Position numbers and translations under genes: made by a program. This document shows, piece after piece, positions 1 through 64,000 of a stretch of DNA of 64,000 nt (the first letter of the stretch is position 1; each line of letters begins with the position of its first letter). The notes under the pieces were generated by a model. The model was not told the origin of the DNA and did not search any database. It saw only the letters and a list, made by a program, of their open reading frames with translations. Origin of the DNA: Streptomyces sp. P3 (GTDB lineage: Bacteria > Actinomycetota > Actinomycetes > Streptomycetales > Streptomycetaceae); the NCBI RefSeq assembly GCF_003032475.1, contig NZ_CP028369.1, positions 5,580,001 through 5,644,000 on the forward strand, written 5' to 3'.

Positions 1-1137
1 CTCCAGCAGGATCCGCGCCTGCAGGCGGGCCAGGGCGGCGCCGAAGCAGGCGTGCGGGCCGTGTCCGAAGGCCAGGTGCGGGTTGGGGGTACGGGTGGGG
101 TCGAAGGTGCCGGAGCGGGGGAAGACCAGCGGGTCGCGGTTGGCGGAGGCCAGCAGGAGGACGATCCGGCGGCCGCGCTCGACGGGAACGCCGTCGATCT
201 CGGTGTCGGTGAGGGCGGTCCGCGCGGTGATCTTCGAGGGTCCGTCGGTGCGCAGGACCTCTTCGACGAAGGCGGCGGCCGCGCGCGGGTCGTGGGCGGC
301 GGTGCGCGCGGGGCCGGGGTGGGCGGCCGCCGCCTGGAGCAGGGCGGTGATCAGGTTGGTGGTGGTCTCGTGGCCGCCCAGCAACAGGGACACGCAGTTG
401 GAGACGATCTCCTCGGCGGTGAGGCGGCCTCCGTCCGTCTCGGCCCGTACCAGGGCGGTGACCACGTCGTCGCCGGGCCGGGTGCGGCGCTCGGCGACCA
501 CGCCGGTGAAGTAGTCCCACAGGGCGGTCCAGGCCCGGCCGATGCGGTCGACGTCCTCGGGCCCGGGTGCGGGCTCCACGATCCGGATCAGGTCGTCGGA
601 CCAGCGCTTGAGGCGGTCCTGGTCGGCGGCGGGCAGTCCGAGGAGGGCGCAGATGGTCAGCACCGGCAGGGGGAAGGCCAGTTCGCGTACGGCGTCGCCG
701 CCGCCTGCCGAGGCGAGGCGCTCGAGCAGGGTGTCGGCGGTGGCGGTGATCCGGTCCTCCAGAGCGGCGACGCGGCGCGGGGTGAAGGCCTGGGCGAGCA
801 GGGTCCGCAGCCTGCGGTGGTCGGCGCCGTCGGTGTAGAGGGCCCAGGAGGAGACCGGGGCCATCGCCGGCCGCAGGGCGGCGGGCAGATCCGCGAGGAA
901 GTGGCCGGCGGAGGGGGCGCAGCCGAAGGCGTCGTCCCGCAGGACCCGGCGGACCTGGGCGTGCCGGGTCAGGACGAGGCGCCCGCTCCCGAGGCCGGGG
1001 CAGTCGACGGTGGCGGGGCCGCGCGCCAGGAGGTCCAGGGCCGGTGCGGGGTGGTCGGCGTCGAGGGCGTCGAGCACCAGGCACGGGTGGTCCGTGCGCG
1101 CGTCCTCCTGACGGGTCGGGTGGTCCCGGTGGTGCAT
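1..1137 (-). CDS. Cytochrome P450 (3' end outside the window)
   Basis: Heme-thiolate monooxygenase. It needs ferredoxin and reductase partners that are not seen here. The heme loop FGHGPHACFG puts the ligand Cys near residue 364. The I-helix reads GGHETTTN near 255-262, so the usual acidic-Thr pair is present, and the K-helix ExxR is EVLR near 293-296. The ATG at 1137 is preferred because AGGAGG lies nine bases upstream; another ATG at 1155 overlaps the previous stop. It is the last visible gene of an eight-gene minus-strand operon led by a 20-codon ORF, so oxidation of a peptide or peptide-derived product is the likely role (inference). The substrate is unknown, and the C-terminus just after the heme loop lies outside the window. 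Confidence 0.93.
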   Translation of the reverse strand, partial: MHHRDHPTRQEDARTDHPCLVLDALDADHPAPALDLLARGPATVDCPGLGSGRLVLTRHAQVRRVLRDDAFGCAPSAGHFLADLPAALRPAMAPVSSWALYTDGADHRRLRTLLAQAFTPRRVAALEDRITATADTLLERLASAGGGDAVRELAFPLPVLTICALLGLPAADQDRLKRWSDDLIRIVEPAPGPEDVDRIGRAWTALWDYFTGVVAERRTRPGDDVVTALVRAETDGGRLTAEEIVSNCVSLLLGGHETTTNLITALLQAAAAHPGPARTAAHDPRAAAAFVEEVLRTDGPSKITARTALTDTEIDGVPVERGRRIVLLLASANRDPLVFPRSGTFDPTRTPNPHLAFGHGPHACFGAALARLQARILLE

Positions 1138-1151
1138 GACGGTCGGCCTCC

Positions 1152-1994
1152 TCATGCCGTGCGGCCGGCGGTGGGCCGGGTGGTGCGGGCCTGGGCGAAG
1201 AGCCCGGCTGCGGTGATCCGGTCGGCCAGGAGCGCGGTCTCCTCGGCCGTGCCGCTGCGCAGGCAGCTCTCCCCGCGGACGTCCATCTCGATGTAGGCGG
1301 TGATGATCTGGCGCAGCGAGAGGTCGGGCAGGAGCTCGGCGAGGACGGACATCCCGTAGTCGACGGAGTGCGAGTCGCCGGGCAGCAGGTACGTGGCGTG
1401 TGCGCCGTGCGGGACGTCCAGCCGGAAGGACTGCCAGCCGTCGCGGTGGCGGCGGCGCCAGATGTCCAGGGCGGCGGCATGGACTTCCGTGGAGGGCAGG
1501 GCCGCGAGGCGGCCGAAGGCGCCGGGGGCGCTGCCGGGGTCGTGGTGGCGGGTGTGGGGCGCTCCGTGCGGGATGCTGTGCAGGAACTTCTGCACGCAGG
1601 GCCCGACCTCCCCAGGTTCGGTCGGGGTGTGCAGCCGGTTGGCGAAGACGGTGTCGCCGAAGTCGCGGCGCACCTCGGTACGGATGGCGGTGCAGCGGGC
1701 GACCACGTCGCGGCCGCTGACGACGAGTGCCTCGCACACGCCGCTGGTCATGTAGTGCAGGGTCAGCTGGTGTGCCACCGGGTAGGCGCCCACGGCGAGT
1801 TTGGGCCACACGTCCTCGACGTCGCGGGCTCCGAGGGTGAGGGTGTAGCGGGTCACGACGCTCAGCTCGTGCCGTGCGATCAGCCGGTCGACGTGGGCGC
1901 GCAGGCCGGGCAGGAGGTATCCGTCCGGCTTGAGCAGCAGGACGCTGAGCGGGGCGCTGTCGCTCCCGTGGTCCGGGGTGTGGTCGTGGCGCAT
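1152..1994 (-). CDS. Nucleoside-diphosphate-kinase-like protein with extra C-terminal region
   Basis: 280 aa. The first ~130 residues follow the NDP kinase fold signature: KPDG at 22-25, YMTSG at 81-85, RRDFGD at 109-114 and NRLH ending in His122, the place of the phosphohistidine in NDP kinases. About 150 further residues match nothing I recognise. Housekeeping Ndk is ~140 aa and is not normally found in natural-product operons. A role in activating a substrate with NTP, or in phosphotransfer to the peptide, is inference. An RBS (GAGGAA) precedes the ATG. The stop overlaps an alternative ATG of the P450, indicating co-transcription. Confidence 0.72.
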   Translation of the reverse strand: MRHDHTPDHGSDSAPLSVLLLKPDGYLLPGLRAHVDRLIARHELSVVTRYTLTLGARDVEDVWPKLAVGAYPVAHQLTLHYMTSGVCEALVVSGRDVVARCTAIRTEVRRDFGDTVFANRLHTPTEPGEVGPCVQKFLHSIPHGAPHTRHHDPGSAPGAFGRLAALPSTEVHAAALDIWRRRHRDGWQSFRLDVPHGAHATYLLPGDSHSVDYGMSVLAELLPDLSLRQIITAYIEMDVRGESCLRSGTAEETALLADRITAAGLFAQARTTRPTAGRTA

Positions 1995-2027
1995 GGAGTG
2001 ATTCCTCGTTGGGTGGGCGGGCGCCGG

Positions 2028-2831
2028 TCAGGCGGCGAAGCCGAAGGCGTGGGTGCCGCGGGCCCGGGCGGTGAACACCCGGAAGGCACCGAGGGCTGCG
2101 GCCAGCCAGCCGGCGCCGGTGAGCAGCGCCCACAGCGCCGGGACGGCGACGGCAGTGCCGGGTGCGCCGTCGGCGAGCGCTCGTACGGCGGCCAGCCCGT
2201 GGGTCGGGGGCAGGGCGGTGGCGGCGGCCTGGATCCAGCCTGGCCAGAAGGTGACCGGGACCTCGGCTCCGCAGACGGCCATGAGCAGCAGGAACGACGT
2301 GTTGAAGACGATGTTGCGGGCGTCGGGCGCGGCCAGGACGAACGCGCCGACGAACAGGCCGAGGCTGTAGGTCGAGACGGCGGTGAGCAGCACGAGGCCG
2401 AGCAGGGCGGGGATGCTGGCGAGGGGCCAGTGGACTCCGAAGGCCGGGCCCACCGCCAGCAGCGACACCATCGCGGTCGCCGATCCGCTGAGGGGCCACT
2501 GCAGGCTGCGGCCGAGCATGACCCAGCCGAGGTCTCCGGGGGCGGCGGCCAGCAGGGGCAGTGTGCCGTGGCCGCGCTCCCAGCTGGTGGACACCACCAC
2601 GGTCATCGCCTCGATCACGCAGGCCATCACGCCGTTGCCGAGGACGAGGTAGCGGGTCTGGGCGGCGGAGCCGAGCATCTGCCCGACGAGTCCGAAGAAA
2701 CAGACCTGGCTGAGCATCCGGGTGAGCCAGCCGAAGGTCCAGCTGGTCCAGGTGTAGGAGGCGCGGAAGTCGGCGTAGGCGTTGGTGGCGCTGTATCCGA
2801 TGACGCGCAGGGTCCGCAGGAGTGGGTGCAT
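2028..2831 (-). CDS. ABC-2 type transporter permease
   Basis: About 267 aa with roughly six hydrophobic segments and the ABC-2 layout: short cytoplasmic N-terminus, then TM segments with conserved Gly/Pro turns. The ATG at 2831 is preceded by GAGGA; an in-frame ATG at 2843 would overlap the upstream stop instead. It is followed 33 bp downstream by the NDP-kinase-like gene. With the next permease and the ATPase it should form an exporter with two different membrane subunits, probably for the cluster product or for self-protection (inference from context). Substrate is not readable from sequence. Confidence 0.85.
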   Translation of the reverse strand: MHPLLRTLRVIGYSATNAYADFRASYTWTSWTFGWLTRMLSQVCFFGLVGQMLGSAAQTRYLVLGNGVMACVIEAMTVVVSTSWERGHGTLPLLAAAPGDLGWVMLGRSLQWPLSGSATAMVSLLAVGPAFGVHWPLASIPALLGLVLLTAVSTYSLGLFVGAFVLAAPDARNIVFNTSFLLLMAVCGAEVPVTFWPGWIQAAATALPPTHGLAAVRALADGAPGTAVAVPALWALLTGAGWLAAALGAFRVFTARARGTHAFGFAA

Positions 2832-2839
2832 CGCTGTCC

Positions 2840-3607
2840 TCATGTCTGGGCGAGCGTGCCGGTGGTCGTGACCCGGCGGAGCATGCGACCGATCAGGAGG
2901 GTTCCGGCGAGGGCGCCGGCCAGACCCAGGAGCGCGACGGCGCCGAGGGCGCCCGCGGGCCGCACCGGCGCGGCGGGGTCCAGGGCGGCCCGCAGCAGCC
3001 GGGCGCTCCAGGACAGGAACACCGCCTCCGACAACGGGCGCAGCCAGTCGGGGAGATGGGACACGGGGACGAGTACGCCGCCGAGCAGGTAGAAGGGGAA
3101 GCTGAGGGCGTTCTGCAGGACGCGGGCCGAGGGCGCCAGGACGAACAGGGCGCAGACGCAGCTCGCGGTGCCTGCCATCGCGAAGGCCGAGACGAGGACT
3201 GCGGCGAGGAACAGGCCGGGGTGCTCGATGCGGACGGTGAGGCCGAAGACCCCGTAGGCGACCAGCCAGGCCTCGGCGAAGGAGAGTGCGCCGAACAGGG
3301 TCACGGCGGCGATGCGGACGTTGACGACGGCCGGATAGGAGGCGGGCGCGGCCACCACCGCCTCCATGGTGCCGCGGTCGCGTTCCTCGCTGACGAGTTC
3401 GCCGGCGGTCTGCAGGGCCATCGACCACAGGGCCATCAGCGCGGGGGCGAGGACGGCGTAGCCGGCGAGGTCCGGGCGGCCGGCGTGGACCTGGATGGAG
3501 AGGAAGACCAGGGTGTACAGCGGGGTGGTGACGAAGACGTGGGCGATGTCGGGGGTGCGCAGGGTCATGAGCGCCTGGAGGCGGAAGACGGTCCACAGCG
3601 TCCTCAT
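2840..3607 (-). CDS. ABC-2 type transporter permease
   Basis: 255 aa with six predicted membrane spans. It contains the EERDRGTMEAVVAAP stretch (residues ~75-90) typical of ABC-2 permeases, where E-RG-T-E sits in the cytoplasmic loop that contacts the ATPase. Its ATG (3607) overlaps the ATPase stop by four bases, so the two are translationally coupled. It pairs with the neighbouring permease as a heterodimeric membrane domain. Confidence 0.88.
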   Translation of the reverse strand: MRTLWTVFRLQALMTLRTPDIAHVFVTTPLYTLVFLSIQVHAGRPDLAGYAVLAPALMALWSMALQTAGELVSEERDRGTMEAVVAAPASYPAVVNVRIAAVTLFGALSFAEAWLVAYGVFGLTVRIEHPGLFLAAVLVSAFAMAGTASCVCALFVLAPSARVLQNALSFPFYLLGGVLVPVSHLPDWLRPLSEAVFLSWSARLLRAALDPAAPVRPAGALGAVALLGLAGALAGTLLIGRMLRRVTTTGTLAQT

Positions 3608-4572
3608 CGGGTCACCTGCATGCCGCGGCCGTCGCCGATCAGGCTCAGGTACACCTCGGCCAGGCCCGGCCGTACGGTGCCCAGTTCGGTGACCCGGGCC
3701 CGGACGAGGGCGTCCAGGACAGCGGTGACGGCGGCGTCGCCCAGGACGTCGATCCGGGTGAGGTCCCCGTCCCGGGTGACGCCGGTGACGTCGGGCAGCA
3801 GGTGCAGGCCGTCGAGGACGTCCGCGGGTACGTTCCTGGCCTCGATCCGCTCGTGGGCGCTGATCCGGGCGGCGAGGGCGGCCGGCTCGTCGGTGGCGAT
3901 CACCTCGCCGTGGTCCATGAGGGTGACCCGGTCGCAGACGCTTTCGGCCTCGGCCATGTCGTGGGTGGTGAGGAGGATGCTGCGGCGTTCGGCGCGCAGT
4001 TCGCCGATCAGGTCCCGGAAGTCGAGGGCGGCGGCCGGGTCCATGCCGGTGGTGGGTTCGTCGAGGAGGAGCACCCGCGGGTCGCTGATCAGTCCGCGGG
4101 CGAGGTGCAGCCGCTGCTTCATGCCCCGGGAGAAGCCGTCGACGCGGTCGTCGGCGCGGTCGGCCAGCCCGACCCGGCGCAGGAGGTCGGTGATGCGGTG
4201 GCGCAGCGGGGCGCCGTGGAGGCCGTAGAGGGCGCCCCACAACTGGAGGTTCTGGCGGGCTCCGAGCCGTCCGTACAGGCCCCGGTCGCCGCCGAAGACG
4301 ATGCCGACCAGCGGTTTGACGGCGCGGGGGTCGGCGGCGACGTCGTGGCCGAGTACGCGTGCGGTGCCGCCCGTGGGGGTGAGGACGGTGGAGAGGATCT
4401 TGCAGAGGGTGGTCTTGCCGGCTCCGTTGGGGCCGAGCAGCCCGCGCACCTCGCCCTCCTCGACGGCGAGGTCGATGCCGTTCAGTGCGGTGACCGTGGT
4501 GTGCGGGCCGCCGCGCCGGGGGCGGTAGGAGCGGGTCAGGCCGCGTACGTCGATGGCGGGGGCGGCGCTCAT
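3604..4572 (-). CDS. ABC transporter ATP-binding protein
   Basis: 322 aa DrrA/CcmA-type ATPase. Walker A is GPNGAGKTT (~residues 46-54), the signature is FSRGMKQRL, Walker B is VLLLDEPTTGMD, and the switch His is in TTHDMAEAE. The ~90-residue C-terminal extension is typical of DrrA-like exporters. The start ATG overlaps the nucleotidyltransferase stop (ATGA), and the stop overlaps the permease start. It powers the two ABC-2 permeases downstream. Confidence 0.95.
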   Translation of the reverse strand: MSAAPAIDVRGLTRSYRPRRGGPHTTVTALNGIDLAVEEGEVRGLLGPNGAGKTTLCKILSTVLTPTGGTARVLGHDVAADPRAVKPLVGIVFGGDRGLYGRLGARQNLQLWGALYGLHGAPLRHRITDLLRRVGLADRADDRVDGFSRGMKQRLHLARGLISDPRVLLLDEPTTGMDPAAALDFRDLIGELRAERRSILLTTHDMAEAESVCDRVTLMDHGEVIATDEPAALAARISAHERIEARNVPADVLDGLHLLPDVTGVTRDGDLTRIDVLGDAAVTAVLDALVRARVTELGTVRPGLAEVYLSLIGDGRGMQVTR

Positions 4573-5675
4573 GCGTGCGTCCCGGCGTCGAGGGAGGCGA
4601 GGGAGGCCGCGGCCGCCGCGTGCTCGGCGGGGTCGACGAGTTCGCCGGCGACCAGGAGGAAGGAGCCCACGGGGGTGTGGGCGAGGGTGCCGGACGGGCC
4701 CGGGTCCAGGCGCAGCCGGTCTGTGGGGCAGCGTCCGGTGCCGGTGTCCAGGAGCATGCCCCACACGGGGAAGCCGGAGGCGAGGCGTTCGGGTACGCCG
4801 GCCGGCTCCGGCCGGGCGCCCGTTGCCGCGCGTCGCCGGTTCTCGTCTTCGGCGAGCGGGCCGGTCCGGGAGACCAGGGCCTCCAGCGTGGGGTGGGGGG
4901 CCGCGGCGTGGACGAGGGTGAGCAGTTCGTGTGCCTCGGGGGTCAGACGGAAGGCGTCGAGGGTGTCGGTGACGGCGCCGGTGTCCGCGAGTTCCCCGGT
5001 GTGCAGGAGCATCAGCACGTCGACGGCGTCCTTGGCGTGGAAGGGCCGCTGGACGCGCTCCTCCACGACCGACAGCAGGTCGGCGAGGCCCTGGCGGGCG
5101 GGCAGTGCCGGGCGCAGCGGGAGCGCGCCGAGGTCCCCGTAGAAAGCGGCGGTGCTGAGCTCCACCCGCAGCTCCTGTTCGAGGAGCGGGTCGGGCGAGG
5201 GCCAGGCCACGGTCAGCAGCACGTGCAGCGCGCCCTGCGGGTCGGTGACGAGGGTCAGTTCGTACGGTTCGGCATCGTGGCCGGCGGTCAGCGTGCGGGC
5301 CGCCGCCCACAGTTCGGCCTCGTCGGGCAGGACCAGGTCCAGATCGCCGACGGGGCGGACGACGTCCTGCGGGTAGCGGGCCGCCAGGGAGGGGCCTTTG
5401 ACGACGCGGCCGTGCGGGGCGGCCTCGGCGACTGCGGCACGCCACTGCTCGTATCGGGCGGCCCGGGTGCGGGCGCGGGCGAGTTCGTCGGTGCTGCCGC
5501 TGCCGAGCGGGACGCCTTCGCGGGCGGCAACGGAGATCACCAGCTGTGGCAGGGTCGCGGAGACCTCGCGGGCCACCGAGACCAGTTCGCGTCCGTCCTC
5601 GTGGTCCGGGACTGCGAGCAGTGTGTGCAGCAGGGTCAGGTCCAGGGGGACGGGCGGGGTGGCGGAGGTGGTCAT
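4569..5675 (-). CDS. NTP_transf_5-type nucleotidyltransferase family protein
   Basis: 368 aa. The motif KGPSLAARYP...RPVGDLDLVLP (residues ~94-118) matches the uncharacterised nucleotidyltransferase family PF14907: G-S-x-L followed by R-x-x-G-D-x-D, in which the D-x-D would bind metal. Members occur in several RiPP clusters; padeN of the paeninodin lasso cluster is one I recall. Their reaction is not established. The gene is coupled by 4-bp overlaps to the GNAT gene upstream and the ATPase downstream. A role in nucleotidyl or phosphoryl modification of the peptide is inference. Confidence 0.75.
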   Translation of the reverse strand: MTTSATPPVPLDLTLLHTLLAVPDHEDGRELVSVAREVSATLPQLVISVAAREGVPLGSGSTDELARARTRAARYEQWRAAVAEAAPHGRVVKGPSLAARYPQDVVRPVGDLDLVLPDEAELWAAARTLTAGHDAEPYELTLVTDPQGALHVLLTVAWPSPDPLLEQELRVELSTAAFYGDLGALPLRPALPARQGLADLLSVVEERVQRPFHAKDAVDVLMLLHTGELADTGAVTDTLDAFRLTPEAHELLTLVHAAAPHPTLEALVSRTGPLAEDENRRRAATGARPEPAGVPERLASGFPVWGMLLDTGTGRCPTDRLRLDPGPSGTLAHTPVGSFLLVAGELVDPAEHAAAAASLASLDAGTHA

Positions 5676-6544
5676 CGCGGGGTTCCGATGCTGGTCGGGG
5701 GCAGGACGGCGGCGAGTTCGGCAGGGCTGGTGGTCCAGTAGATGTGGTCGGTGCTCCAGCCCCGGGCCTGGAGGGCGGTCAGGGCGGCGGACCGGCTCTC
5801 GTCGGACCGGTGCACCACGTGCCCGAGGAGCGGCAGGCCGCGTCCGGCGGCGTGGGCGGCCGCCGCGGCCACCAGGGCGTCGCGGCACGCCCCGGCGTGG
5901 GGGGCGTCCGGCTCGACGAGGACGTCCCACAGCTCGGTGTGGGCGGCGGCGGTGACCGCGTCGGCCTGCTCGTCGAGCAACACCGCGTGGCCCACGGGCG
6001 CGCCGTCGAGCACGGCGACCAGGACGGTGGGTCGGGCGTCGAGCACCTCGGCGGCAGCCGCCGCGATATCGTCCTCGGCGGCCTGGCGGCCCTGTTCGTC
6101 GGCGCCTTGGCGGATCGCCCGGGCCGTCCAGACGCGGACCGGCCCCTGGTGCTCCTCGGTGGCCGCGACGATGCGCAGGCCGTCGGGGCGGGGCCGTCCG
6201 GTGAGCGGCCGGGTGAGTCGGACGTACGTCAGGGAGCGGCGCCAGGGCGGGGGCAGGCGGGTGCCGGCTGGCGTGCGGACCTGGAACACCGCGCTGCCGG
6301 GGTGCCGGCCGGCCAGGTCGGCCAGTACGGCTTCCAGCGTTCCGTCGGTGAAGGCGCCGGGGTCGGCGTACTCGACGAAGAGGCCGGGCTCCGTGCTGAG
6401 CGCGTCGGTGCAGGATCCGACGACGAGGCGGTGGCCGCCACGGCGTACGGTCAGGCCCGCGGCGTCCGCCTCGGTCCAGTAGCCGGGCGCGGGGTCGGGC
6501 GCAGGCAGCTGCTCGGCGGGCACCGCCGCCGGTGCGGCCGTCAT
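5672..6544 (-). CDS. GNAT-like N-acetyltransferase
   Basis: 290 aa. The second half (~residues 140-260) fits a GNAT fold. It has a VLVAVLDGAPVGHAVLL strand pair, then LWDVLVEPDAPHAG as the beta4/P-loop-like turn, and a helix leading to the GW in ALQARGWST near the end. The first ~130 residues are variable and may bind substrate. The family acetylates amines with acetyl-CoA. In this operon it could acylate a Lys or the N-terminus of the product, or confer immunity (inference). Start and stop overlap both neighbours by four bases. Confidence 0.65.
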   Translation of the reverse strand: MTAAPAAVPAEQLPAPDPAPGYWTEADAAGLTVRRGGHRLVVGSCTDALSTEPGLFVEYADPGAFTDGTLEAVLADLAGRHPGSAVFQVRTPAGTRLPPPWRRSLTYVRLTRPLTGRPRPDGLRIVAATEEHQGPVRVWTARAIRQGADEQGRQAAEDDIAAAAAEVLDARPTVLVAVLDGAPVGHAVLLDEQADAVTAAAHTELWDVLVEPDAPHAGACRDALVAAAAAHAAGRGLPLLGHVVHRSDESRSAALTALQARGWSTDHIYWTTSPAELAAVLPPTSIGTPR

Positions 6545-7743
6545 CGGACCGCCTCCGGCCGTACGGTCACCAGGAGCCGGCCGGCCACGTCGGCGGCCGC
6601 GGCGCGTATCTGCTCGGCGGTGACGGCGCGCAGTGCCGCGGTGTCGGTCTCGAGCGACCACGGCCGGGTCCCCGCTGCGGTGCGGTCGGCGGTGAGCCGT
6701 GCGTGTTCCAGGGGTTCTTCGCTGTCCAGGAGCAGGCTCATCTCGGCCTGGCGGCGGGCGGCCGCCAGGTCTTCGGGGTCCGGCCCCCGGTCGGCGAGCC
6801 GCGCGAGCAGGGCCCGTACGACGTCGACGACCTGGTCGGCCTGTGCGGGCGAGGTGCCGACCAGGACGCGCCAGGCCCCGGCTTCGCGGTAGCCGCGGTC
6901 CCAGGCCTGGAAGGTGTAGGACAGCTGCTGCTCTCCGCGCAGGGCGCGATACAGCAGGGAGGACGGGCTGGAGCCGAGGAGTTGGGCCAGGAGGGTGTAG
7001 ACCGGGCGCAGTGCGGAGCCGGCTGCGGGAGAGCGTGCGCCGAGGCACACCCAGCAGAAGTCGGCGTCCAGCGGCCAGGCGGCCACGGCCCGGTCACCCG
7101 GCTGCGCTGCGGTGAGGGGCAGTGTGTCCCGGGCCGCGGGGCGGGTGCCCCTGGGCAGGTCCCCGAGGACGGCCGGGATGCGCGGGCCGACGACGACCAG
7201 CGCGCTCGGCGCGTTCACCAGGGCGGTGTGCGCGGTGCGGATGTCGTCGAGCGTGACGGCCCGCAGCTGGCGTTCGTCACCTCCGACGGGGCGGCCCAGC
7301 GGGTGCCCGGGGAAGAGCGCGGCCAGTACGGCGTCCTGGACGGTGTCGGCGGGATCGGCTGCGGCTGCGGCCAGTTCCTGGAAGACCACCTCGCGCTCGT
7401 CGTCGAGCGCGCTGCGGTCGAAGTCGGGTGCGGTGTAGGCCCTCAGCAGCAGGGCTGCGACCTCGTCCGCGTCGTCCGCGTGGACCTGGGCGTAGTAGAG
7501 CATCTGCTCCAGGCCGGTCTCCGCGTTGGTACGGCCGCCGAGCCGCTCGACGCGTTCGCTGAAGGAGCCGCCGCCGTCCATGGGCACGGACATCACGAGG
7601 TGTTCGAGCAGGTGGGCGCAACCACCCCGGTCGGCCGGGTCGTCACGGGAGCCGGACGCGACGGCCAGGCACAGGCTGGTGGTCCTGAGCCGGTCGTCGA
7701 TCACGGGGATCAGGGACATCGGCACAGCGGTACCGAGGGTCAT
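6541..7743 (-). CDS. M16 family zinc metalloprotease
   Basis: 400 aa, the half-size M16B (PqqF/processing-peptidase-like) form. The inverted zinc motif HLLEH is at residues 44-48, and the third ligand Glu lies ~75 residues later in EREVVFQEL (~Glu123), so the enzyme should be active. No second, inactive M16 partner is encoded nearby, so it would have to homodimerise. M16 enzymes trim short peptides, which fits removal of a leader or tail from the 20-residue ORF product encoded just upstream. It is the first gene after the stem-loop at 7818-7859. Confidence 0.88.
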   Translation of the reverse strand: MTLGTAVPMSLIPVIDDRLRTTSLCLAVASGSRDDPADRGGCAHLLEHLVMSVPMDGGGSFSERVERLGGRTNAETGLEQMLYYAQVHADDADEVAALLLRAYTAPDFDRSALDDEREVVFQELAAAAADPADTVQDAVLAALFPGHPLGRPVGGDERQLRAVTLDDIRTAHTALVNAPSALVVVGPRIPAVLGDLPRGTRPAARDTLPLTAAQPGDRAVAAWPLDADFCWVCLGARSPAAGSALRPVYTLLAQLLGSSPSSLLYRALRGEQQLSYTFQAWDRGYREAGAWRVLVGTSPAQADQVVDVVRALLARLADRGPDPEDLAAARRQAEMSLLLDSEEPLEHARLTADRTAAGTRPWSLETDTAALRAVTAEQIRAAAADVAGRLLVTVRPEAVR

Positions 7744-7817
7744 GGGCCACCTTCCGGCCGGCGAGACGGGTACTGGGCGGGAGAACAGGGGGCGGTGGGC
7801 TGCGCCGCCGGGTGGGG

Positions 7818-7859
7818 CCGGACGGCCGCCGAAGCCGACTGGCTCCGGCGGCCGTCCGG
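7818..7859 (-). terminator. Stem-loop between precursor ORF and M16 gene
   Basis: Perfect 14-bp stem (7818-7831 with 7846-7859), with AGCC/GGCT pairing further inside the 14-base loop. It starts 12 bases after the stop of the 20-codon ORF and has no run of T. In many RiPP operons a hairpin directly after the precursor gene terminates most transcripts or stabilises the precursor mRNA, giving more peptide than enzyme. Confidence 0.7.
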
Positions 7860-7871
7860 TCAGCCGGGGCG

Positions 7872-7934
7872 TCAGCCCTTCTTGACGACCTTGTCGAGAC
7901 GCGGACGCATACCGACGGCGTGGTTGCGGTTCAT
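7872..7934 (-). CDS. 20-residue putative RiPP precursor peptide
   Basis: Encodes MNRNHAVGMRPRLDKVVKKG. The start ATG has a good RBS (AAGGGGA, six bases upstream). The ORF lies in a ~200-bp leader, is followed at once by a 14-bp stem-loop, and then by the M16 protease and tailoring genes on the same strand. The peptide has no Cys, Ser, Thr, Tyr, Trp or Phe, so lanthionine, thiazole or aryl cross-link chemistry is excluded. Available groups are His5, Asn2/4, Asp14, four Lys, three Arg, two Met and the C-terminal Gly. It is too short for automated gene callers. It could instead be a leader peptide for attenuation. Confidence 0.6.
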   Translation of the reverse strand: MNRNHAVGMRPRLDKVVKKG

Positions 7935-8048
7935 GTGAGATCCCCTTTCGAGGAGGTGTTGGGCGGTGTTCAGGGGCGGTTGCCTCCGAACACCGATGAC
8001 ACTAGGAGCGCGTCGATGGACGCCCGGTCGACGCCGTGGTCCGCGCCC

Positions 8049-8078
8049 GCCGATCGGTCGTAGATCGTTTGTAGATCG
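8049..8078. promoter_or_regulatory. Three 11-bp-phased direct repeats (candidate SARP site)
   Basis: GCCGATCG, GTAGATCG and GTAGATCG start at 8049, 8060 and 8071, exactly 11 bp apart. SARP regulators bind direct heptamer repeats with 11-bp periodicity overlapping or just upstream of the -35. The site lies between the divergent 20-codon ORF (start 7934) and the secreted peptide gene (start 8142), and a SARP is encoded 0.4 kb away. Which promoter it serves is unclear: a TAGTGT -10-like element for the minus strand lies ~45 bp away, more than usual. Confidence 0.6.
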
Positions 8079-8141
8079 GGGCCGGAGCGCCGCGTGGCAG
8101 AGTCGTCGCGTTCTCCCCGCACCTGGGACGGAAGGCCCCTC

Positions 8142-8342
8142 ATGAACCACCGACTCACGTCCGCCCGCCTGCCGAAGGCCGCGTCCGCACTGGTCCTGCT
8201 CTGCGCGGTGGCCGCACTCACCGCTGGCGCGGGCACGCTGACGGACCAGTCCGCGCAGCATCAGGCCCCGACCGCCGGGAGCATCGTTCCTGCCTGGAAC
8301 AACACCGGTTCCGCCGTGCCGCCGCACCCGCCCGTCATCTGA
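8142..8342 (+). CDS. 66-residue secreted peptide
   Basis: Starts MNHRLTSARLPKAASALVLL, a Sec signal with basic n-region and hydrophobic core to about residue 30; cleavage after an Ala near 28-30 is plausible. The mature part (~35 residues) is Pro-, Ala- and Thr-rich with one Trp and ends PPHPPVI. The RBS is weak (GGACGGAAGG, ~7-10 bases upstream). It is divergent from the candidate RiPP operon, shares its regulatory region, and is closed by the strong stem-loop at 8364-8398. No family recognised; it could be a signal or a second product. Confidence 0.6.
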   Translation: MNHRLTSARLPKAASALVLLCAVAALTAGAGTLTDQSAQHQAPTAGSIVPAWNNTGSAVPPHPPVI

Positions 8343-8363
8343 TCCGTCCGCGCGCGGGAAATG

Positions 8364-8398
8364 GGGAGGGCGCCACCTGTACGAGGTGGCGCCCTCCC
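8364..8398. terminator. Bidirectional terminator stem-loop
   Basis: Perfect 14-bp stem (8364-8377 with 8385-8398), 7-base loop TGTACGA, followed by TT. It lies between the convergent ends of the 66-aa peptide gene (8342) and the SARP gene (8434) and would serve both strands. Confidence 0.9.
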
Positions 8399-8433
8399 TT
8401 GCGTGCTGCGGGCCCGCGGATCGCGGCGGGGAC

Positions 8434-11400
8434 CTACGCCGTGCGGCCTAGCTCCCCCAGAAGGTCCGCGACATCCTGCTGTTCGGGCAGCCCCATGCCC
8501 TCGAAGATGTGCAGGGACTGCTCCAGGTACACCTGGGCGCCGTCCGGGTCGGCGCGGTCGGCGAGCACGCGGCCGCAGACCAGCAGGGCCTGCGCCTCGG
8601 CCCGTTCGTCGCCGCGCCGGCGGGCCATTGCGACCGCCTGACGAGCCATCGATTCGGCGGCCGGGAAGCGGCGCAGCATCCGCAGGGTGTCGGCGAGCCG
8701 GTAGCGGACGTGGACCTCGCGCCCGTCGTCGCCGGCCCGGTCACAGGCCTCCAGGGCCTCGGTGAGGGCGCGCAGCGCGTCCTCGTGGTGGCCTGCGGCT
8801 CCCAGGGCCACGCCCTTGACGTAGAGCGCGTACGCGGCTGCGGACTCGTCGTCCAGCTCCGCCACGGCTTCCAGCACCTCCCGGGCGGTGTCCAGGGCGA
8901 CGCCCGTGGCGCCGAGCCGCACGTGGGCGAGGGCGCAGTTCAAGAGGGTGGCGATCTCGCCGGAGCGGTGGCCGAGCCGGCGGGCCAGGGCGAGGGCCTC
9001 CTCGTAGTGGGTGATGGCCTCGGCGCTCTCGCCCAGGGTGACGGCGATCAGGCCCAGGTCGTTGAGGGCTTGCCGCAGGATCACCACGTCCTCCGCCGCG
9101 CGGCAGGCGCGCACCGCCAGCCCGGCATGGGTGCGGGCCGCCGCAAGCCGGCCCGCCCTCAGGGCGAAGGAGCAGCTCAGCCACTGGGCGCGACCGAAGG
9201 ACCGCTGGTCGCCCCGGCGCCTGGCGGCTTCGGCGACGCGCAGTGCGGCGGGGGCGAGCTGTTCGTGGCGCAGATCCCCGACGAAGGGGCTCAGCGCCAC
9301 CAGCAGATCGGTGGCGGCGGGCAGCAGCCTGCGGTGCGGCTCGGCTTCGGCGTGGTCGGCGCAGGACTGTACCGCGAGGACGGCCGCCTCGAAGTGCTCG
9401 GCGGCCCAGGCCCGTGCGGCCTGCGGGTCGGGGAACGGGGCGGCTTCGGCTCCGAGTGACACCAGGGAGCCGACCACCGAGTCCCCGGGGACCAGCTGGG
9501 CGAAGGCCTGGCACGCGGTGGCGAGCAGGTGGCCGAGCAGGTTCTCGTAGGCGCGGTCGGCCTCGGCCGCGTCGTGGGCGCGGGCACGCGCCCGGCCGAA
9601 GGCCCGCAGCAGGTCGTGGATGCGGTACCGGCCCGGCGCCGGGGACTCCATCATGGAGGCGCTGACGAGTGCCTCCAGTGCCTCCTCGGTCTCCGCCTCG
9701 GCGCTCTGCAGGATCGCGCCGGCGGCCTGCGGGCCCACGTCGGCGGCGGTGGCCACGGCGATGAGGCGAAAAGCCCGGGCCTGCTCGGATGACAGCTGGT
9801 GATAGCTGAGGTCGAAGGCCGCTTCGACGGCCAGGTCGCCCACCCGCATCTCGTTCACCCGACGGGCCTCGTCGGTGAGCCGGGCCGTCAGGGCGGCGAC
9901 GGGCCAGCCGGGCCGGGCGGCGAGACGGGCCGACACGATGCGGGTGGCGAGCGGCAGCTGGCCGCATGCGCCCACCAGGGCGTGGACGTCCGCACGTTCG
10001 GCGTCGAGCCGGCCGGCGCCGATGATCCGGCCGACCAGGGTGACGGCGTCCTCGGGCAGCAGCCGGCCCAGACCGAGTTGTACCGCTCCTTCGAGGCTGG
10101 GCAGTTGGGTGCGGCTGGTGACGAGGACCGCGCAGCCGGGGGCGCCGGGGACCAGATGGCGCACCTGGGCGGCGTCGGCCGCGTTGTCCAGGACGAGGAG
10201 CACGCGCCGACCGTCGAGGACGGTGCGCAGCAGCCGGGCCCTGGCGCCGACGGTGTCGGGCAGCAGGTGGAGCGGGCAGCCGAGTCCGTCCAGGAAGGCG
10301 CCCAGCACGATCGCGGGGTCCTCGGGGTCGGGGTCCATGCCGCGCAGGTCGGCGTACAGCTGCCCGTCCGGGTAGTGCCCGCGGACCAGGTGCGCGACGT
10401 GCAGGACCAAGGAGGTCTTGCCGATGCCGCCCATGCCGGAGACTGCGGCGAGCGGCAGGCTGCGGCGGTCCGGTGCGGTGAGCAGGGCGTGCAGGGTGGC
10501 GATCTCGGCGGTGCGGCCCACGAAATCGGGTACGGAACGCAGCAGTTGGGCGGGTGCGGTCCGGGGGAAGGCGCTGCCGCGCCCGCCGCCCGGGGCGGTC
10601 CCGGGGGCGGGCGTCGGTGGCGGGCCGTCGTCCGGGCCGGCCGCCACGGCAGTGACGGCGGCCGTGGCGGGTCGGCCGGTGCCGGCTGCGGGGCGGGGCT
10701 CCGGTAAGACCGCCGCCGACGGGGTCCGGGTCGCCGGGGACGTCGCGCGGGCCGTTGCCGGGGTGGTCCGCGGGACCGGCGCCGGGGTCGCCCGCGGCGT
10801 CCTTTCCGGGACCTCCTCCAGTATCTGGCGGTGCACGGCCGCCAGTTCGCGGCCGGGCTCCATGCCCTGCTCCTCGATGAGGGTGTGGCGCACCCGCTGG
10901 AACAGGGCCAGCGCCTCGGTGCGCCGTCCGGTGGCGTGCAGGGCCCGCATCAGCAGGCCGTGGAGCCGCTCCCGGCCCGGGTGTTCGGCCGCGAGGGCGG
11001 TCAGGTCGGGTATGACGGCCCGGTAGCGCCCCTGTGCCAGTTCCAGGTCGTACTGCTCCTCCAGCAGGGCGGTGCGTAGTTCGCCCCACCGCTCACGCTG
11101 CTGGTCGGCGAAGGGGCCCGGCACTTTCGCCAGGGGCTCTCCGCGCCACAGCCCCAGGGCGGCGGCGACCAGTGCTGCGGCCTCCGCGAGGCGCCCCGCG
11201 TCACGTGCCGCGGCCGACCGTTCGGCCAGCTCCGCGGCCTCCAGGGCGTCCACGGAGCAGCCCGGGACATCGAGCCGGTAGCCGTCGCCGACCGAGACCA
11301 GGATCCGCGGAGCGGAGGGGTCGGGCTCCAGGAGGCGCCGCAGCCGCCACGCGTACGTCCGGAGGTTGGCGACCGCCCCGTCCGGGGGCTCTTCCCCCCA

Positions 11401-11589
11401 GACCCCGGTGACCAGGTCCCACATCGGGACACCCAGCCCCGCACGCATGAGTAACTGGGCCAGTACCGCCTGCTGTTGCGGTGATCCGGGCCCGATGGCC
11501 CGTTCACCGCCTGTGACGCGCAGTGGTCCCAGCACCGCGAACTCCAGCGTGCTCGATTCCTCGCCGCCGGCGGACACCCGCACGGACAT
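8434..11589 (-). CDS. AfsR/SARP-family regulator with NB-ARC and TPR domains
   Basis: 1051 aa. Domain order: winged-helix trans_reg_C (~15-105), bacterial transcriptional activation domain (~110-255), a Pro/Ala/Thr-rich linker (~265-345), an NB-ARC/STAND ATPase with Walker A GMGGIGKTS and Walker B VLLVLDN, then TPR-like helices to the C-terminus. Such large SARPs activate secondary-metabolite operons by binding 11-bp-phased direct repeats; a matching triple repeat is at 8049-8078. The ATPase and TPR part may sense a ligand or partner. It starts at an ATG preceded by GGGGGA. It is the probable pathway activator of the 1-7.9 kb cluster. Confidence 0.95.
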   Translation of the reverse strand: MSVRVSAGGEESSTLEFAVLGPLRVTGGERAIGPGSPQQQAVLAQLLMRAGLGVPMWDLVTGVWGEEPPDGAVANLRTYAWRLRRLLEPDPSAPRILVSVGDGYRLDVPGCSVDALEAAELAERSAAARDAGRLAEAAALVAAALGLWRGEPLAKVPGPFADQQRERWGELRTALLEEQYDLELAQGRYRAVIPDLTALAAEHPGRERLHGLLMRALHATGRRTEALALFQRVRHTLIEEQGMEPGRELAAVHRQILEEVPERTPRATPAPVPRTTPATARATSPATRTPSAAVLPEPRPAAGTGRPATAAVTAVAAGPDDGPPPTPAPGTAPGGGRGSAFPRTAPAQLLRSVPDFVGRTAEIATLHALLTAPDRRSLPLAAVSGMGGIGKTSLVLHVAHLVRGHYPDGQLYADLRGMDPDPEDPAIVLGAFLDGLGCPLHLLPDTVGARARLLRTVLDGRRVLLVLDNAADAAQVRHLVPGAPGCAVLVTSRTQLPSLEGAVQLGLGRLLPEDAVTLVGRIIGAGRLDAERADVHALVGACGQLPLATRIVSARLAARPGWPVAALTARLTDEARRVNEMRVGDLAVEAAFDLSYHQLSSEQARAFRLIAVATAADVGPQAAGAILQSAEAETEEALEALVSASMMESPAPGRYRIHDLLRAFGRARARAHDAAEADRAYENLLGHLLATACQAFAQLVPGDSVVGSLVSLGAEAAPFPDPQAARAWAAEHFEAAVLAVQSCADHAEAEPHRRLLPAATDLLVALSPFVGDLRHEQLAPAALRVAEAARRRGDQRSFGRAQWLSCSFALRAGRLAAARTHAGLAVRACRAAEDVVILRQALNDLGLIAVTLGESAEAITHYEEALALARRLGHRSGEIATLLNCALAHVRLGATGVALDTAREVLEAVAELDDESAAAYALYVKGVALGAAGHHEDALRALTEALEACDRAGDDGREVHVRYRLADTLRMLRRFPAAESMARQAVAMARRRGDERAEAQALLVCGRVLADRADPDGAQVYLEQSLHIFEGMGLPEQQDVADLLGELGRTA

Positions 11590-12093
11590 CGTCCCCCCAT
11601 GTGTTCCCTCGACTCCGGAACCGCGTCCGGGTCCTATCGATCATCGTTGTGGTGACGCCGCAGGATGGTCGGTCCGGTGCGTCGGATGTGGCGCAGGGGA
11701 GCTCGCGCCGCCCGCTGCCCCTCGCCCCAGCGTCTCCACAGCTCGTCCTGCTGAGCCGACCAGAACCGTAATCACGCTCCTGTGCCTGCACAACCACATG
11801 ATCATCCGGGGATGGTGCGCCGTTCACCTGAGGGTGCCATCATTGTTCGGCTCAGGCACAGATCGTGGGGAGTGGTCGCGGAGCGTCACCCCGGTCTTCG
11901 ACGGCAAGGGCTCGTATTTTCCGTGAGACCCCGTACCCTCCCGTCCGGCTGCGGAGGATGACGCTCCGTCAGTCCTGCGCCGGGCCTCGCCGGTGTCCGC
12001 GGCGAGCGGTGACGATGCCGGAGGGCGGTGTCCAGCGTGGATCATCTCGCCTGAGATCGCCCATGCCGTCGCGGGCGTCGGCTCCTTCTCCGT
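11590..12093. other. Intergenic, no gene recognised
   Basis: About 500 bp upstream of the SARP gene. Short ORFs on both strands lack family resemblance or a convincing RBS. It should carry the SARP promoter; I see no clear -35/-10 pair. Confidence 0.5.
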
Positions 12094-12498
12094 CTACCCG
12101 AGTTCACCGCGACGGAAGGCGTCCCTCATCTCGCTGAGCCTCGCGGTCGTTGCCGGGTTCCGCCCCTGTGCTTGTTCAGCGAGTCGGAGGGCGTCGTCGA
12201 TCTCGCCGAGCTTCCTGGAGGACAGGACGGCCGCCCGCTCTATCAGGTCGTCCCGGGACACGGTGGTCAGCCACGTGCACGGGGTGAAGCCTGGACGCCG
12301 GAACGCGAGCCGCAGCACACCTTCGAGCGGCAGCCCTTCACCGGCGCCGACCGTCACTTCGATGCCCAGACCGCTGATGTCGAGGCCCGCCGGAGCGACG
12401 ACCTGCATCACCTGGAACCCGGTCGCGTCGTCTCCTGACAGCAGTACGACCAACCTCCGCTCGTCGAACTGGACCCACCAGACTTCGCCACGTTGCAC
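12094..12498 (-). CDS. MazF/PemK-like toxin-fold protein
   Basis: 134 aa from a GTG at 12498 with GGAGGG close upstream; a longer form from 12570 is possible. The N-terminus QRGEVWWVQFDERRLVVLLS matches the PemK/MazF start (RGdvWwvdfd..RPvvvls), a plasmid-maintenance toxin fold that cleaves RNA. The C-terminal ~45 residues are helical. No antitoxin ORF is seen next to it, so it may be orphaned or belong to the broader CcdB/PemK-like set without toxin activity. It sits next to a transposase fragment, consistent with acquired DNA. Confidence 0.55.
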   Translation of the reverse strand: MQRGEVWWVQFDERRLVVLLSGDDATGFQVMQVVAPAGLDISGLGIEVTVGAGEGLPLEGVLRLAFRRPGFTPCTWLTTVSRDDLIERAAVLSSRKLGEIDDALRLAEQAQGRNPATTARLSEMRDAFRRGELG

Positions 12499-12586
12499 AA
12501 GCCCTCCGATACACAGGACGGCAGGCAGACGCTGCGCGACCGGACGCGGTGTGGAGACGGGTGCGGCCACCGTTGATCATCGGTGT

Positions 12587-12829
12587 GTGAAGACAAACGA
12601 TCATGCGGTGGCCGCAGGTCACAGCGTAGACCCTGGCTGCCGGCAGGAGGCGTTCGAGGGCCTGATGAGCCGGATAGCGGGACGCTTCACACGGTTCGAA
12701 CCGCGACGCCGGGCCCGGAAGCCGGTACTCGACCTGTTGTCGGACCTGCCGCGCAAGAACTGCTGGACCATCACCGAGCGGGCCGGGGACGGGGCCCCGG
12801 ACACAGCACAAGCCGCAGCCGGAACGTGA
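12587..12829 (+). pseudogene. IS701-type transposase, N-terminal remnant
   Basis: Reads EAFEGLMSRIAGRFTRFEPR, then KPVLDLLSDLPRKNCWTITERAG. This is the conserved N-terminus of the ~400-aa IS701-like DDE transposases of Streptomyces. It stops after ~80 codons; the catalytic DDE core is absent. GTG at 12587 is the likely original start. A decayed insertion, marking a hot spot next to the tRNA-like array. Confidence 0.85.
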
Positions 12830-12832
12830 CGG

Positions 12833-12861
12833 AGCCCGGGAGCATGTCCAGCTCCCGGGCT
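12833..12861. terminator. Stem-loop after transposase remnant
   Basis: Perfect 11-bp stem (12833-12843 with 12851-12861), 7-base loop ATGTCCA, no T-run. Possible terminator or relic of the element end. Confidence 0.5.
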
Positions 12862-12927
12862 CCAGCTTGCCGCCCATTTGCGCACACCGGCGGCGTTTAA
12901 GAACCGCGGGTCATGTTGAGATCGACG

Positions 12928-13130
12928 TGTTCTGCCTTTGAACTACAGCGCCACGAGAGAGGCGCCGAGGGGACTTGAACCCCCATCCGTCGATGTTCGC
13001 CCACGCTCGGTCGATCCGGTGTTCGGCGGCGAATACTGAGACTGGAGCGAGAATCTGAGTTTCATGGGGCCGCCTCTGCCAGGCTTGGGCCACCCCCGCA
13101 CGTGGTGCGGGGAGAGGGATTCGAACCCCC
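12928..13130 (-). tRNA. Degenerate tRNA-like array
   Basis: On the minus strand three tRNA-type pieces follow each other closely. A T-arm plus acceptor ends TTCGAATCCCTCTCCCCGC-ACCA (13103-13130). Three bases later, GCGGGGGTGGCCCAAGCCTG (acceptor start and D-arm, from 13099) begins. Then come GGGGGTTCAAGTCCCC-TCGGCGCC (T-arm/acceptor, 12961-12984) and TGTAGTTCAAAGGCAGAACA (D-arm, 12928-12947). I could not fold any of them into a complete canonical cloverleaf, and anticodons are not assignable. They may be decayed or the non-canonical tRNAs found in actinobacterial tRNA arrays on plasmids and phages. Confidence 0.42.
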
Positions 13131-13218
13131 AACTGACACCCCTTCATCAGCTTCAACATCAGTTTCAGCTTGCGCTCATCGCGCACCCTCCGCTCGCGAC
13201 GGAGGGCGTATGTGGGGG

Positions 13219-13950
13219 CTACCGGAAGAGGTAGCCGAATACCGCGTCGCCGACCCGCTGGTCGGTGACCTCGGTGTTGTTCGCCTCCTCGCGGGCGAAC
13301 TTGACGGACTGCTGGAGCTTCTCGACACGGTCGAGGAGCTCGTTGACCCGCCGGGCGGGCAGCGCGCCGGAGAACTTCACCGTAGTCCAGTAACCGACCG
13401 GGACGTCCTCGTAGTACACCTCGACCTGTGCCGGGTGCTTCTCCGTGGCCTCGGCCTTCACGTGGTTGCGCGGAACCTTCTTCGTGCGGATGGTCCGCAC
13501 CGGGTCCGTCTTCCACGAGTCCGTCGAGGGGTCCAGGTTCCACGACTCGGAGGCGTCGAGCACCGGCAGCTTGCGCACGAAGGTGTGCAGGTCGGTGAGT
13601 TGCTTCTCCAGGAACAACAGGTACGGGACGGGCACCTGGGGCAACAGCACCGTACCGTCGACCACCACGTCCGCGACCGCGGACCGGTTCGCCCAGTCCT
13701 TCGTCGCGGTCACGTCGAAGAGCCGCGTCAGCGTCCCGGCGGTCGCCCGCAGAGCGTCCTCGGCCTTGATCTGCACCCGCGTGGACTCGGGCGGCAGTTG
13801 CTCGCCCTCTTCGTCCTTGGGCTGGTAGGTCCGGGAGATGCCGGCCAGCAGGGCGGGCTTCTGCACGTCCTGGTGAGCCTGGGTGAGCTCCTGGAGAGCC
13901 TTGGACTTGACGCCCTTTTCGACTGCGATGATCTGATTCAGCTTCGGCAC
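13219..13950 (-). CDS. Uncharacterised protein upstream of the tRNA-like array
   Basis: 243 aa, soluble, highly charged, GTG start. The N-terminal half is helical (KLNQIIAVEKGVKSKALQEL). The central part contains SRTYQPKDEEGEQLPPESTR, and the C-terminus is helical with many Glu, Lys and Arg residues. No catalytic motif recognised. It reads into the tRNA-like array on the same strand, ending ~90 bp before the first T-arm. I have a weak recollection of a domain of unknown function that accompanies tRNA arrays on actinobacterial plasmids, which would fit. Its composition is less extreme in GC than its neighbours, suggesting transfer with the array. Confidence 0.7.
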   Translation of the reverse strand: MPKLNQIIAVEKGVKSKALQELTQAHQDVQKPALLAGISRTYQPKDEEGEQLPPESTRVQIKAEDALRATAGTLTRLFDVTATKDWANRSAVADVVVDGTVLLPQVPVPYLLFLEKQLTDLHTFVRKLPVLDASESWNLDPSTDSWKTDPVRTIRTKKVPRNHVKAEATEKHPAQVEVYYEDVPVGYWTTVKFSGALPARRVNELLDRVEKLQQSVKFAREEANNTEVTDQRVGDAVFGYLFR

Positions 13951-14245
13951 ACGGCGAACCTAACAACTCCGCGCCGCCCGCACATCCGATTAAACGCCAG
14001 GCCCAGAGGGCGGGGCTGCACGTGTGAGCCCGGACCGGGGCGCGAAGGTCACCAACCGTAAGGCGGCCGCCCGGCCGCCCGGCCGGCGGCCCGTGGGGTG
14101 CATCGCAGGGCGGAGGGCCACGGCCACTACCGGGGACGTACCTCGGTGGTCCTACAACGCGCCGAGGCGCAGTGCCGGCCGCCGCGACACGGTGAACCTT
14201 CGTGGTCGCAGCACAAGTCACCACACCAGTGGCCTCACGCCCGCG

Positions 14246-14383
14246 CCGGGTCAGGAGGCGGGCCGCCTTGTCGTCACCGAAATGCACGCCGGGGGAGGAC
14301 AGGGAGAGCATCGTGGTCGCGATGCCGTTGCGGTCCATCAGATCCAGATGATCCCGGACGGACCACGATGGCCAGCCGCCCGT
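14246..14383 (-). pseudogene. Amidohydrolase N-terminal remnant
   Basis: Reads WSVRDHLDLMDRNGIATTML, then SLSSPGVHFGDDKAARLLTR. This is the N-terminal stretch of ACMSD/amidohydrolase-2 proteins, where a helix (LDLMDRNGI) precedes a strand ending SLSSPGV. No HxH N-terminal metal motif and no continuation is found in any frame. The flanks (13951-14245 and 14384-14600) contain no other recognisable gene. Confidence 0.7.
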
Positions 14384-14666
14384 GCCGTCGGGGTGCGTTC
14401 CGCGCGCAGCGCCCTCTCCAGCCGACCTGCCACGATCTGCGAAAACGGCCAGGCCGGATATCCGGCGGTGGGAAACGCGGCGTCGGTCACGTCGGCCGTT
14501 TACGAGAACCTGCGGGAGGGTCCCTGCGGGCGCATGGCGACCACGATCCACGGTTTCGAAAGGAATCATGTTCTCTTCGCGGGGCACGTACGCTCTGGAT
14601 GCGCGCGGTCGATCTAGGGCGCGCCGGGAGTGAGCCCGAGGGGTTGGACGAGGGGAGCGTTCCGCA

Positions 14667-15290
14667 GTGACACGTGATCACGAGGAAGAGGTCCTGGCCC
14701 GGATCGCCAAGGGGCTTGTGTACACCGAGTCCGAAGCCGCCTTCCAGGGCCCTCGGCGCCGCACCGAGCGGATCTTCGAGTACAACCACACACCACCGAG
14801 CGAAACGGAGAAGCGCCGATCGCTGCTCGTCGCGATCTTCGGTTCGGTCGGTGAACGCACTGTGCTGCTGCCGCCGTTCCACGCCGGGTTCGGCAGCAAC
14901 GTCCACGTCGGCGACGACTTCTTCGGGAACGTGAACCTCACGTTCGTCGACGACGTGGACATCCGCATAGGCAACGGTGTCATGATCGCGCCCAGCGTGA
15001 CACTGACCACGACGGGACACCCGGTGCATCCCTCGCGACGCGCTGACTTCGGACGGTTCTCGGAACCGATCGTGATCGAGGACAAGGTGTGGATCGGTAG
15101 CAACGCGGTAGTCCTGCCGGGCGTTCGCATCGGATACGGGTCGGTCATCGGTGCCGGCAGTGTCGTCAGCCACAGCGTTCCCCCCATGACTGTCGCGGTC
15201 GGAACCCCTTGCCGGGTGGTCCGCCCCATCACGGACGAGGACCTCACCACACGTACCGCCGGGCACGAGAAACGCTGTCCCTTGAGGTGA
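14667..15290 (+). CDS. Maltose/galactoside O-acetyltransferase family protein (LacA/Maa-like)
   Basis: 207 aa, GTG start with GAGGGGAGCG upstream. N-terminal Mac domain (~10-60), then a left-handed beta-helix: hexapeptide repeats IRIGNGVMIAPSVTL, WIGSNAVVLPGVRIG and YGSVIGAGSVV. The catalytic His is in TTTGHPVHPSRR, and the C-terminus has the usual GTPCRVVRPI. It transfers acetyl from acetyl-CoA to a sugar hydroxyl. The length fits the family. The gene stands alone; its 3' end runs into the AlbA_2 remnant. Confidence 0.93.
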   Translation: MTRDHEEEVLARIAKGLVYTESEAAFQGPRRRTERIFEYNHTPPSETEKRRSLLVAIFGSVGERTVLLPPFHAGFGSNVHVGDDFFGNVNLTFVDDVDIRIGNGVMIAPSVTLTTTGHPVHPSRRADFGRFSEPIVIEDKVWIGSNAVVLPGVRIGYGSVIGAGSVVSHSVPPMTVAVGTPCRVVRPITDEDLTTRTAGHEKRCPLR

Positions 15291-15500
15291 ACGAAGCCGC
15301 GGAGGGCGACTCGCTGAAGAAGATGCTGAAGACCATCGCCGCCTTCGCATCGCAGGACGGCGGCACCGTGCTGATCGGCGTCCGCGACTACCCAAGATCG
15401 TGGGCCTGCCCGCGAAGCCGACCGCCGACAAGCAGGAACTCCAGGTCGTCGGCATGATCCCCGGAGTTCTACGTCCGCGCCGGCCCGAACACAGGATGTC
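15267..15500 (+). pseudogene. Schlafen/AlbA_2-domain ATP-binding protein remnant, frameshifted
   Basis: Reads SLEVNEAAEGDSLKKMLKTI, then AAFASQDGGTVLIGVRD. This is the start of an AlbA_2 (divergent AAA-4, Schlafen-like) domain, in which N-GGT-LIGV-D is the signature. Just after GVRDY the frame changes; the next frame continues GLPAKPTADKQELQVVGMI, which is the following part of the same domain. The rest is lost. It overlaps the acetyltransferase 3' end, so it is a truncated and shifted fragment. Confidence 0.75.
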
Positions 15501-15559
15501 CTGGAGCATGAGGGTCTGTGCAGCTCGACAAGCTGATACGCGACATGTGACTTGCCTGG

Positions 15560-16216
15560 CTAGCCCTTCGGGAGGCTCGCCGTGGCCAAGACGCTTCCGT
15601 CCGGGGCCATCAGGCGGACGCCGGTCAGTGTCGTCGGGTCGGTCGCGGCCGGTGCGCCCCAGTATCCGTAGCCGTCCTTGAGGGGGAAGGAACCCACCGG
15701 GACCGTCGATCCGTCGGCGTGTACGAGCAGACAGCGCACCGGGCCCCGGCCGTTCCCGTCCAGATCGACGGACATGTACACCCAGCCCTCGTCACCGGCG
15801 TGGGCGTAGATGCGGCCCACCTCGTGGCCGCCGGAGACCAGGGCCGCCGCCCGTAGGCCGCTGTCCGCCCGCTGAGAGATCGGCGGTGGCGCGGCCTCGA
15901 CCACCGTGCCGATCGCCCATCCGCCGAATCCGCAGGCCAGGGCCGCGGCGGCCGCCGCCGGCCCTAGCCGGTGCCTGCGCCGCTTCGGTGCGGGCGCGGC
16001 GCCCAGGGCCCGGACGACGCGGCTCTCGAAACCGACCGGCGGCTCGGCGCCCGGCAGCAGCGCGAGCAGACCGTCGCCGACCACCGTCAGCCGCTCGACG
16101 TGCTCCCGACAGTTCGGACAGCGGTCCAGATGGGCGACCGCCTCGGCGCGCTCGCGGGCAGGCAGGACCCCGAGCGCCATCTCGGCGTTCAGCTCGCGCA
16201 GCTGCTCGCACTCCAT
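15560..16216 (-). CDS. Anti-sigma factor, RskA/ZAS type
   Basis: 218 aa. Cytoplasmic zinc-finger anti-sigma domain with HLDRCPNCREH (H-x3-C-x2-C, residues ~33-43). One TM segment follows (~GPAAAAAALACGFGGWAIGTV, ~85-105), then an extracytoplasmic RskA-C-type domain of ~110 residues. It sequesters the ECF sigma factor encoded 5 bp upstream until an extracytoplasmic signal releases it. The ATG at 16216 has a weak RBS, consistent with coupling to the sigma gene. Confidence 0.93.
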   Translation of the reverse strand: MECEQLRELNAEMALGVLPARERAEAVAHLDRCPNCREHVERLTVVGDGLLALLPGAEPPVGFESRVVRALGAAPAPKRRRHRLGPAAAAAALACGFGGWAIGTVVEAAPPPISQRADSGLRAAALVSGGHEVGRIYAHAGDEGWVYMSVDLDGNGRGPVRCLLVHADGSTVPVGSFPLKDGYGYWGAPAATDPTTLTGVRLMAPDGSVLATASLPKG

Positions 16217-16221
16217 GCCGC

Positions 16222-16797
16222 TCACCGCTTCTCCGCCGCTTCGAGGAGGGCCTGTACCTTGAGCGTCCCGGTCCGGATCCGGGTCTTCGCCGTGCCCAGC
16301 GGGATGTCCTCCGCGTCCGCGACCTCCCGCGCCGTCATCCCGTAGATCCCGGCCATCACCAGGGCCCGCGCCTGCTCCCGGGGCAGCTCCGCCACCGCCC
16401 GCCGGACCCGCTCCGCGCTGTCGTCGGCGAGCGCCCGCCGCTCGGGTGTCTCGGTCACGATGCCGAGCAGCGCGGCCAGGTCCTCCGGGTCGACCGGGCT
16501 CGCCCGCCGGGCCCGTACCGTGTCGATCGCGAGGTTGTGCGCGATCGCCGTCAGCCAGGACCGCACGGATCCACGACGGGGGTCGTACACCTGTGCGTGC
16601 CGCCAAGCCCGCTCGAAGGTCTGCTGGGCGACGTCCTCGGCGAGCTGGGGGTCACCCAGGACGGCGAGAGCCACGCCGAAGACCGTGCGCTGGAAACGGC
16701 GTACGAACGCGACGGCGAGCTCCGGATCGCCCGTCGTCAGACCGGTGAGCAGTGCCTCGTCGGGGACCCGCCCGAGAAAGAGACCCATACGCCGCAT
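16222..16797 (-). CDS. ECF RNA polymerase sigma factor (SigK-like)
   Basis: 191 aa. Region 2 (~25-90) contains the DVAQQTF motif and RSWLTAIAHNLAIDTVR. Region 4 (~130-185) contains LPREQARALVMAGIYGMTAR and IPLGTAKTRIRTG, the helix-turn-helix for the -35. Two starts are possible: ATG 16797 coincides with the transcript start expected from the -10 at 16804-16809 (leaderless), and ATG 16788 lies nine bases further in. It forms an operon with its anti-sigma and is divergent from the cupredoxin gene. Confidence 0.95.
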   Translation of the reverse strand: MRRMGLFLGRVPDEALLTGLTTGDPELAVAFVRRFQRTVFGVALAVLGDPQLAEDVAQQTFERAWRHAQVYDPRRGSVRSWLTAIAHNLAIDTVRARRASPVDPEDLAALLGIVTETPERRALADDSAERVRRAVAELPREQARALVMAGIYGMTAREVADAEDIPLGTAKTRIRTGTLKVQALLEAAEKR

Positions 16798-16803
16798 ACC
16801 AGG

Positions 16804-16832
16804 GATACGTTCCGCCGCCCGGAAGGGATTGC
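16804..16832 (-). promoter_or_regulatory. ECF-type promoter of the sigma/anti-sigma operon
   Basis: On the minus strand: -35 GCAATCC (16832-16826), 16-bp spacer, -10 CGTATC (16809-16804). The divergent promoter at 16870-16898 has the same elements and spacing, so both are probably read by this sigma factor (autoregulation). Confidence 0.78.
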
Positions 16833-16869
16833 CTTACGTCCATTCTCCGCCCGCGCGATCCTGCGGGCC

Positions 16870-16898
16870 GCAATCCTTCGGCCCGGCGGCGTCGTACC
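16870..16898 (+). promoter_or_regulatory. ECF-type promoter of the cupredoxin gene
   Basis: -35 GCAATCC (16870-16876), 16-bp spacer, -10 CGTACC (16893-16898). Matches the divergent sigma promoter in element sequence and spacer length. Confidence 0.78.
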
Positions 16899-16930
16899 TC
16901 TTGCGGGGGGACGACCCGGAGGACCGACAC

Positions 16931-17389
16931 ATGACCACCCCGCACATCCACCGCCGCATTCTCCTCGGCGTGGCCGCCGGCGGCCTGACCGCCCTGCTCG
17001 CCGCGTGCGGAGGCGGTGGCAACGGCAGCAGCAACAGCAACGACACCAGCACCAGCACCAGCCACGGCGCCCAGGTCACGGCAGAGCTGTCCGACTTCCA
17101 CATCAAGCTCTCGACGGAGAAGTTCCAGCCCGGCCAGTACACCTTCACCGCGAACAACACGGGCTCCCACGTACACGCCCTGGAGATCGAAGGCCCCGGC
17201 GGCGAGAACCGCAGCAAGACGGTGGATCCAGGGCAGTCCACGACCCTCAGCGTGACGCTGAAGTCCGGCTCGTACGAGGTCTACTGCCCGGTCGACGGGC
17301 ACAAGGACCTCGGTATGAAGACGGAGATCAACGTCGGCGGGGCCCCGGCACCTTCCGACAACAACACCTCATCGGGCAGTGCCTACTGA
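16931..17389 (+). CDS. Cupredoxin-domain lipoprotein
   Basis: 152 aa. A signal peptide with basic start and lipobox LLAAC (Cys near residue 25) should anchor it to the membrane. After a Ser/Asn/Thr linker comes a plastocyanin-like fold (~45-135). SHVHALEIEG supplies the first His, and CPVDGHKDLGM supplies Cys, His and Met, the four ligands of a type 1 copper site. Likely an extracytoplasmic electron carrier or copper-binding protein. Preceded by CGGAGG and by the ECF promoter at 16870-16898, so its expression should follow the adjacent sigma factor, perhaps in copper or redox stress (inference). Confidence 0.9.
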   Translation: MTTPHIHRRILLGVAAGGLTALLAACGGGGNGSSNSNDTSTSTSHGAQVTAELSDFHIKLSTEKFQPGQYTFTANNTGSHVHALEIEGPGGENRSKTVDPGQSTTLSVTLKSGSYEVYCPVDGHKDLGMKTEINVGGAPAPSDNNTSSGSAY

Positions 17390-17515
17390 CAGAGCGGCCG
17401 CGAGGCTCGTCTGAGCCTCACCGCGGTCCTGTTCGGATTCAACGAGTACATCGACGCGAAGCCGGCCCGGCCGACCCTGTACGTCGAGACGGCGGGAGTC
17501 GTCGTCCTGACCCAC

Positions 17516-17640
17516 CTAGGCGATGGCGCGGCGGCACTTGCTCTCCGCGTAGAAGTCCCCGGCATGCACCTGCGCGGGCGGGCGGCCCGCGCCGATGCCG
17601 AGCTCGACCGTCCACTCCGGCGGCTGCGGCCGCCGTGCCC
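17516..17640 (-). pseudogene. DUF6233-like protein remnant
   Basis: On the minus strand reads EWTVELGIGAGRPPAQVHAG then DFYAESKCRRAIA and a stop. This resembles the Streptomyces DUF6233 family, where W-vE-giG-gRPP-VHvGdCy-agkR recurs. The normal N-terminal part and the C-terminal HCRPD-LG part are missing, and the usual Cys of GDC is Phe. The rest of 17390-17689 shows no gene; a plus-strand run RPTLYVETAGVVVLTHLGD near 17470-17530 looks protein-like but I cannot place it. Confidence 0.55.
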
Positions 17641-17689
17641 GGCCCTGCGCCCGGCGGGGATGCCGCCCGCCGGGCCTCGGTGCGCGTCG

Positions 17690-19129
17690 TCAGGCGGTGC
17701 GGCGCTGGAACTGCTGGTTGGTGCCGGTGCCGCAGGTCCACTGGATGAGCCGGGCGCCGTTGGCAGTGGAAGCGTCCTTCACGTCCAGGCACTTGCCGCT
17801 GTGCCGGGCAACCAGCCGGTAGTGGCCGTTGCCCTGGTCCTGGAACTGCCACTGCTGGTTGGTGCCGGTGGCGCAGCGGTACTGGTTCACGAAGGCGCCG
17901 TCGGCGGTGGAGGCGCCCGAGACGTCCAGACACTTTCCACTGTGCTGGGCGAGGACCCGGACGTAGCCGCCACCCGCGTCCTGGAGACGCCACTGCTGGT
18001 TGAGGCCGCCGCTGCAGGTGTACTGGAGGGCGACCGCGCTGTCGGCGGCCGAACTGTCCGAGATGTCGAGGCACTTGGAGCTGTGTCGGGCGACCAGGTT
18101 GTAGTACGGGCCGCCGCCCACGCCGGTGACCGTGCCGGCGGCGGTGTCGATGGCGATCTGCGGGTACCAGGGCATGTTCATGGTGGTCCGGGTGGGGAAG
18201 GTCAGCGGCAGCCACACGTACTGGGAGTCGTTGACCGTGCCGCCCGTGGCGTTGCCCCAGCGGTCGCCCATGTACAGATACGAGGTGCCCGAGGTGCCCT
18301 GGACGGGCAGGACGAACGTGGTCTGGGAGCCGTAGCCGGTGTCGTCCCCGATGTCGGCCATCGCGGTCCACGGGCCGGTGACGCTGGTCGCGGTCGCGTA
18401 CCTCTGCTGGTTGGGCTTCCAGCCGCTGTTGGCGGAGGTGAGCATGAAGTAGACGCCGTCCCGCTTGAACAGCGCAGGCGCCTCGCGGAAGGTGCCGGCC
18501 CACGGGTTGGCGGCCAGGCTGTCGTAGCCGGTGTAGTCGGCGGTGAGCTTCCAGATCTGCAGGTCGGCGTTGCCGGCCGCGGAGGTGATCTGGTAGGCGG
18601 TGCCGTCGTCGTCCTTGAACAGCGTCATGTCGCGGGACGTGGTGCCTGACGGCGGCCGGAAGCTGCCCTTCCAGGTGTAGTCGCCGTCGACGGTGTCGGA
18701 AACGGCGACGGCGGCGCGGGCCTGGTTGTAGTCGGTGCCGTTCTCCTTGTGCATCCACATCACGAACTTGCCGGTGGTGGAGTTGAAGACGACCTTGGGC
18801 CGCTCGATGTTGGCGGCCGCCAGCTCGGGGGCGCCGGCCTGGGTCAGGACGTTGTTCCTGAACTCCCAGGTCTTCAGGTCCGTCGAGCGGTAGGCCGAGA
18901 CGGCCCTGAAGGTGTTGTCGGCGTTGCGGTTCTCACCGAACCAGTAGTAGAAGGAGCCGACCTTGATCACTCCACCGCCGTGGGCCTGGACGACATCGCC
19001 GTCCGTGTCGGTGAACTGGGTCGCGTTGGTCACCGTGACCTGGGCGGCCTGGGCTGACGATCCGGTCACCAGCACGGTGAGCGCGCTCACCGTGGCGACC
19101 AGCACGAGCGTGAGGGTGCGTCTGAGCAT
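17690..19129 (-). CDS. Secreted GH43-like glycosidase with C-terminal CBM13
   Basis: 479 aa. Sec signal from MLRRTLTLVLVATVSAL to the AQAAQ site (~30). The five-bladed-propeller catalytic domain (~35-335) begins with DTDGDVVQAHGGGVIKVGSFYYWFGEN, as in exo-beta-1,3-galactanase-like GH43 proteins. IERPKVVFN and FREAPALFKRDGVYFMLTS supply the expected acidic residues. The C-terminus (~340-479) is a ricin-type trefoil: three repeats each starting YNLVARHSSKCLDI-like and ending NQQWR/NQQWQ/NQQFQ. ATG 19129 is chosen over the upstream TTG because TTGAGG precedes it. Divergent from the fucosidase, so both likely act on the same plant or glycoprotein polymer. Confidence 0.9.
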   Translation of the reverse strand: MLRRTLTLVLVATVSALTVLVTGSSAQAAQVTVTNATQFTDTDGDVVQAHGGGVIKVGSFYYWFGENRNADNTFRAVSAYRSTDLKTWEFRNNVLTQAGAPELAAANIERPKVVFNSTTGKFVMWMHKENGTDYNQARAAVAVSDTVDGDYTWKGSFRPPSGTTSRDMTLFKDDDGTAYQITSAAGNADLQIWKLTADYTGYDSLAANPWAGTFREAPALFKRDGVYFMLTSANSGWKPNQQRYATATSVTGPWTAMADIGDDTGYGSQTTFVLPVQGTSGTSYLYMGDRWGNATGGTVNDSQYVWLPLTFPTRTTMNMPWYPQIAIDTAAGTVTGVGGGPYYNLVARHSSKCLDISDSSAADSAVALQYTCSGGLNQQWRLQDAGGGYVRVLAQHSGKCLDVSGASTADGAFVNQYRCATGTNQQWQFQDQGNGHYRLVARHSGKCLDVKDASTANGARLIQWTCGTGTNQQFQRRTA

Positions 19130-19479
19130 GGATACCTCAACCAACAGTTTTGGAATTGTTGATGTGTGTGCGACTCCGTTGCCGGACGCTAGAGGGGGTG
19201 TAGCAGTGCGTCAAGAGCCTTAACATCCGATGTTTCCCGGATCGGGCCCTCGCTTCCTCGGTCGCCCGTGGGTGCTGGGCAATGTTTTTCGTCCCCGCTC
19301 TGGACAGTGGTTGACGTCATGATTACTAATAATTCAGTGTCATCCCGGTGAGATGTACGCCTCCGTGCGGCTCCGCTGCATCCCACCGTCCCTGGGTGAC
19401 CCATCCGATCTGTTCGGCCCGCATGCTGAGTCACAGCACGGTCCGTGCTGTCCTCATGGACAGTCAGGAGAGATCTCCC

Positions 19480-21816
19480 TTGTCAGAACCGCTCACACGA
19501 CGAAGAGTGCTGATGGGCATGGCGGCCATGACGGTCGCCGCCGTCGTCACGCCCGCCCTGGCGGGCCCTGCACATGCCGCTTCCACCCGCCCCCTGCCAC
19601 TCCCGCCGCTGCGCATCCCCAAGCTCGACCAGGGGCTCGAGCAGCAGCCCGACGAGAAGGTGCAGTGGCTGACGGACGCCAAGATCGGCATGTTCATCCA
19701 CTGGGGTCCCTACTCCGGCCCAGCCAAGGGCGAGTGGTACATGGAGAACGCCGCCATCACGCCGGAGAACTACAGGAAGTACGTCACCGACGCCACCGGC
19801 GAGCAGTTCACCGGCAGCGCGTACAACCCGGCCGACTGGGCCCAGCTGGCGAAGGACATGGGCGCCAGGTACACCGTGCTCACCACTCGCCACCACGACG
19901 GTTTCGCGCTGTGGCCGTCCACCCACCCGAACGCCTGGCACGCAGGTCAGGCGCCGCTGCAGAAGGACTTCGTCGGTCAGTACATCACTGCCGTACGCAA
20001 TGCCGGACTGAAGGTGGGCCTCTACTTCTCCCCGCTGAACTGGCGCTACCCCGGCTACTACGACGTTCGGGGCACCAACTGCCTTCCCAACGCCTGGGGT
20101 TACACCACCGATCCGACGCACAAGGAGAACGCGCGGATCATGAAGAACGAGGTGTACCAGCAGGTCAAGGAGCTGGTCACCCAGTACGGAAAGATCGACG
20201 ACATCTGGTGGGACGGCGGCTGGCTGGGCCAGCAGGGCTCCGACGCCGACGCCGCCTTCTTCTGGGAGCCCGGCAAGTTCCGCGACACCTCGAACGAGTG
20301 GCCGGTGGACGCCGCCTACGGCGACACCGACCCCGCCACCGGCAAGCCTCTGGGCCTGACCGGCCTGGTCCGCAAGCACCAGCCCGACGCCGTCACCACT
20401 CTGCGCGCCGGCTGGATCGGCGACTTCGCCAGCGAGGAGGGCCCCTCCGTACCGACCGGCGCCATCCGCACCGGCAAGGTGGCGGAGAAGACCTTCACCA
20501 TCGGCGGCGCCTGGGGCTACCGGGCCGGCTCCGGCGTGATGAGCTTCGGCACCGCCATGAACATCCTGGTCAACGCCTGGGTGCGCAACATGACCTGCCT
20601 GGTCAACGTCGGCCCCGACCGCACCGGCGCGGTCCCCACCGACCAGCAGACCCTGGTACGGCGGATCGGTTCCTTCCTGACCACGTGCGGGGAGGCCGTG
20701 TACAGCACCTGCGGCGGCCCGTGGAACCCGGTCGACGGCAAGTACGGTTTCACGTACAAGGACAAGACCTTCTACATCCACCTGCTGCCCGGCTACAGCG
20801 GCACCTCCTTCACCACCCCGCAGATCGGCGACGCGACGGTCACCCGGGTCTTCGACGTGGCATCGGGGACCGACCTGCCGTTCAGCGTGGCTGGCAGCGG
20901 CGAGGTGACCGTCACCGGCATCAACCGCACCCGCATCCCCGAGGACAGCGTCGTCGGCGTCACCCTGGACCGGACGGTCCAGCCCGCCGACATCGCCGCC
21001 GGCAGGACCGCCACAGCGAGCAGCGAGGAGAGCTCCAAGGGCAACACGGCGGCCAAGGCGGTCGACGGCTCCACCGCGACCCGCTGGTGCGCGAGCAACG
21101 GCAACACCGGTCACTGGCTGAAGGTGGATCTGGGGGCGGCCAAGTCGGTCACCGGCGCCCGGATCGCCTGGGAGCTGGACGCCACCAACTACCGGTACAG
21201 GATCGAGGGCTCCACCGACAACACCAACTGGACCATGCTGGCCGACCGCACTGGCACCACCAGCACCAGCCAGGTCCAGGTCGCCGTGTTCAGCGCCTCC
21301 GCCCGGTACGTGAGGGTGACCGTCACGGGCCTGCCTTCCGGAACCTGGGCGTCCATCCGCAGTCTGGAGGTGTACGACCGTCCCTTCGCCGCCGACCTGG
21401 GCACGTTCAGGGTGGTCAACCGCAAGAGCGGCAAGGTACTGGACGTCAACGCGGCCTCCAGCGCCGACGGCGCGGCCGTCATCCAGTGGCCATGGACCGG
21501 CGGCACCAACCAGCAGTGGAAGCTGCTGCCCAACACCGACGGCTCCTACCGGCTGTCCAACGTCCGCAGCGGCAAGGTCCTGGACAGCCCCGGCGGCTCC
21601 GCCGAGGGCGCCGCCCTGGACCAGTGGACCGACACCGACGCCGGCAACCAGTGGTGGAAACTGGTCCCCGCGACCAGCGGCTACTACCGGCTCGTCAACG
21701 TCGGCAACGGCTGGTGCGCCGACGTCAAGGACGCCTCCACCGCGGACGGCGCCGCAATCATCCAGTGGCGCGACACCGGCGGCACCAACCAGGAATGGCA
21801 GGTCATCGCCCTGTAA
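19480..21816 (+). CDS. Secreted GH29 alpha-L-fucosidase with F5/8C and CBM13 domains
   Basis: 778 aa from TTG 19480 (GGAGAG seven bases upstream); ATG 19456 is an alternative. The N-terminus TRRRVLMGMAAMTVAAVV is a twin-arginine-type signal. The GH29 domain (~45-430) contains KIGMFIHWGPYS, TTRHHDGFALWPS and DDIWWDGG, whose Asp is the nucleophile position. A beta-sandwich follows, then an F5/8-type C domain (~510-635) and a three-repeat CBM13 trefoil (~645-778; QQWK, QWWK, QEWQ). It hydrolyses terminal fucose outside the cell. Divergent partner of the GH43-like gene. Confidence 0.93.
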   Translation: MSEPLTRRRVLMGMAAMTVAAVVTPALAGPAHAASTRPLPLPPLRIPKLDQGLEQQPDEKVQWLTDAKIGMFIHWGPYSGPAKGEWYMENAAITPENYRKYVTDATGEQFTGSAYNPADWAQLAKDMGARYTVLTTRHHDGFALWPSTHPNAWHAGQAPLQKDFVGQYITAVRNAGLKVGLYFSPLNWRYPGYYDVRGTNCLPNAWGYTTDPTHKENARIMKNEVYQQVKELVTQYGKIDDIWWDGGWLGQQGSDADAAFFWEPGKFRDTSNEWPVDAAYGDTDPATGKPLGLTGLVRKHQPDAVTTLRAGWIGDFASEEGPSVPTGAIRTGKVAEKTFTIGGAWGYRAGSGVMSFGTAMNILVNAWVRNMTCLVNVGPDRTGAVPTDQQTLVRRIGSFLTTCGEAVYSTCGGPWNPVDGKYGFTYKDKTFYIHLLPGYSGTSFTTPQIGDATVTRVFDVASGTDLPFSVAGSGEVTVTGINRTRIPEDSVVGVTLDRTVQPADIAAGRTATASSEESSKGNTAAKAVDGSTATRWCASNGNTGHWLKVDLGAAKSVTGARIAWELDATNYRYRIEGSTDNTNWTMLADRTGTTSTSQVQVAVFSASARYVRVTVTGLPSGTWASIRSLEVYDRPFAADLGTFRVVNRKSGKVLDVNAASSADGAAVIQWPWTGGTNQQWKLLPNTDGSYRLSNVRSGKVLDSPGGSAEGAALDQWTDTDAGNQWWKLVPATSGYYRLVNVGNGWCADVKDASTADGAAIIQWRDTGGTNQEWQVIAL

Positions 21817-22060
21817 CCGACGAGCTGTACGAGGGCCGGTGCCACCGCACCAGCCCTCCGTCCTGCCGCCCCTCCGCTCGCTCCAGCTCCGCGGCCGCCG
21901 CGGCCACATGGCCTGGTCGACACCGGCCCGTGGCTGCGGGTGGCCGGCGCTGGGTGGCCGGCCGCCATGACCAAGAGGGCCGCACTGGCGATCCTGGCCG
22001 AGACGCTCATCGGCGGACTGCCGCACCGTTCGCGACTGTCACCCCCTCACCGAACCGGCG

Positions 22061-22324
22061 GTGTCCCTGGCGCAGGTGGGCGACACACGCAGAGCCACGG
22101 CGCGTGCCGCGCAGGCAGAGGAGCCGGTCCACCTGCAACACCGGAAGACCGTGCAAGCGCACACGCTGGCACGTCTCGCGGACTCCGTTCCCTCGCCGCA
22201 CCGCGAACGAATGATCGCGCGGGACCTCGCCCCGGGCTCGTGGCAGGACCTCCTCGAGCAAGGTGCACACCTCGCGCAGGAAGCCGTCCGAACCTCGGCC
22301 GTCGAACGGTTCGGCGGACCCTGA
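22061..22324 (+). CDS. Short hypothetical, possibly the tail of a degenerate TPR-type gene
   Basis: 87 aa from GTG. Helical and Arg/Ala/Glu-rich (AEEPVHLQHRKTVQAHTLARL, then ADSVPSPHRERMIARDLAP), resembling the C-terminal repeats of large TPR regulators. There is no clear RBS, and the frame is open upstream of the GTG (DCHPLTEPAVSLAQVGDT), suggesting a truncated gene. Sequence between 21817 and 22060 shows no gene. Confidence 0.3.
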   Translation: MSLAQVGDTRRATARAAQAEEPVHLQHRKTVQAHTLARLADSVPSPHRERMIARDLAPGSWQDLLEQGAHLAQEAVRTSAVERFGGP

Positions 22325-22559
22325 CAGCCCCGACGCGATCCAGCCGGACGCGGTCCAGCGCGCCGAGTTGGTTCTCGGTCGGGACCCCCGCCGAGCCGCC
22401 CGACATACGTGCGCGCATGCGTAGTTCCCCCGAGGCGGCCGAGGGCGGCCGTCTGGGAAGCTCTCCGGTGAAGCCCGCAATCGGCCAACGGCTCGGAGGA
22501 CGGGCTCTGCGGCAGGGTGACCGTCGGCCTGACGACCAGGCCGATGACCAGGAACGGGG

Positions 22560-23714
22560 GTGCCGGCAGTGGCTCTGCGGCCGAGTCCGCAGTCGGCTCC
22601 GCAGCCGGGCGGTCAAGCGCCCGGCGGGAGGTGGTCGCACCTGGCGACCGGGGCGGAGCTGGCCTTCATGGCGCAGCTCGTCGTCGCGGGAGCGGTCTTC
22701 CTCGCCACGGCCGGCATGCGCGACGACCACGGAATCGGTTTCGCGGGTGGCGCCCTCGCCTGGGCCCCCCGGGTGCTCTTCCTCGTGGTCCTCGCCGGGT
22801 ACCTGCACTGGCTGCTGTTCACCCTGCCCGCCATGGCACTGGCCCGGCTCCTGGCGGCTGCGCCGCGGGCTGCGCTGCGAGCGGCGCTCGGGGCCGCTGC
22901 GGTCACCGCGGCCCACACGGCGTGGGCCGTCTCGGTGTGGGACGTCCCGGTCGGGTGGACCGTGGCCTGGATCGCGGGCACCGGGCTGCTCCCGGTGACA
23001 GCAGCCTGGTACGAACACCGCCGGTCGCTGGGATGGGGTGCGATGGCGGCCCGGATCGGCGCTGCCACCGCAGTGGCCCTGCTCCTCGCCGTGGTCGGCG
23101 GGTTCCTCCTGGAGTGGACCCGCTGGCACGCGTACGAGCCGCCCCGGCTCGAGCGGGGCAGGTACGTCGGGGACTGGATCGGCGGCGGCGGCGCCTACCG
23201 GCTGCGGCTGGGCGAGAACGGCGTGGCCGAGGGCGACAACATGCCGTTGGTCGACGAGAACACCGGACCGTGGGACTCGTGCTCAGGCACCGGGACATGG
23301 ACCTTCGCGCCGCAGCCCGAGGCCGGCCGCCCGGCCCACGGCGGAGCGCGGGACCGCATCACGCTCACGATCCCCGACTGCGGCGCCCTCCGTGACTGGC
23401 AGGTGGCCGGCACGGCCGACCAGCCGCAGCTGTTCGTCGTCAAGAGGGACGCGAGCACCTCTTCGGTCATCACCCTGCACGGCCCCCAGCCGGGCCGCCA
23501 CCAGGCACACGGACCAGGAGGACAGGACATGACCGGACGCGGTCCGATGGACCTCATCCATCCTGCTGACGAAGAGGGGCAGTCCGCCCGGCGTCATCCG
23601 CGATCTGTTTCTCTCCCTTACCGATCACCCGCCACCCGCCGCGCCCCGGCTGGGCTAGGTTTCCGAACGGCCCGAACTCCGGGCCTCACGAAGGGGGTTG
23701 AAACCACCAGATGA
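22560..23714 (+). CDS. Membrane protein with extracytoplasmic domain, function unknown
   Basis: 384 aa from GTG 22560 (AGGAACGGGG just upstream). Four hydrophobic segments (~35-55, 65-95, 105-160 and 175-190) precede a soluble region with RGRYVGDWIGGGGAYRLRLG and paired Cys (DSCSGTG, TIPDCG), probably a small lipocalin-like beta domain outside the cell. The last ~60 residues are low-complexity and run into the next gene, overlapping its ATG by four bases; the real C-terminus is unsure. No family recognised. Confidence 0.7.
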   Translation: MPAVALRPSPQSAPQPGGQAPGGRWSHLATGAELAFMAQLVVAGAVFLATAGMRDDHGIGFAGGALAWAPRVLFLVVLAGYLHWLLFTLPAMALARLLAAAPRAALRAALGAAAVTAAHTAWAVSVWDVPVGWTVAWIAGTGLLPVTAAWYEHRRSLGWGAMAARIGAATAVALLLAVVGGFLLEWTRWHAYEPPRLERGRYVGDWIGGGGAYRLRLGENGVAEGDNMPLVDENTGPWDSCSGTGTWTFAPQPEAGRPAHGGARDRITLTIPDCGALRDWQVAGTADQPQLFVVKRDASTSSVITLHGPQPGRHQAHGPGGQDMTGRGPMDLIHPADEEGQSARRHPRSVSLPYRSPATRRAPAGLGFRTARTPGLTKGVETTR

Positions 23715-24280
23715 AGCGTCACAGCACCGTCCTGCCCCGCCCGCTGCGCAAGGTCGCCGCCGTCGTCACGGCCACCACGGCGGCCGCCGCCATGACACTG
23801 GCGCTCGCCCCGTCCGCCTCCGCCGCCACCTATCGGTACGACTGCCGTCGGCTCGCGGGGGCGGGCTCGTACAGCAACCCTCTCGCCCTGGGCAATGTGA
23901 CGGGCCGGACCGTGGTCGCCGTGAACTGCCCGCCCCTGACCTCCGGCGCCGGCTACGCCAACCGCTATTTCAGCTTCACCCTCACCCGGCCGGCCCGCGT
24001 GCCGTCGTACGCGGGCGCGTCCTTCGTCCTCAACCGTGCGCAGAAGTCCGCGGTCAACCCCTCGCTCGCCCGCGGCCCCTACACCATCCTGCGTACCAGC
24101 GCGGGTCTGTGGACGTACGACCGCAGCGGTGTCTTCAACGGCCGGTACCTGCCGCTGGCCCCGCTGCCCGGCGGCGGAGTTCTCCCGGCCGGGACCTACC
24201 GGCTGAACATGCAGAAGCTCGACTCGCCGCTGCGCTCGCTCAGCACCCCCTGGTTCAACGTGGTCGTGGCGGCCCCCTGA
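23711..24280 (+). CDS. Small secreted protein, function unknown
   Basis: 189 aa. Sec signal (MKRHSTVLPRPLRKVAAVV..., cleavage after APSASA-A near 40). The mature domain of ~150 residues is beta-rich with two Cys (YDCRR and VNCPP) likely forming a disulphide. The final segment GTYRLNMQKLDSPL...PWFNVVVA looks like the edge of a beta-sandwich. GAAGGGGG precedes the ATG. It overlaps the membrane protein gene by ATGA. Confidence 0.75.
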   Translation: MKRHSTVLPRPLRKVAAVVTATTAAAAMTLALAPSASAATYRYDCRRLAGAGSYSNPLALGNVTGRTVVAVNCPPLTSGAGYANRYFSFTLTRPARVPSYAGASFVLNRAQKSAVNPSLARGPYTILRTSAGLWTYDRSGVFNGRYLPLAPLPGGGVLPAGTYRLNMQKLDSPLRSLSTPWFNVVVAAP

Positions 24281-24383
24281 CCCTTCCACGGCTGACCGGC
24301 TTCACCCCCGAACGGTCGGCTCCGGCGTATGCAGTGCGCCGGAGCCGTCGCCCCGGTCGTCGCAGACGCTCGTCGCAGGGGCG

Positions 24384-24725
24384 TCAGACTCCGACGGGCC
24401 GCCATTCCTGGCCGCCGCCGCTGCCGCCGGGCCACTGGACGACCTTGGCGCCGTCGGCGGCCGATCCGTTCTGCACGTCCGCGTGCAGACCGCTCCTGAC
24501 GTTGACGAGGTGGTAGTAGCCGCTGGTGGCAGCCGGTACGAGCTTCCACCACTGGTTGCCGGCGTTGGTGTCCTGCCACTGGTCCAGGGCCGTGCCGGCG
24601 TTGGTGGAGGCTCCCGGGTTGTCGAGCCGATGTCCGAGGTGAGCTTCACGGTGGCGGTACGGGCCCCGGTGTCCCAGGTGAGCGACTGGACGGTGATGGC
24701 GGTTGCGGCCGCGGACGCCCCTGTC
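24384..24725 (-). pseudogene. Secreted glycosidase C-terminus with CBM13, truncated and frameshifted
   Basis: On the minus strand: ATAITVQSLTWDTGARTATV, KLTSDIGS, then after a frame change DNPGASTNAGTALDQWQDTN, AGNQWWKLVPA and a last trefoil repeat ending GGQEWRPVGV. The trefoil part is clearly paralogous to the CBM13 of the GH29 gene 2.6 kb away (ALDQWTDTDAGNQWWKLVP there). The catalytic domain is gone; the break is next to the IS5 remnant. Confidence 0.85.
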
Positions 24726-24727
24726 CA

Positions 24728-24890
24728 GTGTTCGCCCGGCTCAATGGCCTGCTCAGGCAGCTCTTACGGCAGAAAGAAGGTCGGGAGGTCGAGCCGCGGG
24801 CCTGCGTGATCGACGCGCAGAGCGTGAAAACCTCCACCAGCGTGCTCGCCGCACGTCAGGGCATCGACGCAGGGAAACTCTTGAGCCGGA
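24728..24890 (+). pseudogene. IS5-family transposase remnant
   Basis: Reads LNGLLRQLLRQKEGREVEPR then ACVIDAQSVKTSTSV and AARQGIDAGK. The DAQSVKTS motif holds the first catalytic Asp of IS5-type DDE transposases, and QGIDAGKK normally follows. Only ~50 codons remain. Bases 24891-25034 carry no further recognisable gene. Confidence 0.85.
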
Positions 24891-25034
24891 TCTGCAGCGC
24901 GTCGCACAGGTTCGCGGACATGCCGCCATGATCTGGCACGACCGCGCGCACAGGTTTTCCGGGCGCTTCCTGAGGGCCACTGGACGGGCGGACCGCAGTG
25001 TGCGCGGTGCGTTCCTTCCCAGCGGCCGCCCGGG

Positions 25035-28000
25035 TCAGGGGCGCTGGTCGCGGAACGATGTGAGGAGACCGCCTGTGCGGCGACCCTCCACGATGACCGA
25101 CACCCGCCCCGGGTCGAGCCCGTCGAAGCCGATGACCTTCGTCGTGTTCCGGACACGGACGGTGACGCAGTTGATGCCCCGCACCCGGGACAGGTCGAGG
25201 GGCGCCCGGCGCGGCCTGCGGTGCAGATTCAGGTGCAGCCGGGTAAGGCCAGGAAAGAGAGCGGCGAAGTCGGGCAACCATGCCGTGTCCGCCACCCCCT
25301 TGAGTCGCAGGGACGTGATCGAGGGCAGCCCGACCTCCGGGAGGGCGATGCGGTCGGCGAAGCTAAGGCTCAGCGCGGTCAGCAGCGGAACGGCCTGGAG
25401 CGCTGAGAGGTCCAGGCCGACCGGCACGTAGTCGAACACGAGTTCCCGGATGCCGCTGTCGGCGAGTGGTCTCAGGGACAGCGTGGACGTCGGATTGCGT
25501 ACGTGCAGGCGCCTCAGCCCGGTCAGACCGCCGAGGGCGGGAAGCTCCGATGTGCGGTGATCGGCCGTGCCGAGCGCGAGGGACACCGTGGAGGCCCGGT
25601 CGAGGACGGCGGAGAGCTCGTGGATCAGCGACGGCTGGGGGAGCGACAGGTTCGGCACCTCGGGGAGCTGGCGCAAACACGCCACCTGCTCCACGTTCGT
25701 CACCGGGATCTCGATGTCATCGCAGCGGCAGTCGGCCAGTATGGACTCGGTGAACTCGACCGTGTCGAACCGCGGCCACGCGTTGACGACCTCCTGGCGA
25801 ACACCGCGTTGGGGCGCGTCCTTGTACGCCCGCATCCGCTGCAGTGCGGCCGGCCCCCCGATCAGCCCGATCGTGCGCACGCTCGCGACGGCTTGCTCCT
25901 CCGTCATGTCGGCGGGCCCCGACAGCACGTCGAGGACCACTGCACCCGCCTGAGCCAGATTCTCCGCCTCCTCGCGGCTGGCCGGAGGGATGAGGAAGGC
26001 GGCGCGGCTGATCACCTCCGCCCTGATCGCCGGGTCGAGCGTCGTGGCGTTCTCCAGGCTCGCCGCGGCCAGGAGGTGATAGCGGCGCCGCTGGGAGGGA
26101 CGCTGGTCGCCGATGATCACCAGTTTGCGGAGCAGTTCGGCGCGCTCGCGTTCGCGGGCGTGACCGACGGCCATGCGGATGACGTCCTCCCACTGGTCGT
26201 CGCCAGCGTTCTTGGCGAGCAGATCCAGGTCGGAAGCCTCGACGGCCGCCTTTGCGCCAAGGTAATCCTGAAAGGTCCGGTGGATGAAGTCGACCGTGTC
26301 CGGCGTGGGTTCCCGTAACAGCCCGCTGCGCAGCAGCAGATGACGGAACACCTGGTGCGCGCCGTCCAGCGCGACGACGTGCGGCATGGAGGGCAGCCGT
26401 TCCCGGATGATGCGTACGGCCAGCGCCTGGGTGGCCTCGGAGCGCCCGTTGCGGATGAGCCAGTACGCGAGCCGCTGGAGGAGTTGGACCTGCTGTTCCT
26501 CGGTCAGCTGCAAGCCCTCCGGCGCGATGACCTCCCGCTCCTTGTCGCGGCGGACCAGGAGCATCCGCAGCGCGGCCGCGTACAGGTCCATGCGCCCCTC
26601 GGGCAGCTGCGAATGCCGATCGCGGTGCAAAGCGCAGATAACCGAGCACATCAGGGGATTGGTGGCGAGCTGGTACAGGTCGGGCTTGCGGCGCAGGGTG
26701 ACGTGCAGGGCGGCCCGATACTGCTCCACCTCGGTGCGCTCCTCGGCGTCTCCGAGAGTCGACAGGGCCGCATCGTGCCAGCGGTTGACGAACTTGTCGA
26801 TGTCGCGCTGGTTGAGGGGCAGCAGGTCGAACTCGACGAACCCGAGGTCCGCCGCCCAGCCGATCGGGACCGCGGAGGGACGCGTGGTCACGAGGAAGAA
26901 CGTGCGCGGGTAGATCTCGGTCAGTTCTGCGAGCCACCGCTTGGTCAGCAGCCTCTTCGACTCCGAGATCTCGTCGATGCCGTCGACGAGGACGATGCCG
27001 CGCCCGCTGTGCAGGACCCGGTCAGCCCAACCCTTCGGTTGCGCGCCCTCCAGCATGCTGCCGGCCATGGTGAGGAACTTGTGTGCGGTGGGGAGTGTGG
27101 ATTCCTGCGCCAGGCTGCGGAGCGGGAGAATGAACGGGACACGGCCGCGGAGAAAGCCGAGCTCGTCGTCGAAATCGTTCTGCGCGGCGCTGACGGCGAG
27201 CCACTGGGCCAGTGTCGTCTTGCCCGAACCGGCGGGGCCCCGCAGCACCACACGGTGCTTCCCGGTCAGGGCCCCTTCAACCCGGAGCCGGTGGGTGGCC
27301 GAGACACCCCCGTCGCGGCTCTGCGCCGAGAGTTCCAGGCTCAAATAGGCTGTGTCGAGCGGCCAGCGGGCCTGACCGGGAGTGCTGAGGTCGAGCCCGA
27401 AGATGGCGAGCTTGCCGTACTTGAGCCCGAGGTGTTCCAGGTAGCGCTGCTCGAAATCGGCGTCCTGGCTGCGCGGCGGGGGAAGCCGCGCCGTCAGCAC
27501 CTCCATGCGGCGCATGGTCTCGTCGATCATGCGGGTCTGCGTGATCAGCGTGGCCGGGATGAACGCCGAGCGCTGCGTGAAGAACTGAAGGATGTGCAGG
27601 CAGCAGACGTCGAGCAGGGAACGGTAGAGGTTCGTCGCGTCGGCGCTGATGTTCCGCGTCGAGTCGTCCGCCGCGGCCGAGAGCTTGCGCGCCAGCTCGA
27701 CGTGCCCGAGGTGGACCGCCTGGACGTCCTCCATCTCCAGGTCGCCGAGCGAGAGCAGGGTTTTGGTCAGCGCGTCGACCACGGCTATGCGGTCGCCGTC
27801 GTGCACCGCCGGCTCGTACGGGTTCGCGGCCAGGGTCCGGCTGATCAGTTTCTCGCTGATCTTGCGCACGTCTCGCTCGTCCAAGGTGCGCTTCTGGCCA
27901 CGCCAGCTGACCAGTTGGGAGACACGGATTGGCTTGCTGACGAGGTCGGCGCCACTCTCCTCCCGCACGAACAGCTTCGCCACGAGCGGCTTGATCAGTG

Positions 28001-28079
28001 TCGAGGCGACCCGCGCCGCCATCCCCAGAGCCGCAGGCTCCACCCTCGACCGCCTCTCGGTAAACCGTCGCGTCGACAT
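25035..28079 (-). CDS. NACHT-domain NTPase with C-terminal leucine-rich repeats (bacterial NLR-like)
   Basis: 1014 aa from ATG 28079; GTG 28112 and ATG 28022 are alternatives. The N-terminal ~190 residues are helical (VASTLIKPLVAKLF...), like the NACHT N-terminal helical domains of bacterial NLRs. The NACHT core has Walker A GPAGSGKTTLAQW and Walker B GIVLVDGIDEIS (~340-400), then VTTRPSAV (sensor Arg) and a winged-helix region ending FIHRTFQDYLGA. Helical repeats follow, and LRR-like repeats occupy ~800-1000 (LPALGGLTGLRRLHVRN; VGLPSITSLRLKGV). Several such bNACHT proteins protect against phage. It stands alone, between transposase and gene debris, as defence genes often do. Confidence 0.9.
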   Translation of the reverse strand: MSTRRFTERRSRVEPAALGMAARVASTLIKPLVAKLFVREESGADLVSKPIRVSQLVSWRGQKRTLDERDVRKISEKLISRTLAANPYEPAVHDGDRIAVVDALTKTLLSLGDLEMEDVQAVHLGHVELARKLSAAADDSTRNISADATNLYRSLLDVCCLHILQFFTQRSAFIPATLITQTRMIDETMRRMEVLTARLPPPRSQDADFEQRYLEHLGLKYGKLAIFGLDLSTPGQARWPLDTAYLSLELSAQSRDGGVSATHRLRVEGALTGKHRVVLRGPAGSGKTTLAQWLAVSAAQNDFDDELGFLRGRVPFILPLRSLAQESTLPTAHKFLTMAGSMLEGAQPKGWADRVLHSGRGIVLVDGIDEISESKRLLTKRWLAELTEIYPRTFFLVTTRPSAVPIGWAADLGFVEFDLLPLNQRDIDKFVNRWHDAALSTLGDAEERTEVEQYRAALHVTLRRKPDLYQLATNPLMCSVICALHRDRHSQLPEGRMDLYAAALRMLLVRRDKEREVIAPEGLQLTEEQQVQLLQRLAYWLIRNGRSEATQALAVRIIRERLPSMPHVVALDGAHQVFRHLLLRSGLLREPTPDTVDFIHRTFQDYLGAKAAVEASDLDLLAKNAGDDQWEDVIRMAVGHARERERAELLRKLVIIGDQRPSQRRRYHLLAAASLENATTLDPAIRAEVISRAAFLIPPASREEAENLAQAGAVVLDVLSGPADMTEEQAVASVRTIGLIGGPAALQRMRAYKDAPQRGVRQEVVNAWPRFDTVEFTESILADCRCDDIEIPVTNVEQVACLRQLPEVPNLSLPQPSLIHELSAVLDRASTVSLALGTADHRTSELPALGGLTGLRRLHVRNPTSTLSLRPLADSGIRELVFDYVPVGLDLSALQAVPLLTALSLSFADRIALPEVGLPSITSLRLKGVADTAWLPDFAALFPGLTRLHLNLHRRPRRAPLDLSRVRGINCVTVRVRNTTKVIGFDGLDPGRVSVIVEGRRTGGLLTSFRDQRP

Positions 28080-28112
28080 CAGGTTAGAGGCGCGGAGGCC
28101 CTTTATCGCCAC

Positions 28113-28608
28113 CGCGCCGGAATCTCCGCAGCTGCGGGTCCTGGCCGGCCGCGCCGAACGAGCCGAACCGGTCCGCGTCGTGAGGGAGTCAGGAGTTCTG
28201 GGATCATCCTTGTTTCGCGTCGCTGAGCATCATCCCCAGCCGGATCGGGAACGGCGGGGCGGACGGAGAACTGTCAGGTCGGTGTCTTCCTCGCCTATGC
28301 CGGTGCCCGCGGCCGCACGTTGATCGACCGCCGCTTGTATCTGCCCACGTCATGGACCGATGACCACGAAGACCGTTGCATTACTGGGCGCCTGCGTCCC
28401 TCGAGCTGCTCCTCCTTCTCCGCCAGGGCGCTCTCGACGTCGCTCGGCTCCCGTATGCGGACGCCGAATTGTCGCTGGGGGCCAGGGGGCGATCGCTCCC
28501 GGCCTGACATGTCGGCGGCGCGCACCCCCGTGGTGCGGTCGCGCGCCGCTCCAACGACGTGTACTAACGATCAAATCGGCACTGCGTGGAGTATGTCCTT
28601 GTGGACAT
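28113..28608. other. Intergenic, no gene recognised
   Basis: About 500 bp between the NACHT gene and a small membrane protein gene. A minus-strand ORF of 76 codons (28295-28525) has no RBS or family resemblance. It presumably includes the NACHT promoter. Confidence 0.5.
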
Positions 28609-28818
28609 CTACTCGTTGCGGCTGATGAGGGAGCGCAGCATGGGGACGCTGCTGCCGGTGGCGCCAAGGCCGGTGAGAGTGCACAGAGGCAGTGGGCTGT
28701 CTGCGAGGAAGGCGAGGCCGCCGGCGACGAGCCCGATCAGCACGCCAATGAGCAGCACGACAGCGGTGTGTAGCGGAAGGAACGGCCCGGGCGGACTCGG
28801 GTCGGAGGATGAACTCAC
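28609..28818 (-). CDS. Small two-TM membrane protein
   Basis: 69 aa from the second of two adjacent GTGs (28818), with AGGAG five bases upstream. Serine/proline-rich start, then TM1 (~[21 protein letters not shown]) and a second hydrophobic stretch ([18 protein letters not shown]). No family recognised; ends RSLISRNE. Confidence 0.5.
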
Positions 28819-28890
28819 CACAGCTCCTCTGGCTCGATAGTGCAGTGCGCCGCCGCACCGGTTCCCGGGCACGGCGGGGCGCTGTACTGG

Positions 28891-29349
28891 CTAGCGGGGG
28901 TTCTGCAAGTCCTGCAGGTCGGTGATGAACTGCCCCATGGACACCTCGATGTTGTGCATGCTCCAGGGGACTTCACCGAAGGCGCGCACGCCAAAGTAGT
29001 ACAGCCGTGCGACGGCGTAGCAGGCCTGGTTGGCATGCAATGCGCTGCAGGAGGCTTCCATGTCATTGCGGAACCACTGGTCACACGTCGCGCGGTCGGA
29101 CCAGTGGAATTTGTAGCAGCCGTCGTGGTGCTTGCAGGCGTGGTGGAAGTCGAAGTAGGAGCTGGAATCCTTGACGCCCGTACAGCCGTCGGTGTCCCAG
29201 TACTCGTCACCCTCGTTGAACGGCGTTGCGTTCACGCCGGGGGCGGTGGAGGCCGAGGCCGGGGACGCCTGGGCCGTGAGCAGGCCGAAGCCACACAGGA
29301 CGGCGGTGGCGAAGCCCGTCGCCCGGCGGCGGAAAGCGGTGCTGGACAT
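28891..29349 (-). CDS. Secreted prokaryotic phospholipase A2
   Basis: 152 aa. Signal peptide to ASPASA-S (~35). The mature domain has the PLA2 active site DFHHACKHHDGCY: His-Asp dyad with Cys on both sides, as in the Streptomyces violaceoruber enzyme family (PF09056). Further Cys residues in DGCTG, ATCDQW, ASCSAL and NQACYA could form disulphides. It releases fatty acid from the sn-2 position of phospholipids outside the cell and needs Ca2+. The ATG has AGAAGGG upstream. Monocistronic. Confidence 0.92.
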   Translation of the reverse strand: MSSTAFRRRATGFATAVLCGFGLLTAQASPASASTAPGVNATPFNEGDEYWDTDGCTGVKDSSSYFDFHHACKHHDGCYKFHWSDRATCDQWFRNDMEASCSALHANQACYAVARLYYFGVRAFGEVPWSMHNIEVSMGQFITDLQDLQNPR

Positions 29350-29553
29350 GGTGCCCTTCTCGTTGTCCGACAAAGACCAGCAGGCCCGCAGCGAGCCGCT
29401 GTTATTGGCAACGCTATCGACGACATGCCTCACCCGGTGTCGGACGAACGACCGACAGCATGACCCCGGCGAACGCCGCCACAATGATGTGGTGCAGAGC
29501 GCGCCGCGACCGTCCGGCCGGCGGGATGATCCGCATGCGGGGGAGGATCTTCG

Positions 29554-30687
29554 ATGGCCGACGTCGGTAGCGCGGTCACACACTTACGCGAGCTGGGCCG
29601 GCGCTATGACGGTGCCATGCGGATAGCCACCGGGCTTCCGACACTGACCGTAGCCACGCTGGCTGCGCGGACGGCGCCGTCCCCCCAGATGACCTGCACG
29701 CTGCTGGCAGTGACGACGACCTGGAGCCTTGTATACGTACGGGCCATGCGCCGCCAGCCGGGAGCCTGGGCCACGATGGCCGACGCCCTGGTGCTGGCGG
29801 CATTGGCCGCCAGCACCCCCTGGACGGTTCCGCAGCAGTGGCTGGAGCACGGCAGATCGTGGCTCTTGCCCTTTCTCGCGTTCGCATGTGTGGGCTACCA
29901 GTACTCGGCTGGCTGGCGCCTGGGCGCAATCGCGGCCACGCTGGTGCTGAGCGGCGCCATAGCGGGAACCGCCACCGCGCTGCCTGAACACGGATCACTC
30001 GACAGCCTGGTGACCGCAGGATGGTCGGTCATCGTCGCCGGTCTCGCCCGCATGCTGTGGACTCTGATGCAGCGCGGTGCGAAACTCGCCGACGACGCCG
30101 CAACAGACGCAGAGTCAGCTCGAGCGAAACAGGCGACCGAGACAGCAGTCCGGGCCGCCAAGCGCGAACACAACCGGACCCTCCACGACACTGCGGCTAC
30201 CACTCTTTTGTGGGTCGGTACCGGCTCGAACAAAATCCCTGCAGAGCTCTTGGCCGAGCAGGCCGGCAGGGACTTGGAGAAGCTGCTGTCATTCGAGGAC
30301 GCCGGAGCCGAGGACAGCGACCTCATCCCTCAACTGCAGCGCATCGTCGACCTGACGATGATCAAAGTCGACTTCAGTCACCCTCAGACTCTACGGCTGC
30401 CCCGGCGGATCGCTGTGGCGCTGACCGGTGCAACGAGCGAGGCACTCGCTAACGTCGCCAACCACGCTGGTGTCGATCACTGCCGAGTCACCGTGCAAGC
30501 CGAGGGAGACACTGTGCGCATCTCCATCACTGACCAGGGTCGCGGCTTCCACACCGAAGGCGTCCCACGTATCCGCCACGGCGTGAGGGAGTCCATTCAC
30601 CAGCGCATCAAAGAGGTCGGCGGCCTTGCCGAGATTTCCTCCCGGCCAGGCCGAGGAACCACCGTTTGTTTGGAGTGGCGACGATGA
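29554..30687 (+). CDS. Membrane sensor histidine kinase (NarL-partner type)
   Basis: 377 aa. Four or five TM segments (~35-165), a coiled linker, then a HisKA_3-like helix with EHNRTLHDTAATTLL (phospho-acceptor His followed by Asp). A HATPase_c domain follows, with SEALANVANHAG (N box) and ITDQGRGF (G1). RBS GGAGG. First gene of a three-gene operon; its ATGA overlap with the next gene indicates coupling. It phosphorylates the response regulator at 31781-32509, in response to an unknown membrane signal. Confidence 0.92.
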   Translation: MADVGSAVTHLRELGRRYDGAMRIATGLPTLTVATLAARTAPSPQMTCTLLAVTTTWSLVYVRAMRRQPGAWATMADALVLAALAASTPWTVPQQWLEHGRSWLLPFLAFACVGYQYSAGWRLGAIAATLVLSGAIAGTATALPEHGSLDSLVTAGWSVIVAGLARMLWTLMQRGAKLADDAATDAESARAKQATETAVRAAKREHNRTLHDTAATTLLWVGTGSNKIPAELLAEQAGRDLEKLLSFEDAGAEDSDLIPQLQRIVDLTMIKVDFSHPQTLRLPRRIAVALTGATSEALANVANHAGVDHCRVTVQAEGDTVRISITDQGRGFHTEGVPRIRHGVRESIHQRIKEVGGLAEISSRPGRGTTVCLEWRR

Positions 30688-31808
30688 AACCCTTCCACCG
30701 AGCCGACGACGATCCCACCACGGCGGAATTCCTGCGACACCTGCGTATCGCCGTGCTCGCCATCGCTACGACCGTCCTGTTCTCGATGAGCTGGCTGCGC
30801 AACACCGGCCTCTACCGGCCACTGTGGATGCAAGTTCTCGCATGGAGCATCCTCGTGACCGTCACGGCTACCGAGGGCGTACTCACATGGCGTCACACCA
30901 TCTGGGGCAGCGCCCGGTGGAGCGGAGTGGCTCTCGCCTTCACTGCGTCGATCCTGTCCTGCCTCTCCCTGCCCACCGGAGCACCGGGCACCGCCGCGGA
31001 CTGGGCGTTCGGCACCGTCGGATGGATCGGCGTGATACTTCTCCTGGACCGGCCGATGACCCAGCTGGCCGCCTTCCTCGCCGCCCACCAACTCATCACG
31101 TTCACCAACCTCCTTCTCAAGGGACCCGCCGATGAAGACAGCGTCCTGAACTTCGTCAGCGGCTCCATCGGCGCCATCGGATTCCCCCTGGCCTGCGGGA
31201 TGGCAGCCACCGCGCTACGGCAGACGGCACGCCGGGCAGAAGTCGCCCGGGCCCAGGCTGAGAACATCCGGCACGCCGAGCACGTCGCCGCACAGACTGC
31301 GCAGGAACTCAACAACAGCTATGCAGACCTCGCCCACACGGCCGCCCCGCTCCTCAGGGGCCTGGCCGACGGGAGCCTCGACGGCAACGACCTCAACGTC
31401 CAACGTGCCTGTTGGATCGAGGCAGCTCGAATGCGCCGGCTCTTCTCAGAGAACGACGACGTACCCAATCAACTCATCCACGACCTCAGGCAGTTCGTGG
31501 ACACGGCGGGTCGACGCAACGTCAAAGCCGAGATCGCCACCTACGGCCATCCCACCGACCCACCAGACGACATCCGTGAAGTGCTGAGCAGTAATTCCCT
31601 CCATGTCCTGGCGCAAAGCAGAAGCTGGGCCCAGATCACCGTTGTCTTCACACCGAACTTCATTTCCGTGCAAGCAGTGGGCGATTGCGGGGACATCGAC
31701 ATTCCGCCCTGCGCCCATACTGCGATCGAGACCGAGAACTTCCTGGACACAGACGACACCACCTTCAGTACGGAGGCTCAGTGGCAGACCAGCCCATCAC
31801 CGTTGTGA
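30684..31808 (+). CDS. Membrane protein with degenerate kinase-like layout, partner of the two-component pair
   Basis: 374 aa. Topology copies the neighbouring kinase: four or five TM segments (~25-160), a coiled helix (RQTARRAEVARAQAENIRHA), then ~180 soluble residues. The position of the H-box reads QELNNSYADLAHTAAPLLRG with no phospho-acceptor His, and no N or G box is visible in the C-terminus (TFVTFTP-type strands only). It may be a pseudokinase that regulates or heterodimerises with the active kinase. It overlaps the kinase by four bases and the regulator by 28. Confidence 0.75.
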   Translation: MKPFHRADDDPTTAEFLRHLRIAVLAIATTVLFSMSWLRNTGLYRPLWMQVLAWSILVTVTATEGVLTWRHTIWGSARWSGVALAFTASILSCLSLPTGAPGTAADWAFGTVGWIGVILLLDRPMTQLAAFLAAHQLITFTNLLLKGPADEDSVLNFVSGSIGAIGFPLACGMAATALRQTARRAEVARAQAENIRHAEHVAAQTAQELNNSYADLAHTAAPLLRGLADGSLDGNDLNVQRACWIEAARMRRLFSENDDVPNQLIHDLRQFVDTAGRRNVKAEIATYGHPTDPPDDIREVLSSNSLHVLAQSRSWAQITVVFTPNFISVQAVGDCGDIDIPPCAHTAIETENFLDTDDTTFSTEAQWQTSPSPL

Positions 31809-32509
31809 TCTGTGAAAACCACCATGTCGTGATCCGCGGAGTCCGCGACTTGTGCTCCCGCGCCGAACCCCCCATCCACGTCATCTCCGCCGGCAACCAA
31901 CTCACCCGTGTGTGGACCGGGGAAGGGGCGAAGGCCGACGTGGTCGTCTTCGACCTGGGTTTGCAGCAGGAAGACGTGCACGAGCTCTTCCACCTGCGCA
32001 AGCTGGTCGATCAAGGCCGCAACGTCGTGGTGTTCTCCGGAGAGGAGTCGGCCGAGGTGATCCTTGAATGCAGTCAACTCGGCATCAAGTCCTACGTCAC
32101 AAAGGCTGAGGGCGAGAACCACCTGATCGGCGCCATCCAGGCTGCAGCGAAAGGACATAAGTACACTGCCCCGAGGCACGCGGGTCTGATCGTGGCCGAC
32201 TCTGCATCTACCAAACCCAACCTGACCGCGCAGGAGATCAGGGTACTTCTTGCCTGGTGTACAGGTGGAATGACCAAGGCCATGGTTGCACGAAAACTGA
32301 ATCTGTCTCTCGGGTCAGTGAATGAGTACATCCAACGTGCTCGAGATCGCTATGACCAAGTCGGCCGCCCGGCCCGGGACAAAGTCGCCATGACTCAACG
32401 GCTGATCGAAGATGGCGAGATTCATCCTGGCCAAATCTTCTCATCCACCCCGCGTACCCGTCGTAAGCGCGCGGCCCGTGACATCAAGCGATACGGAGAC
32501 CCGCTTTAA
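31781..32509 (+). CDS. LuxR/NarL-type response regulator
   Basis: 242 aa from GTG 31781 with GGAGG six bases upstream, inside the end of the preceding gene. Receiver domain (~5-120): the acidic pocket is reduced, with phospho-acceptor candidate VVVFDLGLQ, VVFSGEE and IKSYVTKAEGE (conserved Lys). The helix-turn-helix (~150-205) contains LTAQEIRVLLAWCTGGMTKA and LNLSLGSVNEYIQRARDRY. A basic C-terminal tail (TPRTRRKRAARD) is unusual. DNA-binding output of the operon. Confidence 0.9.
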   Translation: MADQPITVVICENHHVVIRGVRDLCSRAEPPIHVISAGNQLTRVWTGEGAKADVVVFDLGLQQEDVHELFHLRKLVDQGRNVVVFSGEESAEVILECSQLGIKSYVTKAEGENHLIGAIQAAAKGHKYTAPRHAGLIVADSASTKPNLTAQEIRVLLAWCTGGMTKAMVARKLNLSLGSVNEYIQRARDRYDQVGRPARDKVAMTQRLIEDGEIHPGQIFSSTPRTRRKRAARDIKRYGDPL

Positions 32510-32642
32510 AAGACACGGTCTTGTGGCCAATCGACAGGGGGAGAAACCCAAAGCACCCGGTAGCACCGCCCTACCTAACTTCAACGACTGAGCCCCACAT
32601 GGACATGGTCCAAGCACGCCCTTCCCGGCGGTCGGACGCGGG

Positions 32643-32795
32643 TTATGGGCGGGCGCTGAGCTGGCGCACGTGCGGACCCCGCTGCTTCAGCACCGGCGCG
32701 GCGCACCACGGGCACAACGGTGTCCCGCCGTGCCCGTATTTGCGGGTTTTACGCTGGCAGACGGCACATGCTCGAATCGCATACGACCATCGCAT
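32643..32795 (-). CDS. Small zinc-ribbon-like protein
   Basis: 50 aa from ATG 32795; the reading frame stays open to 32903. Contains CAVCQRKTRKYGHGGTPLCPWC, two C-x2-C pairs 14 residues apart that would bind one zinc. No RBS worth noting. No family recognised. Bases 32510-32642 show nothing. Confidence 0.4.
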   Translation of the reverse strand: MRWSYAIRACAVCQRKTRKYGHGGTPLCPWCAAPVLKQRGPHVRQLSARP

Positions 32796-32886
32796 CAGTC
32801 GAGCTCGGCCGACGCCAGTCGTGCCGAGTGGCGGACCGTCGGCCGTGTTGTCGCCGCCGGCAGCAGTGGCGCCTTCGGCGACGGAG

Positions 32887-33348
32887 TCACCGGCGTAGTT
32901 CACGAGTCGCCTCCGTCACCCGGTCGAGCAGCGCCTTCAACTGGACGGCGTCGTCCGCGCCCAGGACGTCCGTGACCTTCCGCTCGATCTCGGTGATCAC
33001 GGTGTCGGCCGCCCGGAGGGCGTCGCGGCCCGCGTCGGTGAGGTGCAGTTCCTGGACGTGACGATGGCGTGGGTGGGCATGGCGCTCCACCTGGCCCTTG
33101 CTCTCGAGGCGGGCGACCAGGGACGCCACCGCCTGGGGCGTGACCGTCAGACGGCGGGCCAGCTCCGCTCCGGTCAGGCCGGGCTCGTCGTGGACAAGCA
33201 TCAACAACTGGTAGTGGGACACGGCCATCCCCAGGGAGCGCAACCTCTGCTCCTTGAGTGCCTGCACCGACACCTCTGCCCGTCGTAGCGCCCAGACGAC
33301 CCGCTCCAGCGCGTCGGCGGACACCGGTTCCTCCTCCATGGCTGCCAT
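32887..33348 (-). CDS. MarR-family transcriptional regulator
   Basis: 153 aa. Winged helix with LGMAVSHYQLLMLVHDEPGL, ELARRLTVTPQAVASLVARL (recognition helix) and the wing GQVERHAHPRHRHVQELHLT. Dimerisation helices lie at both ends. Start ATG 33348 (33339 possible). Divergent from the SDR gene with the inverted repeats 33361-33404 between them, so it most likely represses both promoters until a phenolic or related ligand binds. Confidence 0.92.
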   Translation of the reverse strand: MAAMEEEPVSADALERVVWALRRAEVSVQALKEQRLRSLGMAVSHYQLLMLVHDEPGLTGAELARRLTVTPQAVASLVARLESKGQVERHAHPRHRHVQELHLTDAGRDALRAADTVITEIERKVTDVLGADDAVQLKALLDRVTEATRELRR

Positions 33349-33360
33349 GGAGTGAGAGTA

Positions 33361-33404
33361 CACCGTTTCACTACTATCAAGCGTTTGACATCTAGCAAAC
33401 GGTG
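33361..33404. promoter_or_regulatory. Nested inverted repeats in the MarR/SDR intergenic region
   Basis: CGTTTG (33382-33387) pairs with CAAACG (33396-33401) across 8 bp. CACCGTTT (33361-33368) pairs with AAACGGTG (33397-33404) across 28 bp. The arm is thus shared, giving two half-site combinations, as at a two-dimer MarR operator. It covers most of the 71-bp gap between the divergent starts. Confidence 0.75.
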
Positions 33405-33419
33405 GTGAAAAGTGGACGC

Positions 33420-34214
33420 ATGTCCCGAACTCTCGCACTCGTCACGGGCGCCTCCTCCGGAATCGGCGCCGCCTACGCCCACCTCCTCGCGCCCGACCAT
33501 GACCTCGTCCTGGTGGCCCGGCGCGCCGACAGGCTCAACGACCTGGCCGACCGGCTCCGCGGGTTCGGTGCCGCGGTGGAGGTCCTGGCCGCCGATCTCT
33601 CCTCCCACGAGGGACTCGCCGCGGTGACCGGCCGCCTGGCCGCCGGCGACGTCCGGCTCCTGATCAGCAACGCCGGATTCGGCGGCTACGCCCCGCTCAC
33701 CGATGTCGCTCCGGACGAGATCGACCGACTGCTCACCCTCAACGCCGTCGCGCCGATCCAGTTGGCACGCGCCGCCCTGCCGGGCATGCTCGCCGCCGGA
33801 GAGGGCACAGTCGTCACCGTCGCATCACTCCTGGCATTCAGCGGGGGCCGGGACAACCCCCACATGCCGCGCCGCACTCTGTACGCGGCCGCCAAGGCCG
33901 CCACCGTCGCCTTCACCCGCACGCTGGCGGGCGAACTGGCGGACACCGGGGTACGCGCGCAGGTGGTGTGCCCCGGTCTCGTGGCCACGGACTGGAACGG
34001 TGGCTTCGGCCGCACCATCCCCTCCGCGATGTCCCCGGAGGACGTGGCCTCGGCCGGTCTGGCCGGCCTGCGCCTGGGCGAGACCGTCTGCGTCCCGGGA
34101 CTGGAGGACCAGGACGCCGCACTGAAGGCGCTGTCGAACGCGGAGAGCGCACTGATGGACGACGGCGCCCGACAGTCGCCCGCCACTCGATACCAGCAGC
34201 AGACACAGTTCTGA
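33420..34214 (+). CDS. Short-chain dehydrogenase/reductase
   Basis: 264 aa classical SDR. Cofactor site TGASSGIG (~8-15), NAG at ISNAGFGGY (~86), catalytic Ser in TVASLLAF and Tyr-x3-Lys as LYAAAKAA (~158-162). The ARR after strand beta2 suggests NADP(H). It converts a keto or hydroxy group of an unknown substrate. Lies 11 bp before the amidohydrolase gene, forming an operon under the MarR-type repressor. Confidence 0.9.
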   Translation: MSRTLALVTGASSGIGAAYAHLLAPDHDLVLVARRADRLNDLADRLRGFGAAVEVLAADLSSHEGLAAVTGRLAAGDVRLLISNAGFGGYAPLTDVAPDEIDRLLTLNAVAPIQLARAALPGMLAAGEGTVVTVASLLAFSGGRDNPHMPRRTLYAAAKAATVAFTRTLAGELADTGVRAQVVCPGLVATDWNGGFGRTIPSAMSPEDVASAGLAGLRLGETVCVPGLEDQDAALKALSNAESALMDDGARQSPATRYQQQTQF

Positions 34215-34225
34215 GGAGACACCGG

Positions 34226-35209
34226 ATGGCACCCGTCATCGACTTCCATTCCCACGTCCTCGAGGCGGAAGTGGCCGACCAGGCATGGGACCACAACGTG
34301 ATGTCCGGGTTCGGCGCCATCACCCCGCCCCCGCAGATCGCGGGCTTCAAAGCCAAGATGCTCGACCCGGCCGAGCACATCGTCGACATGGACAAGCGGG
34401 GCATCGACGTGGAGGTCGTCTCCAGCAGCACGGTGTTCGCCGGCTGCGAATGGGCCGATCCACGCACGGACCTCGCGCTCAACCAGCGCCTCAACGACGC
34501 CAACGCGGCGGCTCAGCAGAGGTACTCAGGTAGCGTCCTCGGAAGCATCACCCTGCCGTTGCAGGCGCCCGATCTCGCCGTGCGCGAGCTCCTGCGGGCC
34601 AACGAGGAACTCGGCCTGCGCGTGGTCAACATGCCTGCCAACGTCAAGGGCACGTACGTCGGTCACCCGTCGCTGTGGCCGGTGTGGGAGGCCGTCGCGG
34701 AGCGCGATCTGGTCGTCTTCATGCATCCCCACGGAGTCAAGGACCCCTGGTACCTCGACTACGGGCTGTGGAACTCCGTCGGTCAGACGGTGGAGGAGGC
34801 CCGCGCCATCTCCTCGATGATCTACGAGGGCTTGCTCGACCACCTGCCGACCCTGAAGATCGTCATCTCGCACGGCGGCGGCTACCTGCCCCACTACTGC
34901 GGCCGCCTCGACCGCAACGTCCACAACATGCCCCACAGCGCCCGGAACATCACCCGCCTGCCGAGCGAGTACCTGCGCGACCTGTATTTCGACACCTGCG
35001 TCTACGACCCCGAGACGCTCAAGGCGCTCGTCGGCCGTGTCGGGGTCGACCGGATCGTCCTGGGGAGCGACTACCCGGTCGGCGACCCGGACCCGGTGGG
35101 CTTCGTGGAGCGCTGCCCGGGCCTTTCCCCGGAGCAGATCACCGCGATCAAGAGCTCGACCGGAACCCGGCTGCTGGGACTGGGGGAGGAGCAGAACCGA
35201 GCCCTGTGA
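34226..35209 (+). CDS. Amidohydrolase-2 family metal-dependent hydrolase/decarboxylase (ACMSD-like)
   Basis: 327 aa. IDFHSHVLE supplies the HxH pair, VFMHPHG the third His, and IVISHGGGYLPHYCGRLD the fourth. VLGSDYPVGDPD supplies the metal-binding Asp, as in gamma-resorcylate or aminocarboxymuconate-semialdehyde decarboxylases. It removes CO2 from, or hydrolyses, an aromatic-type carboxylate. RBS GAGGAG. Second gene of the SDR operon; terminated by the 20-bp stem-loop downstream. Confidence 0.88.
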   Translation: MAPVIDFHSHVLEAEVADQAWDHNVMSGFGAITPPPQIAGFKAKMLDPAEHIVDMDKRGIDVEVVSSSTVFAGCEWADPRTDLALNQRLNDANAAAQQRYSGSVLGSITLPLQAPDLAVRELLRANEELGLRVVNMPANVKGTYVGHPSLWPVWEAVAERDLVVFMHPHGVKDPWYLDYGLWNSVGQTVEEARAISSMIYEGLLDHLPTLKIVISHGGGYLPHYCGRLDRNVHNMPHSARNITRLPSEYLRDLYFDTCVYDPETLKALVGRVGVDRIVLGSDYPVGDPDPVGFVERCPGLSPEQITAIKSSTGTRLLGLGEEQNRAL

Positions 35210-35290
35210 GCCGGCGTTCGCCCACCGCCTGCGACAAGCCGCAGAAGACAGCCGGGTGCGGGCGAGGAGCGGTTGGCCTCGGACGACGGA

Positions 35291-35333
35291 CGTCGGTCGG
35301 GCGGCACCGCTGTGCGGTGCCGCCCGACCGACG
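35291..35333. terminator. 20-bp perfect stem-loop between convergent genes
   Basis: Stem 35291-35310 pairs perfectly with 35314-35333 around a 3-base loop (TGT). It lies between the amidohydrolase stop (35209) and the permease stop (35341), so it acts on both strands. Unusually long and strong. Confidence 0.92.
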
Positions 35334-35340
35334 AGGCGTG

Positions 35341-36768
35341 TCAGGATCCGGTGACGGCTGTCGGGTGCGGGGCGGGCGCCTCGGGCGCGGCCGCGCCCTC
35401 ACTGAACCACAGGGGCTTCAGCCGGTACGTGAAGAGGTACAGGACGGCTCCCGCACCTGCCGCGACGAACATGCTGAGGTCGCCGGCGCCGGGGTAGGCG
35501 GTGGAGAAGGGGCCGGTGTAGAAGCTGGACTGCCAGAACGGCACCGACGCGGCGACCCCGCCCACCCAGGCGACGAAGCCCCAGTCCAGCACCCGGCGGC
35601 GGTCGTAGAGCTCCTCGATGCGGGACGCGTCGGAGCGGCCGCCGAGGTAGAAGTCGAGCAGCAGCACGGCGGCGAAGGGGGCGATGAAGTAGGCCGTGAG
35701 GTTCAGGAACACCTTGAACTTTGCTTCCGTGCCGGACTCGCCCCACAGGCTGATGACGTAGGCCAGCAGACAGATCACGGTGACCGCCTGGGCGCGTGTG
35801 ACCGGGATCTTCAGGGTCTGGACGGAGATCGCGCCGCCGTAGACGTTGAGGAAGTTCTGGGCCAGGGCGGACAGGCCGACGGCGAGCAGTGCGGGGATCG
35901 CGAAGGGGCCGGCCAGTTCGTGCAGGGCGGTGATGGAGTCGGAGCTGCTGGCGCTGCCGCCGACGACCACGCCGAGGATGCCCAGCCAGGCGATGGTGAC
36001 GAAGTTGCCGAGGCCGGTGTACCAGGCGGTGCGGCCGACGACCTCGGGGGTGTCGGGGAGGTAGCGGGAGTAGTCGGAGGCGAAGGGCGCCCAGGCGACG
36101 AGGAAGGACAGGAACCAGCCGCCGAAGGTGATCCATCCGCCCGTGGAGCCGATGTAGCCGTCCGCGTGCGCGTCGGCGTGGAAGAAGCTGCCGCCGCGCA
36201 CCACCGCGACCACCGTGATCATCAGGAACAGCGGGGTCAGGATGTAGGTCAACACCTTCTGGAGGTAGTTGATCATGTTGTAGCCGTAGATCGACACCAC
36301 CAGCTCGATGGCGGTGAGCACGGCCCCGCAGAGCCAGTAGGGCAGGTGTGTCAGCTCGGCGAAGGCCTTGCCACCGAGGATGACGGTGACGGCCGCCCAG
36401 CCGACGCCCGCGAAGACGTTGATGTAGGCCACGGGCAGGAAGTTGCCGAAGAAGCCGAGCGGGCCGCGGGCCTGGATCTGCTGCGGCACCCCGAGCCGTA
36501 CGCCCATCTTGGACATCACGGCCATCAGCAGCGAGCCGACGGCCGCGCCGATCACGATGGCCGCCACGGCTGCGGAGAAGCTCAGTCCGAACCAGGCGGC
36601 GCTGAAGCCGAGCAGGATGATCGGGAAGTTGAGCCCTGCGGCGAACCACACGAAGAACTGCGAACTGGGTTTTCCGTGCCGCTCGTTGTCGGGGATGTGG
36701 TCGACGCCGAAGGGCTCGACCTTGGTGACCGCGCTGCCGTACACCGGCGCCGAGGCATCGTGGGACAT
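35341..36768 (-). CDS. NCS1-family nucleobase/cation symporter (cytosine/purine permease-like)
   Basis: 475 aa with about twelve TM segments. The N-terminus ...SSQFFVWFAAGLNFPIILLG and QIQARGPLGFFGNFLPV are typical of NCS1 (CodB-like) transporters, as is APFASDYSRYLPD in the middle. The substrate is probably a heterocycle such as a pyrimidine, purine, hydantoin or analogue. ATG 36768 with CAGGAG. It lies 235 bp downstream of the LLM oxygenase on the same strand; that gap holds no gene and may have its own promoter. Probably the uptake system for this catabolic block. Confidence 0.9.
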   Translation of the reverse strand: MSHDASAPVYGSAVTKVEPFGVDHIPDNERHGKPSSQFFVWFAAGLNFPIILLGFSAAWFGLSFSAAVAAIVIGAAVGSLLMAVMSKMGVRLGVPQQIQARGPLGFFGNFLPVAYINVFAGVGWAAVTVILGGKAFAELTHLPYWLCGAVLTAIELVVSIYGYNMINYLQKVLTYILTPLFLMITVVAVVRGGSFFHADAHADGYIGSTGGWITFGGWFLSFLVAWAPFASDYSRYLPDTPEVVGRTAWYTGLGNFVTIAWLGILGVVVGGSASSSDSITALHELAGPFAIPALLAVGLSALAQNFLNVYGGAISVQTLKIPVTRAQAVTVICLLAYVISLWGESGTEAKFKVFLNLTAYFIAPFAAVLLLDFYLGGRSDASRIEELYDRRRVLDWGFVAWVGGVAASVPFWQSSFYTGPFSTAYPGAGDLSMFVAAGAGAVLYLFTYRLKPLWFSEGAAAPEAPAPHPTAVTGS

Positions 36769-37002
36769 GGCTGCTCCTGGGGGCGGGGAAAGAAGCTGTC
36801 TCAGTGGGGGTGGGGGCTGTGGAGTCTCACTGTGGCGGGGGGCCATCCGTGAGAGGTCGAACCCTCTGCCGCTGGACACCAGCGGGCCGAGGTCATGCGC
36901 GCGGGGGAGGTGGAGGTACGGGGAGGCGGCCCGAAAGACGTGGGGCGGGCTCTGCGCGGTCGGTCGGCCTTCTGGGCGACGTCTCCGGCGGACGGTGTCG
37001 GC

Positions 37003-38046
37003 CTACTGGAAAGCCGGCACGACCTCCTTGATGAACAGCTCCAGCGACTTGCGCTTCTCCTCGTGGGACAGGCCGGTGTCGATCCAGAAGCTGTACTCGT
37101 CGACGCCGAGTTCCTGGTAGGCGCGCAGCCGTTCGATCACTTCGGCGGGGGTGCCGATCATCGCCGTCCTGTGCAGCGCCTCCGGCGCGAACTCGGGACG
37201 GCCTTCGAACTTCGACTCCGGGCTGGGGTCGAGGAACCCGTTGCGCGGCGTGGTCTGGTTGCCGAACCAGGCGTCGAAGGTCCGGTAGAACCTGTTGATG
37301 GCCTCCGCGGCCGGGCGCCAACCGTCGGGCTCCTCGGGAGAGTGGACGTGGGTGTGCCGCAGCACCATCAGCTCCGGACGCGACACCTCGGGGTGGTCGG
37401 CCACCGCGGTGTCGAACTTCCGCTTCAGGTCGACGACTTCCTCGTCCCCCTTCATCAGGGGGGTGACCATGACATTGCAGCCCTGGGCGACGGCGAAGTC
37501 GTGGGAGTCCGGGTCGCGGGCGGCGATCCACATGGGCGGCGTGGGCTGCTGCACCGGCTTGGGCACGCTGGTCGACGTCGGGAACTGCCAGATCTCGCCG
37601 TCGTGCGCGTAGTCGCCCTGCCAGAGCGCCCGCACGGCGGGCACGAGCTCGCGCAGGTGCTTGCCGCCGTCGCGGGCCGACAGACCGCCCGCCAGCCGGT
37701 CGAACTCGAACTGGTAGGCGCCCCGGGCGAGGCCCACTTCCATCCGGCCGTTGCTGATGACGTCGAGCAGCGCGCACTCACCGGCGGCGCGAATCGGGTT
37801 CCAGAACGGGGCGACGATGGTTCCGGCGCCGAGGCGGATGGTCGTGGTCTGTGCGGCCAGGTGGGCGAGGAGCGGGATCGGGCTCGGCGAGATGGTGTAC
37901 TCCATCGAATGGTGCTCGCCGATCCACACCGTGCCGAACCCGCCGGCCTCGGCCATCAGGGTCAACTCGGTGAGATTTTCGAAGAGTTCGCGGTGGCTGA
38001 CCTCCTCGTCCCAGCGCTCCATGTGGACGAACAACGAAAACCTCAT
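37003..38046 (-). CDS. LLM-class (bacterial luciferase-like) flavin-dependent monooxygenase
   Basis: 347 aa TIM-barrel. The N-terminus RFSLFVHMERWDEEVSHREL, GFGTVWIGEHHSMEY and LGAGTIVAPFWNP are family hallmarks; the C-terminal part contains GTPAEVIERLRAYQELGVDE. It uses reduced FMN, probably from the flavin reductase at 42483-42986, to oxygenate a heterocycle or ketone. ATGA overlap with the tautomerase gene. Last member of the seven-gene minus-strand operon from 41656, unless the permease is included. Confidence 0.92.
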   Translation of the reverse strand: MRFSLFVHMERWDEEVSHRELFENLTELTLMAEAGGFGTVWIGEHHSMEYTISPSPIPLLAHLAAQTTTIRLGAGTIVAPFWNPIRAAGECALLDVISNGRMEVGLARGAYQFEFDRLAGGLSARDGGKHLRELVPAVRALWQGDYAHDGEIWQFPTSTSVPKPVQQPTPPMWIAARDPDSHDFAVAQGCNVMVTPLMKGDEEVVDLKRKFDTAVADHPEVSRPELMVLRHTHVHSPEEPDGWRPAAEAINRFYRTFDAWFGNQTTPRNGFLDPSPESKFEGRPEFAPEALHRTAMIGTPAEVIERLRAYQELGVDEYSFWIDTGLSHEEKRKSLELFIKEVVPAFQ

Positions 38047-38261
38047 GACTGCTCCTCGTCTTGCGGGCCGGCCGCGTCCATCTCGGTGAGGGTGATGTCG
38101 CCGGTCGCCCAGTGGGACCGGGGCACCTCGTGGACGACGACACGGATGTACTCGGGGCGGGTGTTCGTGGTGCGGAGGACCGCCGCGTGCACTTCGTGCA
38201 GCAGAGCCCGGATCTGTTCCGGCGTACGGCCCTCGGCGAGGGTGATGGCGACCTGTGGCAT
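38043..38261 (-). CDS. 4-oxalocrotonate tautomerase family protein
   Basis: 72 aa, starting Met-Pro-Gln; Pro2 becomes the catalytic N-terminal base. PQVAITLAEGRTPEQIRALL and YIRVVVHEVPRSHWATGD (the Arg and Trp positions of 4-OT-like enzymes) fit. It isomerises a dienol/enone intermediate of ring-cleavage pathways. Its stop overlaps the oxygenase start by four bases and its start lies one base after the aldehyde dehydrogenase stop. Confidence 0.9.
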   Translation of the reverse strand: MPQVAITLAEGRTPEQIRALLHEVHAAVLRTTNTRPEYIRVVVHEVPRSHWATGDITLTEMDAAGPQDEEQS

Positions 38262-38262
38262 G

Positions 38263-39750
38263 TCAGCTCCGCATGGTGAACGGGTCGGCCACGGGCTCTT
38301 CACTGGTGTTGATCCACACGCTCTTGAGGCGCGTGTACTCCTTGATGGTCTCGGTGCCGTGCTCGACGCCGACGCCGCTGGTCTTGAAGCCCTGCCGCGG
38401 CGACATGGGGGACATGGCCCGGTAGGTGTTGACCCAGACCGTCCCGGCGTCGAGCCGCGCCGCCATCCGGTGCGCCCGGGCGAGGTTCGTCGTCCAGACA
38501 CCGGCCGCGAGTCCGTAGTCGGTGTCGTTGGCCAGCCGGACGACCTCCTCCTCGGTGTCGAACGGCATGACGGCCAGCACCGGGCCGAAGATCTCCTCGC
38601 GGACGACGCGCATGCTGTTGTCGACGTCCACGAGAACGGTGGGCTCGTAGAAGTAGCCGCCGAGCCCGCCGTCGGTGGGCCGGCCGCCGGTCAGCACCCG
38701 GGCGCCCTCGCTGCGTCCGAGATCGACGTATCCCGCCACCTTGTCGCGCTGGTCGCCGAAGGCCAGCGGGCCGAGCTCGGTCTGCGCGTCCAGGGGGTCG
38801 CCGATGCGGATGGTCCTGGCGCGTTCGGTGACCCGCTCGAGCAGCTCGTCGTAGACCGACCGATGGGCGAAGACGCGGCTGCCCGCGATGCAGGTCTGAC
38901 CGGCGGCGGCGAAGATGCCGGCCACGACACCCATCGCCGCGTTCGCGATGTTCGCGTCCTCGAAGACGATGTTGGGTGACTTGCCGCCGAGTTCGAGCGT
39001 CGAGCCGATGAACCGGCCGGCGGTCGCCGCCGCGATACGCGCCCCGGTGGCGGTGCTGCCGGTGAAGGAGATCTTCGCGAGGTCGCGGTGGTCGACCAGG
39101 GCCTGTCCCGCTTCGGCCCCGAACCCGGTGACGACGTTGACCGCGCCCGGCGGGAAACCCGCCTCCAGAGCCAGCTCGGCGAGCCTGACGACGGTCGCCG
39201 AGGTGTACTCCGAGGGCTTGATCACGACGGTGTTGCCGGCGCAGAGGGCCGGGGCCAGCTTGCTGCTGGTCAGCGTCAGCGGGGAGTTCCAGGGCGTGAT
39301 CGCCCCTACGACGCCCAGTGGCTCCCGGGTCGTGTAGTTCAGCACCTGGCGGTCGGAGGTCGGGATGAAGTCGCCCTGGATCTTGTCGGCGAGGCCCGCG
39401 TAGTAGTGGTAGTACTCCGGCAGGGTGGTCAGCTGTCCCCGCATCTCGCGCAGCAGCTTGCCGTTGTCCAGCGTCTCCATCCGGGCGAGTTCCTCGGCGT
39501 TCTCGGCGATCAGCTCGCCGAGGCGGCGCAGCAGGCGCCCGCGCCGGGTCTGGCTGAGGTCGCGCCAGCGCGGGTCCTCGAAGGCGTCCTTCGCGGCGGC
39601 GACGGCCCGGTCGATGTCGGCGGAATCGCCGCGCGCGGCCTGGTAGAGGACCTCTCGGGTGGCCGGGTTGGTGCTCTCGAAGTACTCCCCGGACGCGGGC
39701 TCCACCCGCTCTCCGCCGATGAAGTGCTGCAACGTGGTGAGGTCAGACAT
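38263..39750 (-). CDS. NAD(P)-dependent aldehyde dehydrogenase
   Basis: 495 aa. PWNSPL (~150), FTGSTATG (cofactor loop), catalytic Glu in LELGGKSPN (~250) and catalytic Cys in GQTCIAGSR (~285), with EEIFGPVL near the C-terminus. Oxidises an aldehyde to its acid. It resembles betaine-/2-hydroxymuconate-semialdehyde dehydrogenases in layout, consistent with the tautomerase next door. The start overlaps the hydrolase 3' end by eight bases. Confidence 0.93.
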   Translation of the reverse strand: MSDLTTLQHFIGGERVEPASGEYFESTNPATREVLYQAARGDSADIDRAVAAAKDAFEDPRWRDLSQTRRGRLLRRLGELIAENAEELARMETLDNGKLLREMRGQLTTLPEYYHYYAGLADKIQGDFIPTSDRQVLNYTTREPLGVVGAITPWNSPLTLTSSKLAPALCAGNTVVIKPSEYTSATVVRLAELALEAGFPPGAVNVVTGFGAEAGQALVDHRDLAKISFTGSTATGARIAAATAGRFIGSTLELGGKSPNIVFEDANIANAAMGVVAGIFAAAGQTCIAGSRVFAHRSVYDELLERVTERARTIRIGDPLDAQTELGPLAFGDQRDKVAGYVDLGRSEGARVLTGGRPTDGGLGGYFYEPTVLVDVDNSMRVVREEIFGPVLAVMPFDTEEEVVRLANDTDYGLAAGVWTTNLARAHRMAARLDAGTVWVNTYRAMSPMSPRQGFKTSGVGVEHGTETIKEYTRLKSVWINTSEEPVADPFTMRS

Positions 39751-40474
39751 GAGCACACTCTCCGAGGAAGGTGGTGAGGGCGTCCGCGAGTGCCCGGGGA
39801 CGTTCGACGGGCAGCATGTGACGTGCCTCCGGGACGATCACCGCCCGGCAGTCGGGCAGTGCCGCGGCGAGCCTACGAGTCATCTCGGGGGTGGATCCGG
39901 GGTCGTTCTCCCCGGTCACGGCCAGTGCGGGTACGGCGATGGCGTCGAGGTGCGGTGAGAGTTCCGCGTCCGCCGTGGCGAACACCCGATAGCAGCCGAG
40001 GAAGGAGTCGAGGTCGTTGGCGAGCAGAGTGACCTCGGTCCGGGCCACGCGGTCGGCATCGACGTCCGTGCCGTCGTACCACCGCTTGAGGGATGCGGCC
40101 GTGCTCGCGCCGAAGTCCGCCTCCGCCGTGCGCAGCCGGTCGAGGACCGACGCCCGCTCCTCGCTCGTGCGCCGGCACACCGAGCTGACCGAGGTCAGGG
40201 TGGCCACCAGCTCGGTCCGGTGCAGAGCCAGGTGCTGGGCGACCAGCGCGCCCAGTGAGAATCCGACCAGGTGCGCGCCGGACGGGATCTCACCGGCCAC
40301 CACGTCCGCCAGGTCCGCGAGCGTCACCGCGTCGCTCACCGGCGGGCGGGCGCCGTGGCCCGGCAGGTCCGGGGTGATCACGGTGAATCGGTCGGCCAGG
40401 AGCGCGACGGTCGGCTCCCACATCGTGTGGTCGAGTCCGACGCCGTGCAGCAGGACCACGGTCGGCTTGCTCAT
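39743..40474 (-). CDS. Alpha/beta hydrolase
   Basis: 243 aa, close to the beta-ketoadipate enol-lactone hydrolase/MhpC type. LLHGVGLDHTMW supplies the oxyanion hole, GFSLGALV the nucleophile Ser (~92), TGENDPGS the Asp and PEARHMLPVERP the His. It hydrolyses an ester, lactone or C-C bond of a pathway intermediate. Overlaps the aldehyde dehydrogenase; seven bases separate it from the DUF1185 gene upstream. Confidence 0.9.
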   Translation of the reverse strand: MSKPTVVLLHGVGLDHTMWEPTVALLADRFTVITPDLPGHGARPPVSDAVTLADLADVVAGEIPSGAHLVGFSLGALVAQHLALHRTELVATLTSVSSVCRRTSEERASVLDRLRTAEADFGASTAASLKRWYDGTDVDADRVARTEVTLLANDLDSFLGCYRVFATADAELSPHLDAIAVPALAVTGENDPGSTPEMTRRLAAALPDCRAVIVPEARHMLPVERPRALADALTTFLGECAHV

Positions 40475-40481
40475 GGAGCAC

Positions 40482-41033
40482 CTACTGTTCGGTCGAGAGC
40501 GGTGCCAGGCGCTGCTGGGGGCGCCCCTGAGCGGCGGCGGCGAGGGCGATGACGATCTCGTTCGGGTGCGGGGCGTCGCTGACGCGGACCTCCAAGCTCT
40601 GGTGGTGCGAGCGGATCGTGGCGTCCGTGATGTGCTTCAGCGGGATGTCGAAGACCACGCCGGCCGGGCCGCGCTTCTCGACCGCGGGCAGCAGGGTGGT
40701 GGCACTCGCCGCCTTGCGGAAGTGGTCGCCGAACTGGAGGGTGTGGATCAGGGCCGAGCCGTGCTCGATCTCGCCGTCCAGACCGACGATGGCGGCCTTG
40801 CCGTAGGCCTCGGCGGGTGCACCGAGGGCGTCGAGTACCGCGGGAGCCAGCAGCGCGCCCAGGTCGGAGGCGTTCGCCGCGATGCCGGGGCCCAGATCCT
40901 CGACGAAGCCCTGGCCGGCCCAGGGGTTCTCGATCACCGCCGCGACGACGGCGACCCGGGCCGGACGGTCGAGCTTTCGGCCGCCCTCGGCGTGGATCTC
41001 CTCGACGACGGTCACGATCCTGCGGACGCTCAT
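40482..41033 (-). CDS. AA_synth (DUF1185) family protein, copy 1
   Basis: 183 aa. Family features: a VVAAVIENPWAGQGFVEDL stretch (~27-47), YGKAAIVGLDGEIEHGSALI (~97-116) and LKHITDATIRSHHQSLEVRV. The biochemical role of this family is not established despite its name. It is typically found with catabolic oxidoreductases. It overlaps copy 2 by four bases (ATGA). The two paralogues share the same blocks but differ at both ends, suggesting a heteromeric complex. Confidence 0.85.
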   Translation of the reverse strand: MSVRRIVTVVEEIHAEGGRKLDRPARVAVVAAVIENPWAGQGFVEDLGPGIAANASDLGALLAPAVLDALGAPAEAYGKAAIVGLDGEIEHGSALIHTLQFGDHFRKAASATTLLPAVEKRGPAGVVFDIPLKHITDATIRSHHQSLEVRVSDAPHPNEIVIALAAAAQGRPQQRLAPLSTEQ

Positions 41034-41656
41034 GAGGGAACAACCTCCATTGTTTCGGTGGTGACGACAGGGTCGGTCATGCGGTCGCCGATCCGGGGGT
41101 GGGGACGTGGCCCCGTCGACGCCGCGGCGATGACGACGATCTCGTCAGCTCGCGGCCCGTCGGAGACACGGGCGCTGATGGTCTGGTAATGACTGCGCGT
41201 CGAGGCATGGATCTTGTGCCAGAGCGGGATGGTCAGTGACTCTCCGGCCTCGGCGCGGGCGTCGGCGAAACAGATGATGGAATCGCCCCGAAGGAACTCC
41301 CTCACCAGGTTGCCGAAGTACGGGGTGTGGATGAGTGCCCCGGCGTGCTCGATCTCGCCTGCCGTGCCGACGATGGCGGCCTTGCCGAAGGACTCGATCT
41401 CGTCCACGCCGCCGAGGCAGCCGATGAGGCGGTCGGTCAGCAGCTTGGCGAGGACCGGGGCGACACGGATCTGCTCCGCGGACAGGTCTGTCCAGGGACC
41501 GGAGCCCACCCATGGATTCCGTATGACCGCGGCGACGCTGGCTCGCCACGCGGGTCGCGCGGGCTCGGCGCCCGCCTCGGTCAGGACGGCGTCACGGTAG
41601 AGAACGAGCTTGCGGAGACCGATGTTCTCGTTGATGTGTTCCGGACTGTCTTGCAT
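41030..41656 (-). CDS. AA_synth (DUF1185) family protein, copy 2
   Basis: 208 aa from ATG 41656 (the frame is open to 41677). Same blocks as copy 1: SVAAVIRNPWVGSGPWTDLS, FGKAAIVGTAGEIEHAGALI, then HKIHASTRSHYQTISARVSD. About 40% identical by eye to copy 1 in these blocks. First gene of the minus-strand operon; its promoter should lie in 41657-42030. Confidence 0.85.
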   Translation of the reverse strand: MQDSPEHINENIGLRKLVLYRDAVLTEAGAEPARPAWRASVAAVIRNPWVGSGPWTDLSAEQIRVAPVLAKLLTDRLIGCLGGVDEIESFGKAAIVGTAGEIEHAGALIHTPYFGNLVREFLRGDSIICFADARAEAGESLTIPLWHKIHASTRSHYQTISARVSDGPRADEIVVIAAASTGPRPHPRIGDRMTDPVVTTETMEVVPS

Positions 41657-42030
41657 GGCACAGGACGATAGGCACACCCGTTAAGACCGGTCAAGAGGTC
41701 CGACGCGAATGACTTCGGCACGCGATTCAGTCCCCTTGCGGGAGCTGGTCAAGCGCATTTGAACTGCACGTTCGCGGGATCATGGGGGCAGAGAGGCAAT
41801 CCGGCGCGGCCGGGCCCTTGACGGTCTCGGTGTGGCATGCATTACTGCTTCTTGTATGCCAGCGAGGGTCGAGGTTCAGCTGAAGGAGACCCGGAGATCA
41901 ATGGCCGTTCATGTGCGAGCTTTTTCGTCCCCCGACCCGCTTGCCGCGGTCGGCAGGACATGGGCACTCCCGTTCGTGCCGGCGGACGGACCGCATACTC
42001 CACAAAGCCGTCACCGTGGAAGGGGAAGAG
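41657..42030. other. Divergent intergenic region
   Basis: About 370 bp between the divergent DUF1185 operon and the SnoaL gene. It must hold two promoters and probably the GntR operator. I see no strong inverted repeat or consensus -35/-10 pair. Confidence 0.5.
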
Positions 42031-42456
42031 ATGACGCACACCGACGCCCGCAAGGAACAGATCGAGAAGACGTGGGCCGAGGCCTGGGGCCGAGGTGACG
42101 TCGACGCACTCGACGCGCTGCTGAGCCCAAACTACCTGCGCCACGGGATCGACCCGCACCCGCAGAACCTGGACGCCTTCAAGGCGGCGATCGTCTCCAC
42201 GCGCGGGGCGTTCCCGGACCTGACCACCGTCATAGACGACATCGTGATCGAAGGCGACAGAGCCGCGATCCGCTGGCACAGCAGTGGAACGCATGACAAT
42301 TCCTTCTTCGGGGTTCCGCCCACCAAGCGGCGCGTCGACATCAGTGGCGCCACCTTCGCCCGCTTCGAGGGGGACCGGATCGTCGAGGAGCACGTGACGT
42401 GGGATCCCCGAGCTCTGCTCACGGCGCTGGGCATCATCAGCGTGGGACAGGACTGA
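42031..42456 (+). CDS. SnoaL-like ester cyclase family protein
   Basis: 141 aa with a NTF2-like fold. WAEAWGRGDVDALDALLSPN, YLRHGIDP, and then FPDLTTVIDDIVIEGDRAAI and W-SGTHDNSFFGVPPT are typical of the SnoaL/ester cyclase group. The acid-base Asp/His candidates are in those motifs. Its role with a flavin reductase and LLM oxygenase is unknown; perhaps isomerisation or hydration of an oxidised ring. RBS AGGGGAAG. Confidence 0.88.
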   Translation: MTHTDARKEQIEKTWAEAWGRGDVDALDALLSPNYLRHGIDPHPQNLDAFKAAIVSTRGAFPDLTTVIDDIVIEGDRAAIRWHSSGTHDNSFFGVPPTKRRVDISGATFARFEGDRIVEEHVTWDPRALLTALGIISVGQD

Positions 42457-42482
42457 CGACCAAGATGACAAGGAGCACCCTC

Positions 42483-42986
42483 ATGTCCGCGCTTGCCTCC
42501 ACCCCGGACATCGACGTGATGAAGCAGGTGAACCGGCAGTTCGTCACCGGTGTCACGGTCGTGACCGCGATGGATGGAGAGACCCCCAAGGGGCTGGCCG
42601 TCAACGCGTTCTCGAGCATCTCGCTCGACCCGCCCACCGTGATGGTGTGCGTCCAGCACACCTCGTCCACGCATGACTGTCTGTTCCGCGCGGAACACCT
42701 CGCGATCAACATCCTGTCCACCGACCAGCTCGACGTCGTGGGCACGTTCGCGAGCAAGGCCACGGACAAGTTCGAGGACCTGGACTGGGAGAGCGGCCCG
42801 TTCGGCAGCCCGCTGATCGCCCGCAGCAGTGCGCAGATGGAGGTGCGCATTCGCGAGCGGCTCCGGGCCAGTACCCACACCGTCTTCATCTGCCGAGTGG
42901 TGCACGCCGCGGTCACCGAGCTCCAGCCCATGGTCTACAGCGCCGGCAGGTTCTTCGACGGCGGAGCACTCACGTCTCTGGGATGA
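42483..42986 (+). CDS. Flavin reductase (HpaC-like)
   Basis: 167 aa. Split-barrel flavin reductase. FVTGVTVVTAMDGETPKGLA, NAFSSISLDPPTVMVCV and AINILSTDQLDV are the FMN-contact segments of the family. It supplies reduced FMN or FAD to a two-component monooxygenase, most plausibly the LLM enzyme at 37003-38046. AAGGAG seven bases before the ATG; 26 bp after the SnoaL gene. Confidence 0.93.
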   Translation: MSALASTPDIDVMKQVNRQFVTGVTVVTAMDGETPKGLAVNAFSSISLDPPTVMVCVQHTSSTHDCLFRAEHLAINILSTDQLDVVGTFASKATDKFEDLDWESGPFGSPLIARSSAQMEVRIRERLRASTHTVFICRVVHAAVTELQPMVYSAGRFFDGGALTSLG

Positions 42987-43022
42987 TCCAGCGAGTGGTA
43001 CGGGGAGAGGGAGGAAGATTCG

Positions 43023-43736
43023 GTGAACCGCGCGAAGAGTGAACCGAAGAACGGGTCGATGCAGGCCACGGTGATCGCCGAAATGCGCAGGCGCATCATC
43101 AAGGGTTACGTCGAACCCGGTGCCTCGCTCTCCGAGGCTGCCCTCGCGGACGAGTTCGGTGTGAGCCGGACACCGGTGCGCGAGGCCCTCAAACAGCTGC
43201 AGACCGAAGGACTCGTCGAGATCCGGCCCCGCGTCGGGACGTTCGTCACCGTCCCCTCCCGCCGTGAGATCACGGAACTCTTCGAGATGAAGGAGCTCAT
43301 GGAGGGCGCGGCCGCGCGTCTCCTCGCCCAGCGCGGCCGTGTTCCGGAGATCGACTCCCTCGAGAGGAACCTGCGCGAGGCCGATGCGGCGGTGGAGGAG
43401 GACGACCGGGAGCGGTATGCGCTCCTGGTCCAGGAGTTCCACGACCTGCTCATAGTCGGTTCCGACAACAACAAGCTGCAGGCCCACTACCGGACGCTGA
43501 TGAACCAGCTCGCCTACCCACGGCTGGTGAACACCTCGCTCAGCCAGCCGGGTCGCGCCATTCAGTCCGACCGTGAGCACCATCTCGTCCTGGAGCTGAT
43601 CCTGGAGAAGGACGGCGACAGCGCCGAGCGCGTCATGCGTGAGCATGTCAGGGCCAGCCGGCGTGCCCTCCTGGCGGGTCTGCCTGTCGGCGGCGCGTTC
43701 GAGGCGCTCGGCGGAAAGGGTCCTGATCCGGCGTGA
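43023..43736 (+). CDS. GntR-family transcriptional regulator (FadR/FCD subgroup)
   Basis: 237 aa, GTG start. Winged helix (~12-80) with PGASLSEAALADEFGVSRTPVREALKQL, then an FCD ligand domain with Asp/His metal-site residues (LLVQEFHDLLI and HHLVLELI). Member of the SnoaL/flavin reductase transcription unit, so probably the regulator of this block, responding to a carboxylate intermediate. Confidence 0.93.
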   Translation: MNRAKSEPKNGSMQATVIAEMRRRIIKGYVEPGASLSEAALADEFGVSRTPVREALKQLQTEGLVEIRPRVGTFVTVPSRREITELFEMKELMEGAAARLLAQRGRVPEIDSLERNLREADAAVEEDDRERYALLVQEFHDLLIVGSDNNKLQAHYRTLMNQLAYPRLVNTSLSQPGRAIQSDREHHLVLELILEKDGDSAERVMREHVRASRRALLAGLPVGGAFEALGGKGPDPA

Positions 43737-43939
43737 GCCGGGTGAGTGAAGCCGGTGAGAGCGGCACGTCGGCGCAGGGCCCTGCCTCAGCAGGCGCCGT
43801 CGAGCGGCAGCGGGGACGGATGTACCGGGCCGTGGCTGCGTAGAAAGGTCGCCGCCGCGGACAGCCGGCGCGACCCTGGGCCGAGACGTCCTCACACCCG
43901 CAGGTCCACTGTGACTCCCGACCGTGCGGGCACGGGCCG

Positions 43940-44075
43940 CGAACCCCAGGGAGTCGCACCAGGTAGCCGGTGGTGCGGGCGAGTTCGCGGGCGCTCGGCA
44001 GCGCGTCGTACGGAGTGCCACCGAGGCGCGGGTCGCCGTGGACGTACAGCAGCGTCCGCTCGACGCGGCCCTGCG
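43940..44075 (-). pseudogene. Alpha/beta hydrolase remnant
   Basis: On the minus strand: RVERTLLYVHGDPRLGGTPY, then DALPSARELARTTGYLVRLP. This is the oxyanion-hole strand (normally LLYVHGGG-LGG) of carboxylesterase-like hydrolases. No Ser-containing elbow or C-terminus follows. Bases 43737-43939 show nothing else. Confidence 0.65.
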
Positions 44076-44116
44076 CGTGACAGACCTCCGGTCCGCACGG
44101 GCCCTCGACGGCTGCG

Positions 44117-44249
44117 GGAGGGACTGCTGGCGGACGTGATCGCGGTGGAGGGCGATCCGCTGGCGAGTGCCGACGCGACCGGGCGGGTCTGTTTCGGCGT
44201 GAAGACCGGGCGCAGTCACCGGGGCCGGGAAGTCGGCGAGCGCGGGTGA
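44117..44249 (+). pseudogene. Amidohydrolase-1-type C-terminal remnant
   Basis: Reads GLLADVIAVEGDPLASADAT then GRVCFGVKTGRSHRG and a stop. The G-LADvIAVdGDPL pattern is the C-terminal beta-sandwich of imidazolonepropionase-like amidohydrolases. The metal-binding body is missing. Confidence 0.75.
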
Positions 44250-44389
44250 GCCGGCGGGCGTGCGGGCGACCGAGACGTGGGCGGTATCGGGAGCCCTGAC
44301 CGCGTGCGCGGCGTCGGACGCCGGGCACGCAGCGGGCGCTTCGGGTGCCGGGGCACCTTGCCGTCCGCATGACCGGACGCGCTCAGCTC

Positions 44390-44506
44390 ATGCGGCCTTG
44401 GCCGCTCCGGCGAGACGGCCGGACTCGCCGATGCGAACGCGCGGCTCGCCCCGGCCGGCCTCGCACGCATCGCCCACGGCGACGCCGACCGCGTGCTGCG
44501 CCTGTG
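44390..44506 (+). pseudogene. Amidohydrolase-2-type C-terminal remnant
   Basis: Reads [20 protein letters not shown] then [12 protein letters not shown] and a stop. This is the last helix of ACMSD-like amidohydrolases (ILHGNAERL-GL). Together with the two fragments upstream it shows that 43737-44560 is a graveyard of hydrolase genes. Confidence 0.6.
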
Positions 44507-44598
44507 AAACACGCTCTGCCCGGCGCCGTCGGTCCGAGGCGGATGCCGGGCCTTGCCGGGCGGCGATCTCCGCCCGGCAAGGGTCCAGCCCCTGACGG

Positions 44599-44617
44599 TG
44601 TTCCGTGTCCCGGAACA
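44599..44617. promoter_or_regulatory. Inverted repeat TGTTCCG-N5-CGGAACA upstream of the lower meta-cleavage operon
   Basis: Arms 44599-44605 and 44611-44617, spacer TGTCC, 75 bp before the hydratase start. The identical arms and spacing occur at 49959-49977 in front of the ring-cleavage operon, so one regulator probably binds both; the IclR at 47619 is the best candidate. Confidence 0.8.
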
Positions 44618-44692
44618 AAGAGTGGCCCCCGGCGGCAATGGTGTCTAAACCGGTATCCCACCCCGTTTTCCTGCTCCCCGTGGAGGTACCCC

Positions 44693-45529
44693 GTGTCGAC
44701 CATGCTCGACGATGTCCGCGCGCACAGCGCCCCACCGACCGTGTTGAAGGCCGCTGACCGGTTGGCGGAGGCGACTCGTGGCGGTGTTGTCTGTCCGCCG
44801 GTGCGGGAGCTGTTCGACGGCGGCGGTGATCTGGAGACCGCGTACGCCGTGCAGCAGCTGAACGTCCGACGCGGGCTGGACGCCGGACGCCGGATCGTGG
44901 GCCGCAAGATCGGCCTGACCTCCGTGGCCGTGCAGCGCCAACTCGGTGTGGACCGGCCCGACTTCGGTGCGCTGTTCGCCGACATGGCCGTACCGGACGG
45001 TGACGAGGTGGCCGTGGGGCGGCTGCTCCAGCCCAAGGTGGAGGCCGAGGTCGCGCTGGTGATCGGCCGGGACCTGCCGCACCGGGAGTGCACGGTCGTG
45101 GACGTGCTGAGGGCGGTCGACTTCGCGGTGCCCGCGCTGGAGATCGTCGACAGTCGCATCGCGGGGTGGGACATCTCCCTCGTCGACACCGTCGCCGACA
45201 ACGCCTCCTGCGGCCTGTACGTCCTCGGCGCGACGCCGGTACCGCTCACCACTGTCGACCTGCGTGCCGTGACCATGACCATGACCCGGGGCGGCGAGAC
45301 CGTGTCGCAGGGCACCGGCGCCGACTGTCTCGGCAACCCCCTCAACGCCGCCGTCTGGCTGGCCTCGGCACTCGCCGAGCGCGGCGACCCGCTGCGCGCG
45401 GGCGACCTGGTGCTGACCGGCGCCCTGGGCCCGATGGTCCCCGCCGGACCGGGCGACGTGTTCGAAGCCGGTATCTCCGGCCTGGGTTCTGTGCGGGTCG
45501 GTTTCGCGACGGAAGGAAGTGAGCTGTGA
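44693..45529 (+). CDS. 2-oxopent-4-enoate hydratase (2-keto-4-pentenoate hydratase)
   Basis: 278 aa from GTG 44693 (GGAGG six bases upstream). Fumarylacetoacetase-like fold: [35 protein letters not shown] (metal-binding Glu pair), [10 protein letters not shown] and [11 protein letters not shown]. Adds water to 2-hydroxypenta-2,4-dienoate to give 4-hydroxy-2-oxopentanoate, the step after meta-cleavage hydrolysis. First gene of the hydratase-dehydrogenase-aldolase operon; its stop overlaps the next GTG. Confidence 0.93.
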
Positions 45530-46494
45530 GCACCAAGGTCGCCATCATCGGCTCGGGCAACATCGGCACCGACCTCATGATCAAGGTTCTGCGCCTGTCC
45601 GAGACCCTGGAGATCGCCGCGATGGCGGGGATCGACCCGGCCTCCGACGGCCTGGCCCGGGCCCGCCGGCTGAAGGTCGCCACCACTCACGAGGGGGTGG
45701 AGGGCCTGGTGGCGCTGGACGAGTTCGCCGACGTCCAGATCGTGTTCGACGCGACCTCGGCCGGCGCCCACCGCTACCACGATGCCGTGCTGCGCCCGCT
45801 CGGCCGCACCCTGGTCGACCTCACCCCCGCCGCCCTCGGCCCCTACGTCGTGCCGCCGGTCAACGGCGACGCCCACCTCGACGCGCCGAACGTCAACATG
45901 GTCACCTGCGGCGGCCAGGCCACGATCCCCGTCGTCGCCGCGGTGGGCGCGGTCACGCCGGTGCACTACGGCGAGATCATCGCCTCCATCGCCTCCCGGT
46001 CGGCCGGTCCCGGCACCCGCGCGAACATCGACGAGTTCACCGAGACCACGTCGGCCGCGATCGAGAAGGTCGGCGGGGCCGCGAAGGGGAAGGCGATCAT
46101 CGTCCTCAACCCGGCCGAGCCCCCGCTGATCATGCGGGACACCGTGCACTGCCTGGTCGCCGACTGCGCCACCGAGGCCGTGACCGCGTCGGTCGAGGAG
46201 ATGGCGGCACGCGTCCAGGCGTACGTGCCCGGCTACCGCCTCAAGCAGAAGGTGCAGTTCGAGAAGGTGGCCGCCGACGACCCGCTGCGCACCCTCGCCC
46301 CCGGCGACGTGCTGAAGATGTCCGTGTTCCTGGAGGTCGAGGGCGCCGCCCACTACCTCCCGGCCTACGCCGGGAACCTCGACATCATGACCTCGGCCGC
46401 GCTGCGCACCGCGGAACGCATGGCCGCCCGCCCCCACTCTCGGCTCCACCCGAGCGGGGGGACCCCCATCGCCACGGAGGTGGCTTTCCGATGA
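45526..46494 (+). CDS. Acetaldehyde dehydrogenase (acetylating)
   Basis: 322 aa, MhpF/BphJ type. Rossmann motif [11 protein letters not shown] at the N-terminus, catalytic Cys in [14 protein letters not shown] (~127), and [19 protein letters not shown]. Converts acetaldehyde, CoA and NAD+ to acetyl-CoA; in this family it forms a channelling complex with the aldolase encoded next. GTG start overlaps the hydratase stop, and its stop overlaps the aldolase ATG. The extra tail after position ~300 ([12 protein letters not shown]) is slightly longer than usual. Confidence 0.95.
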
Positions 46495-47510
46495 CCCGTC
46501 TGTACGTCCAGGACGTGACCCTGCGGGACGGCATGCACGCCGTCCGACACCGCTACACCGTCGACCAGGCCCGCACGATCGCCGCAGCCCTGGACGCCGC
46601 CGGCGTGGCCGCGATCGAGATCGCGCACGGCGACGGTCTGGCCGGCTCCAGCATCAACTACGGCGTCGGAGCCCACACCGACTGGGAGTGGATCGAGGCG
46701 GTAGTCGGCGCGGTGCACCACGCCGTCCCCACCACGCTCCTGCTGCCCGGCATCGGCACGATCCACGACCTCGAGCAGGCCCACTCCCTGGGCATCCGCT
46801 CGGTACGCGTCGCCACGCACTGCACCGAGGCGGACATCTCCGCCCAGCACATCGCCGCCGCGCGGGAGCTGGGCATGGACGTCGCCGGGTTCCTGATGAT
46901 GTCCCACATGGCCGAGCCGGCCGAACTCGCCCGCCAGGCCAAGCTGATGGAGTCCTACGGCGCCCAGTGCGTGTACGTCACCGATTCCGGCGGCCGGCTC
47001 ACCATGGACGGCGTCCGCGACCGCTTCCGCGCCTACCGAGACGTTCTCGACCCCGGCACCGAGCTGGGTGTCCATGCTCATCACAACCTGGCCCTGGGGG
47101 TGGCCAACACCGTCGTCGCCGTCGAGAGCGGTGCGGTACGGGTCGACGCGTCCCTCGCCGGGCAGGGTGCGGGCGCGGGCAACTGCCCCCTGGAGGCGTT
47201 CATCGCCGTCGCAGACCTGATGGGCTGGGAGCACGCCTGCGACCTGTTCCCGCTGATGGACGCGGCCGACGATCTCGTACGGCCGCTGCAGGACCGCGAG
47301 GTGCGGGTGGACCGCGAGACCCTCAGCCTCGGCTACGCCGGCGTGTACTCCAGCTTCCTGCGCCACGCCGAGACCGCCGCCACCCGCCACGGCCTGGACA
47401 CCCGCAGCATCCTGGTCGAGGTCGGGCGGCGGGGCATGGTCGGCGGCCAGGAAGACATGATCACCGACATCGCCCTGGACCTGGCCGCGCGGGAGGAGAC
47501 CGTGTCCTGA
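46491..47510 (+). CDS. 4-hydroxy-2-oxovalerate aldolase
   Basis: 339 aa, MhpE/BphI type. [15 protein letters not shown] (catalytic Arg and metal Asp), [17 protein letters not shown], and the metal ligands in [14 protein letters not shown]. Cleaves 4-hydroxy-2-oxopentanoate to pyruvate and acetaldehyde and passes the acetaldehyde to its dehydrogenase partner. Terminal gene of the operon, followed by the stem-loop at 47523-47544. Confidence 0.95.
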
Positions 47511-47522
47511 CGAGAGCCCGGT

Positions 47523-47544
47523 CGTGACCGTGCGGGCGGTCACG
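47523..47544 (+). terminator. Stem-loop after the aldolase gene
   Basis: CGTGACCG (47523-47530) pairs with CGGTCACG (47537-47544), 6-base loop, followed by AACCTT. Modest but well placed 12 bp after the stop. Confidence 0.6.
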
Positions 47545-47560
47545 AACCTTGCCCGGCCTG

Positions 47561-47598
47561 CCGTTAGAGCATACGCTCTAGAGTATTCGCTCTAACGG
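47561..47598. promoter_or_regulatory. 38-bp concentric palindrome before the IclR gene
   Basis: Outer arms CCGTTAGAGC (47561-47570) and GCTCTAACGG (47589-47598) are perfect, and an inner palindrome CTCTAGAG (47576-47583) shares exactly the same centre. It ends 20 bp before the IclR ATG. Likely an autoregulatory operator for the IclR or for the TetR co-transcribed with it; concentric sites are common for TetR proteins. Confidence 0.8.
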
Positions 47599-47618
47599 TA
47601 CTCCCGAGAGGACTGGCC

Positions 47619-48383
47619 ATGGGCAGTGAAGCCGGGGTGCACGAGCCGCCCGCTGCGTCGTCGGTCATGCAGAAGGCCTTCGACCTGCTGGAAGCGTTCC
47701 GCTACGGCCGCGTGCTGACGCTGAGCGAGGTGGCGCGCCGCGCCGACCTGCCGAAGTCGACGGCCTATCGCATCCTCGGGATGCTGGTCCGAGTGGGGGC
47801 CGTGGAACACGAGGGCACCGGTTACCGGGTCGCGCTGCGGATGATGGCTCTCGGCGCGGCGTCGCCCGAAGGCGCGGTCCGCCACACCGCGCTGCCCTAC
47901 CTGCTGGATCTGCACCGGGCCGTCGGGCACACCATCCATCTGTGCGTCCTGCGCGGCCCGGACGTCGTCTACGTGGAGAAACTGCACACACCGCGGTCGC
48001 GGCTGTTCCCCACGGAGGTGGGCATGGCCCTGCCCGCGCACTGCACGAGCGTGGGCAAAGTACTGCTGGCCTACTCGGATCCCGACATGACGGCGGCGGC
48101 CGGAGCGGGCCGGCTGCGCGCCCTCACCGAGCGCTCCGTCCTGGACCCCGAGCTGCTCCGCCGTGAGCTGCGGCGCGTCCGGCAGCGTGGGGTGGCCACG
48201 GACGTCGAGGAGGCGGTGCCGGGACGGTCGTGCGTGGCCATGCCCATCGTCGTCGGCGGTACGGCGGTGGCGGCGGTGTCGATCGGTTTCCCCGCCGCAC
48301 AGGGGTCCAGTGAGCTGTTCGTGCCGCCTCTGCGGCGGACGGTGTCGTCGATCGTCAGGGCACTGCCCGGTGTCGCGGCGTGA
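47619..48383 (+). CDS. IclR-family transcriptional regulator
   Basis: 254 aa. N-terminal winged helix (~15-75) with SVMQKAFDLLEAF, LTLSEVARRADLPKSTAYRI and LVRVGAVEHEGTGYRV. The effector domain (~95-250) has VGHTIHLCVLRGPDVVYVEK and LPAHCTSVGKVLLAY. Such regulators of aromatic catabolism bind pathway acids. It lies between the two arms of the meta-cleavage genes, which share an operator-like repeat, and overlaps the TetR gene by four bases. Confidence 0.95.
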   Translation: MGSEAGVHEPPAASSVMQKAFDLLEAFRYGRVLTLSEVARRADLPKSTAYRILGMLVRVGAVEHEGTGYRVALRMMALGAASPEGAVRHTALPYLLDLHRAVGHTIHLCVLRGPDVVYVEKLHTPRSRLFPTEVGMALPAHCTSVGKVLLAYSDPDMTAAAGAGRLRALTERSVLDPELLRRELRRVRQRGVATDVEEAVPGRSCVAMPIVVGGTAVAAVSIGFPAAQGSSELFVPPLRRTVSSIVRALPGVAA

Positions 48384-48979
48384 AGGGGGAGACCGCCGGG
48401 CGGGGCTCCTCCGCGCGTGAAGCGCTCATGGACGCCGCGGAGCGGCTGATGGGCGCGCACGGCTTCCACGCGACGTCGGTGTCGGCGCTGTGCAAGCTCT
48501 CCGGCTGGCCCATGGGTTCCCTCTACCACCACTTCGGTTCCAAGACCGGTCTGCTGGTCGCCGTCCTCGAACGGGGCATCAGCCGGGTCGATGCCGCGGT
48601 CGACGAGGCCGTCAGCCGTCCCGTCCCGCCGTCGGACCAGGCGTACGTGTACTTCGACGCGGTGGCCAAGGCGGTGGACGACAACGCGGTCTTCCACCGG
48701 CTGCTGGCCTTCGTCCTGCTGGAGCGCACCACGCAGCCGGAGGTCAGGAAGATCGTCGAGCCGTTCCGCAACCGACTGCTGGCGGGCGGCACGGAACAGA
48801 TGTTGGTGACGCTCCGGCACCATGACGGGGATGTCACACGGGAATCGGCGCAGACGATGGCCCAGTCCCTGACGGGCTGGCTCGTCGGCATCTTCGTCCT
48901 CGATGTGCCGGACCGCCGCTCCCGGGTCGCCCACGAGGTACGGCTGCGCGTGCAGGCCGGTGCGTCCGCGGTGTCATGA
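48380..48979 (+). CDS. TetR-family transcriptional regulator
   Basis: 199 aa, GTG start overlapping the IclR stop. HTH: ALMDAAERLMGAHGFHATSV, SALCKLSGWPMGSLYHHFGS KTGLL (YHHFGSK hallmark). The ligand domain is helical with no special motif, similar to the LmrA/YxaF type. Co-transcription with an IclR gene gives two-layer control of the pathway. The 3' end overlaps the convergent amidohydrolase by six bases. Confidence 0.92.
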   Translation: MKGETAGRGSSAREALMDAAERLMGAHGFHATSVSALCKLSGWPMGSLYHHFGSKTGLLVAVLERGISRVDAAVDEAVSRPVPPSDQAYVYFDAVAKAVDDNAVFHRLLAFVLLERTTQPEVRKIVEPFRNRLLAGGTEQMLVTLRHHDGDVTRESAQTMAQSLTGWLVGIFVLDVPDRRSRVAHEVRLRVQAGASAVS

Positions 48980-49885
48980 GACCGCCTTCCCGCCCGCAGC
49001 CAGCCGGGCGGCCGCCCGCGGGAACACCGCGTGCGCGTGCCGTCCCACACCGGCCGCGACCTCCGGGGTGAGCGCGCCCCCGGTCAGCAGCGAGGTCATC
49101 GTCTGCCGCAGCACCGGTTCGCTCGCGCACGGCGCGCCGAAGTCCGAGCCGTACACGATGTGGCCGGGGGACGTGACCGCGAGCGCGGGGCCGAGCGCGG
49201 TCGGCGTCGCCGACATCGCGGTGTCGTAGTAGAGACCGGCGAAGGCCTCGCGCACCGTCTCGGGCGTGACCCCGTCGTGGGGCACCCAGTCGGCGTCGGA
49301 CAGCAGCGCTATCCGCCCGGCCAGCGCGGGCAGCGCGCCGCCCGCGTGAGCGAGGACTACGCGGACGCCGGGAGCGGACCGGAAGACACCGCGCCACACC
49401 ATGTCCACCGCGGTCCGCGCGGTGTCGAAGGCGACCTCGAACAGCGCCGGCGGCAGATCCAGGGCCGGTGCCGCGAACGGCGAGGGGTGCACGAGGACCC
49501 CGGCGCCGATCGCGTCGAGGGCCCGCCACACCGCGCGGAACCGTTCCGCGCCGAGGTAGTCGCCGTCGTAGGCGGCGAGCAACGCGAACCCGTCGGCGCC
49601 CAGGTGCCCGTGCGCGTGCTCGATCTCCGCCAGCGCGGCGTCCACGTCGGACATCGGAAGGCCCGCCAGAAGGCCGAACCGCGACGGATACCGCCGGACG
49701 ACCGACGCGCCGTACTCGTTGGAGGCACGGACCGCGGCGGGGTCGGAGACCGAGAAGTCGGACAGCAACTGCATCTCGATGCCCAGCCGCGCCATGTGGT
49801 CCAGGCCCGGCTGGGGATCCCACTGCGTACCGTCTCCGGGCAGCGCGAAATGGGTGTGGACATCGATCCAGCCGGTTCGGTTCAT
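48974..49885 (-). CDS. Amidohydrolase-2 family protein
   Basis: 303 aa. WIDVHTHFALPG gives the HxH pair; VLVHPSPF, VVLAHAGGALPALAGRI and IVYGSDFGAP give the remaining His and Asp ligands of ACMSD-like decarboxylases/hydrolases. Smaller than the 327-aa homologue at 34226. Probably decarboxylates an aromatic acid feeding the ring-cleavage pathway (inference). ATG 49885 with GGAGAGG upstream; divergent from the monooxygenase operon, sharing the operator at 49959-49977. Confidence 0.88.
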   Translation of the reverse strand: MNRTGWIDVHTHFALPGDGTQWDPQPGLDHMARLGIEMQLLSDFSVSDPAAVRASNEYGASVVRRYPSRFGLLAGLPMSDVDAALAEIEHAHGHLGADGFALLAAYDGDYLGAERFRAVWRALDAIGAGVLVHPSPFAAPALDLPPALFEVAFDTARTAVDMVWRGVFRSAPGVRVVLAHAGGALPALAGRIALLSDADWVPHDGVTPETVREAFAGLYYDTAMSATPTALGPALAVTSPGHIVYGSDFGAPCASEPVLRQTMTSLLTGGALTPEVAAGVGRHAHAVFPRAAARLAAGGKAVS

Positions 49886-49958
49886 GGCGTGGTCCTCTCC
49901 GCGACGGATGAGCTGGCGGGCCGAGCGTAGATCGCCGCCGGACCTGCCACGGAGCGGC

Positions 49959-49977
49959 TGTTCCGGTTCCCGGAACA
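49959..49977. promoter_or_regulatory. Inverted repeat TGTTCCG-N5-CGGAACA between amidohydrolase and monooxygenase
   Basis: Arms 49959-49965 and 49971-49977, spacer GTTCC. Same arms and spacing as 44599-44617. Centred in the 188-bp divergent gap, so it can control both directions. Confidence 0.82.
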
Positions 49978-50073
49978 CGCGCTTTGCCCGCTCGGTGCCG
50001 CGCCATACCGTCGCAGACGCCACGAGCTCAGCCGGCGCCCCGAACGGCGCCCGATCAACGAGGAGGAGCCGCG

Positions 50074-51867
50074 ATGGCCACCGATGCCTTTCCCTCCCCA
50101 GCCACATCCACGGAACGGACGCCCGTGCTGATCGTGGGGTCCGGGCCCGCGGGCCTCACCACCGCACTCGCGCTGGCCCGCATGGGCGTGCCCAGCATCG
50201 TCCTCACCCGTCATCTGGGGCTCGCGCACACACCGCGTGCCCACATCACCAACCAGCGCACGCTGGAGATCCTCGCCGACCTCGGTGTCGAGGAGGAGGC
50301 GCGCGCCAAGGGACGGCTGCTCGAAGAGCTGCCGTTCAACGTGTTCGTCCTGTCGATGGAGGGCCCGGAGGTCGCCCGTACCACGGCGTGGGGCGCGGGC
50401 CTGAGGGACCAGGCCCGCTACCGGCGGGCGAGCCGGCACCTGCCGCTGAACCTCTTCCAGCACGAGCTGGAGCCGGTCCTGGCCCAGGCGGCGATCGCCA
50501 CGGGACTGGTCGACCTCCGTTTCGGCCACGAGTTCCGCAGCCTCACCCAGGACGACGACGGCGTCGACGCCACGATCGTCGAACGGCGGTCGGGGCACGA
50601 GTACACCGTCCGGGCGGACTACCTGGTCGGCGCCGACGGGGCGAGCAGTCGGGTGCTCAGCGAGATCGGCCTGTCGGTGCGCGGCGAACTGGGCCTGAAC
50701 CCGCAGGTGAACGTGTGGATCAAGGCGGACATGAGCCGCTACGTCGCCCACCGCCCTGGCGTGCTGTTCTGGGCCACCGATCCGGACTACGCGACCTGGA
50801 TCATGATCAACAGCTTCGACGAATGGGTGGTCGGCTGGCCGGTGCCGGACGACTTCGTGCCCGACCGCGACGAGATCGTGGCCAGGATCCGGCACTTCGC
50901 AGGCGATCCGCACCTGCCCGTCGAGATCAAGTCGATCGACAGATGGACGATCAGCAACGCCGCGGCGGACCAGTACTCCGCGGGCCGGGTCTTCTGCATG
51001 GGCGACGCCGTCCACAGGCATCCGCCGGCCAACGGGCTCGGCAGCAACACCTCGATCGCCGACGGCTACAACCTCGCCTGGAAACTGCGTCTGGTGCTGA
51101 CCGGAGTGGCCGACGCCTCGCTGCTCGAGACGTTCTCGAGCGAACGCGTCCCGGTCGGACGCCAGGTCGTGGACCGCTCCTTCGCCTCCGTGCGCGAGGT
51201 CTTCACCGTCGGTCCCACGATCGGGCTCAGGCCGGACATGACGACCCCCGAGAAGTGGGCCACGGTCCGGGCGCTCCACGACGACACGGAGGAGGCGTCC
51301 GGCAAGCGCGCCGCGCTCGCCAGGACGCTGGAGAGGCTCATGGACCTCCAGCTGAACGCCCTCGGCCTGGAGCTTGGCTACCGCTACGCCGTCCCGGCGG
51401 GAGACGACGACACGGGCGACGACTGCGGCACCGTCGACGAGACGGAGTACCGGCCCTCCACCGCGCCGGGGGAGCACCTGCCGCACGCCTGGGTGGAGTT
51501 CAACCGCCGTCGTATGTCCACGGTGGACCTGGTCGGAAAGGGCCAGTTCACGCTGATCACCGGTCGGGGCGGCGAGGCGTGGACTCAGGCGGCGGACCGC
51601 GCGTCGGCGCTGTACGGACTGCCCATCGTCGTCCGCGCGATCGGGTCGGAGCACGGCTACCGGGACCCGCTGGGGGAGTGGGCCGCCGTGCGCGGCATCG
51701 ACGACGACGGCTGCCTGCTCGTCCGCCCCGACGGCCACATCGCCTGGCGGGCCCGCTCCGGCGTCGATCCGGACGCCCTGCTCGACGCGGTCGCCCGCAC
51801 GCTCGGGATCCCCGCGCCCCGGCACCACGAGGCCGCCGGAAAGCCCCTCGCCACCGCAACGCGCTGA
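50074..51867 (+). CDS. FAD-dependent aromatic-ring monooxygenase (PHBH/TfdB/MhpA type)
   Basis: 597 aa. FAD-binding GSGPAGLTTALALARMG (~25-41), DG motif YLVGADGASS (~190) and the second FAD motif CMGDAVHRHPPANGLGSNTSIADGY (~310). The C-terminal thioredoxin-like domain (~430-590) is typical of 2,4-dichlorophenol 6-monooxygenase-like enzymes. Hydroxylates a phenol with NAD(P)H and O2 to a catechol-type product for the next enzyme. AGGAGG before ATG 50074. Confidence 0.93.
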   Translation: MATDAFPSPATSTERTPVLIVGSGPAGLTTALALARMGVPSIVLTRHLGLAHTPRAHITNQRTLEILADLGVEEEARAKGRLLEELPFNVFVLSMEGPEVARTTAWGAGLRDQARYRRASRHLPLNLFQHELEPVLAQAAIATGLVDLRFGHEFRSLTQDDDGVDATIVERRSGHEYTVRADYLVGADGASSRVLSEIGLSVRGELGLNPQVNVWIKADMSRYVAHRPGVLFWATDPDYATWIMINSFDEWVVGWPVPDDFVPDRDEIVARIRHFAGDPHLPVEIKSIDRWTISNAAADQYSAGRVFCMGDAVHRHPPANGLGSNTSIADGYNLAWKLRLVLTGVADASLLETFSSERVPVGRQVVDRSFASVREVFTVGPTIGLRPDMTTPEKWATVRALHDDTEEASGKRAALARTLERLMDLQLNALGLELGYRYAVPAGDDDTGDDCGTVDETEYRPSTAPGEHLPHAWVEFNRRRMSTVDLVGKGQFTLITGRGGEAWTQAADRASALYGLPIVVRAIGSEHGYRDPLGEWAAVRGIDDDGCLLVRPDGHIAWRARSGVDPDALLDAVARTLGIPAPRHHEAAGKPLATATR

Positions 51868-51899
51868 CCACCCCCCTTCACCACCTGAGGAGAAAGCAC

Positions 51900-52787
51900 A
51901 TGAGCGTCTTCACTTCGCTGGGCTACGTAGTGGTTCGGGGCCCTCTCGACGAATGGACCCGCTTCGCCGCCGAGACCATCGGCGCGCAGCCCGTCCGGCA
52001 CGCCGGAGGCGATCTGGGCCTGCGGCTCGACGAGCACGCGTACCGCATCGTCGTCGAGGACGGTGCGCCCGCCGGCCCCCGGTCCCTGGCGGCCCTGGGC
52101 TTCACCGTCCAGGACGCGACCGCGCTCGCCGCACTGGAAGACCGCCTCACGTCCCGGGGCATCAAGGTCGGCGAGGACGAGGAACTGCGGGCCCGCCGCG
52201 GTGTCGAGGGGTTGCGGGTCTTCGCCGACTCCGACGGCCAGACCATCGAGGCCGTCCACGGCCTGCCGCTCGCCGACACCCCCTTCGAGTCCCCGCTGGG
52301 GGTCCGGTTCGTCACCGGCGAGCTGGGGGCCGGGCACGTCTTCCTGTCCAGCTCGGGCAGTTCGAGCGAGCTGGCGGAGTTCTACCGGCAGGAGCTGGAC
52401 TTCAAGCTGACCGACACGATCTCCATGGCGAAGCTGGGATCGGACGACGACGCCTACTTCCTGCACTGCAACCCGCGCCACCACTCGGTCGCCGTCGCCC
52501 GCATCCCCGGGCCGCCCCCGGGCCTCATCCACATCATGCTCGAAGTCCCCGACTTCTCCACCGTCGGCCGCGTCATGAGCAACATCGACGACGATCCCGA
52601 CCACATCGCCATCACCCTGGGCGAGCACTCGAACGACCAGGTGACGTCGTTCTACGTGGACACGCCGTCGGGCTTCCAGATCGAGTACGGCTGCGAGGGC
52701 ATCGTCATCGACGACGCCACCTGGCAGGTCGCCCACTACGACTCGACGAGCAACTGGGGCCACAAGTTCGTCGGCCCTCGCGCCTGA
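51900..52787 (+). CDS. Type I extradiol ring-cleavage dioxygenase
   Basis: 295 aa, two VOC modules. In the C-terminal module the Fe(II) triad is readable: His in GAGHVFLSS (~142), His in LIHIMLEV (~205) and Glu in GFQIEYGCEG (~260). The catalytic base pair is probably HCNPRHHS. Cleaves a catecholic ring next to the diol using O2, giving a 2-hydroxymuconic semialdehyde/HOPDA-type product. GAGGAG before the ATG; lies 32 bp after the monooxygenase. Confidence 0.94.
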   Translation: MSVFTSLGYVVVRGPLDEWTRFAAETIGAQPVRHAGGDLGLRLDEHAYRIVVEDGAPAGPRSLAALGFTVQDATALAALEDRLTSRGIKVGEDEELRARRGVEGLRVFADSDGQTIEAVHGLPLADTPFESPLGVRFVTGELGAGHVFLSSSGSSSELAEFYRQELDFKLTDTISMAKLGSDDDAYFLHCNPRHHSVAVARIPGPPPGLIHIMLEVPDFSTVGRVMSNIDDDPDHIAITLGEHSNDQVTSFYVDTPSGFQIEYGCEGIVIDDATWQVAHYDSTSNWGHKFVGPRA

Positions 52788-52808
52788 CCCCGGAGAGGAA
52801 GGACAGCT

Positions 52809-53675
52809 GTGTCCACACCCAAGGCCCTGACCGAATCGGCCACCAGCAAGTACCTGCAGACGGCCAAGTGGAAGCTGCACTACAACGAGGCGGGCGACGG
52901 TCACCCGCTGGTCCTGCTGCACGGGGGAGGCCCCGGTGCGAGCGGGTGGAGCAACTACTCCGAGAACATCGACTTCTTCGCGCGCCACTACAGGGTGTTC
53001 GCCATCGACATGCCCGGCTGGGGCAAGAGCGACACGGCCGAGCCGGGCGACCGTGACCATGTGGAGGCCCTCGGACTGGCGCTGGACGCACTCGGCCTCG
53101 ACCGGGTCGCCCTCATCGGCAACTCGATGGGCGGTGCGACGACACTCCGGTTCACCGCGGAGCATCCCGAGCGCGTCAGTCACCTCGTCCCGATGGGAGC
53201 CAACGCCCCCGGCACCAACATGTTCGGCCCGCCCAACCACAGGTCGGAGGGGATCCGCGCCATCGGCCGCGCCTACTTCGACCCGTCGCCGGCGAACTTC
53301 CAGGCGATGGTCGGCGCGCTCGCGAACGACCCGGCCCTCGCCGAGGACGCCGACCTCGCCCAGCGGCGTTCGGAGGCGGCGCTCGCCCGTCCCGACCATC
53401 TGGAGAACTGGAAGCTGTCGGCGCCCCGTGGGGAGCTGAACGGTCCTCCGCAGCTGTACCAGGCCGTGCCGCGGTTGCTGGGCGGGCTCACCGTGCCCAC
53501 GCTGCTGGTGCACGGGCGGGACGACCGTGCCGTCCCCCTGGAGAACTCGCTGCGGCTGCTGGCGATGATTCCGTCCGCCCGGCTGTACGTCATCAACAAC
53601 TGCGGTCACTGGGCGCAGATGGAACACCCCGAGGAGTTCAACCGCGTCGTGCACGAGTTCATCTCGGCCAACTGA
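52809..53675 (+). CDS. Meta-cleavage product hydrolase (C-C bond hydrolase, BphD/HsaD-like)
   Basis: 288 aa alpha/beta hydrolase. HGGGPGASGWSNY is the MCP-hydrolase oxyanion region, GNSMGGAT holds the nucleophile Ser (~117), HGRDDRAVPLE the Asp, and NNCGHWAQMEHPEEF the His. Splits the ring-cleavage product into 2-hydroxypenta-2,4-dienoate and an acid; the dienoate feeds the hydratase at 44693. GTG start after AGGAAGGACAGCT. Confidence 0.95.
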   Translation: MSTPKALTESATSKYLQTAKWKLHYNEAGDGHPLVLLHGGGPGASGWSNYSENIDFFARHYRVFAIDMPGWGKSDTAEPGDRDHVEALGLALDALGLDRVALIGNSMGGATTLRFTAEHPERVSHLVPMGANAPGTNMFGPPNHRSEGIRAIGRAYFDPSPANFQAMVGALANDPALAEDADLAQRRSEAALARPDHLENWKLSAPRGELNGPPQLYQAVPRLLGGLTVPTLLVHGRDDRAVPLENSLRLLAMIPSARLYVINNCGHWAQMEHPEEFNRVVHEFISAN

Positions 53676-53681
53676 CCTCTC

Positions 53682-53721
53682 GGAGCAGGCGGCACGCGCG
53701 CTCGCGCGGGCCGCCTGCTCC
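53682..53721 (+). terminator. Stem-loop after the C-C hydrolase gene
   Basis: GGAGCAGGCGGC (53682-53693) pairs perfectly with GCCGCCTGCTCC (53710-53721), and CGCGC pairs lie inside the loop. It starts seven bases after the stop, so it probably ends or attenuates the operon before the ABM-domain gene. Confidence 0.75.
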
Positions 53722-53769
53722 CCGCGCACAGAGGTGACGAACGACCATCCAGTCAAGGAGATCGGCCTT

Positions 53770-54528
53770 ATGGCGACCATCACGGAGAACCCCGGCGCTT
53801 TCACAGTGGTCGTGGTCCTCGACCTGCCCGAGAAGGACTGCGACGCGATTCTCGACCTGGTCGGGCGACGCGTCGAAGAGCAGATCCGGTACGTGCCCGG
53901 CTTCCTGGCGGGCAGCTGGTTCGAGCGGCTGTCCCACGGGATCGGTGGTGATCTGGAGGCGCAGACCGCTCCGGTGGGCTGTCGCCGGATAGCGGAGTAC
54001 ATCCAGTGGCGGGACAAGGCCTCCTTCCAGGCGTTCCTCGCCGATTCCACGCTGTCCGGGCACATGGCCAAGGTGGACGAGGTCGCCGCACAGGTGTGGT
54101 GGCGGGGCTACGAGGTGCGTACGGTCGTAACGGCGGGGGGCCGGGTGGCGGGGGACCGGGCGGCGGCGCTGAGGATCTCACCGGATGTGATCACCCAGGT
54201 GGTGCGGCGCGACACGGTTCCGGGGAATCAGGGCTGGGTCACCGAGTACACGGTCGCCGAGACCGAACGAGTGACCAGACACCTGCCCGGCTTCGCGGGG
54301 TCGGCCATCCACCTCGACCAGGACGGCGGGGTGCTGGAGTACGTCCAGTGGGACGGCGTCGAACACGTCCAGGAGGCTTACGCCGACCCGGAGTTCAGCG
54401 AACACATCCCGGTGGTGGGCCACTACGCGAGATCCGACGGGGATCTGTACCGACTCCTGCGCACGATAGACGGAGCCGACGCGCCGGGCGCGACCACGGC
54501 GCCTGTGAACGCGGTACGACAGGGTTGA
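53770..54528 (+). CDS. Tandem ABM-type (dimeric alpha-beta barrel) protein
   Basis: 252 aa. Two copies of the ABM fold: residues ~8-105 (FTVVVVLDLPEKDCDAILDL, RRIAEYIQWRDKASFQAFL) and ~140-235 (GWVTEYTVAETERVTRHLPG, GVLEYVQWDGVEHVQEAYA), each with the EY-QW-- strand. Related proteins are cofactor-less monooxygenases or cyclases; the catalytic role here is unknown. It could oxidise a quinone-forming intermediate (inference). AAGGAG before ATG 53770. Confidence 0.8.
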   Translation: MATITENPGAFTVVVVLDLPEKDCDAILDLVGRRVEEQIRYVPGFLAGSWFERLSHGIGGDLEAQTAPVGCRRIAEYIQWRDKASFQAFLADSTLSGHMAKVDEVAAQVWWRGYEVRTVVTAGGRVAGDRAAALRISPDVITQVVRRDTVPGNQGWVTEYTVAETERVTRHLPGFAGSAIHLDQDGGVLEYVQWDGVEHVQEAYADPEFSEHIPVVGHYARSDGDLYRLLRTIDGADAPGATTAPVNAVRQG

Positions 54529-54642
54529 CGAAAGACATGGAGGCACCGCCGCCGACGGCATGGATGAGGGGCTTGGGTGTGCCGGTGCGCGCGTTCGCAA
54601 GCCATAAAATGGGCGTAAGTACCTCGATACGATCGAGTGATC

Positions 54643-55334
54643 ATGGGCAGCTGGGATGCTCGCTCAGCCGGCTCCCCGCCGGTCGGGAGCGGGTACGCCT
54701 CGTCCTCGACCTCCCTCGTCACGGCTGTTACGGATGAGCCCGGCACCGTCACGGAGTGGAGCCGCGGCGCCGAGCGGCTTCTCGGGTACCCGGCCTCCGA
54801 CGTCGTAGGACGTAGGCGGGAATTCCGGCGGCCGAGCGCAGCCTTCGTCGAGGTGGAGGAACGCGTTCCGTTCCGTCGTCCATGCCGACTCCTGGAACCG
54901 TGCTGACGCGAGCGCCCGGCCGACGACGTCGCCCTGCTGATCGCCCGCACCCGTGCCCTCGGCGCCGACCACGTGGCACCTGGGAGCTGCCCGCCGACCC
55001 CGCCGCCGTCTCCCAGGCCCGCAAGCAGGCCGCCGCCCGCGTCGCCGCATGGGGGCTCGATGATGCCGCCTTCACCACTGAACTCGTCGTCAGCGAACTG
55101 GTCACCAACGCCATCCGCTACGGACATGCGCCCATCGAGCTACGGCTCATCCACGACCAGGCCCTCCTCTGCGAGGTCTCCGACGCCAGCACCACCGCCC
55201 CGCATCTGCGCCGGGCCCGCGTCTTCGACGAAGGCGGCCGCGGACTGCTGCTCGTCGCTCAGATGTCCCGGCGCTGGGGCTCCCGCCAGACCGCGGCAGG
55301 AAAGGCGATCTGGGCCGAGTTCGACCTGCTGTGA
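54643..55334 (+). pseudogene. SpoIIE/PAS/HATPase regulatory protein, internally deleted
   Basis: The 5' part (54643-54905) encodes a PAS start: SLVTAVTDEPGTVTEWSRGA then ERLLGYPASDVVGRRRE. The GAF and PP2C (SpoIIE) middle, normally several hundred residues, is gone. The 3' part resumes in another frame as ADDVALLIARTRALGADHVA (end of a PP2C domain). After another frame change it reads TWELPADPAAVSQARKQAAA, SELVTNAIRYG (N box of anti-sigma HATPase) and EGGRGLLLVAQMSRRWGSR to a stop. At least two frame changes plus a deletion. Confidence 0.88.
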
Positions 55335-55683
55335 CCGAACACCGCGAACCCTCGAAGGCGACGAGTGCCGGACCTGGCCGATCATCGCCGCCCCCGGCCG
55401 TACCGGCCCTTCACGACGTCCCGGGCGACCGCGCCTCTTCCTTCCGGGCCGTCCGACCGCATAGGTGGGACGGCCCTCGCGCCGGGCGGTGATGCTCGAC
55501 CCGCGTCACGGCCCCGACAAGGAGCGGTGCCGGAGTCGCCCGCGGCGGCGTGGCCGTCCGGGGGCCACGGCCGGAAATCTTCCTTGCGTAGCGTCCGGCC
55601 CCCGTCGCCGTCCATGGGACGAGCAGGGCCTCCACCGTGTCGTCATCACCCTGAAACCTTGTCGATACGTCCTGACAAAGCTA
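55335..55683. other. Intergenic, no gene recognised
   Basis: 350 bp between the broken regulator and the inositol transporter promoter. Short ORFs on both strands lack RBS and family resemblance. Confidence 0.55.
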
Positions 55684-55747
55684 TTGACATCACTCCGAGG
55701 GCGTTTCATAGTACGTGCTCTAGAGCGCGCTAGTAACGCGCTCTAGA
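55684..55747 (+). promoter_or_regulatory. Promoter and LacI-type operator of the inositol ABC transporter
   Basis: -35 TTGACA (55684-55689), 17-bp spacer, -10 CATAGT (55707-55712). The operator follows at once: TCTAGAGCGCG (55719-55729) pairs perfectly with CGCGCTCTAGA (55737-55747) across CTAGTAA, covering the transcription start. The core CTAGAGCGCRCTAGTAR recurs at 60567-60583 by the iolC promoter. The mRNA leader to ATG 55916 is ~195 bases and contains no gene. Confidence 0.85.
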
Positions 55748-55915
55748 TGGCCGAGAGCAGGCAGCGCACACCCGCCGCTGCCGCCGACGACGACGGGATC
55801 TCCCGCCGCGCACGGCGCCCCTGACCACACGCCCGGTCGGCACGCCGGACCGGGCTCTCCTTCGAGGCCGTCAGCCCATTTCCCACCCTGATCAGCACAG
55901 TGAGGTGCAAGGGAC

Positions 55916-56920
55916 ATGCACAGAAACCACCGAGCCGCCGCCCTGACCGCCGCAGTCCTCGCCGGCACCCTGACGCTCGCCGCCTGCTCCAGCAGCAGCG
56001 GCGGCAAGAAGGCCGAGGACGGCGGCGAGGCGGCCTCCGCGGGCAAGGCGACGACCCCGCGCATGACCGTGGCCATGGTCACCCACGCCTCCCCCGGCGA
56101 CACCTTCTGGGACCTGGTCCGCAAGGGCGCCCAGGCCGCGGCCGCCAAGGACAACGTCAAGCTCGTGTACTCCTCCGACCCGAGCGCGGGCAACCAGGCC
56201 AACCTGGTGCAGAACGCGATCGACCAGAAGGTCGACGGCATCGCCCTGACCGCCGCCAAGCCGGACGCGTTGAAGGAGGTCGTGGCCAAGGCCAAGACTG
56301 CAGGCATCCCGGTCGTCGGCTTCAACTCCGGTGTCGACGACTGGAAGAAGCTCGGAATGCTGGAGTACTTCGGCCAGGACGAGAACATCGCCGGCCAGGC
56401 GTTCGGCGGGCGGCTGAACGACCTCGGCGCCAAGCACGCCCTGTGCGTCATCCAGGAGCAGGGGCAGGTGGCGCTGGAGGCGCGCTGTGCCGGTGTGAAG
56501 CAGGGCTTCAAGGGCAAGACGGACGTCCTGTACGTCAACGGCACCGACATGCCGTCGGTGAAGTCGACGATCACCGCGAAGCTCAAGCAGGACTCCTCGA
56601 TCGACCAGGTCGTCACCCTCGGCGCCCCCATCGCGCTCACCGCCGTCCAGTCCCTCTCCGACGCCGGCAGCAAGGCGAAGGTCGCCACCTTCGACCTCAA
56701 CAAGGACCTCGTCAAGGCCGTCCAGGACGGTCAGGTCGAGTTCGCTGTCGACCAGCAGCCGTACCTCCAGGGCTACCTGGCGGTCGACTCGCTGTGGCTC
56801 TACAAGACGAACGGCAACTTCAGCGGCGGCGGCACGGCCCCGGTCCTGACCGGCCCCGCGTTCATCACCAAGGAGAACGTCGACGCCGTCGCCGGGTTCG
56901 CCGCCAAGGGAACGCGGTGA
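55916..56920 (+). CDS. Sugar (inositol-type) ABC transporter substrate-binding lipoprotein
   Basis: 334 aa. Lipobox LTLAACSSS (Cys ~24). Peripla_BP_4 fold: VAMVTHASPGDTFWDLVRKG, SAGNQANLVQNAIDQKVDGI, ALTAAKPDAL and VAVVGFNSGVDDW-like segments are ribose/inositol-binding protein signatures. Captures the sugar outside the cell for the permease and ATPase that follow. Its TGA overlaps the permease ATG by one base. Context (iol genes, shared operator) points to myo-inositol. Confidence 0.92.
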   Translation: MHRNHRAAALTAAVLAGTLTLAACSSSSGGKKAEDGGEAASAGKATTPRMTVAMVTHASPGDTFWDLVRKGAQAAAAKDNVKLVYSSDPSAGNQANLVQNAIDQKVDGIALTAAKPDALKEVVAKAKTAGIPVVGFNSGVDDWKKLGMLEYFGQDENIAGQAFGGRLNDLGAKHALCVIQEQGQVALEARCAGVKQGFKGKTDVLYVNGTDMPSVKSTITAKLKQDSSIDQVVTLGAPIALTAVQSLSDAGSKAKVATFDLNKDLVKAVQDGQVEFAVDQQPYLQGYLAVDSLWLYKTNGNFSGGGTAPVLTGPAFITKENVDAVAGFAAKGTR

Positions 56921-57996
56921 TGAGTGTGACCCAGCATGCCGAGCCGGCGGTGACCGCACCGCCGGCCTCCGGCCCCGAGGCGGCCGACGGGCGCACCGCC
57001 CGGCGGCCCCTGGCCCTCCGGCTGCTCGCCCGTCCCGAGGTGGGCGTTCTCCTCGGCGCCGCAGCGGTGTACGTGTTCTTCCTCGTCGCCGCGCCGCCCG
57101 TGCGCGACGGCGGCTCGATGGCGAACGTGCTGTACCAGTCGTCGACCATCGGCATCATGGCGATTCCGGTGGCCCTGCTGATGATCGGCGGGGAGTTCGA
57201 CCTGTCGGCCGGTGTCGCCGTGATCACCTCGGCGCTGACCGCGAGCATGCTGAGCTACCAGCTCAGTGTGAACGTGTGGGTCGGCGCGGTCCTGGCGCTC
57301 GTCGTGTCCCTCGCGATCGGCTTCCTCAACGGCTGGCTGGTCGTCAGGACCGGCCTGCCCAGCTTCCTGATCACCCTCGGCAGCTTCCTGGGCCTCCAGG
57401 GCGTCAACCTCGCGGTGACCAAGCTGGTCACCGGCAACGTCGCCACCGACGACATCAGCGACATGGACGGCTTCGCCCAGGCGAAGAAGATCTTCGCGTC
57501 GACCTTCGACATCGGCGGGGTGCAGGTCAAGATCACCGTGGTGTACTGGCTCGTCTTCGCCGCCCTGGCCACCTGGATGCTGCTGCGCACCAGGTACGGC
57601 AACTGGATTTTCGCGGTCGGCGGCGACAAGGAGTCCTCACGGGCGGTCGGCGTGCCCGTGAACTTCACCAAGATCTCGCTGTTCATGCTGGTCGGCCTCG
57701 GCGCCTGGTTCGTCGGCATGCACCAGCTCTTCACCTTCAACACTGTGCAGTCCGGCGAGGGTGTGGGCCAGGAGCTGATCTTCATCGCCGCGGCGGTGAT
57801 CGGCGGCTGTCTGCTGACCGGCGGTGCGGGCTCGGCGATCGGCCCGGTGTTCGGCGCTTTCATGTTCGGCATGGTGCAGCAGGGCATCGTCTACGCCGGC
57901 TGGAACCCCGACTGGTTCAAGGCCTTCCTCGGCGTCATGCTGCTCGGCGCCGTCCTGATCAACCAGTACATCCAGCGCTCGGCGACCCGGAGGTGA
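56920..57996 (+). CDS. Sugar (inositol-type) ABC transporter permease
   Basis: 358 aa, RbsC-like BPD_transp_2 with 8-10 TM segments. [20 protein letters not shown] and [20 protein letters not shown] are family hallmarks; the ATPase-contact loop is [21 protein letters not shown]. Mediates uptake with the binding protein and ATPase. Lies 4 bp before the ATPase gene. Confidence 0.94.
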
Positions 57997-58000
57997 CCCG

Positions 58001-58918
58001 ATGACGACGAACACATCCGGAACTAAGGGGGCCACCAGCCCCGCCACCCCGCCCGAGACCGGGGACGGCCCGATCGTCGAACTGCGCGGCGCGGGCAAGT
58101 CCTACGGCAACATCCGTGCCCTGCACGGCGTGAGCCTCGCCGTCCATCCCGGGCGGGTGACCTGTGTGCTCGGCGACAACGGGGCCGGCAAGTCCACCCT
58201 CATCAAGATCGTCTCCGGGCTGCACCAGCACACCGAGGGCGAGTTCCTCGTCGACGGCCGGCCGGTGCGCTTCACGACGCCCCGCGAGGCCCTCGACCGC
58301 GGTATCGCCACCGTCTACCAGGACCTCGCCACCGTCCCCCTGATGCCGGTCTGGCGCAACTTCTTCCTCGGCTCCGAGATGACCAAGGGCCCCTGGCCCG
58401 TGCGCCGTCTCGACATCGACGCCATGAAGAGGACCGCCGACCGCGAACTGCGCAACATGGGCATCGTCCTGGACGACCTCGAACAGCCCATCGGCACGCT
58501 CTCCGGCGGCCAGCGTCAGTGCGTCGCCATCGCCCGCGCCGTCTACTTCGGCGCCCGGGTGCTGATCCTGGACGAGCCCACCGCCGCCCTCGGCGTCAAG
58601 CAGTCCGGCGTGGTCCTGAAGTACATCGCCGCCGCCCGCGACCGCGGCCTCGGCGTCATCTTCATCACCCACAACCCGCACCACGCCTACATGGTCGGCG
58701 ACCACTTCAGCGTCCTGCGCCTCGGCACCATGGAGCTCACCGCCTCCCGTGACCGGGTCAGCCTCGAAGAGCTCACCAACCACATGGCCGGCGGCGCCGA
58801 ACTCGCGGCTCTCAAGCACGAGTTGTCCCAGGTGCGTGGCGTCGACGTCGACGAGCTGCCCGAGGAGTCCGACCTCACCGCACCCGTGTCGGCCAAGGGC
58901 GGCGCGGCCGCGTCCTGA
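58001..58918 (+). CDS. Sugar (inositol-type) ABC transporter ATPase, single-domain
   Basis: 305 aa. Walker [13 protein letters not shown] (~65), Q-loop in [11 protein letters not shown], signature [12 protein letters not shown], Walker [12 protein letters not shown] and H-loop FITHNPHH. RbsA-type importers have two fused ATPase halves (~500 aa); this one has a single half and must dimerise, as in other actinobacterial inositol/fructose importers. The tail (~265-305) is acidic. Terminated by 58950-58978. Confidence 0.93.
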
Positions 58919-58949
58919 CGGGCGGCGCGAACACCGACCGTCCCCACCT

Positions 58950-58978
58950 GCCGGTGGGCGTCCGCGACGCCCACCGGC
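58950..58978 (+). terminator. Terminator stem-loop after the inositol ABC operon
   Basis: Perfect 13-bp stem (58950-58962 with 58966-58978), loop CGC, then GTC; no T-run, as usual in actinomycetes. Confidence 0.85.
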
Positions 58979-59009
58979 GTCATCCCCGAGCACCGAGGGA
59001 GGCTTTGGC

Positions 59010-59425
59010 GTGAGCACGGTTCGCGTCGGAGTGATCGGCACCGGCGTCATGGGGCCGATCATGTGAACACCCTGCATCGCCTTGTGTCCGGCGCCCACGT
59101 CACGATGGTCGCCGACATCGATGTGGAGCTGGCGGGGCGACGGTCGCACGCTCCGTCCCCGACGCCCGCGCCACGGGGGACCCGTACGCCCTGATCGCGG
59201 ACGCGGAGGTCGACGCCGTCGTCGTCGCCTCGCACGACGCGACCCACGCCGATCTCCCCGCACTTGGAGGCGGCGGAGGTCGCCCGGCGCATCGAGGCCG
59301 GACGGCTCCAGACCCCGCTCAGACCCCTGCCCGACTCCGTGGCCACCCTGCGGGTGATGGACGAGATCCGCCGGCTGTGCGGCATCTCCTTCCCCGGAGA
59401 GGTCACGGGCCCGCCCACCGCGTGA
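59010..59425 (+). pseudogene. Inositol 2-dehydrogenase-like (Gfo/Idh/MocA) gene, decayed
   Basis: GTG-STVRVGVIGTGVMGPIM ends in a stop after 18 codons. The next frame continues HVNTLHRLVSGAHVTMVADI. Then ATVARSVPDARATGDPYALI and ADAEVDAVVVASHDATHADL (cofactor domain) appear, followed at once by AEVARRIEAGRLQTPLRPLP and VATLRVMDEIRRLCG, which belong to the extreme C-terminus. The ~200-residue middle with the catalytic Lys and His is deleted and at least two frame changes are present. Intact homologues are ~335 aa and start myo-inositol breakdown. Confidence 0.92.
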
Positions 59426-59438
59426 CGGTCCGCGGGCA

Positions 59439-60464
59439 TCAGCGTTCCGGCGGCGGCCCGCTGGTCCCCCGTACCACCAGCTTCGGTTCCACCACGGCCT
59501 CCCGCGGCTCGCGTCGGGAGTCTTCCAACCGCTCCACCGCGAACCTGACGGCGTGCTCGGCCATGAGGCCCGCGTCCTGGCGCACGGTGGTCAGGCCGAT
59601 CGGCATGAGGTGGGAGAGGTGGCTGTCGTCGTAGCCGACGACGGACATGTCGCGCGGGACCTCGACGCCGGCCCGGGTCAGGGCCATCAGCAGGCCCATG
59701 GCGCTGCGGTCGTTGCCGGCGAGCACCGCTGTCGGCAGCGGCCGCCCTTCGTCGCGTTCCGCCAGCAGCAGACGGCCGGCCTCGATGCCGGACCGCTCCG
59801 TGTGATCCCCCGGGATCACCCGATCCTGCGCTTCCAGCCCGTGGCGCCGCATCGCCGCCCGGTAGGCGCGCCGCCGCTCGGCCGAGCCGGGGCCCTTGCC
59901 GCCGTCGAGGTGCACGATCCTGCGATGGCCCAGCTCGACGAGATGGTCCATCGCCTGCCGTATGCCCTTGCCCTCGGCCGAGTGCACGAAGTCCACGTGC
60001 GCGTGCGTGACCCGCCGGCTGACGGACACGGCGACCGTGCGACGCCCCAACTCCTCCAGGAAGGCCGGCTCGGCAAAGGAGCCCAGTAGGATCAGCGCCT
60101 CACAGCGATGGCTGAGCAGCGCCTCGACTGCCTTCTCCTCGCTGCGGCCCTGCGTGGCGGCGGACAACAACACCTCGTAACCAAGGCGCTCCGCCTCCGG
60201 GTAGACGCCCTCGATGAGGTTGGTGTGGAAGGCCTGCTGGACGGTGAACATCACGCCGAGGGTGCGGCTGCGGCCCCGGGCCAGCAGTCGGGCCGCGCTG
60301 TCGGGGTGGTAGCCGATCTCGTCGGCGACCCGCAGCACCCGCTGCCGCGTCTCCTCGCTCGCACCCGGCTGGTTGCGGAACACGATCGAGACCAGCGCCC
60401 GCGACACACCCGCCTTCTCGGCGACGTCCGCCATCGTGGGCCGCTGCCTGCCTGGTCCATCCAC
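59439..60464 (-). CDS. LacI-family transcriptional regulator (inositol regulator)
   Basis: 341 aa from GTG 60464. HTH PTMADVAEKAGVSRALVSIVF with hinge helix RLLARGRSRTLGVM, then a periplasmic-binding-like sugar domain (VAVSVSRRV, VLAGNDRSAMGLLMAL, VVGYDDSHLSH). It would repress the ABC transporter operon and iolC operon by binding the CTAGAGCGC-type operators at 55719-55747 and ~60567-60583, released by an inositol derivative. Divergent from iolC; convergent with the decayed dehydrogenase gene. Confidence 0.93.
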   Translation of the reverse strand: MDGPGRQRPTMADVAEKAGVSRALVSIVFRNQPGASEETRQRVLRVADEIGYHPDSAARLLARGRSRTLGVMFTVQQAFHTNLIEGVYPEAERLGYEVLLSAATQGRSEEKAVEALLSHRCEALILLGSFAEPAFLEELGRRTVAVSVSRRVTHAHVDFVHSAEGKGIRQAMDHLVELGHRRIVHLDGGKGPGSAERRRAYRAAMRRHGLEAQDRVIPGDHTERSGIEAGRLLLAERDEGRPLPTAVLAGNDRSAMGLLMALTRAGVEVPRDMSVVGYDDSHLSHLMPIGLTTVRQDAGLMAEHAVRFAVERLEDSRREPREAVVEPKLVVRGTSGPPPER

Positions 60465-60529
60465 CCGTACCCCACCTTCCGACGACGCCCACCTGGGCGG
60501 CGATCTTGAAATCTTCCGGCAACAGACTA

Positions 60530-60583
60530 TTGACATGACATTTGGACTGGGGTCATCGTACTCGGACTAGAGCGCACTAGTAG
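60530..60583 (+). promoter_or_regulatory. Promoter and operator of the iolC operon
   Basis: TTGACAT (-35, 60530-60536) followed ~17-18 bp later by a weak -10 around 60553-60559. The operator core CTAGAGCGCACTAGTAG (60567-60583) matches 55720-55736 at 16 of 17 bases; TAGAGCGC is repeated directly after it (60581-60588), so the site is less symmetrical than the transporter operator. Confidence 0.78.
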
Positions 60584-60659
60584 AGCGCGACAGGAAACTC
60601 TTCCGAGACATCCCCGGGGCCTCCCCGCGAGCCTTCCGGAACGAAGGGACACCAGCGTT

Positions 60660-61610
60660 ATGCCGTTCGAAGTGCTGACCATGGGCCGTGTGGGAGTGGA
60701 CGTCTATCCGCTCCAGACCGGTGTCGGGCTGGCCGAGGTCACCTCGTTCGGCAAGTACCTGGGCGGCAGCCCGACCAACGTCGCCGTGGCGGCGGCCCGG
60801 TACGGCCGTACGGCCGCGGTGGTCACCAAGACCGGCCGGGACCCGTTCGGCGACTTCGTGCGCGCCGCTCTGGAGGGCTACGGCGTCGACAGCCGTTACG
60901 TCGGTACGTCGGACATCGCACCCACCCCGGTGACGTTCTGCGAGATCTTCCCGCCGGACGACTTCCCGCTCTGGTTCTACCGCCTGCCCAAGGCGCCCGA
61001 CCTGGACATCGCCGCCGCCGAACTGGACCTGGACGCGGTCCGCGAGGCGGCCGTGTTCTGGATGACGGGCACGGGACTGAGCGAGGAGCCCAGCCGTTCG
61101 GCCACCTTGGCCGCGCTGCGGCACCGGGCCAGGGCGGGCGTCACGGTGTTCGACCTGGACTGGCGGCCGATGTTCTGGGCCGACCCCGCCCGGGCCCGCG
61201 TCTCCTACGCCGAGGCGCTGCGGCACACCACGGTCGCGGTCGGCAACCTCGACGAGTGCGAGGTCGCCACCGGCGAGCGCGACCCCCACGCCGCGGCCGA
61301 CGCACTGCTCGAGGCAGGTGTGGAACTGGCAGTGGTCAAACAGGGCCCCAAGGGTGTGCTGGCCGTGCACCGCGGCGGTGAGGTCGCCGAGATCGCGCCT
61401 GTGCCGGTGGACGTGGTCAACGGGCTCGGGGCGGGCGACGCCTTCGGGGGAGCCCTCTGCCACGGACTGCTGTCGGGCTGGGACCTGCGCCGCACCGTGT
61501 CCTTCGCCAACGCCGCCGGCGCCCTCGTCGCCGGCCGCCTGTCCTGTTCGGACGCCATGCCGACCGAGGACGAAGTCCACACCAAGCTCGATGAGGTGAC
61601 CAGTGTCTGA
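60660..61610 (+). CDS. iolC: 5-dehydro-2-deoxygluconokinase
   Basis: 316 aa PfkB-family kinase. The N-terminus VLTMGRVGVDVYPLQTGVGL, YLGGSPTNVAVAAARYG (sugar-binding GG) and the catalytic NGLGAGDAFGGAL (Asp base, ~255) identify it; FDLDWRPMFW is typical of IolC. Phosphorylates 2-deoxy-5-keto-gluconate. First gene of the inositol catabolic operon; overlaps the aldolase gene by eight bases. Confidence 0.95.
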   Translation: MPFEVLTMGRVGVDVYPLQTGVGLAEVTSFGKYLGGSPTNVAVAAARYGRTAAVVTKTGRDPFGDFVRAALEGYGVDSRYVGTSDIAPTPVTFCEIFPPDDFPLWFYRLPKAPDLDIAAAELDLDAVREAAVFWMTGTGLSEEPSRSATLAALRHRARAGVTVFDLDWRPMFWADPARARVSYAEALRHTTVAVGNLDECEVATGERDPHAAADALLEAGVELAVVKQGPKGVLAVHRGGEVAEIAPVPVDVVNGLGAGDAFGGALCHGLLSGWDLRRTVSFANAAGALVAGRLSCSDAMPTEDEVHTKLDEVTSV

Positions 61611-62472
61611 GAAGCTGAGTCGGATCGTGTCCGCCCGGGTGAGCGACCCCGGCGCCATCGCGGCCGCCGCCGCCCGCCGCGTCCGGGCCGCCTCGCCGCT
61701 GGGCGAGCACGGCAAGGCGATGATCATCGCCGCCGACCACCCCGCGCGCGGCGCCAACGGCGTCGGCGGCGACCCCAACGCCATGGCCGACCGCTCCGAA
61801 CTGCTCGACCGGCTGTGCACCGCGCTGGAGCGCCCCGGCGTGACCGGGGTGCTGGGCACCGCCGACATCCTCGAAGACCTCCTCCTGCTCGGCGTGCTGG
61901 ACGGCAAGAGCGTCTTCGGGTCCATGAACCGGGCGGGCCTGGCCGGGTCGGTGTTCGAGATCGACGACCGGTTCACCGGCTACGACGCCGCCACCATCGC
62001 GGCGATGGGCTTCGACGGCGGCAAGATGCTCACCCGGGTCGCCCTCGGCGACGCGGCGACACCCTCGGCCCTGGAGAACACCGCCCGGGCGGTCGACGAG
62101 CTCAACGACCGCGGCCTGATCGCGATGGTCGAGCCGTTCCTGTCCGAGTGGCGGGACGGGAGGATCCGCAACGACCTGTCCACGGACGCGGTCGTCAAGT
62201 CCATCACGATCGCCTCGGGTCTGGGCCGCCGCACCGCCTACACCTGGCTGAAGCTGCCGGTGGTCGAGAACATGGAGCGGGTCCTGGTTTCCTCCACGCT
62301 CCCCGCGCTGCTGCTGGGCGGCGAGGTCAAGGACGCCGACGCCGCGTTCGCCTCCTGGGGGAGGGCCCTGAAGCAGCCCACCGCTCAAGGGCTGGTCGTC
62401 GGACGGTCCCTGCTGTACCCGTCGAGCGGGGACGTGGCCGGTGCCGTCGACAAGGCGGTGAGCCTGCTGTGA
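61603..62472 (+). CDS. Cgl0159-type (beta/alpha)8 aldolase, IolJ-equivalent
   Basis: 289 aa, GTG start. DeoC/FbaB-like barrel: KAMIIAADHPARGANGVGG at the N-terminus, GFDGGKMLTRV, LIAMVEPFLSEW and RTAYTWLKLPVV (Schiff-base Lys candidate in WLKLPV). Actinobacterial iol operons carry this gene where Bacillus has iolJ, so it should cleave 2-deoxy-5-keto-gluconate 6-phosphate to dihydroxyacetone phosphate and malonate semialdehyde (inference by position). Overlaps both neighbours. Confidence 0.88.
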   Translation: MSEKLSRIVSARVSDPGAIAAAAARRVRAASPLGEHGKAMIIAADHPARGANGVGGDPNAMADRSELLDRLCTALERPGVTGVLGTADILEDLLLLGVLDGKSVFGSMNRAGLAGSVFEIDDRFTGYDAATIAAMGFDGGKMLTRVALGDAATPSALENTARAVDELNDRGLIAMVEPFLSEWRDGRIRNDLSTDAVVKSITIASGLGRRTAYTWLKLPVVENMERVLVSSTLPALLLGGEVKDADAAFASWGRALKQPTAQGLVVGRSLLYPSSGDVAGAVDKAVSLL

Positions 62473-63344
62473 TCTCCACGAACCAGTACCACCTGCCGAG
62501 GGGCAGTGCCGCCCACGGCCCCTACGACGTGCAGGTCACGCCGGAATCGGCGGGCTGGGCACACTCCGGCCTCAGCATCCTGACCCTGGGGCCGGGCGAG
62601 GCGCACACCCTGTCCACCGGAGAGTCCGAGTTCCTGGTGCTGCCGCTGACGGGCTCGTGCACCGTCACCACGGACGGCGGTGTCTTCGCACTCGAAGGCC
62701 GCACAGGCGTGTTCGCCTCGGTCACCGACTTCGCGTACCTCCCCCGTGCGTCGGAGGCCACCCTCAGCAGTGCGTTCGGCGGGACGTACGCGCTGCCCAG
62801 CGCCCGTACCGAGCGCGGGGGCCTCCCTGCCCGGTACGGGCGCAAGGAGGACGTCCCCGTCGAACTGCGGGGTGCGGGAGCCTGCTCCCGGCAGGTCAAC
62901 AACTACTGCCTGCCGGGTGCCTTCGACGCCGAGCAATTGCTCGTGTGCGAGGTGCTGACCCCGGGCGGCAACTGGTCGTCCTATCCTCCGCACAAGCACG
63001 ACGAGGCCCGGCCGGGCGAGGAGTCGGAGCTGGAGGAGATCTACTACTTAGAGGTCTCCGGCGGCGAGAACGGCTTCGGCTACCAGCGCGTCTACGGCAC
63101 CCCCGAGCGCCCCATCGACGTGCTGGCGGAGATCCGCTCCGGCGACACCGTGCTGGTCCCGCACGGGTGGCACGGCCCGTCCGTCGCGGCTCCCGGCTAC
63201 GACCTCTACTACCTCAACGTCATGGCCGGTCCCGGGCAGGACCGCGCCTGGCTGATCTGTGACGACCCCGCGCACGGCTGGGTGCGTTCGACGTGGGACG
63301 CCCAGGACATCGACGACCGGCTGCCCTTCGGAGAGAACCGATGA
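62469..63344 (+). CDS. iolB: 5-deoxy-glucuronate isomerase
   Basis: 291 aa, GTG start overlapping the aldolase stop. Bicupin: first cupin ~45-120, second cupin with the metal set PPHKHDE..., LEEIYYLEV and VPHGWHGPSVA. Converts 5-deoxy-glucuronate to 2-deoxy-5-keto-gluconate, the substrate of IolC. ATGA overlap with iolD. Confidence 0.95.
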   Translation: MISTNQYHLPRGSAAHGPYDVQVTPESAGWAHSGLSILTLGPGEAHTLSTGESEFLVLPLTGSCTVTTDGGVFALEGRTGVFASVTDFAYLPRASEATLSSAFGGTYALPSARTERGGLPARYGRKEDVPVELRGAGACSRQVNNYCLPGAFDAEQLLVCEVLTPGGNWSSYPPHKHDEARPGEESELEEIYYLEVSGGENGFGYQRVYGTPERPIDVLAEIRSGDTVLVPHGWHGPSVAAPGYDLYYLNVMAGPGQDRAWLICDDPAHGWVRSTWDAQDIDDRLPFGENR

Positions 63345-64000
63345 ACACCGTCCGCCTCACCACCGCGCAGGCCCTGGTGCGCTTCCTGGCCAACCAGTAC
63401 AGCGAGCGCGACGGCCAGGAACACCGTCTGATCCCCGGCGTGTGGGGCATCTTCGGACACGGCAACGTGGCCGGCCTCGGGCAGGCACTGCTCCAGGCCG
63501 CCACCACCGGCGAGGCCGACCTGCCGTACTACCTGGCCCGCAACGAGCAGGGCATGGTGCACGCCTCCGTCGCCTACGCCAAGATGCGCGACCGGCTCGC
63601 CGCGTTCGCCTGCACCGCCTCGACCGGCCCCGGCTCCACCAACATGATCACTGGCGCCGCGCTGGCGACGACCAACCGGCTGCCGGTGCTCCTCCTCCCC
63701 TCGGACATGTTCGCCACCCGCGCCGCCGACCCGGTCCTCCAGCAGCTGGAGGACACCCGCGGAGGGGACGTCACCGTCAACGACGCCTTCCGCGCCGTGT
63801 CGAAGTACTTCGACCGCGTCTCCCGTCCCGAGCAGCTGATCCCGGCCGCGCTGGCCGCGATGCGGGTGCTGACCGACCCGGTCGAGACCGGCGCCGTCAC
63901 CCTCGCGCTGCCGCAGGACGTGCAGGCCGAGGCCCACGACTGGCCGGTGGACTTCTTCCGGCGGCGGGTGTGGCACGTGGGCCGCCCGGTGCCGGAGCCG
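63341..64000 (+). CDS. iolD: 3D-(3,5/4)-trihydroxycyclohexane-1,2-dione acylhydrolase (5' part)
   Basis: First 220 residues of a ~640-aa ThDP enzyme, running off the window. VRLTTAQALVRFLANQY, GVWGIFGHGNVAGLGQAL, YYLARNEQGMVHASVAYAK (with the ThDP-activating Glu) and ACTASTGPGSTNMITGAALA are IolD hallmarks. Opens the inositol ring diketone to 5-deoxy-glucuronate, feeding IolB. Confidence 0.95.
   Translation, partial: MNTVRLTTAQALVRFLANQYSERDGQEHRLIPGVWGIFGHGNVAGLGQALLQAATTGEADLPYYLARNEQGMVHASVAYAKMRDRLAAFACTASTGPGSTNMITGAALATTNRLPVLLLPSDMFATRAADPVLQQLEDTRGGDVTVNDAFRAVSKYFDRVSRPEQLIPAALAAMRVLTDPVETGAVTLALPQDVQAEAHDWPVDFFRRRVWHVGRPVPEP

Follow-up and report, generated by a model that had tools for sequence, protein, structure and literature searches.

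A conserved short peptide accompanying an M16 peptidase, a GNAT-like protein and a nucleotidyltransferase in Streptomyces may belong to a portable peptide-conjugate cassette

A 20-codon open reading frame of Streptomyces sp. P3 encodes, as comparison with relatives shows, a conserved gene product that is tied to an M16 peptidase, a GNAT-like protein, an NTP_transf_5-like nucleotidyltransferase and an ABC exporter; these five components constitute the conserved core of a gene module. We regard it as nearly certain that the peptide is real and acts in trans. The explanation that we favor, to which we give somewhat less than an even chance, is a portable RiPP-type cassette in which the M16-trimmed peptide would be joined to a phosphorylated small molecule and the conjugate exported by the ABC transporter.

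The window, a stretch of 64,000 nucleotides, contains the following features, in which the gene order on the minus strand is 20-codon ORF, M16, GNAT-like, NTP_transf_5-like, ABC exporter, NDPK-like and P450.

7872..7934, minus strand: candidate precursor/carrier peptide gene, MNRNHAVGMRPRLDKVVKKG; 20 codons, relatives in 27/27 testable loci
7818..7859, minus strand: long GC-rich hairpin, attenuator or terminator-like; unbroken 19-bp stem directly 3' of the peptide gene
6541..7743, minus strand: M16 (pitrilysin family) peptidase, 400 aa; HLLEH motif, Pfam
5672..6544, minus strand: GNAT-like protein, 290 aa; PF00583 E 0.00041, just above the cut-off, alignment of 15
4569..5675, minus strand: NTP_transf_5-like nucleotidyltransferase, 368 aa; KG...DxD motif, predicted model
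3604..4572, minus strand: ABC exporter ATPase, DrrA-like; sequence match
2840..3607, minus strand: ABC-2 permease 1; domain match
2028..2843, minus strand: ABC-2 permease 2; domain match
1152..1994, minus strand: NDP-kinase-like protein, 280 aa; accessory, belongs to the window's subtype
1..1137, minus strand: cytochrome P450, truncated at the window edge; complete at L004:13878-15137 (419 aa)
8142..8342, plus strand: short ORF, N-terminus hydrophobic, ending in ...PAWNNTGSAVPPHPPVI; oriented divergently to the peptide gene
8434..11589, minus strand: AfsR-like SARP/NB-ARC/TPR regulator; domain and sequence matches

The coordinates bear out the tightly coupled operon, headed by the 20-codon ORF, that the sequence-only reading had described: 4-bp overlaps join M16 to GNAT-like, GNAT-like to NTP_transf_5-like, NTP_transf_5-like to ATPase, ATPase to permease 1 and permease 1 to permease 2, and gaps of 33 and 14 nt precede the NDPK-like and P450 genes, respectively. 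The P450 named in that reading is present, but it is cut at the window edge and the operon continues for about 7.5 kb beyond it (L004), with genes for two dCTP-deaminase-like proteins, a LysRS/EpmA-like protein, methyltransferases, a decarboxylase and a P-loop protein. The match of the LysRS-like protein to a YqcI/YcgG N-domain is weak (E 0.0014, below the cut-off).

The peptide ORF (7934-7872, minus strand) is preceded by an A/G-rich ribosome-binding site, gaaagggg, that ends 7 nt 5' of the ATG, in agreement with the good RBS claimed earlier, and a whole-genome search with the peptide found one copy in its own genome. The homologous loci were collected with the enzymes as queries and never with the peptide, yielding 28 genomes with the module. 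Exactly one peptide of 19-25 residues was found per locus in all 27 loci for which upstream sequence was available, and in none of 31 control loci. A chance ORF is rejected on this count, and a conserved ribosomal precursor peptide, as a RiPP in the broad sense has, is present. The homologous clusters thus keep the short ORF, the absence of which the sequence-only reading had named as grounds for giving up its proposal. In three plasmid records, nothing is listed at the peptide position in the gene table, which is known to be incomplete. The 27 peptides follow the consensus MxRNHxxx[LM]RPRLDK[VI]-basic tail, and the C-terminal residue varies among G, A, K, R, E, T, H and N, with Asn in one of them (L164). 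The peptide had been described as devoid of Cys, Ser, Thr and aromatic residues; across the family this holds for Cys, Phe, Trp and Tyr, which are missing from all 27, but Ser and Thr occur in some relatives.

The stem-loop reported directly after the ORF was also recovered. Its stem begins 12 nt after the peptide stop codon and runs for 19 unbroken base pairs with G-U pairs allowed; no stem of this length turned up in 100 shuffles or in 150 segments of 90 nt taken along the 64-kb window. When the 27 module loci and L171 are taken together, an unbroken stem of at least 12 bp is present in 24 of 28. The stem is shorter in L065, L067, L161 and L165, and the first two of these have a long, bulged hairpin.

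The window M16 protein belongs to the M16 peptidases (PF00675, E 3.3e-23, with an HxxEH motif); two other M16 homologues in the same genome are 29% identical. The N-terminal, His-containing part of the peptide is present in all 25 loci with M16 and missing in both loci without it, and in two natural recombinants the peptide goes along with M16. One of the two M16-less loci, L064, retains an M16 end only. Comparison of this remnant with L154 and L161 was matched by 2 and 6 of 300 shuffles, respectively, and its best alignment with the window M16 falls on a different part of the protein, so that support for the remnant is partly uneven across comparison sequences. Mantel permutations on the module gene distances ignore relatedness, and because the module genes are all linked, correlated distances are partly expected. 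From this co-variation we think it very probable that M16 is the cognate peptidase of the peptide. There is good support for the inference that it would act on the N-terminal MxRNHxxx part, leaving the [LM]RPRLDK[VI]-tail peptide.

The assignment of the nucleotidyltransferase to the NTP_transf_5 family stands in part. The window protein scores below the PF14907 cut-off (18.2 bits, E 0.002, against 31.2), but several relatives carry the domain (33.4 bits in L158), and the predicted model (pLDDT 93.4) has a polymerase-beta-type nucleotidyltransferase fold with the DxD motif. Matches to MenT and ANT bear on the fold and not on function, and families other than those compared may fit as well. A search of solved structures returned nothing with the nucleotidyltransferase profile and nothing convincing with the GNAT profile. 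By eye, the GNAT-like family lacks the usual acetyl-CoA loop in an alignment of 15. The GNAT-like protein and the nucleotidyltransferase are fused in one locus, L158. In L159, the peptide, M16 and GNAT-like protein were found, with no nucleotidyltransferase or ABC match in its 20-kb stretch, and in H17, an S. microflavus plasmid, the nucleotidyltransferase lies alone beside a SARP gene and the peptide motif was not found.

Part of the enzyme set proposed earlier proved to be accessory: M16, the GNAT-like and NTP_transf_5-like proteins and the ABC exporter belong to the core, but the NDPK-like protein and P450 do not. The NDPK-like protein was rejected as a core member because it has matches in 13 of 394 family genomes, 4 of them strong. 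Nor did its NDP-kinase class hold for the window protein (NDK, 13.8 bits, E 0.055, cut-off 27), which is NDPK-like only; several relatives carry the domain, and one seen by eye in L156/L064 was unsupported by BLAST. A P-loop protein occurs near 4 of 28 modules (L063, L066, L155 and L159); an HPr-kinase-like reading of it, made by eye, was discarded, as the L066 copy has no Pfam family and the L159 copy a weak AAA match only. The other neighbors differ between clusters, with nucleotide or nucleoside genes in several, and sugar or radical-SAM genes in others. Hence the nucleotide link suggested in the sequence-only reading of a RiPP-like cluster finds support in several loci, and the peptide in all 27, but the stated enzyme set does not. 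Several module clusters look, from their gene content, like makers of nucleoside-type antibiotics. In L063, L066, L158, L163, L165 and L065, no nucleotide gene was seen among the neighbors scanned, so that a sugar or some other phosphorylated compound is a possible payload.

In the cassette that we favor, M16 would trim the peptide, removing the MxRNHxxx part, and the nucleotidyltransferase with the GNAT-like protein would couple the LRPRLDK part to a phosphorylated small molecule, be it a nucleotide or another. This molecule would come from the accessory enzymes, which vary between clusters and in the window are the dCTP-deaminase-like, NDPK-like, P-loop, P450, methyltransferase and LysRS/EpmA-like proteins, and the conjugate would leave through the ABC transporter. 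The peptide might then carry interchangeable warheads, or offer them a handle, much as Trojan-horse peptidyl-nucleotides do, and not be the source of product differences. That a nucleotide- or phosphate-type molecule becomes conjugated in this way, through the nucleotidyltransferase and GNAT-like protein, is a tentative proposal with somewhat less than an even chance, and weaker than the one on M16. It is more speculative to see here an undescribed modular family of Actinomycetota peptide conjugates, with an M16-matured LRPRLDK handle joined to varied nucleotide or phosphate warheads by the polymerase-beta-type nucleotidyltransferase and GNAT-like protein and then exported, whose peptide-M16, transport and warhead parts are swapped independently.

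Homologous accessory genes accompany different peptides in two pairs of loci, L163/L164 and L156/L064. This is what one would expect if the peptide were a scaffold, as in pearlins or amino-group carrier proteins, on which a molecule is built and from which it is released peptide-free, with M16 freeing the product or clearing the carrier; the tail would then lie outside the product chemistry. The aaRS-like proteins in some clusters fit this scheme, and pearlins (3-thiaglutamate, ammosamides) likewise use a small ribosomal peptide as a possible scaffold or carrier (excerpts of PMC10885120, PMC9016710 and PMC12424672). We nevertheless consider it unlikely. No PEARL (small LanB-like) enzyme was found by Pfam among the window-cluster proteins scanned, the pearlin proteases named in the excerpt of PMC10885120 are M50 or TldD/E, the exporter and nucleotidyltransferase belong to the core, and the peptide is of 19-25 aa with a variable C-terminal residue, the usual attachment site. 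The same two pairs make doubtful, from gene content, a conventional RiPP with a peptide tailored by the whole cluster, since the accessory set does not predict the peptide type. The gene order, from precursor and hairpin through peptidase and transferases to exporter, resembles that of a RiPP cluster, and some clusters have P450, radical SAM or methyltransferase genes that could modify side chains of a peptide product. This reading is improbable, however, since all 27 peptides lack Cys, Phe, Trp and Tyr and many accessory enzymes resemble those acting on nucleotides, sugars or amino acids.

Could the peptide be a signal or a regulator instead? Within the stretches retrieved, the window SARP regulator has a tblastn match in 17 of 28 loci, roughly ten of which are strong, and in L062 an HTH-TPR regulator is encoded immediately upstream, as would suit a pheromone matured and exported by M16 and the ABC transporter and sensed by adjoining TPR regulators. 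We find this quite improbable: it leaves the GNAT-like protein and nucleotidyltransferase idle, and a better signal candidate is the small ORF whose N-terminus is hydrophobic and which ends in WN(S/N)T, as that ORF accompanies SARP even where the RPRLDK peptide is missing. The window copy, 8142..8342, is perhaps part of regulation. In most loci a short ORF and a strong hairpin precede the operon, which would also fit a cis-acting leader or arrest peptide controlling the operon through the hairpin, but we reject this as very improbable indeed. In L156 the peptide gene stands by itself on the opposite strand, at a distance of 6.3 kb, so the peptide is not a cis-acting leader there and, from this arrangement, could act only in trans; moreover, loci without M16 also lack the N-terminal part, and the peptide follows M16 in the recombinants.

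If the conjugate cassette is real, a key gene of 19-25 codons has kept an entire class of clusters from notice, and the RPRLDK motif with M16, the GNAT-like protein and the nucleotidyltransferase would offer a handle for finding new nucleoside- or sugar-type antibiotics. It would also reveal the role of a family of uncharacterized nucleotidyltransferases and supply a system from nature with which peptides could be linked to nucleotide-like drugs. Recurrence of the cassette across many Streptomyces clusters suggests a new way of attaching peptides to small toxic molecules. We recognized no description of the peptide motif, PF14907 or the module among open-licence papers, and no known non-peptide pathway matched in a comparison made without the published malayamycin or polyoxin loci, so that the second ground for abandoning the earlier proposal was not encountered.

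In microcin C, the C-terminal Asn of the peptide receives the nucleotide; among the 27 peptides such an Asn is found in L164 only. Microcin C-type peptidyl-nucleotides resemble the module in their very short ribosomal peptide, exporter and nucleotide chemistry, the peptide perhaps being a warhead handle (excerpt of PMC9239234). Here, however, M16, the GNAT-like protein and a polymerase-beta-type nucleotidyltransferase stand in place of a ThiF/MccB-like adenylyltransferase, which Pfam did not find among the window-cluster proteins scanned. In PqqA/mycofactocin-type cofactor pathways, a radical SAM enzyme acts on the precursor; Pfam found none among the scanned window-cluster proteins, and some relatives have one. 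A putative nucleotidyltransferase also occurs in the RiPP pathway of pseudomycoidin, a phosphoglycosylated lasso peptide, where, beside a kinase, it modifies the phosphorylated RiPP (excerpt of PMC8498205). In contrast, no lasso genes were found by Pfam in the window cluster and the peptide lacks a conserved Ser acceptor. The pseudomycoidin enzyme may be of the NTP_transf_5 family. M16 proteases are likewise used in a RiPP pathway by class III lanthipeptides, in which the heteromeric PttP1/PttP2 remove the leader (excerpt of PMC10885120), whereas the module has a single M16 gene and a peptide without a Ser/Thr/Cys core. Pfam detected no lanthipeptide synthetase or dehydratase, YcaO or lasso cyclase in the core and nine further proteins of the window neighborhood. 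The excerpt of a review of malayamycin, polyoxin and nikkomycin (PMC8724604) does not contain the words "peptidase" and "ABC transporter"; the TruD, 2OG-Fe oxygenase, aminotransferase and radical SAM genes that it gives for malayamycin A resemble those adjoining the module in L068/L069.

The operon lies in a genome that is a single contig of 9.85 Mb, and its genes within the window are as follows.

7934-7872, minus strand: peptide gene, encoding MNRNHAVGMRPRLDKVVKKG
6541-7743, minus strand: M16
5672-6544, minus strand: GNAT-like protein
4569-5675, minus strand: NTP_transf_5-like nucleotidyltransferase
3604-4572, minus strand: ABC ATPase
2840-3607, minus strand: ABC permease 1
2028-2843, minus strand: ABC permease 2
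1152-1994, minus strand: NDPK-like protein
extending off the window edge, minus strand: P450

An unbroken 19-bp hairpin stands 3′ of the peptide gene, and the M16 gene begins 128 nt after that gene. Past the window edge, the operon encodes a pair of dCTP-deaminase-like proteins; a LysRS/EpmA-like protein of 858 aa, whose N-domain weakly matches YqcI/YcgG; two methyltransferases; a lysA-like decarboxylase; and a P-loop protein of the AAA_33 type. From the peptide to the P-loop protein, gene set and order are identical in Streptomyces sp. NRRL S-87, whose peptide differs from that of the window at one residue.

A search with the nucleotidyltransferase gave matches in 43 of 394 genomes of the family; in the 39 surroundings examined (four weak matches were left out), it adjoins a GNAT-like gene in 16 genomes. 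At an E value of 0.001, a GNAT profile matched 30/394 genomes of the class and 32/392 of the genus. The strong matches (E below 1e-70) numbered 4 and 14, respectively, the next best being 8.7e-11 and 1.1e-6, and they contributed 12 more genomes, which brings those with the module (peptide, M16, GNAT-like protein, nucleotidyltransferase and ABC exporter) to 28, one of them from another family. The GNAT-like gene is beside the peptide in 28/28 loci, partly by design, because most loci were found through GNAT-like or nucleotidyltransferase searches. The nucleotidyltransferase is present in 27/28 loci, the ABC ATPase in 27/28 (at the stretch edge in L062 and in adjoining L167 for L024) and M16 in 26/28. 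The named module records, from Streptomyces sp. Mg1, S. goshikiensis, ADI95-16 and HUAS 15-9, are giant linear plasmids. The peptide was located in those of Mg1, S. goshikiensis and HUAS 15-9, whose gene tables, themselves incomplete, have no entry at its position.

The peptide sequence was not used as a query in the searches that gave the 28 loci. Exactly one peptide of 19-25 residues was present in all 27 loci with upstream sequence, L071 being left out of the count because its contig ends there; a search with a motif derived from the peptides found it in none of 31 control loci (591 kb). All 25 distinct sequences keep P, R, L and K in the PRLxK core; R precedes P in 23 and D follows L in 20, and none contains Cys, Phe, Trp or Tyr. 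In four close locus pairs, the peptide ORF is 95-99% identical, exceeding the upstream flank (77-83%) in all four and the downstream flank in three; the downstream flanks of L065/L067 are identical. A stem of at least 12 bp lies 3′ of the peptide gene in 24/28 loci.

Among the loci in which both the peptide and the M16 position are visible, the N-terminal His part of the peptide is present in 25/25 with M16 and absent in 2/2 without M16 (L064 and L165), a split with a chance of 1 in 351 by hand calculation if the loci are independent, relatedness being ignored. Between its peptide and GNAT genes, L064 carries an ORF of 44 aa that resembles the C-terminal end of M16, scoring 72 against the L070 and 66 against the L156 protein, with 0/300 shuffles reaching either. 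Against eight M16 proteins, six gave 0/300, L154 2/300 and L161 6/300; against the window M16, the best alignment fell on a different part of the protein. Because this M16-end-like ORF remains beside a peptide without the His part, M16 seems to have decayed in L064 while the peptide lost its N-terminus. Across 22 loci, peptide distances correlate most closely with those of M16 (r 0.63), then with those of the nucleotidyltransferase (0.56), GNAT (0.50), ATPase (0.42) and the permeases (0.36 and 0.28), and the distances of the module proteins also intercorrelate (0.51-0.93).

Two natural recombinants, judged by protein identity, agree with the peptide-M16 association. In L155, the M16 and peptide resemble L162 (M16 69% identical, versus 47% to L066), and the GNAT, nucleotidyltransferase and ATPase resemble L066 (58, 60 and 76%, versus 35, 33 and 60% to L162). 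In L164, the peptide, M16 (69%) and GNAT (58%) resemble L162, and the nucleotidyltransferase (62%), exporter (72-78%) and five downstream genes (55-82%) resemble L163. L156 and L064 have four accessory proteins in common (51-75%) despite differing peptides.

Known classes, tested through their defining enzymes, did not fit, and the literature searched held no description of the cassette. A role as a leader in cis is rejected on the evidence of L156: there, 6.3 kb separate the peptide gene from M16, the two lie on different strands, and the peptide gene is convergent with a regulator gene. In this locus the peptide can act only in trans. In its make-up, the cassette resembles a handle peptide accompanied by a dedicated protease, an exporter and a pair of enzymes for coupling, and recombination looks to have combined it with many small-molecule pathways. 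The most likely function, which we propose tentatively and at somewhat less than even chances, is that the trimmed peptide would be conjugated to a phosphorylated small molecule. Ranked next, and rather unlikely, is a role as a scaffold peptide.

The neighbour genes, which bear on the small molecule that would be conjugated, vary between loci. A Pfam scan took in part of the neighbours, leaving out L070-L072, L155 and L160-L162, among other loci. Genes of nucleotide or nucleoside type comprise two dCTP-deaminase-like copies in the window and NRRL S-87, two thymidylate-kinase-like proteins and a NUDIX protein in L062, a thymidylate-kinase-like protein in L154, PRK/uridine-kinase-like proteins with HAD in L020/L022 and AdoHcyase in L156. 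L068/L069 carry TruD, two 2OG-Fe oxygenases, an aminotransferase and radical SAM, a set resembling that of malayamycin as given in section 11 of PMC8724604. Also of this type are the NDPK-like proteins in the window, L005, L020, L022, L024 and L157. The scanned neighbours in L063, L066, L158, L163/L164 and L165 (sugar, radical-SAM or PEP-utilising genes), and in L065, where nothing telling was seen, count against a strict nucleotide link. Some clusters have aaRS-like proteins, which may be ligases or serve self-protection: LysRS-like in the window and NRRL S-87, MetRS-like in L020/L022, class II in L157, and the products of hisS and of a HisZ-like gene in Mg1-type plasmids. On Mg1 plasmid pSMg1-1 (L171), the last two genes flank the module at 1730-3031 and 19918-21240, and self-protection or amino-acid activation is possible.

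Parts of the module also occur elsewhere. In L073-L091, mostly from one other genus (g14), the same nucleotidyltransferase family adjoins a SARP without M16, GNAT-like gene or peptide; in L079, an NRPS-type protein and an MFS transporter are among its neighbours. More distant nucleotidyltransferase relatives (28-32%) in L092-L094 and L096 adjoin a conserved block of families (F13, F20-F24) on the opposite strand, with ABC genes in L092-L094. In L025 and L026, an M16 relative (41-43%) is followed directly by an NDPK-like protein, the peptide and GNAT-like gene being absent from the 10 kb fetched. A block of families, F45-F49 with F25, is common to L024 (5520-14629), which has the peptide module, and L029 (5081-14500), which does not; in L024 it comprises a SPASM radical SAM, a PhpK-like B12 radical SAM, a histidine phosphatase, an NDPK-like protein, a relative of the carbamoyltransferase of L004 (the operon past the window edge) and a 530-aa protein.

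A second small-ORF family (~60-110 aa) has a hydrophobic N-terminal segment and WN(S/N)T at or near the C-terminus, mostly ...WNSTGS. Each member lies next to an AfsR-like SARP-NB-ARC-TPR regulator, at its 3′ end and in most cases on the other strand. The window member is:

8142-8342, plus strand: WN(S/N)T small ORF

The family comprises 24 loci including the window, the others being L005, L020/L021, L022, L063, L073, L075-L086, L088-L091, L164 and L167. They were chosen by eye, since the scan behind them gave unrelated ORFs as well. WNSTGS, DWNSTG and WNNTGS were not found in the literature searched. The ORF is a candidate secreted signal peptide for the SARP regulators, and L171 carries a VNNTGSS form of it.
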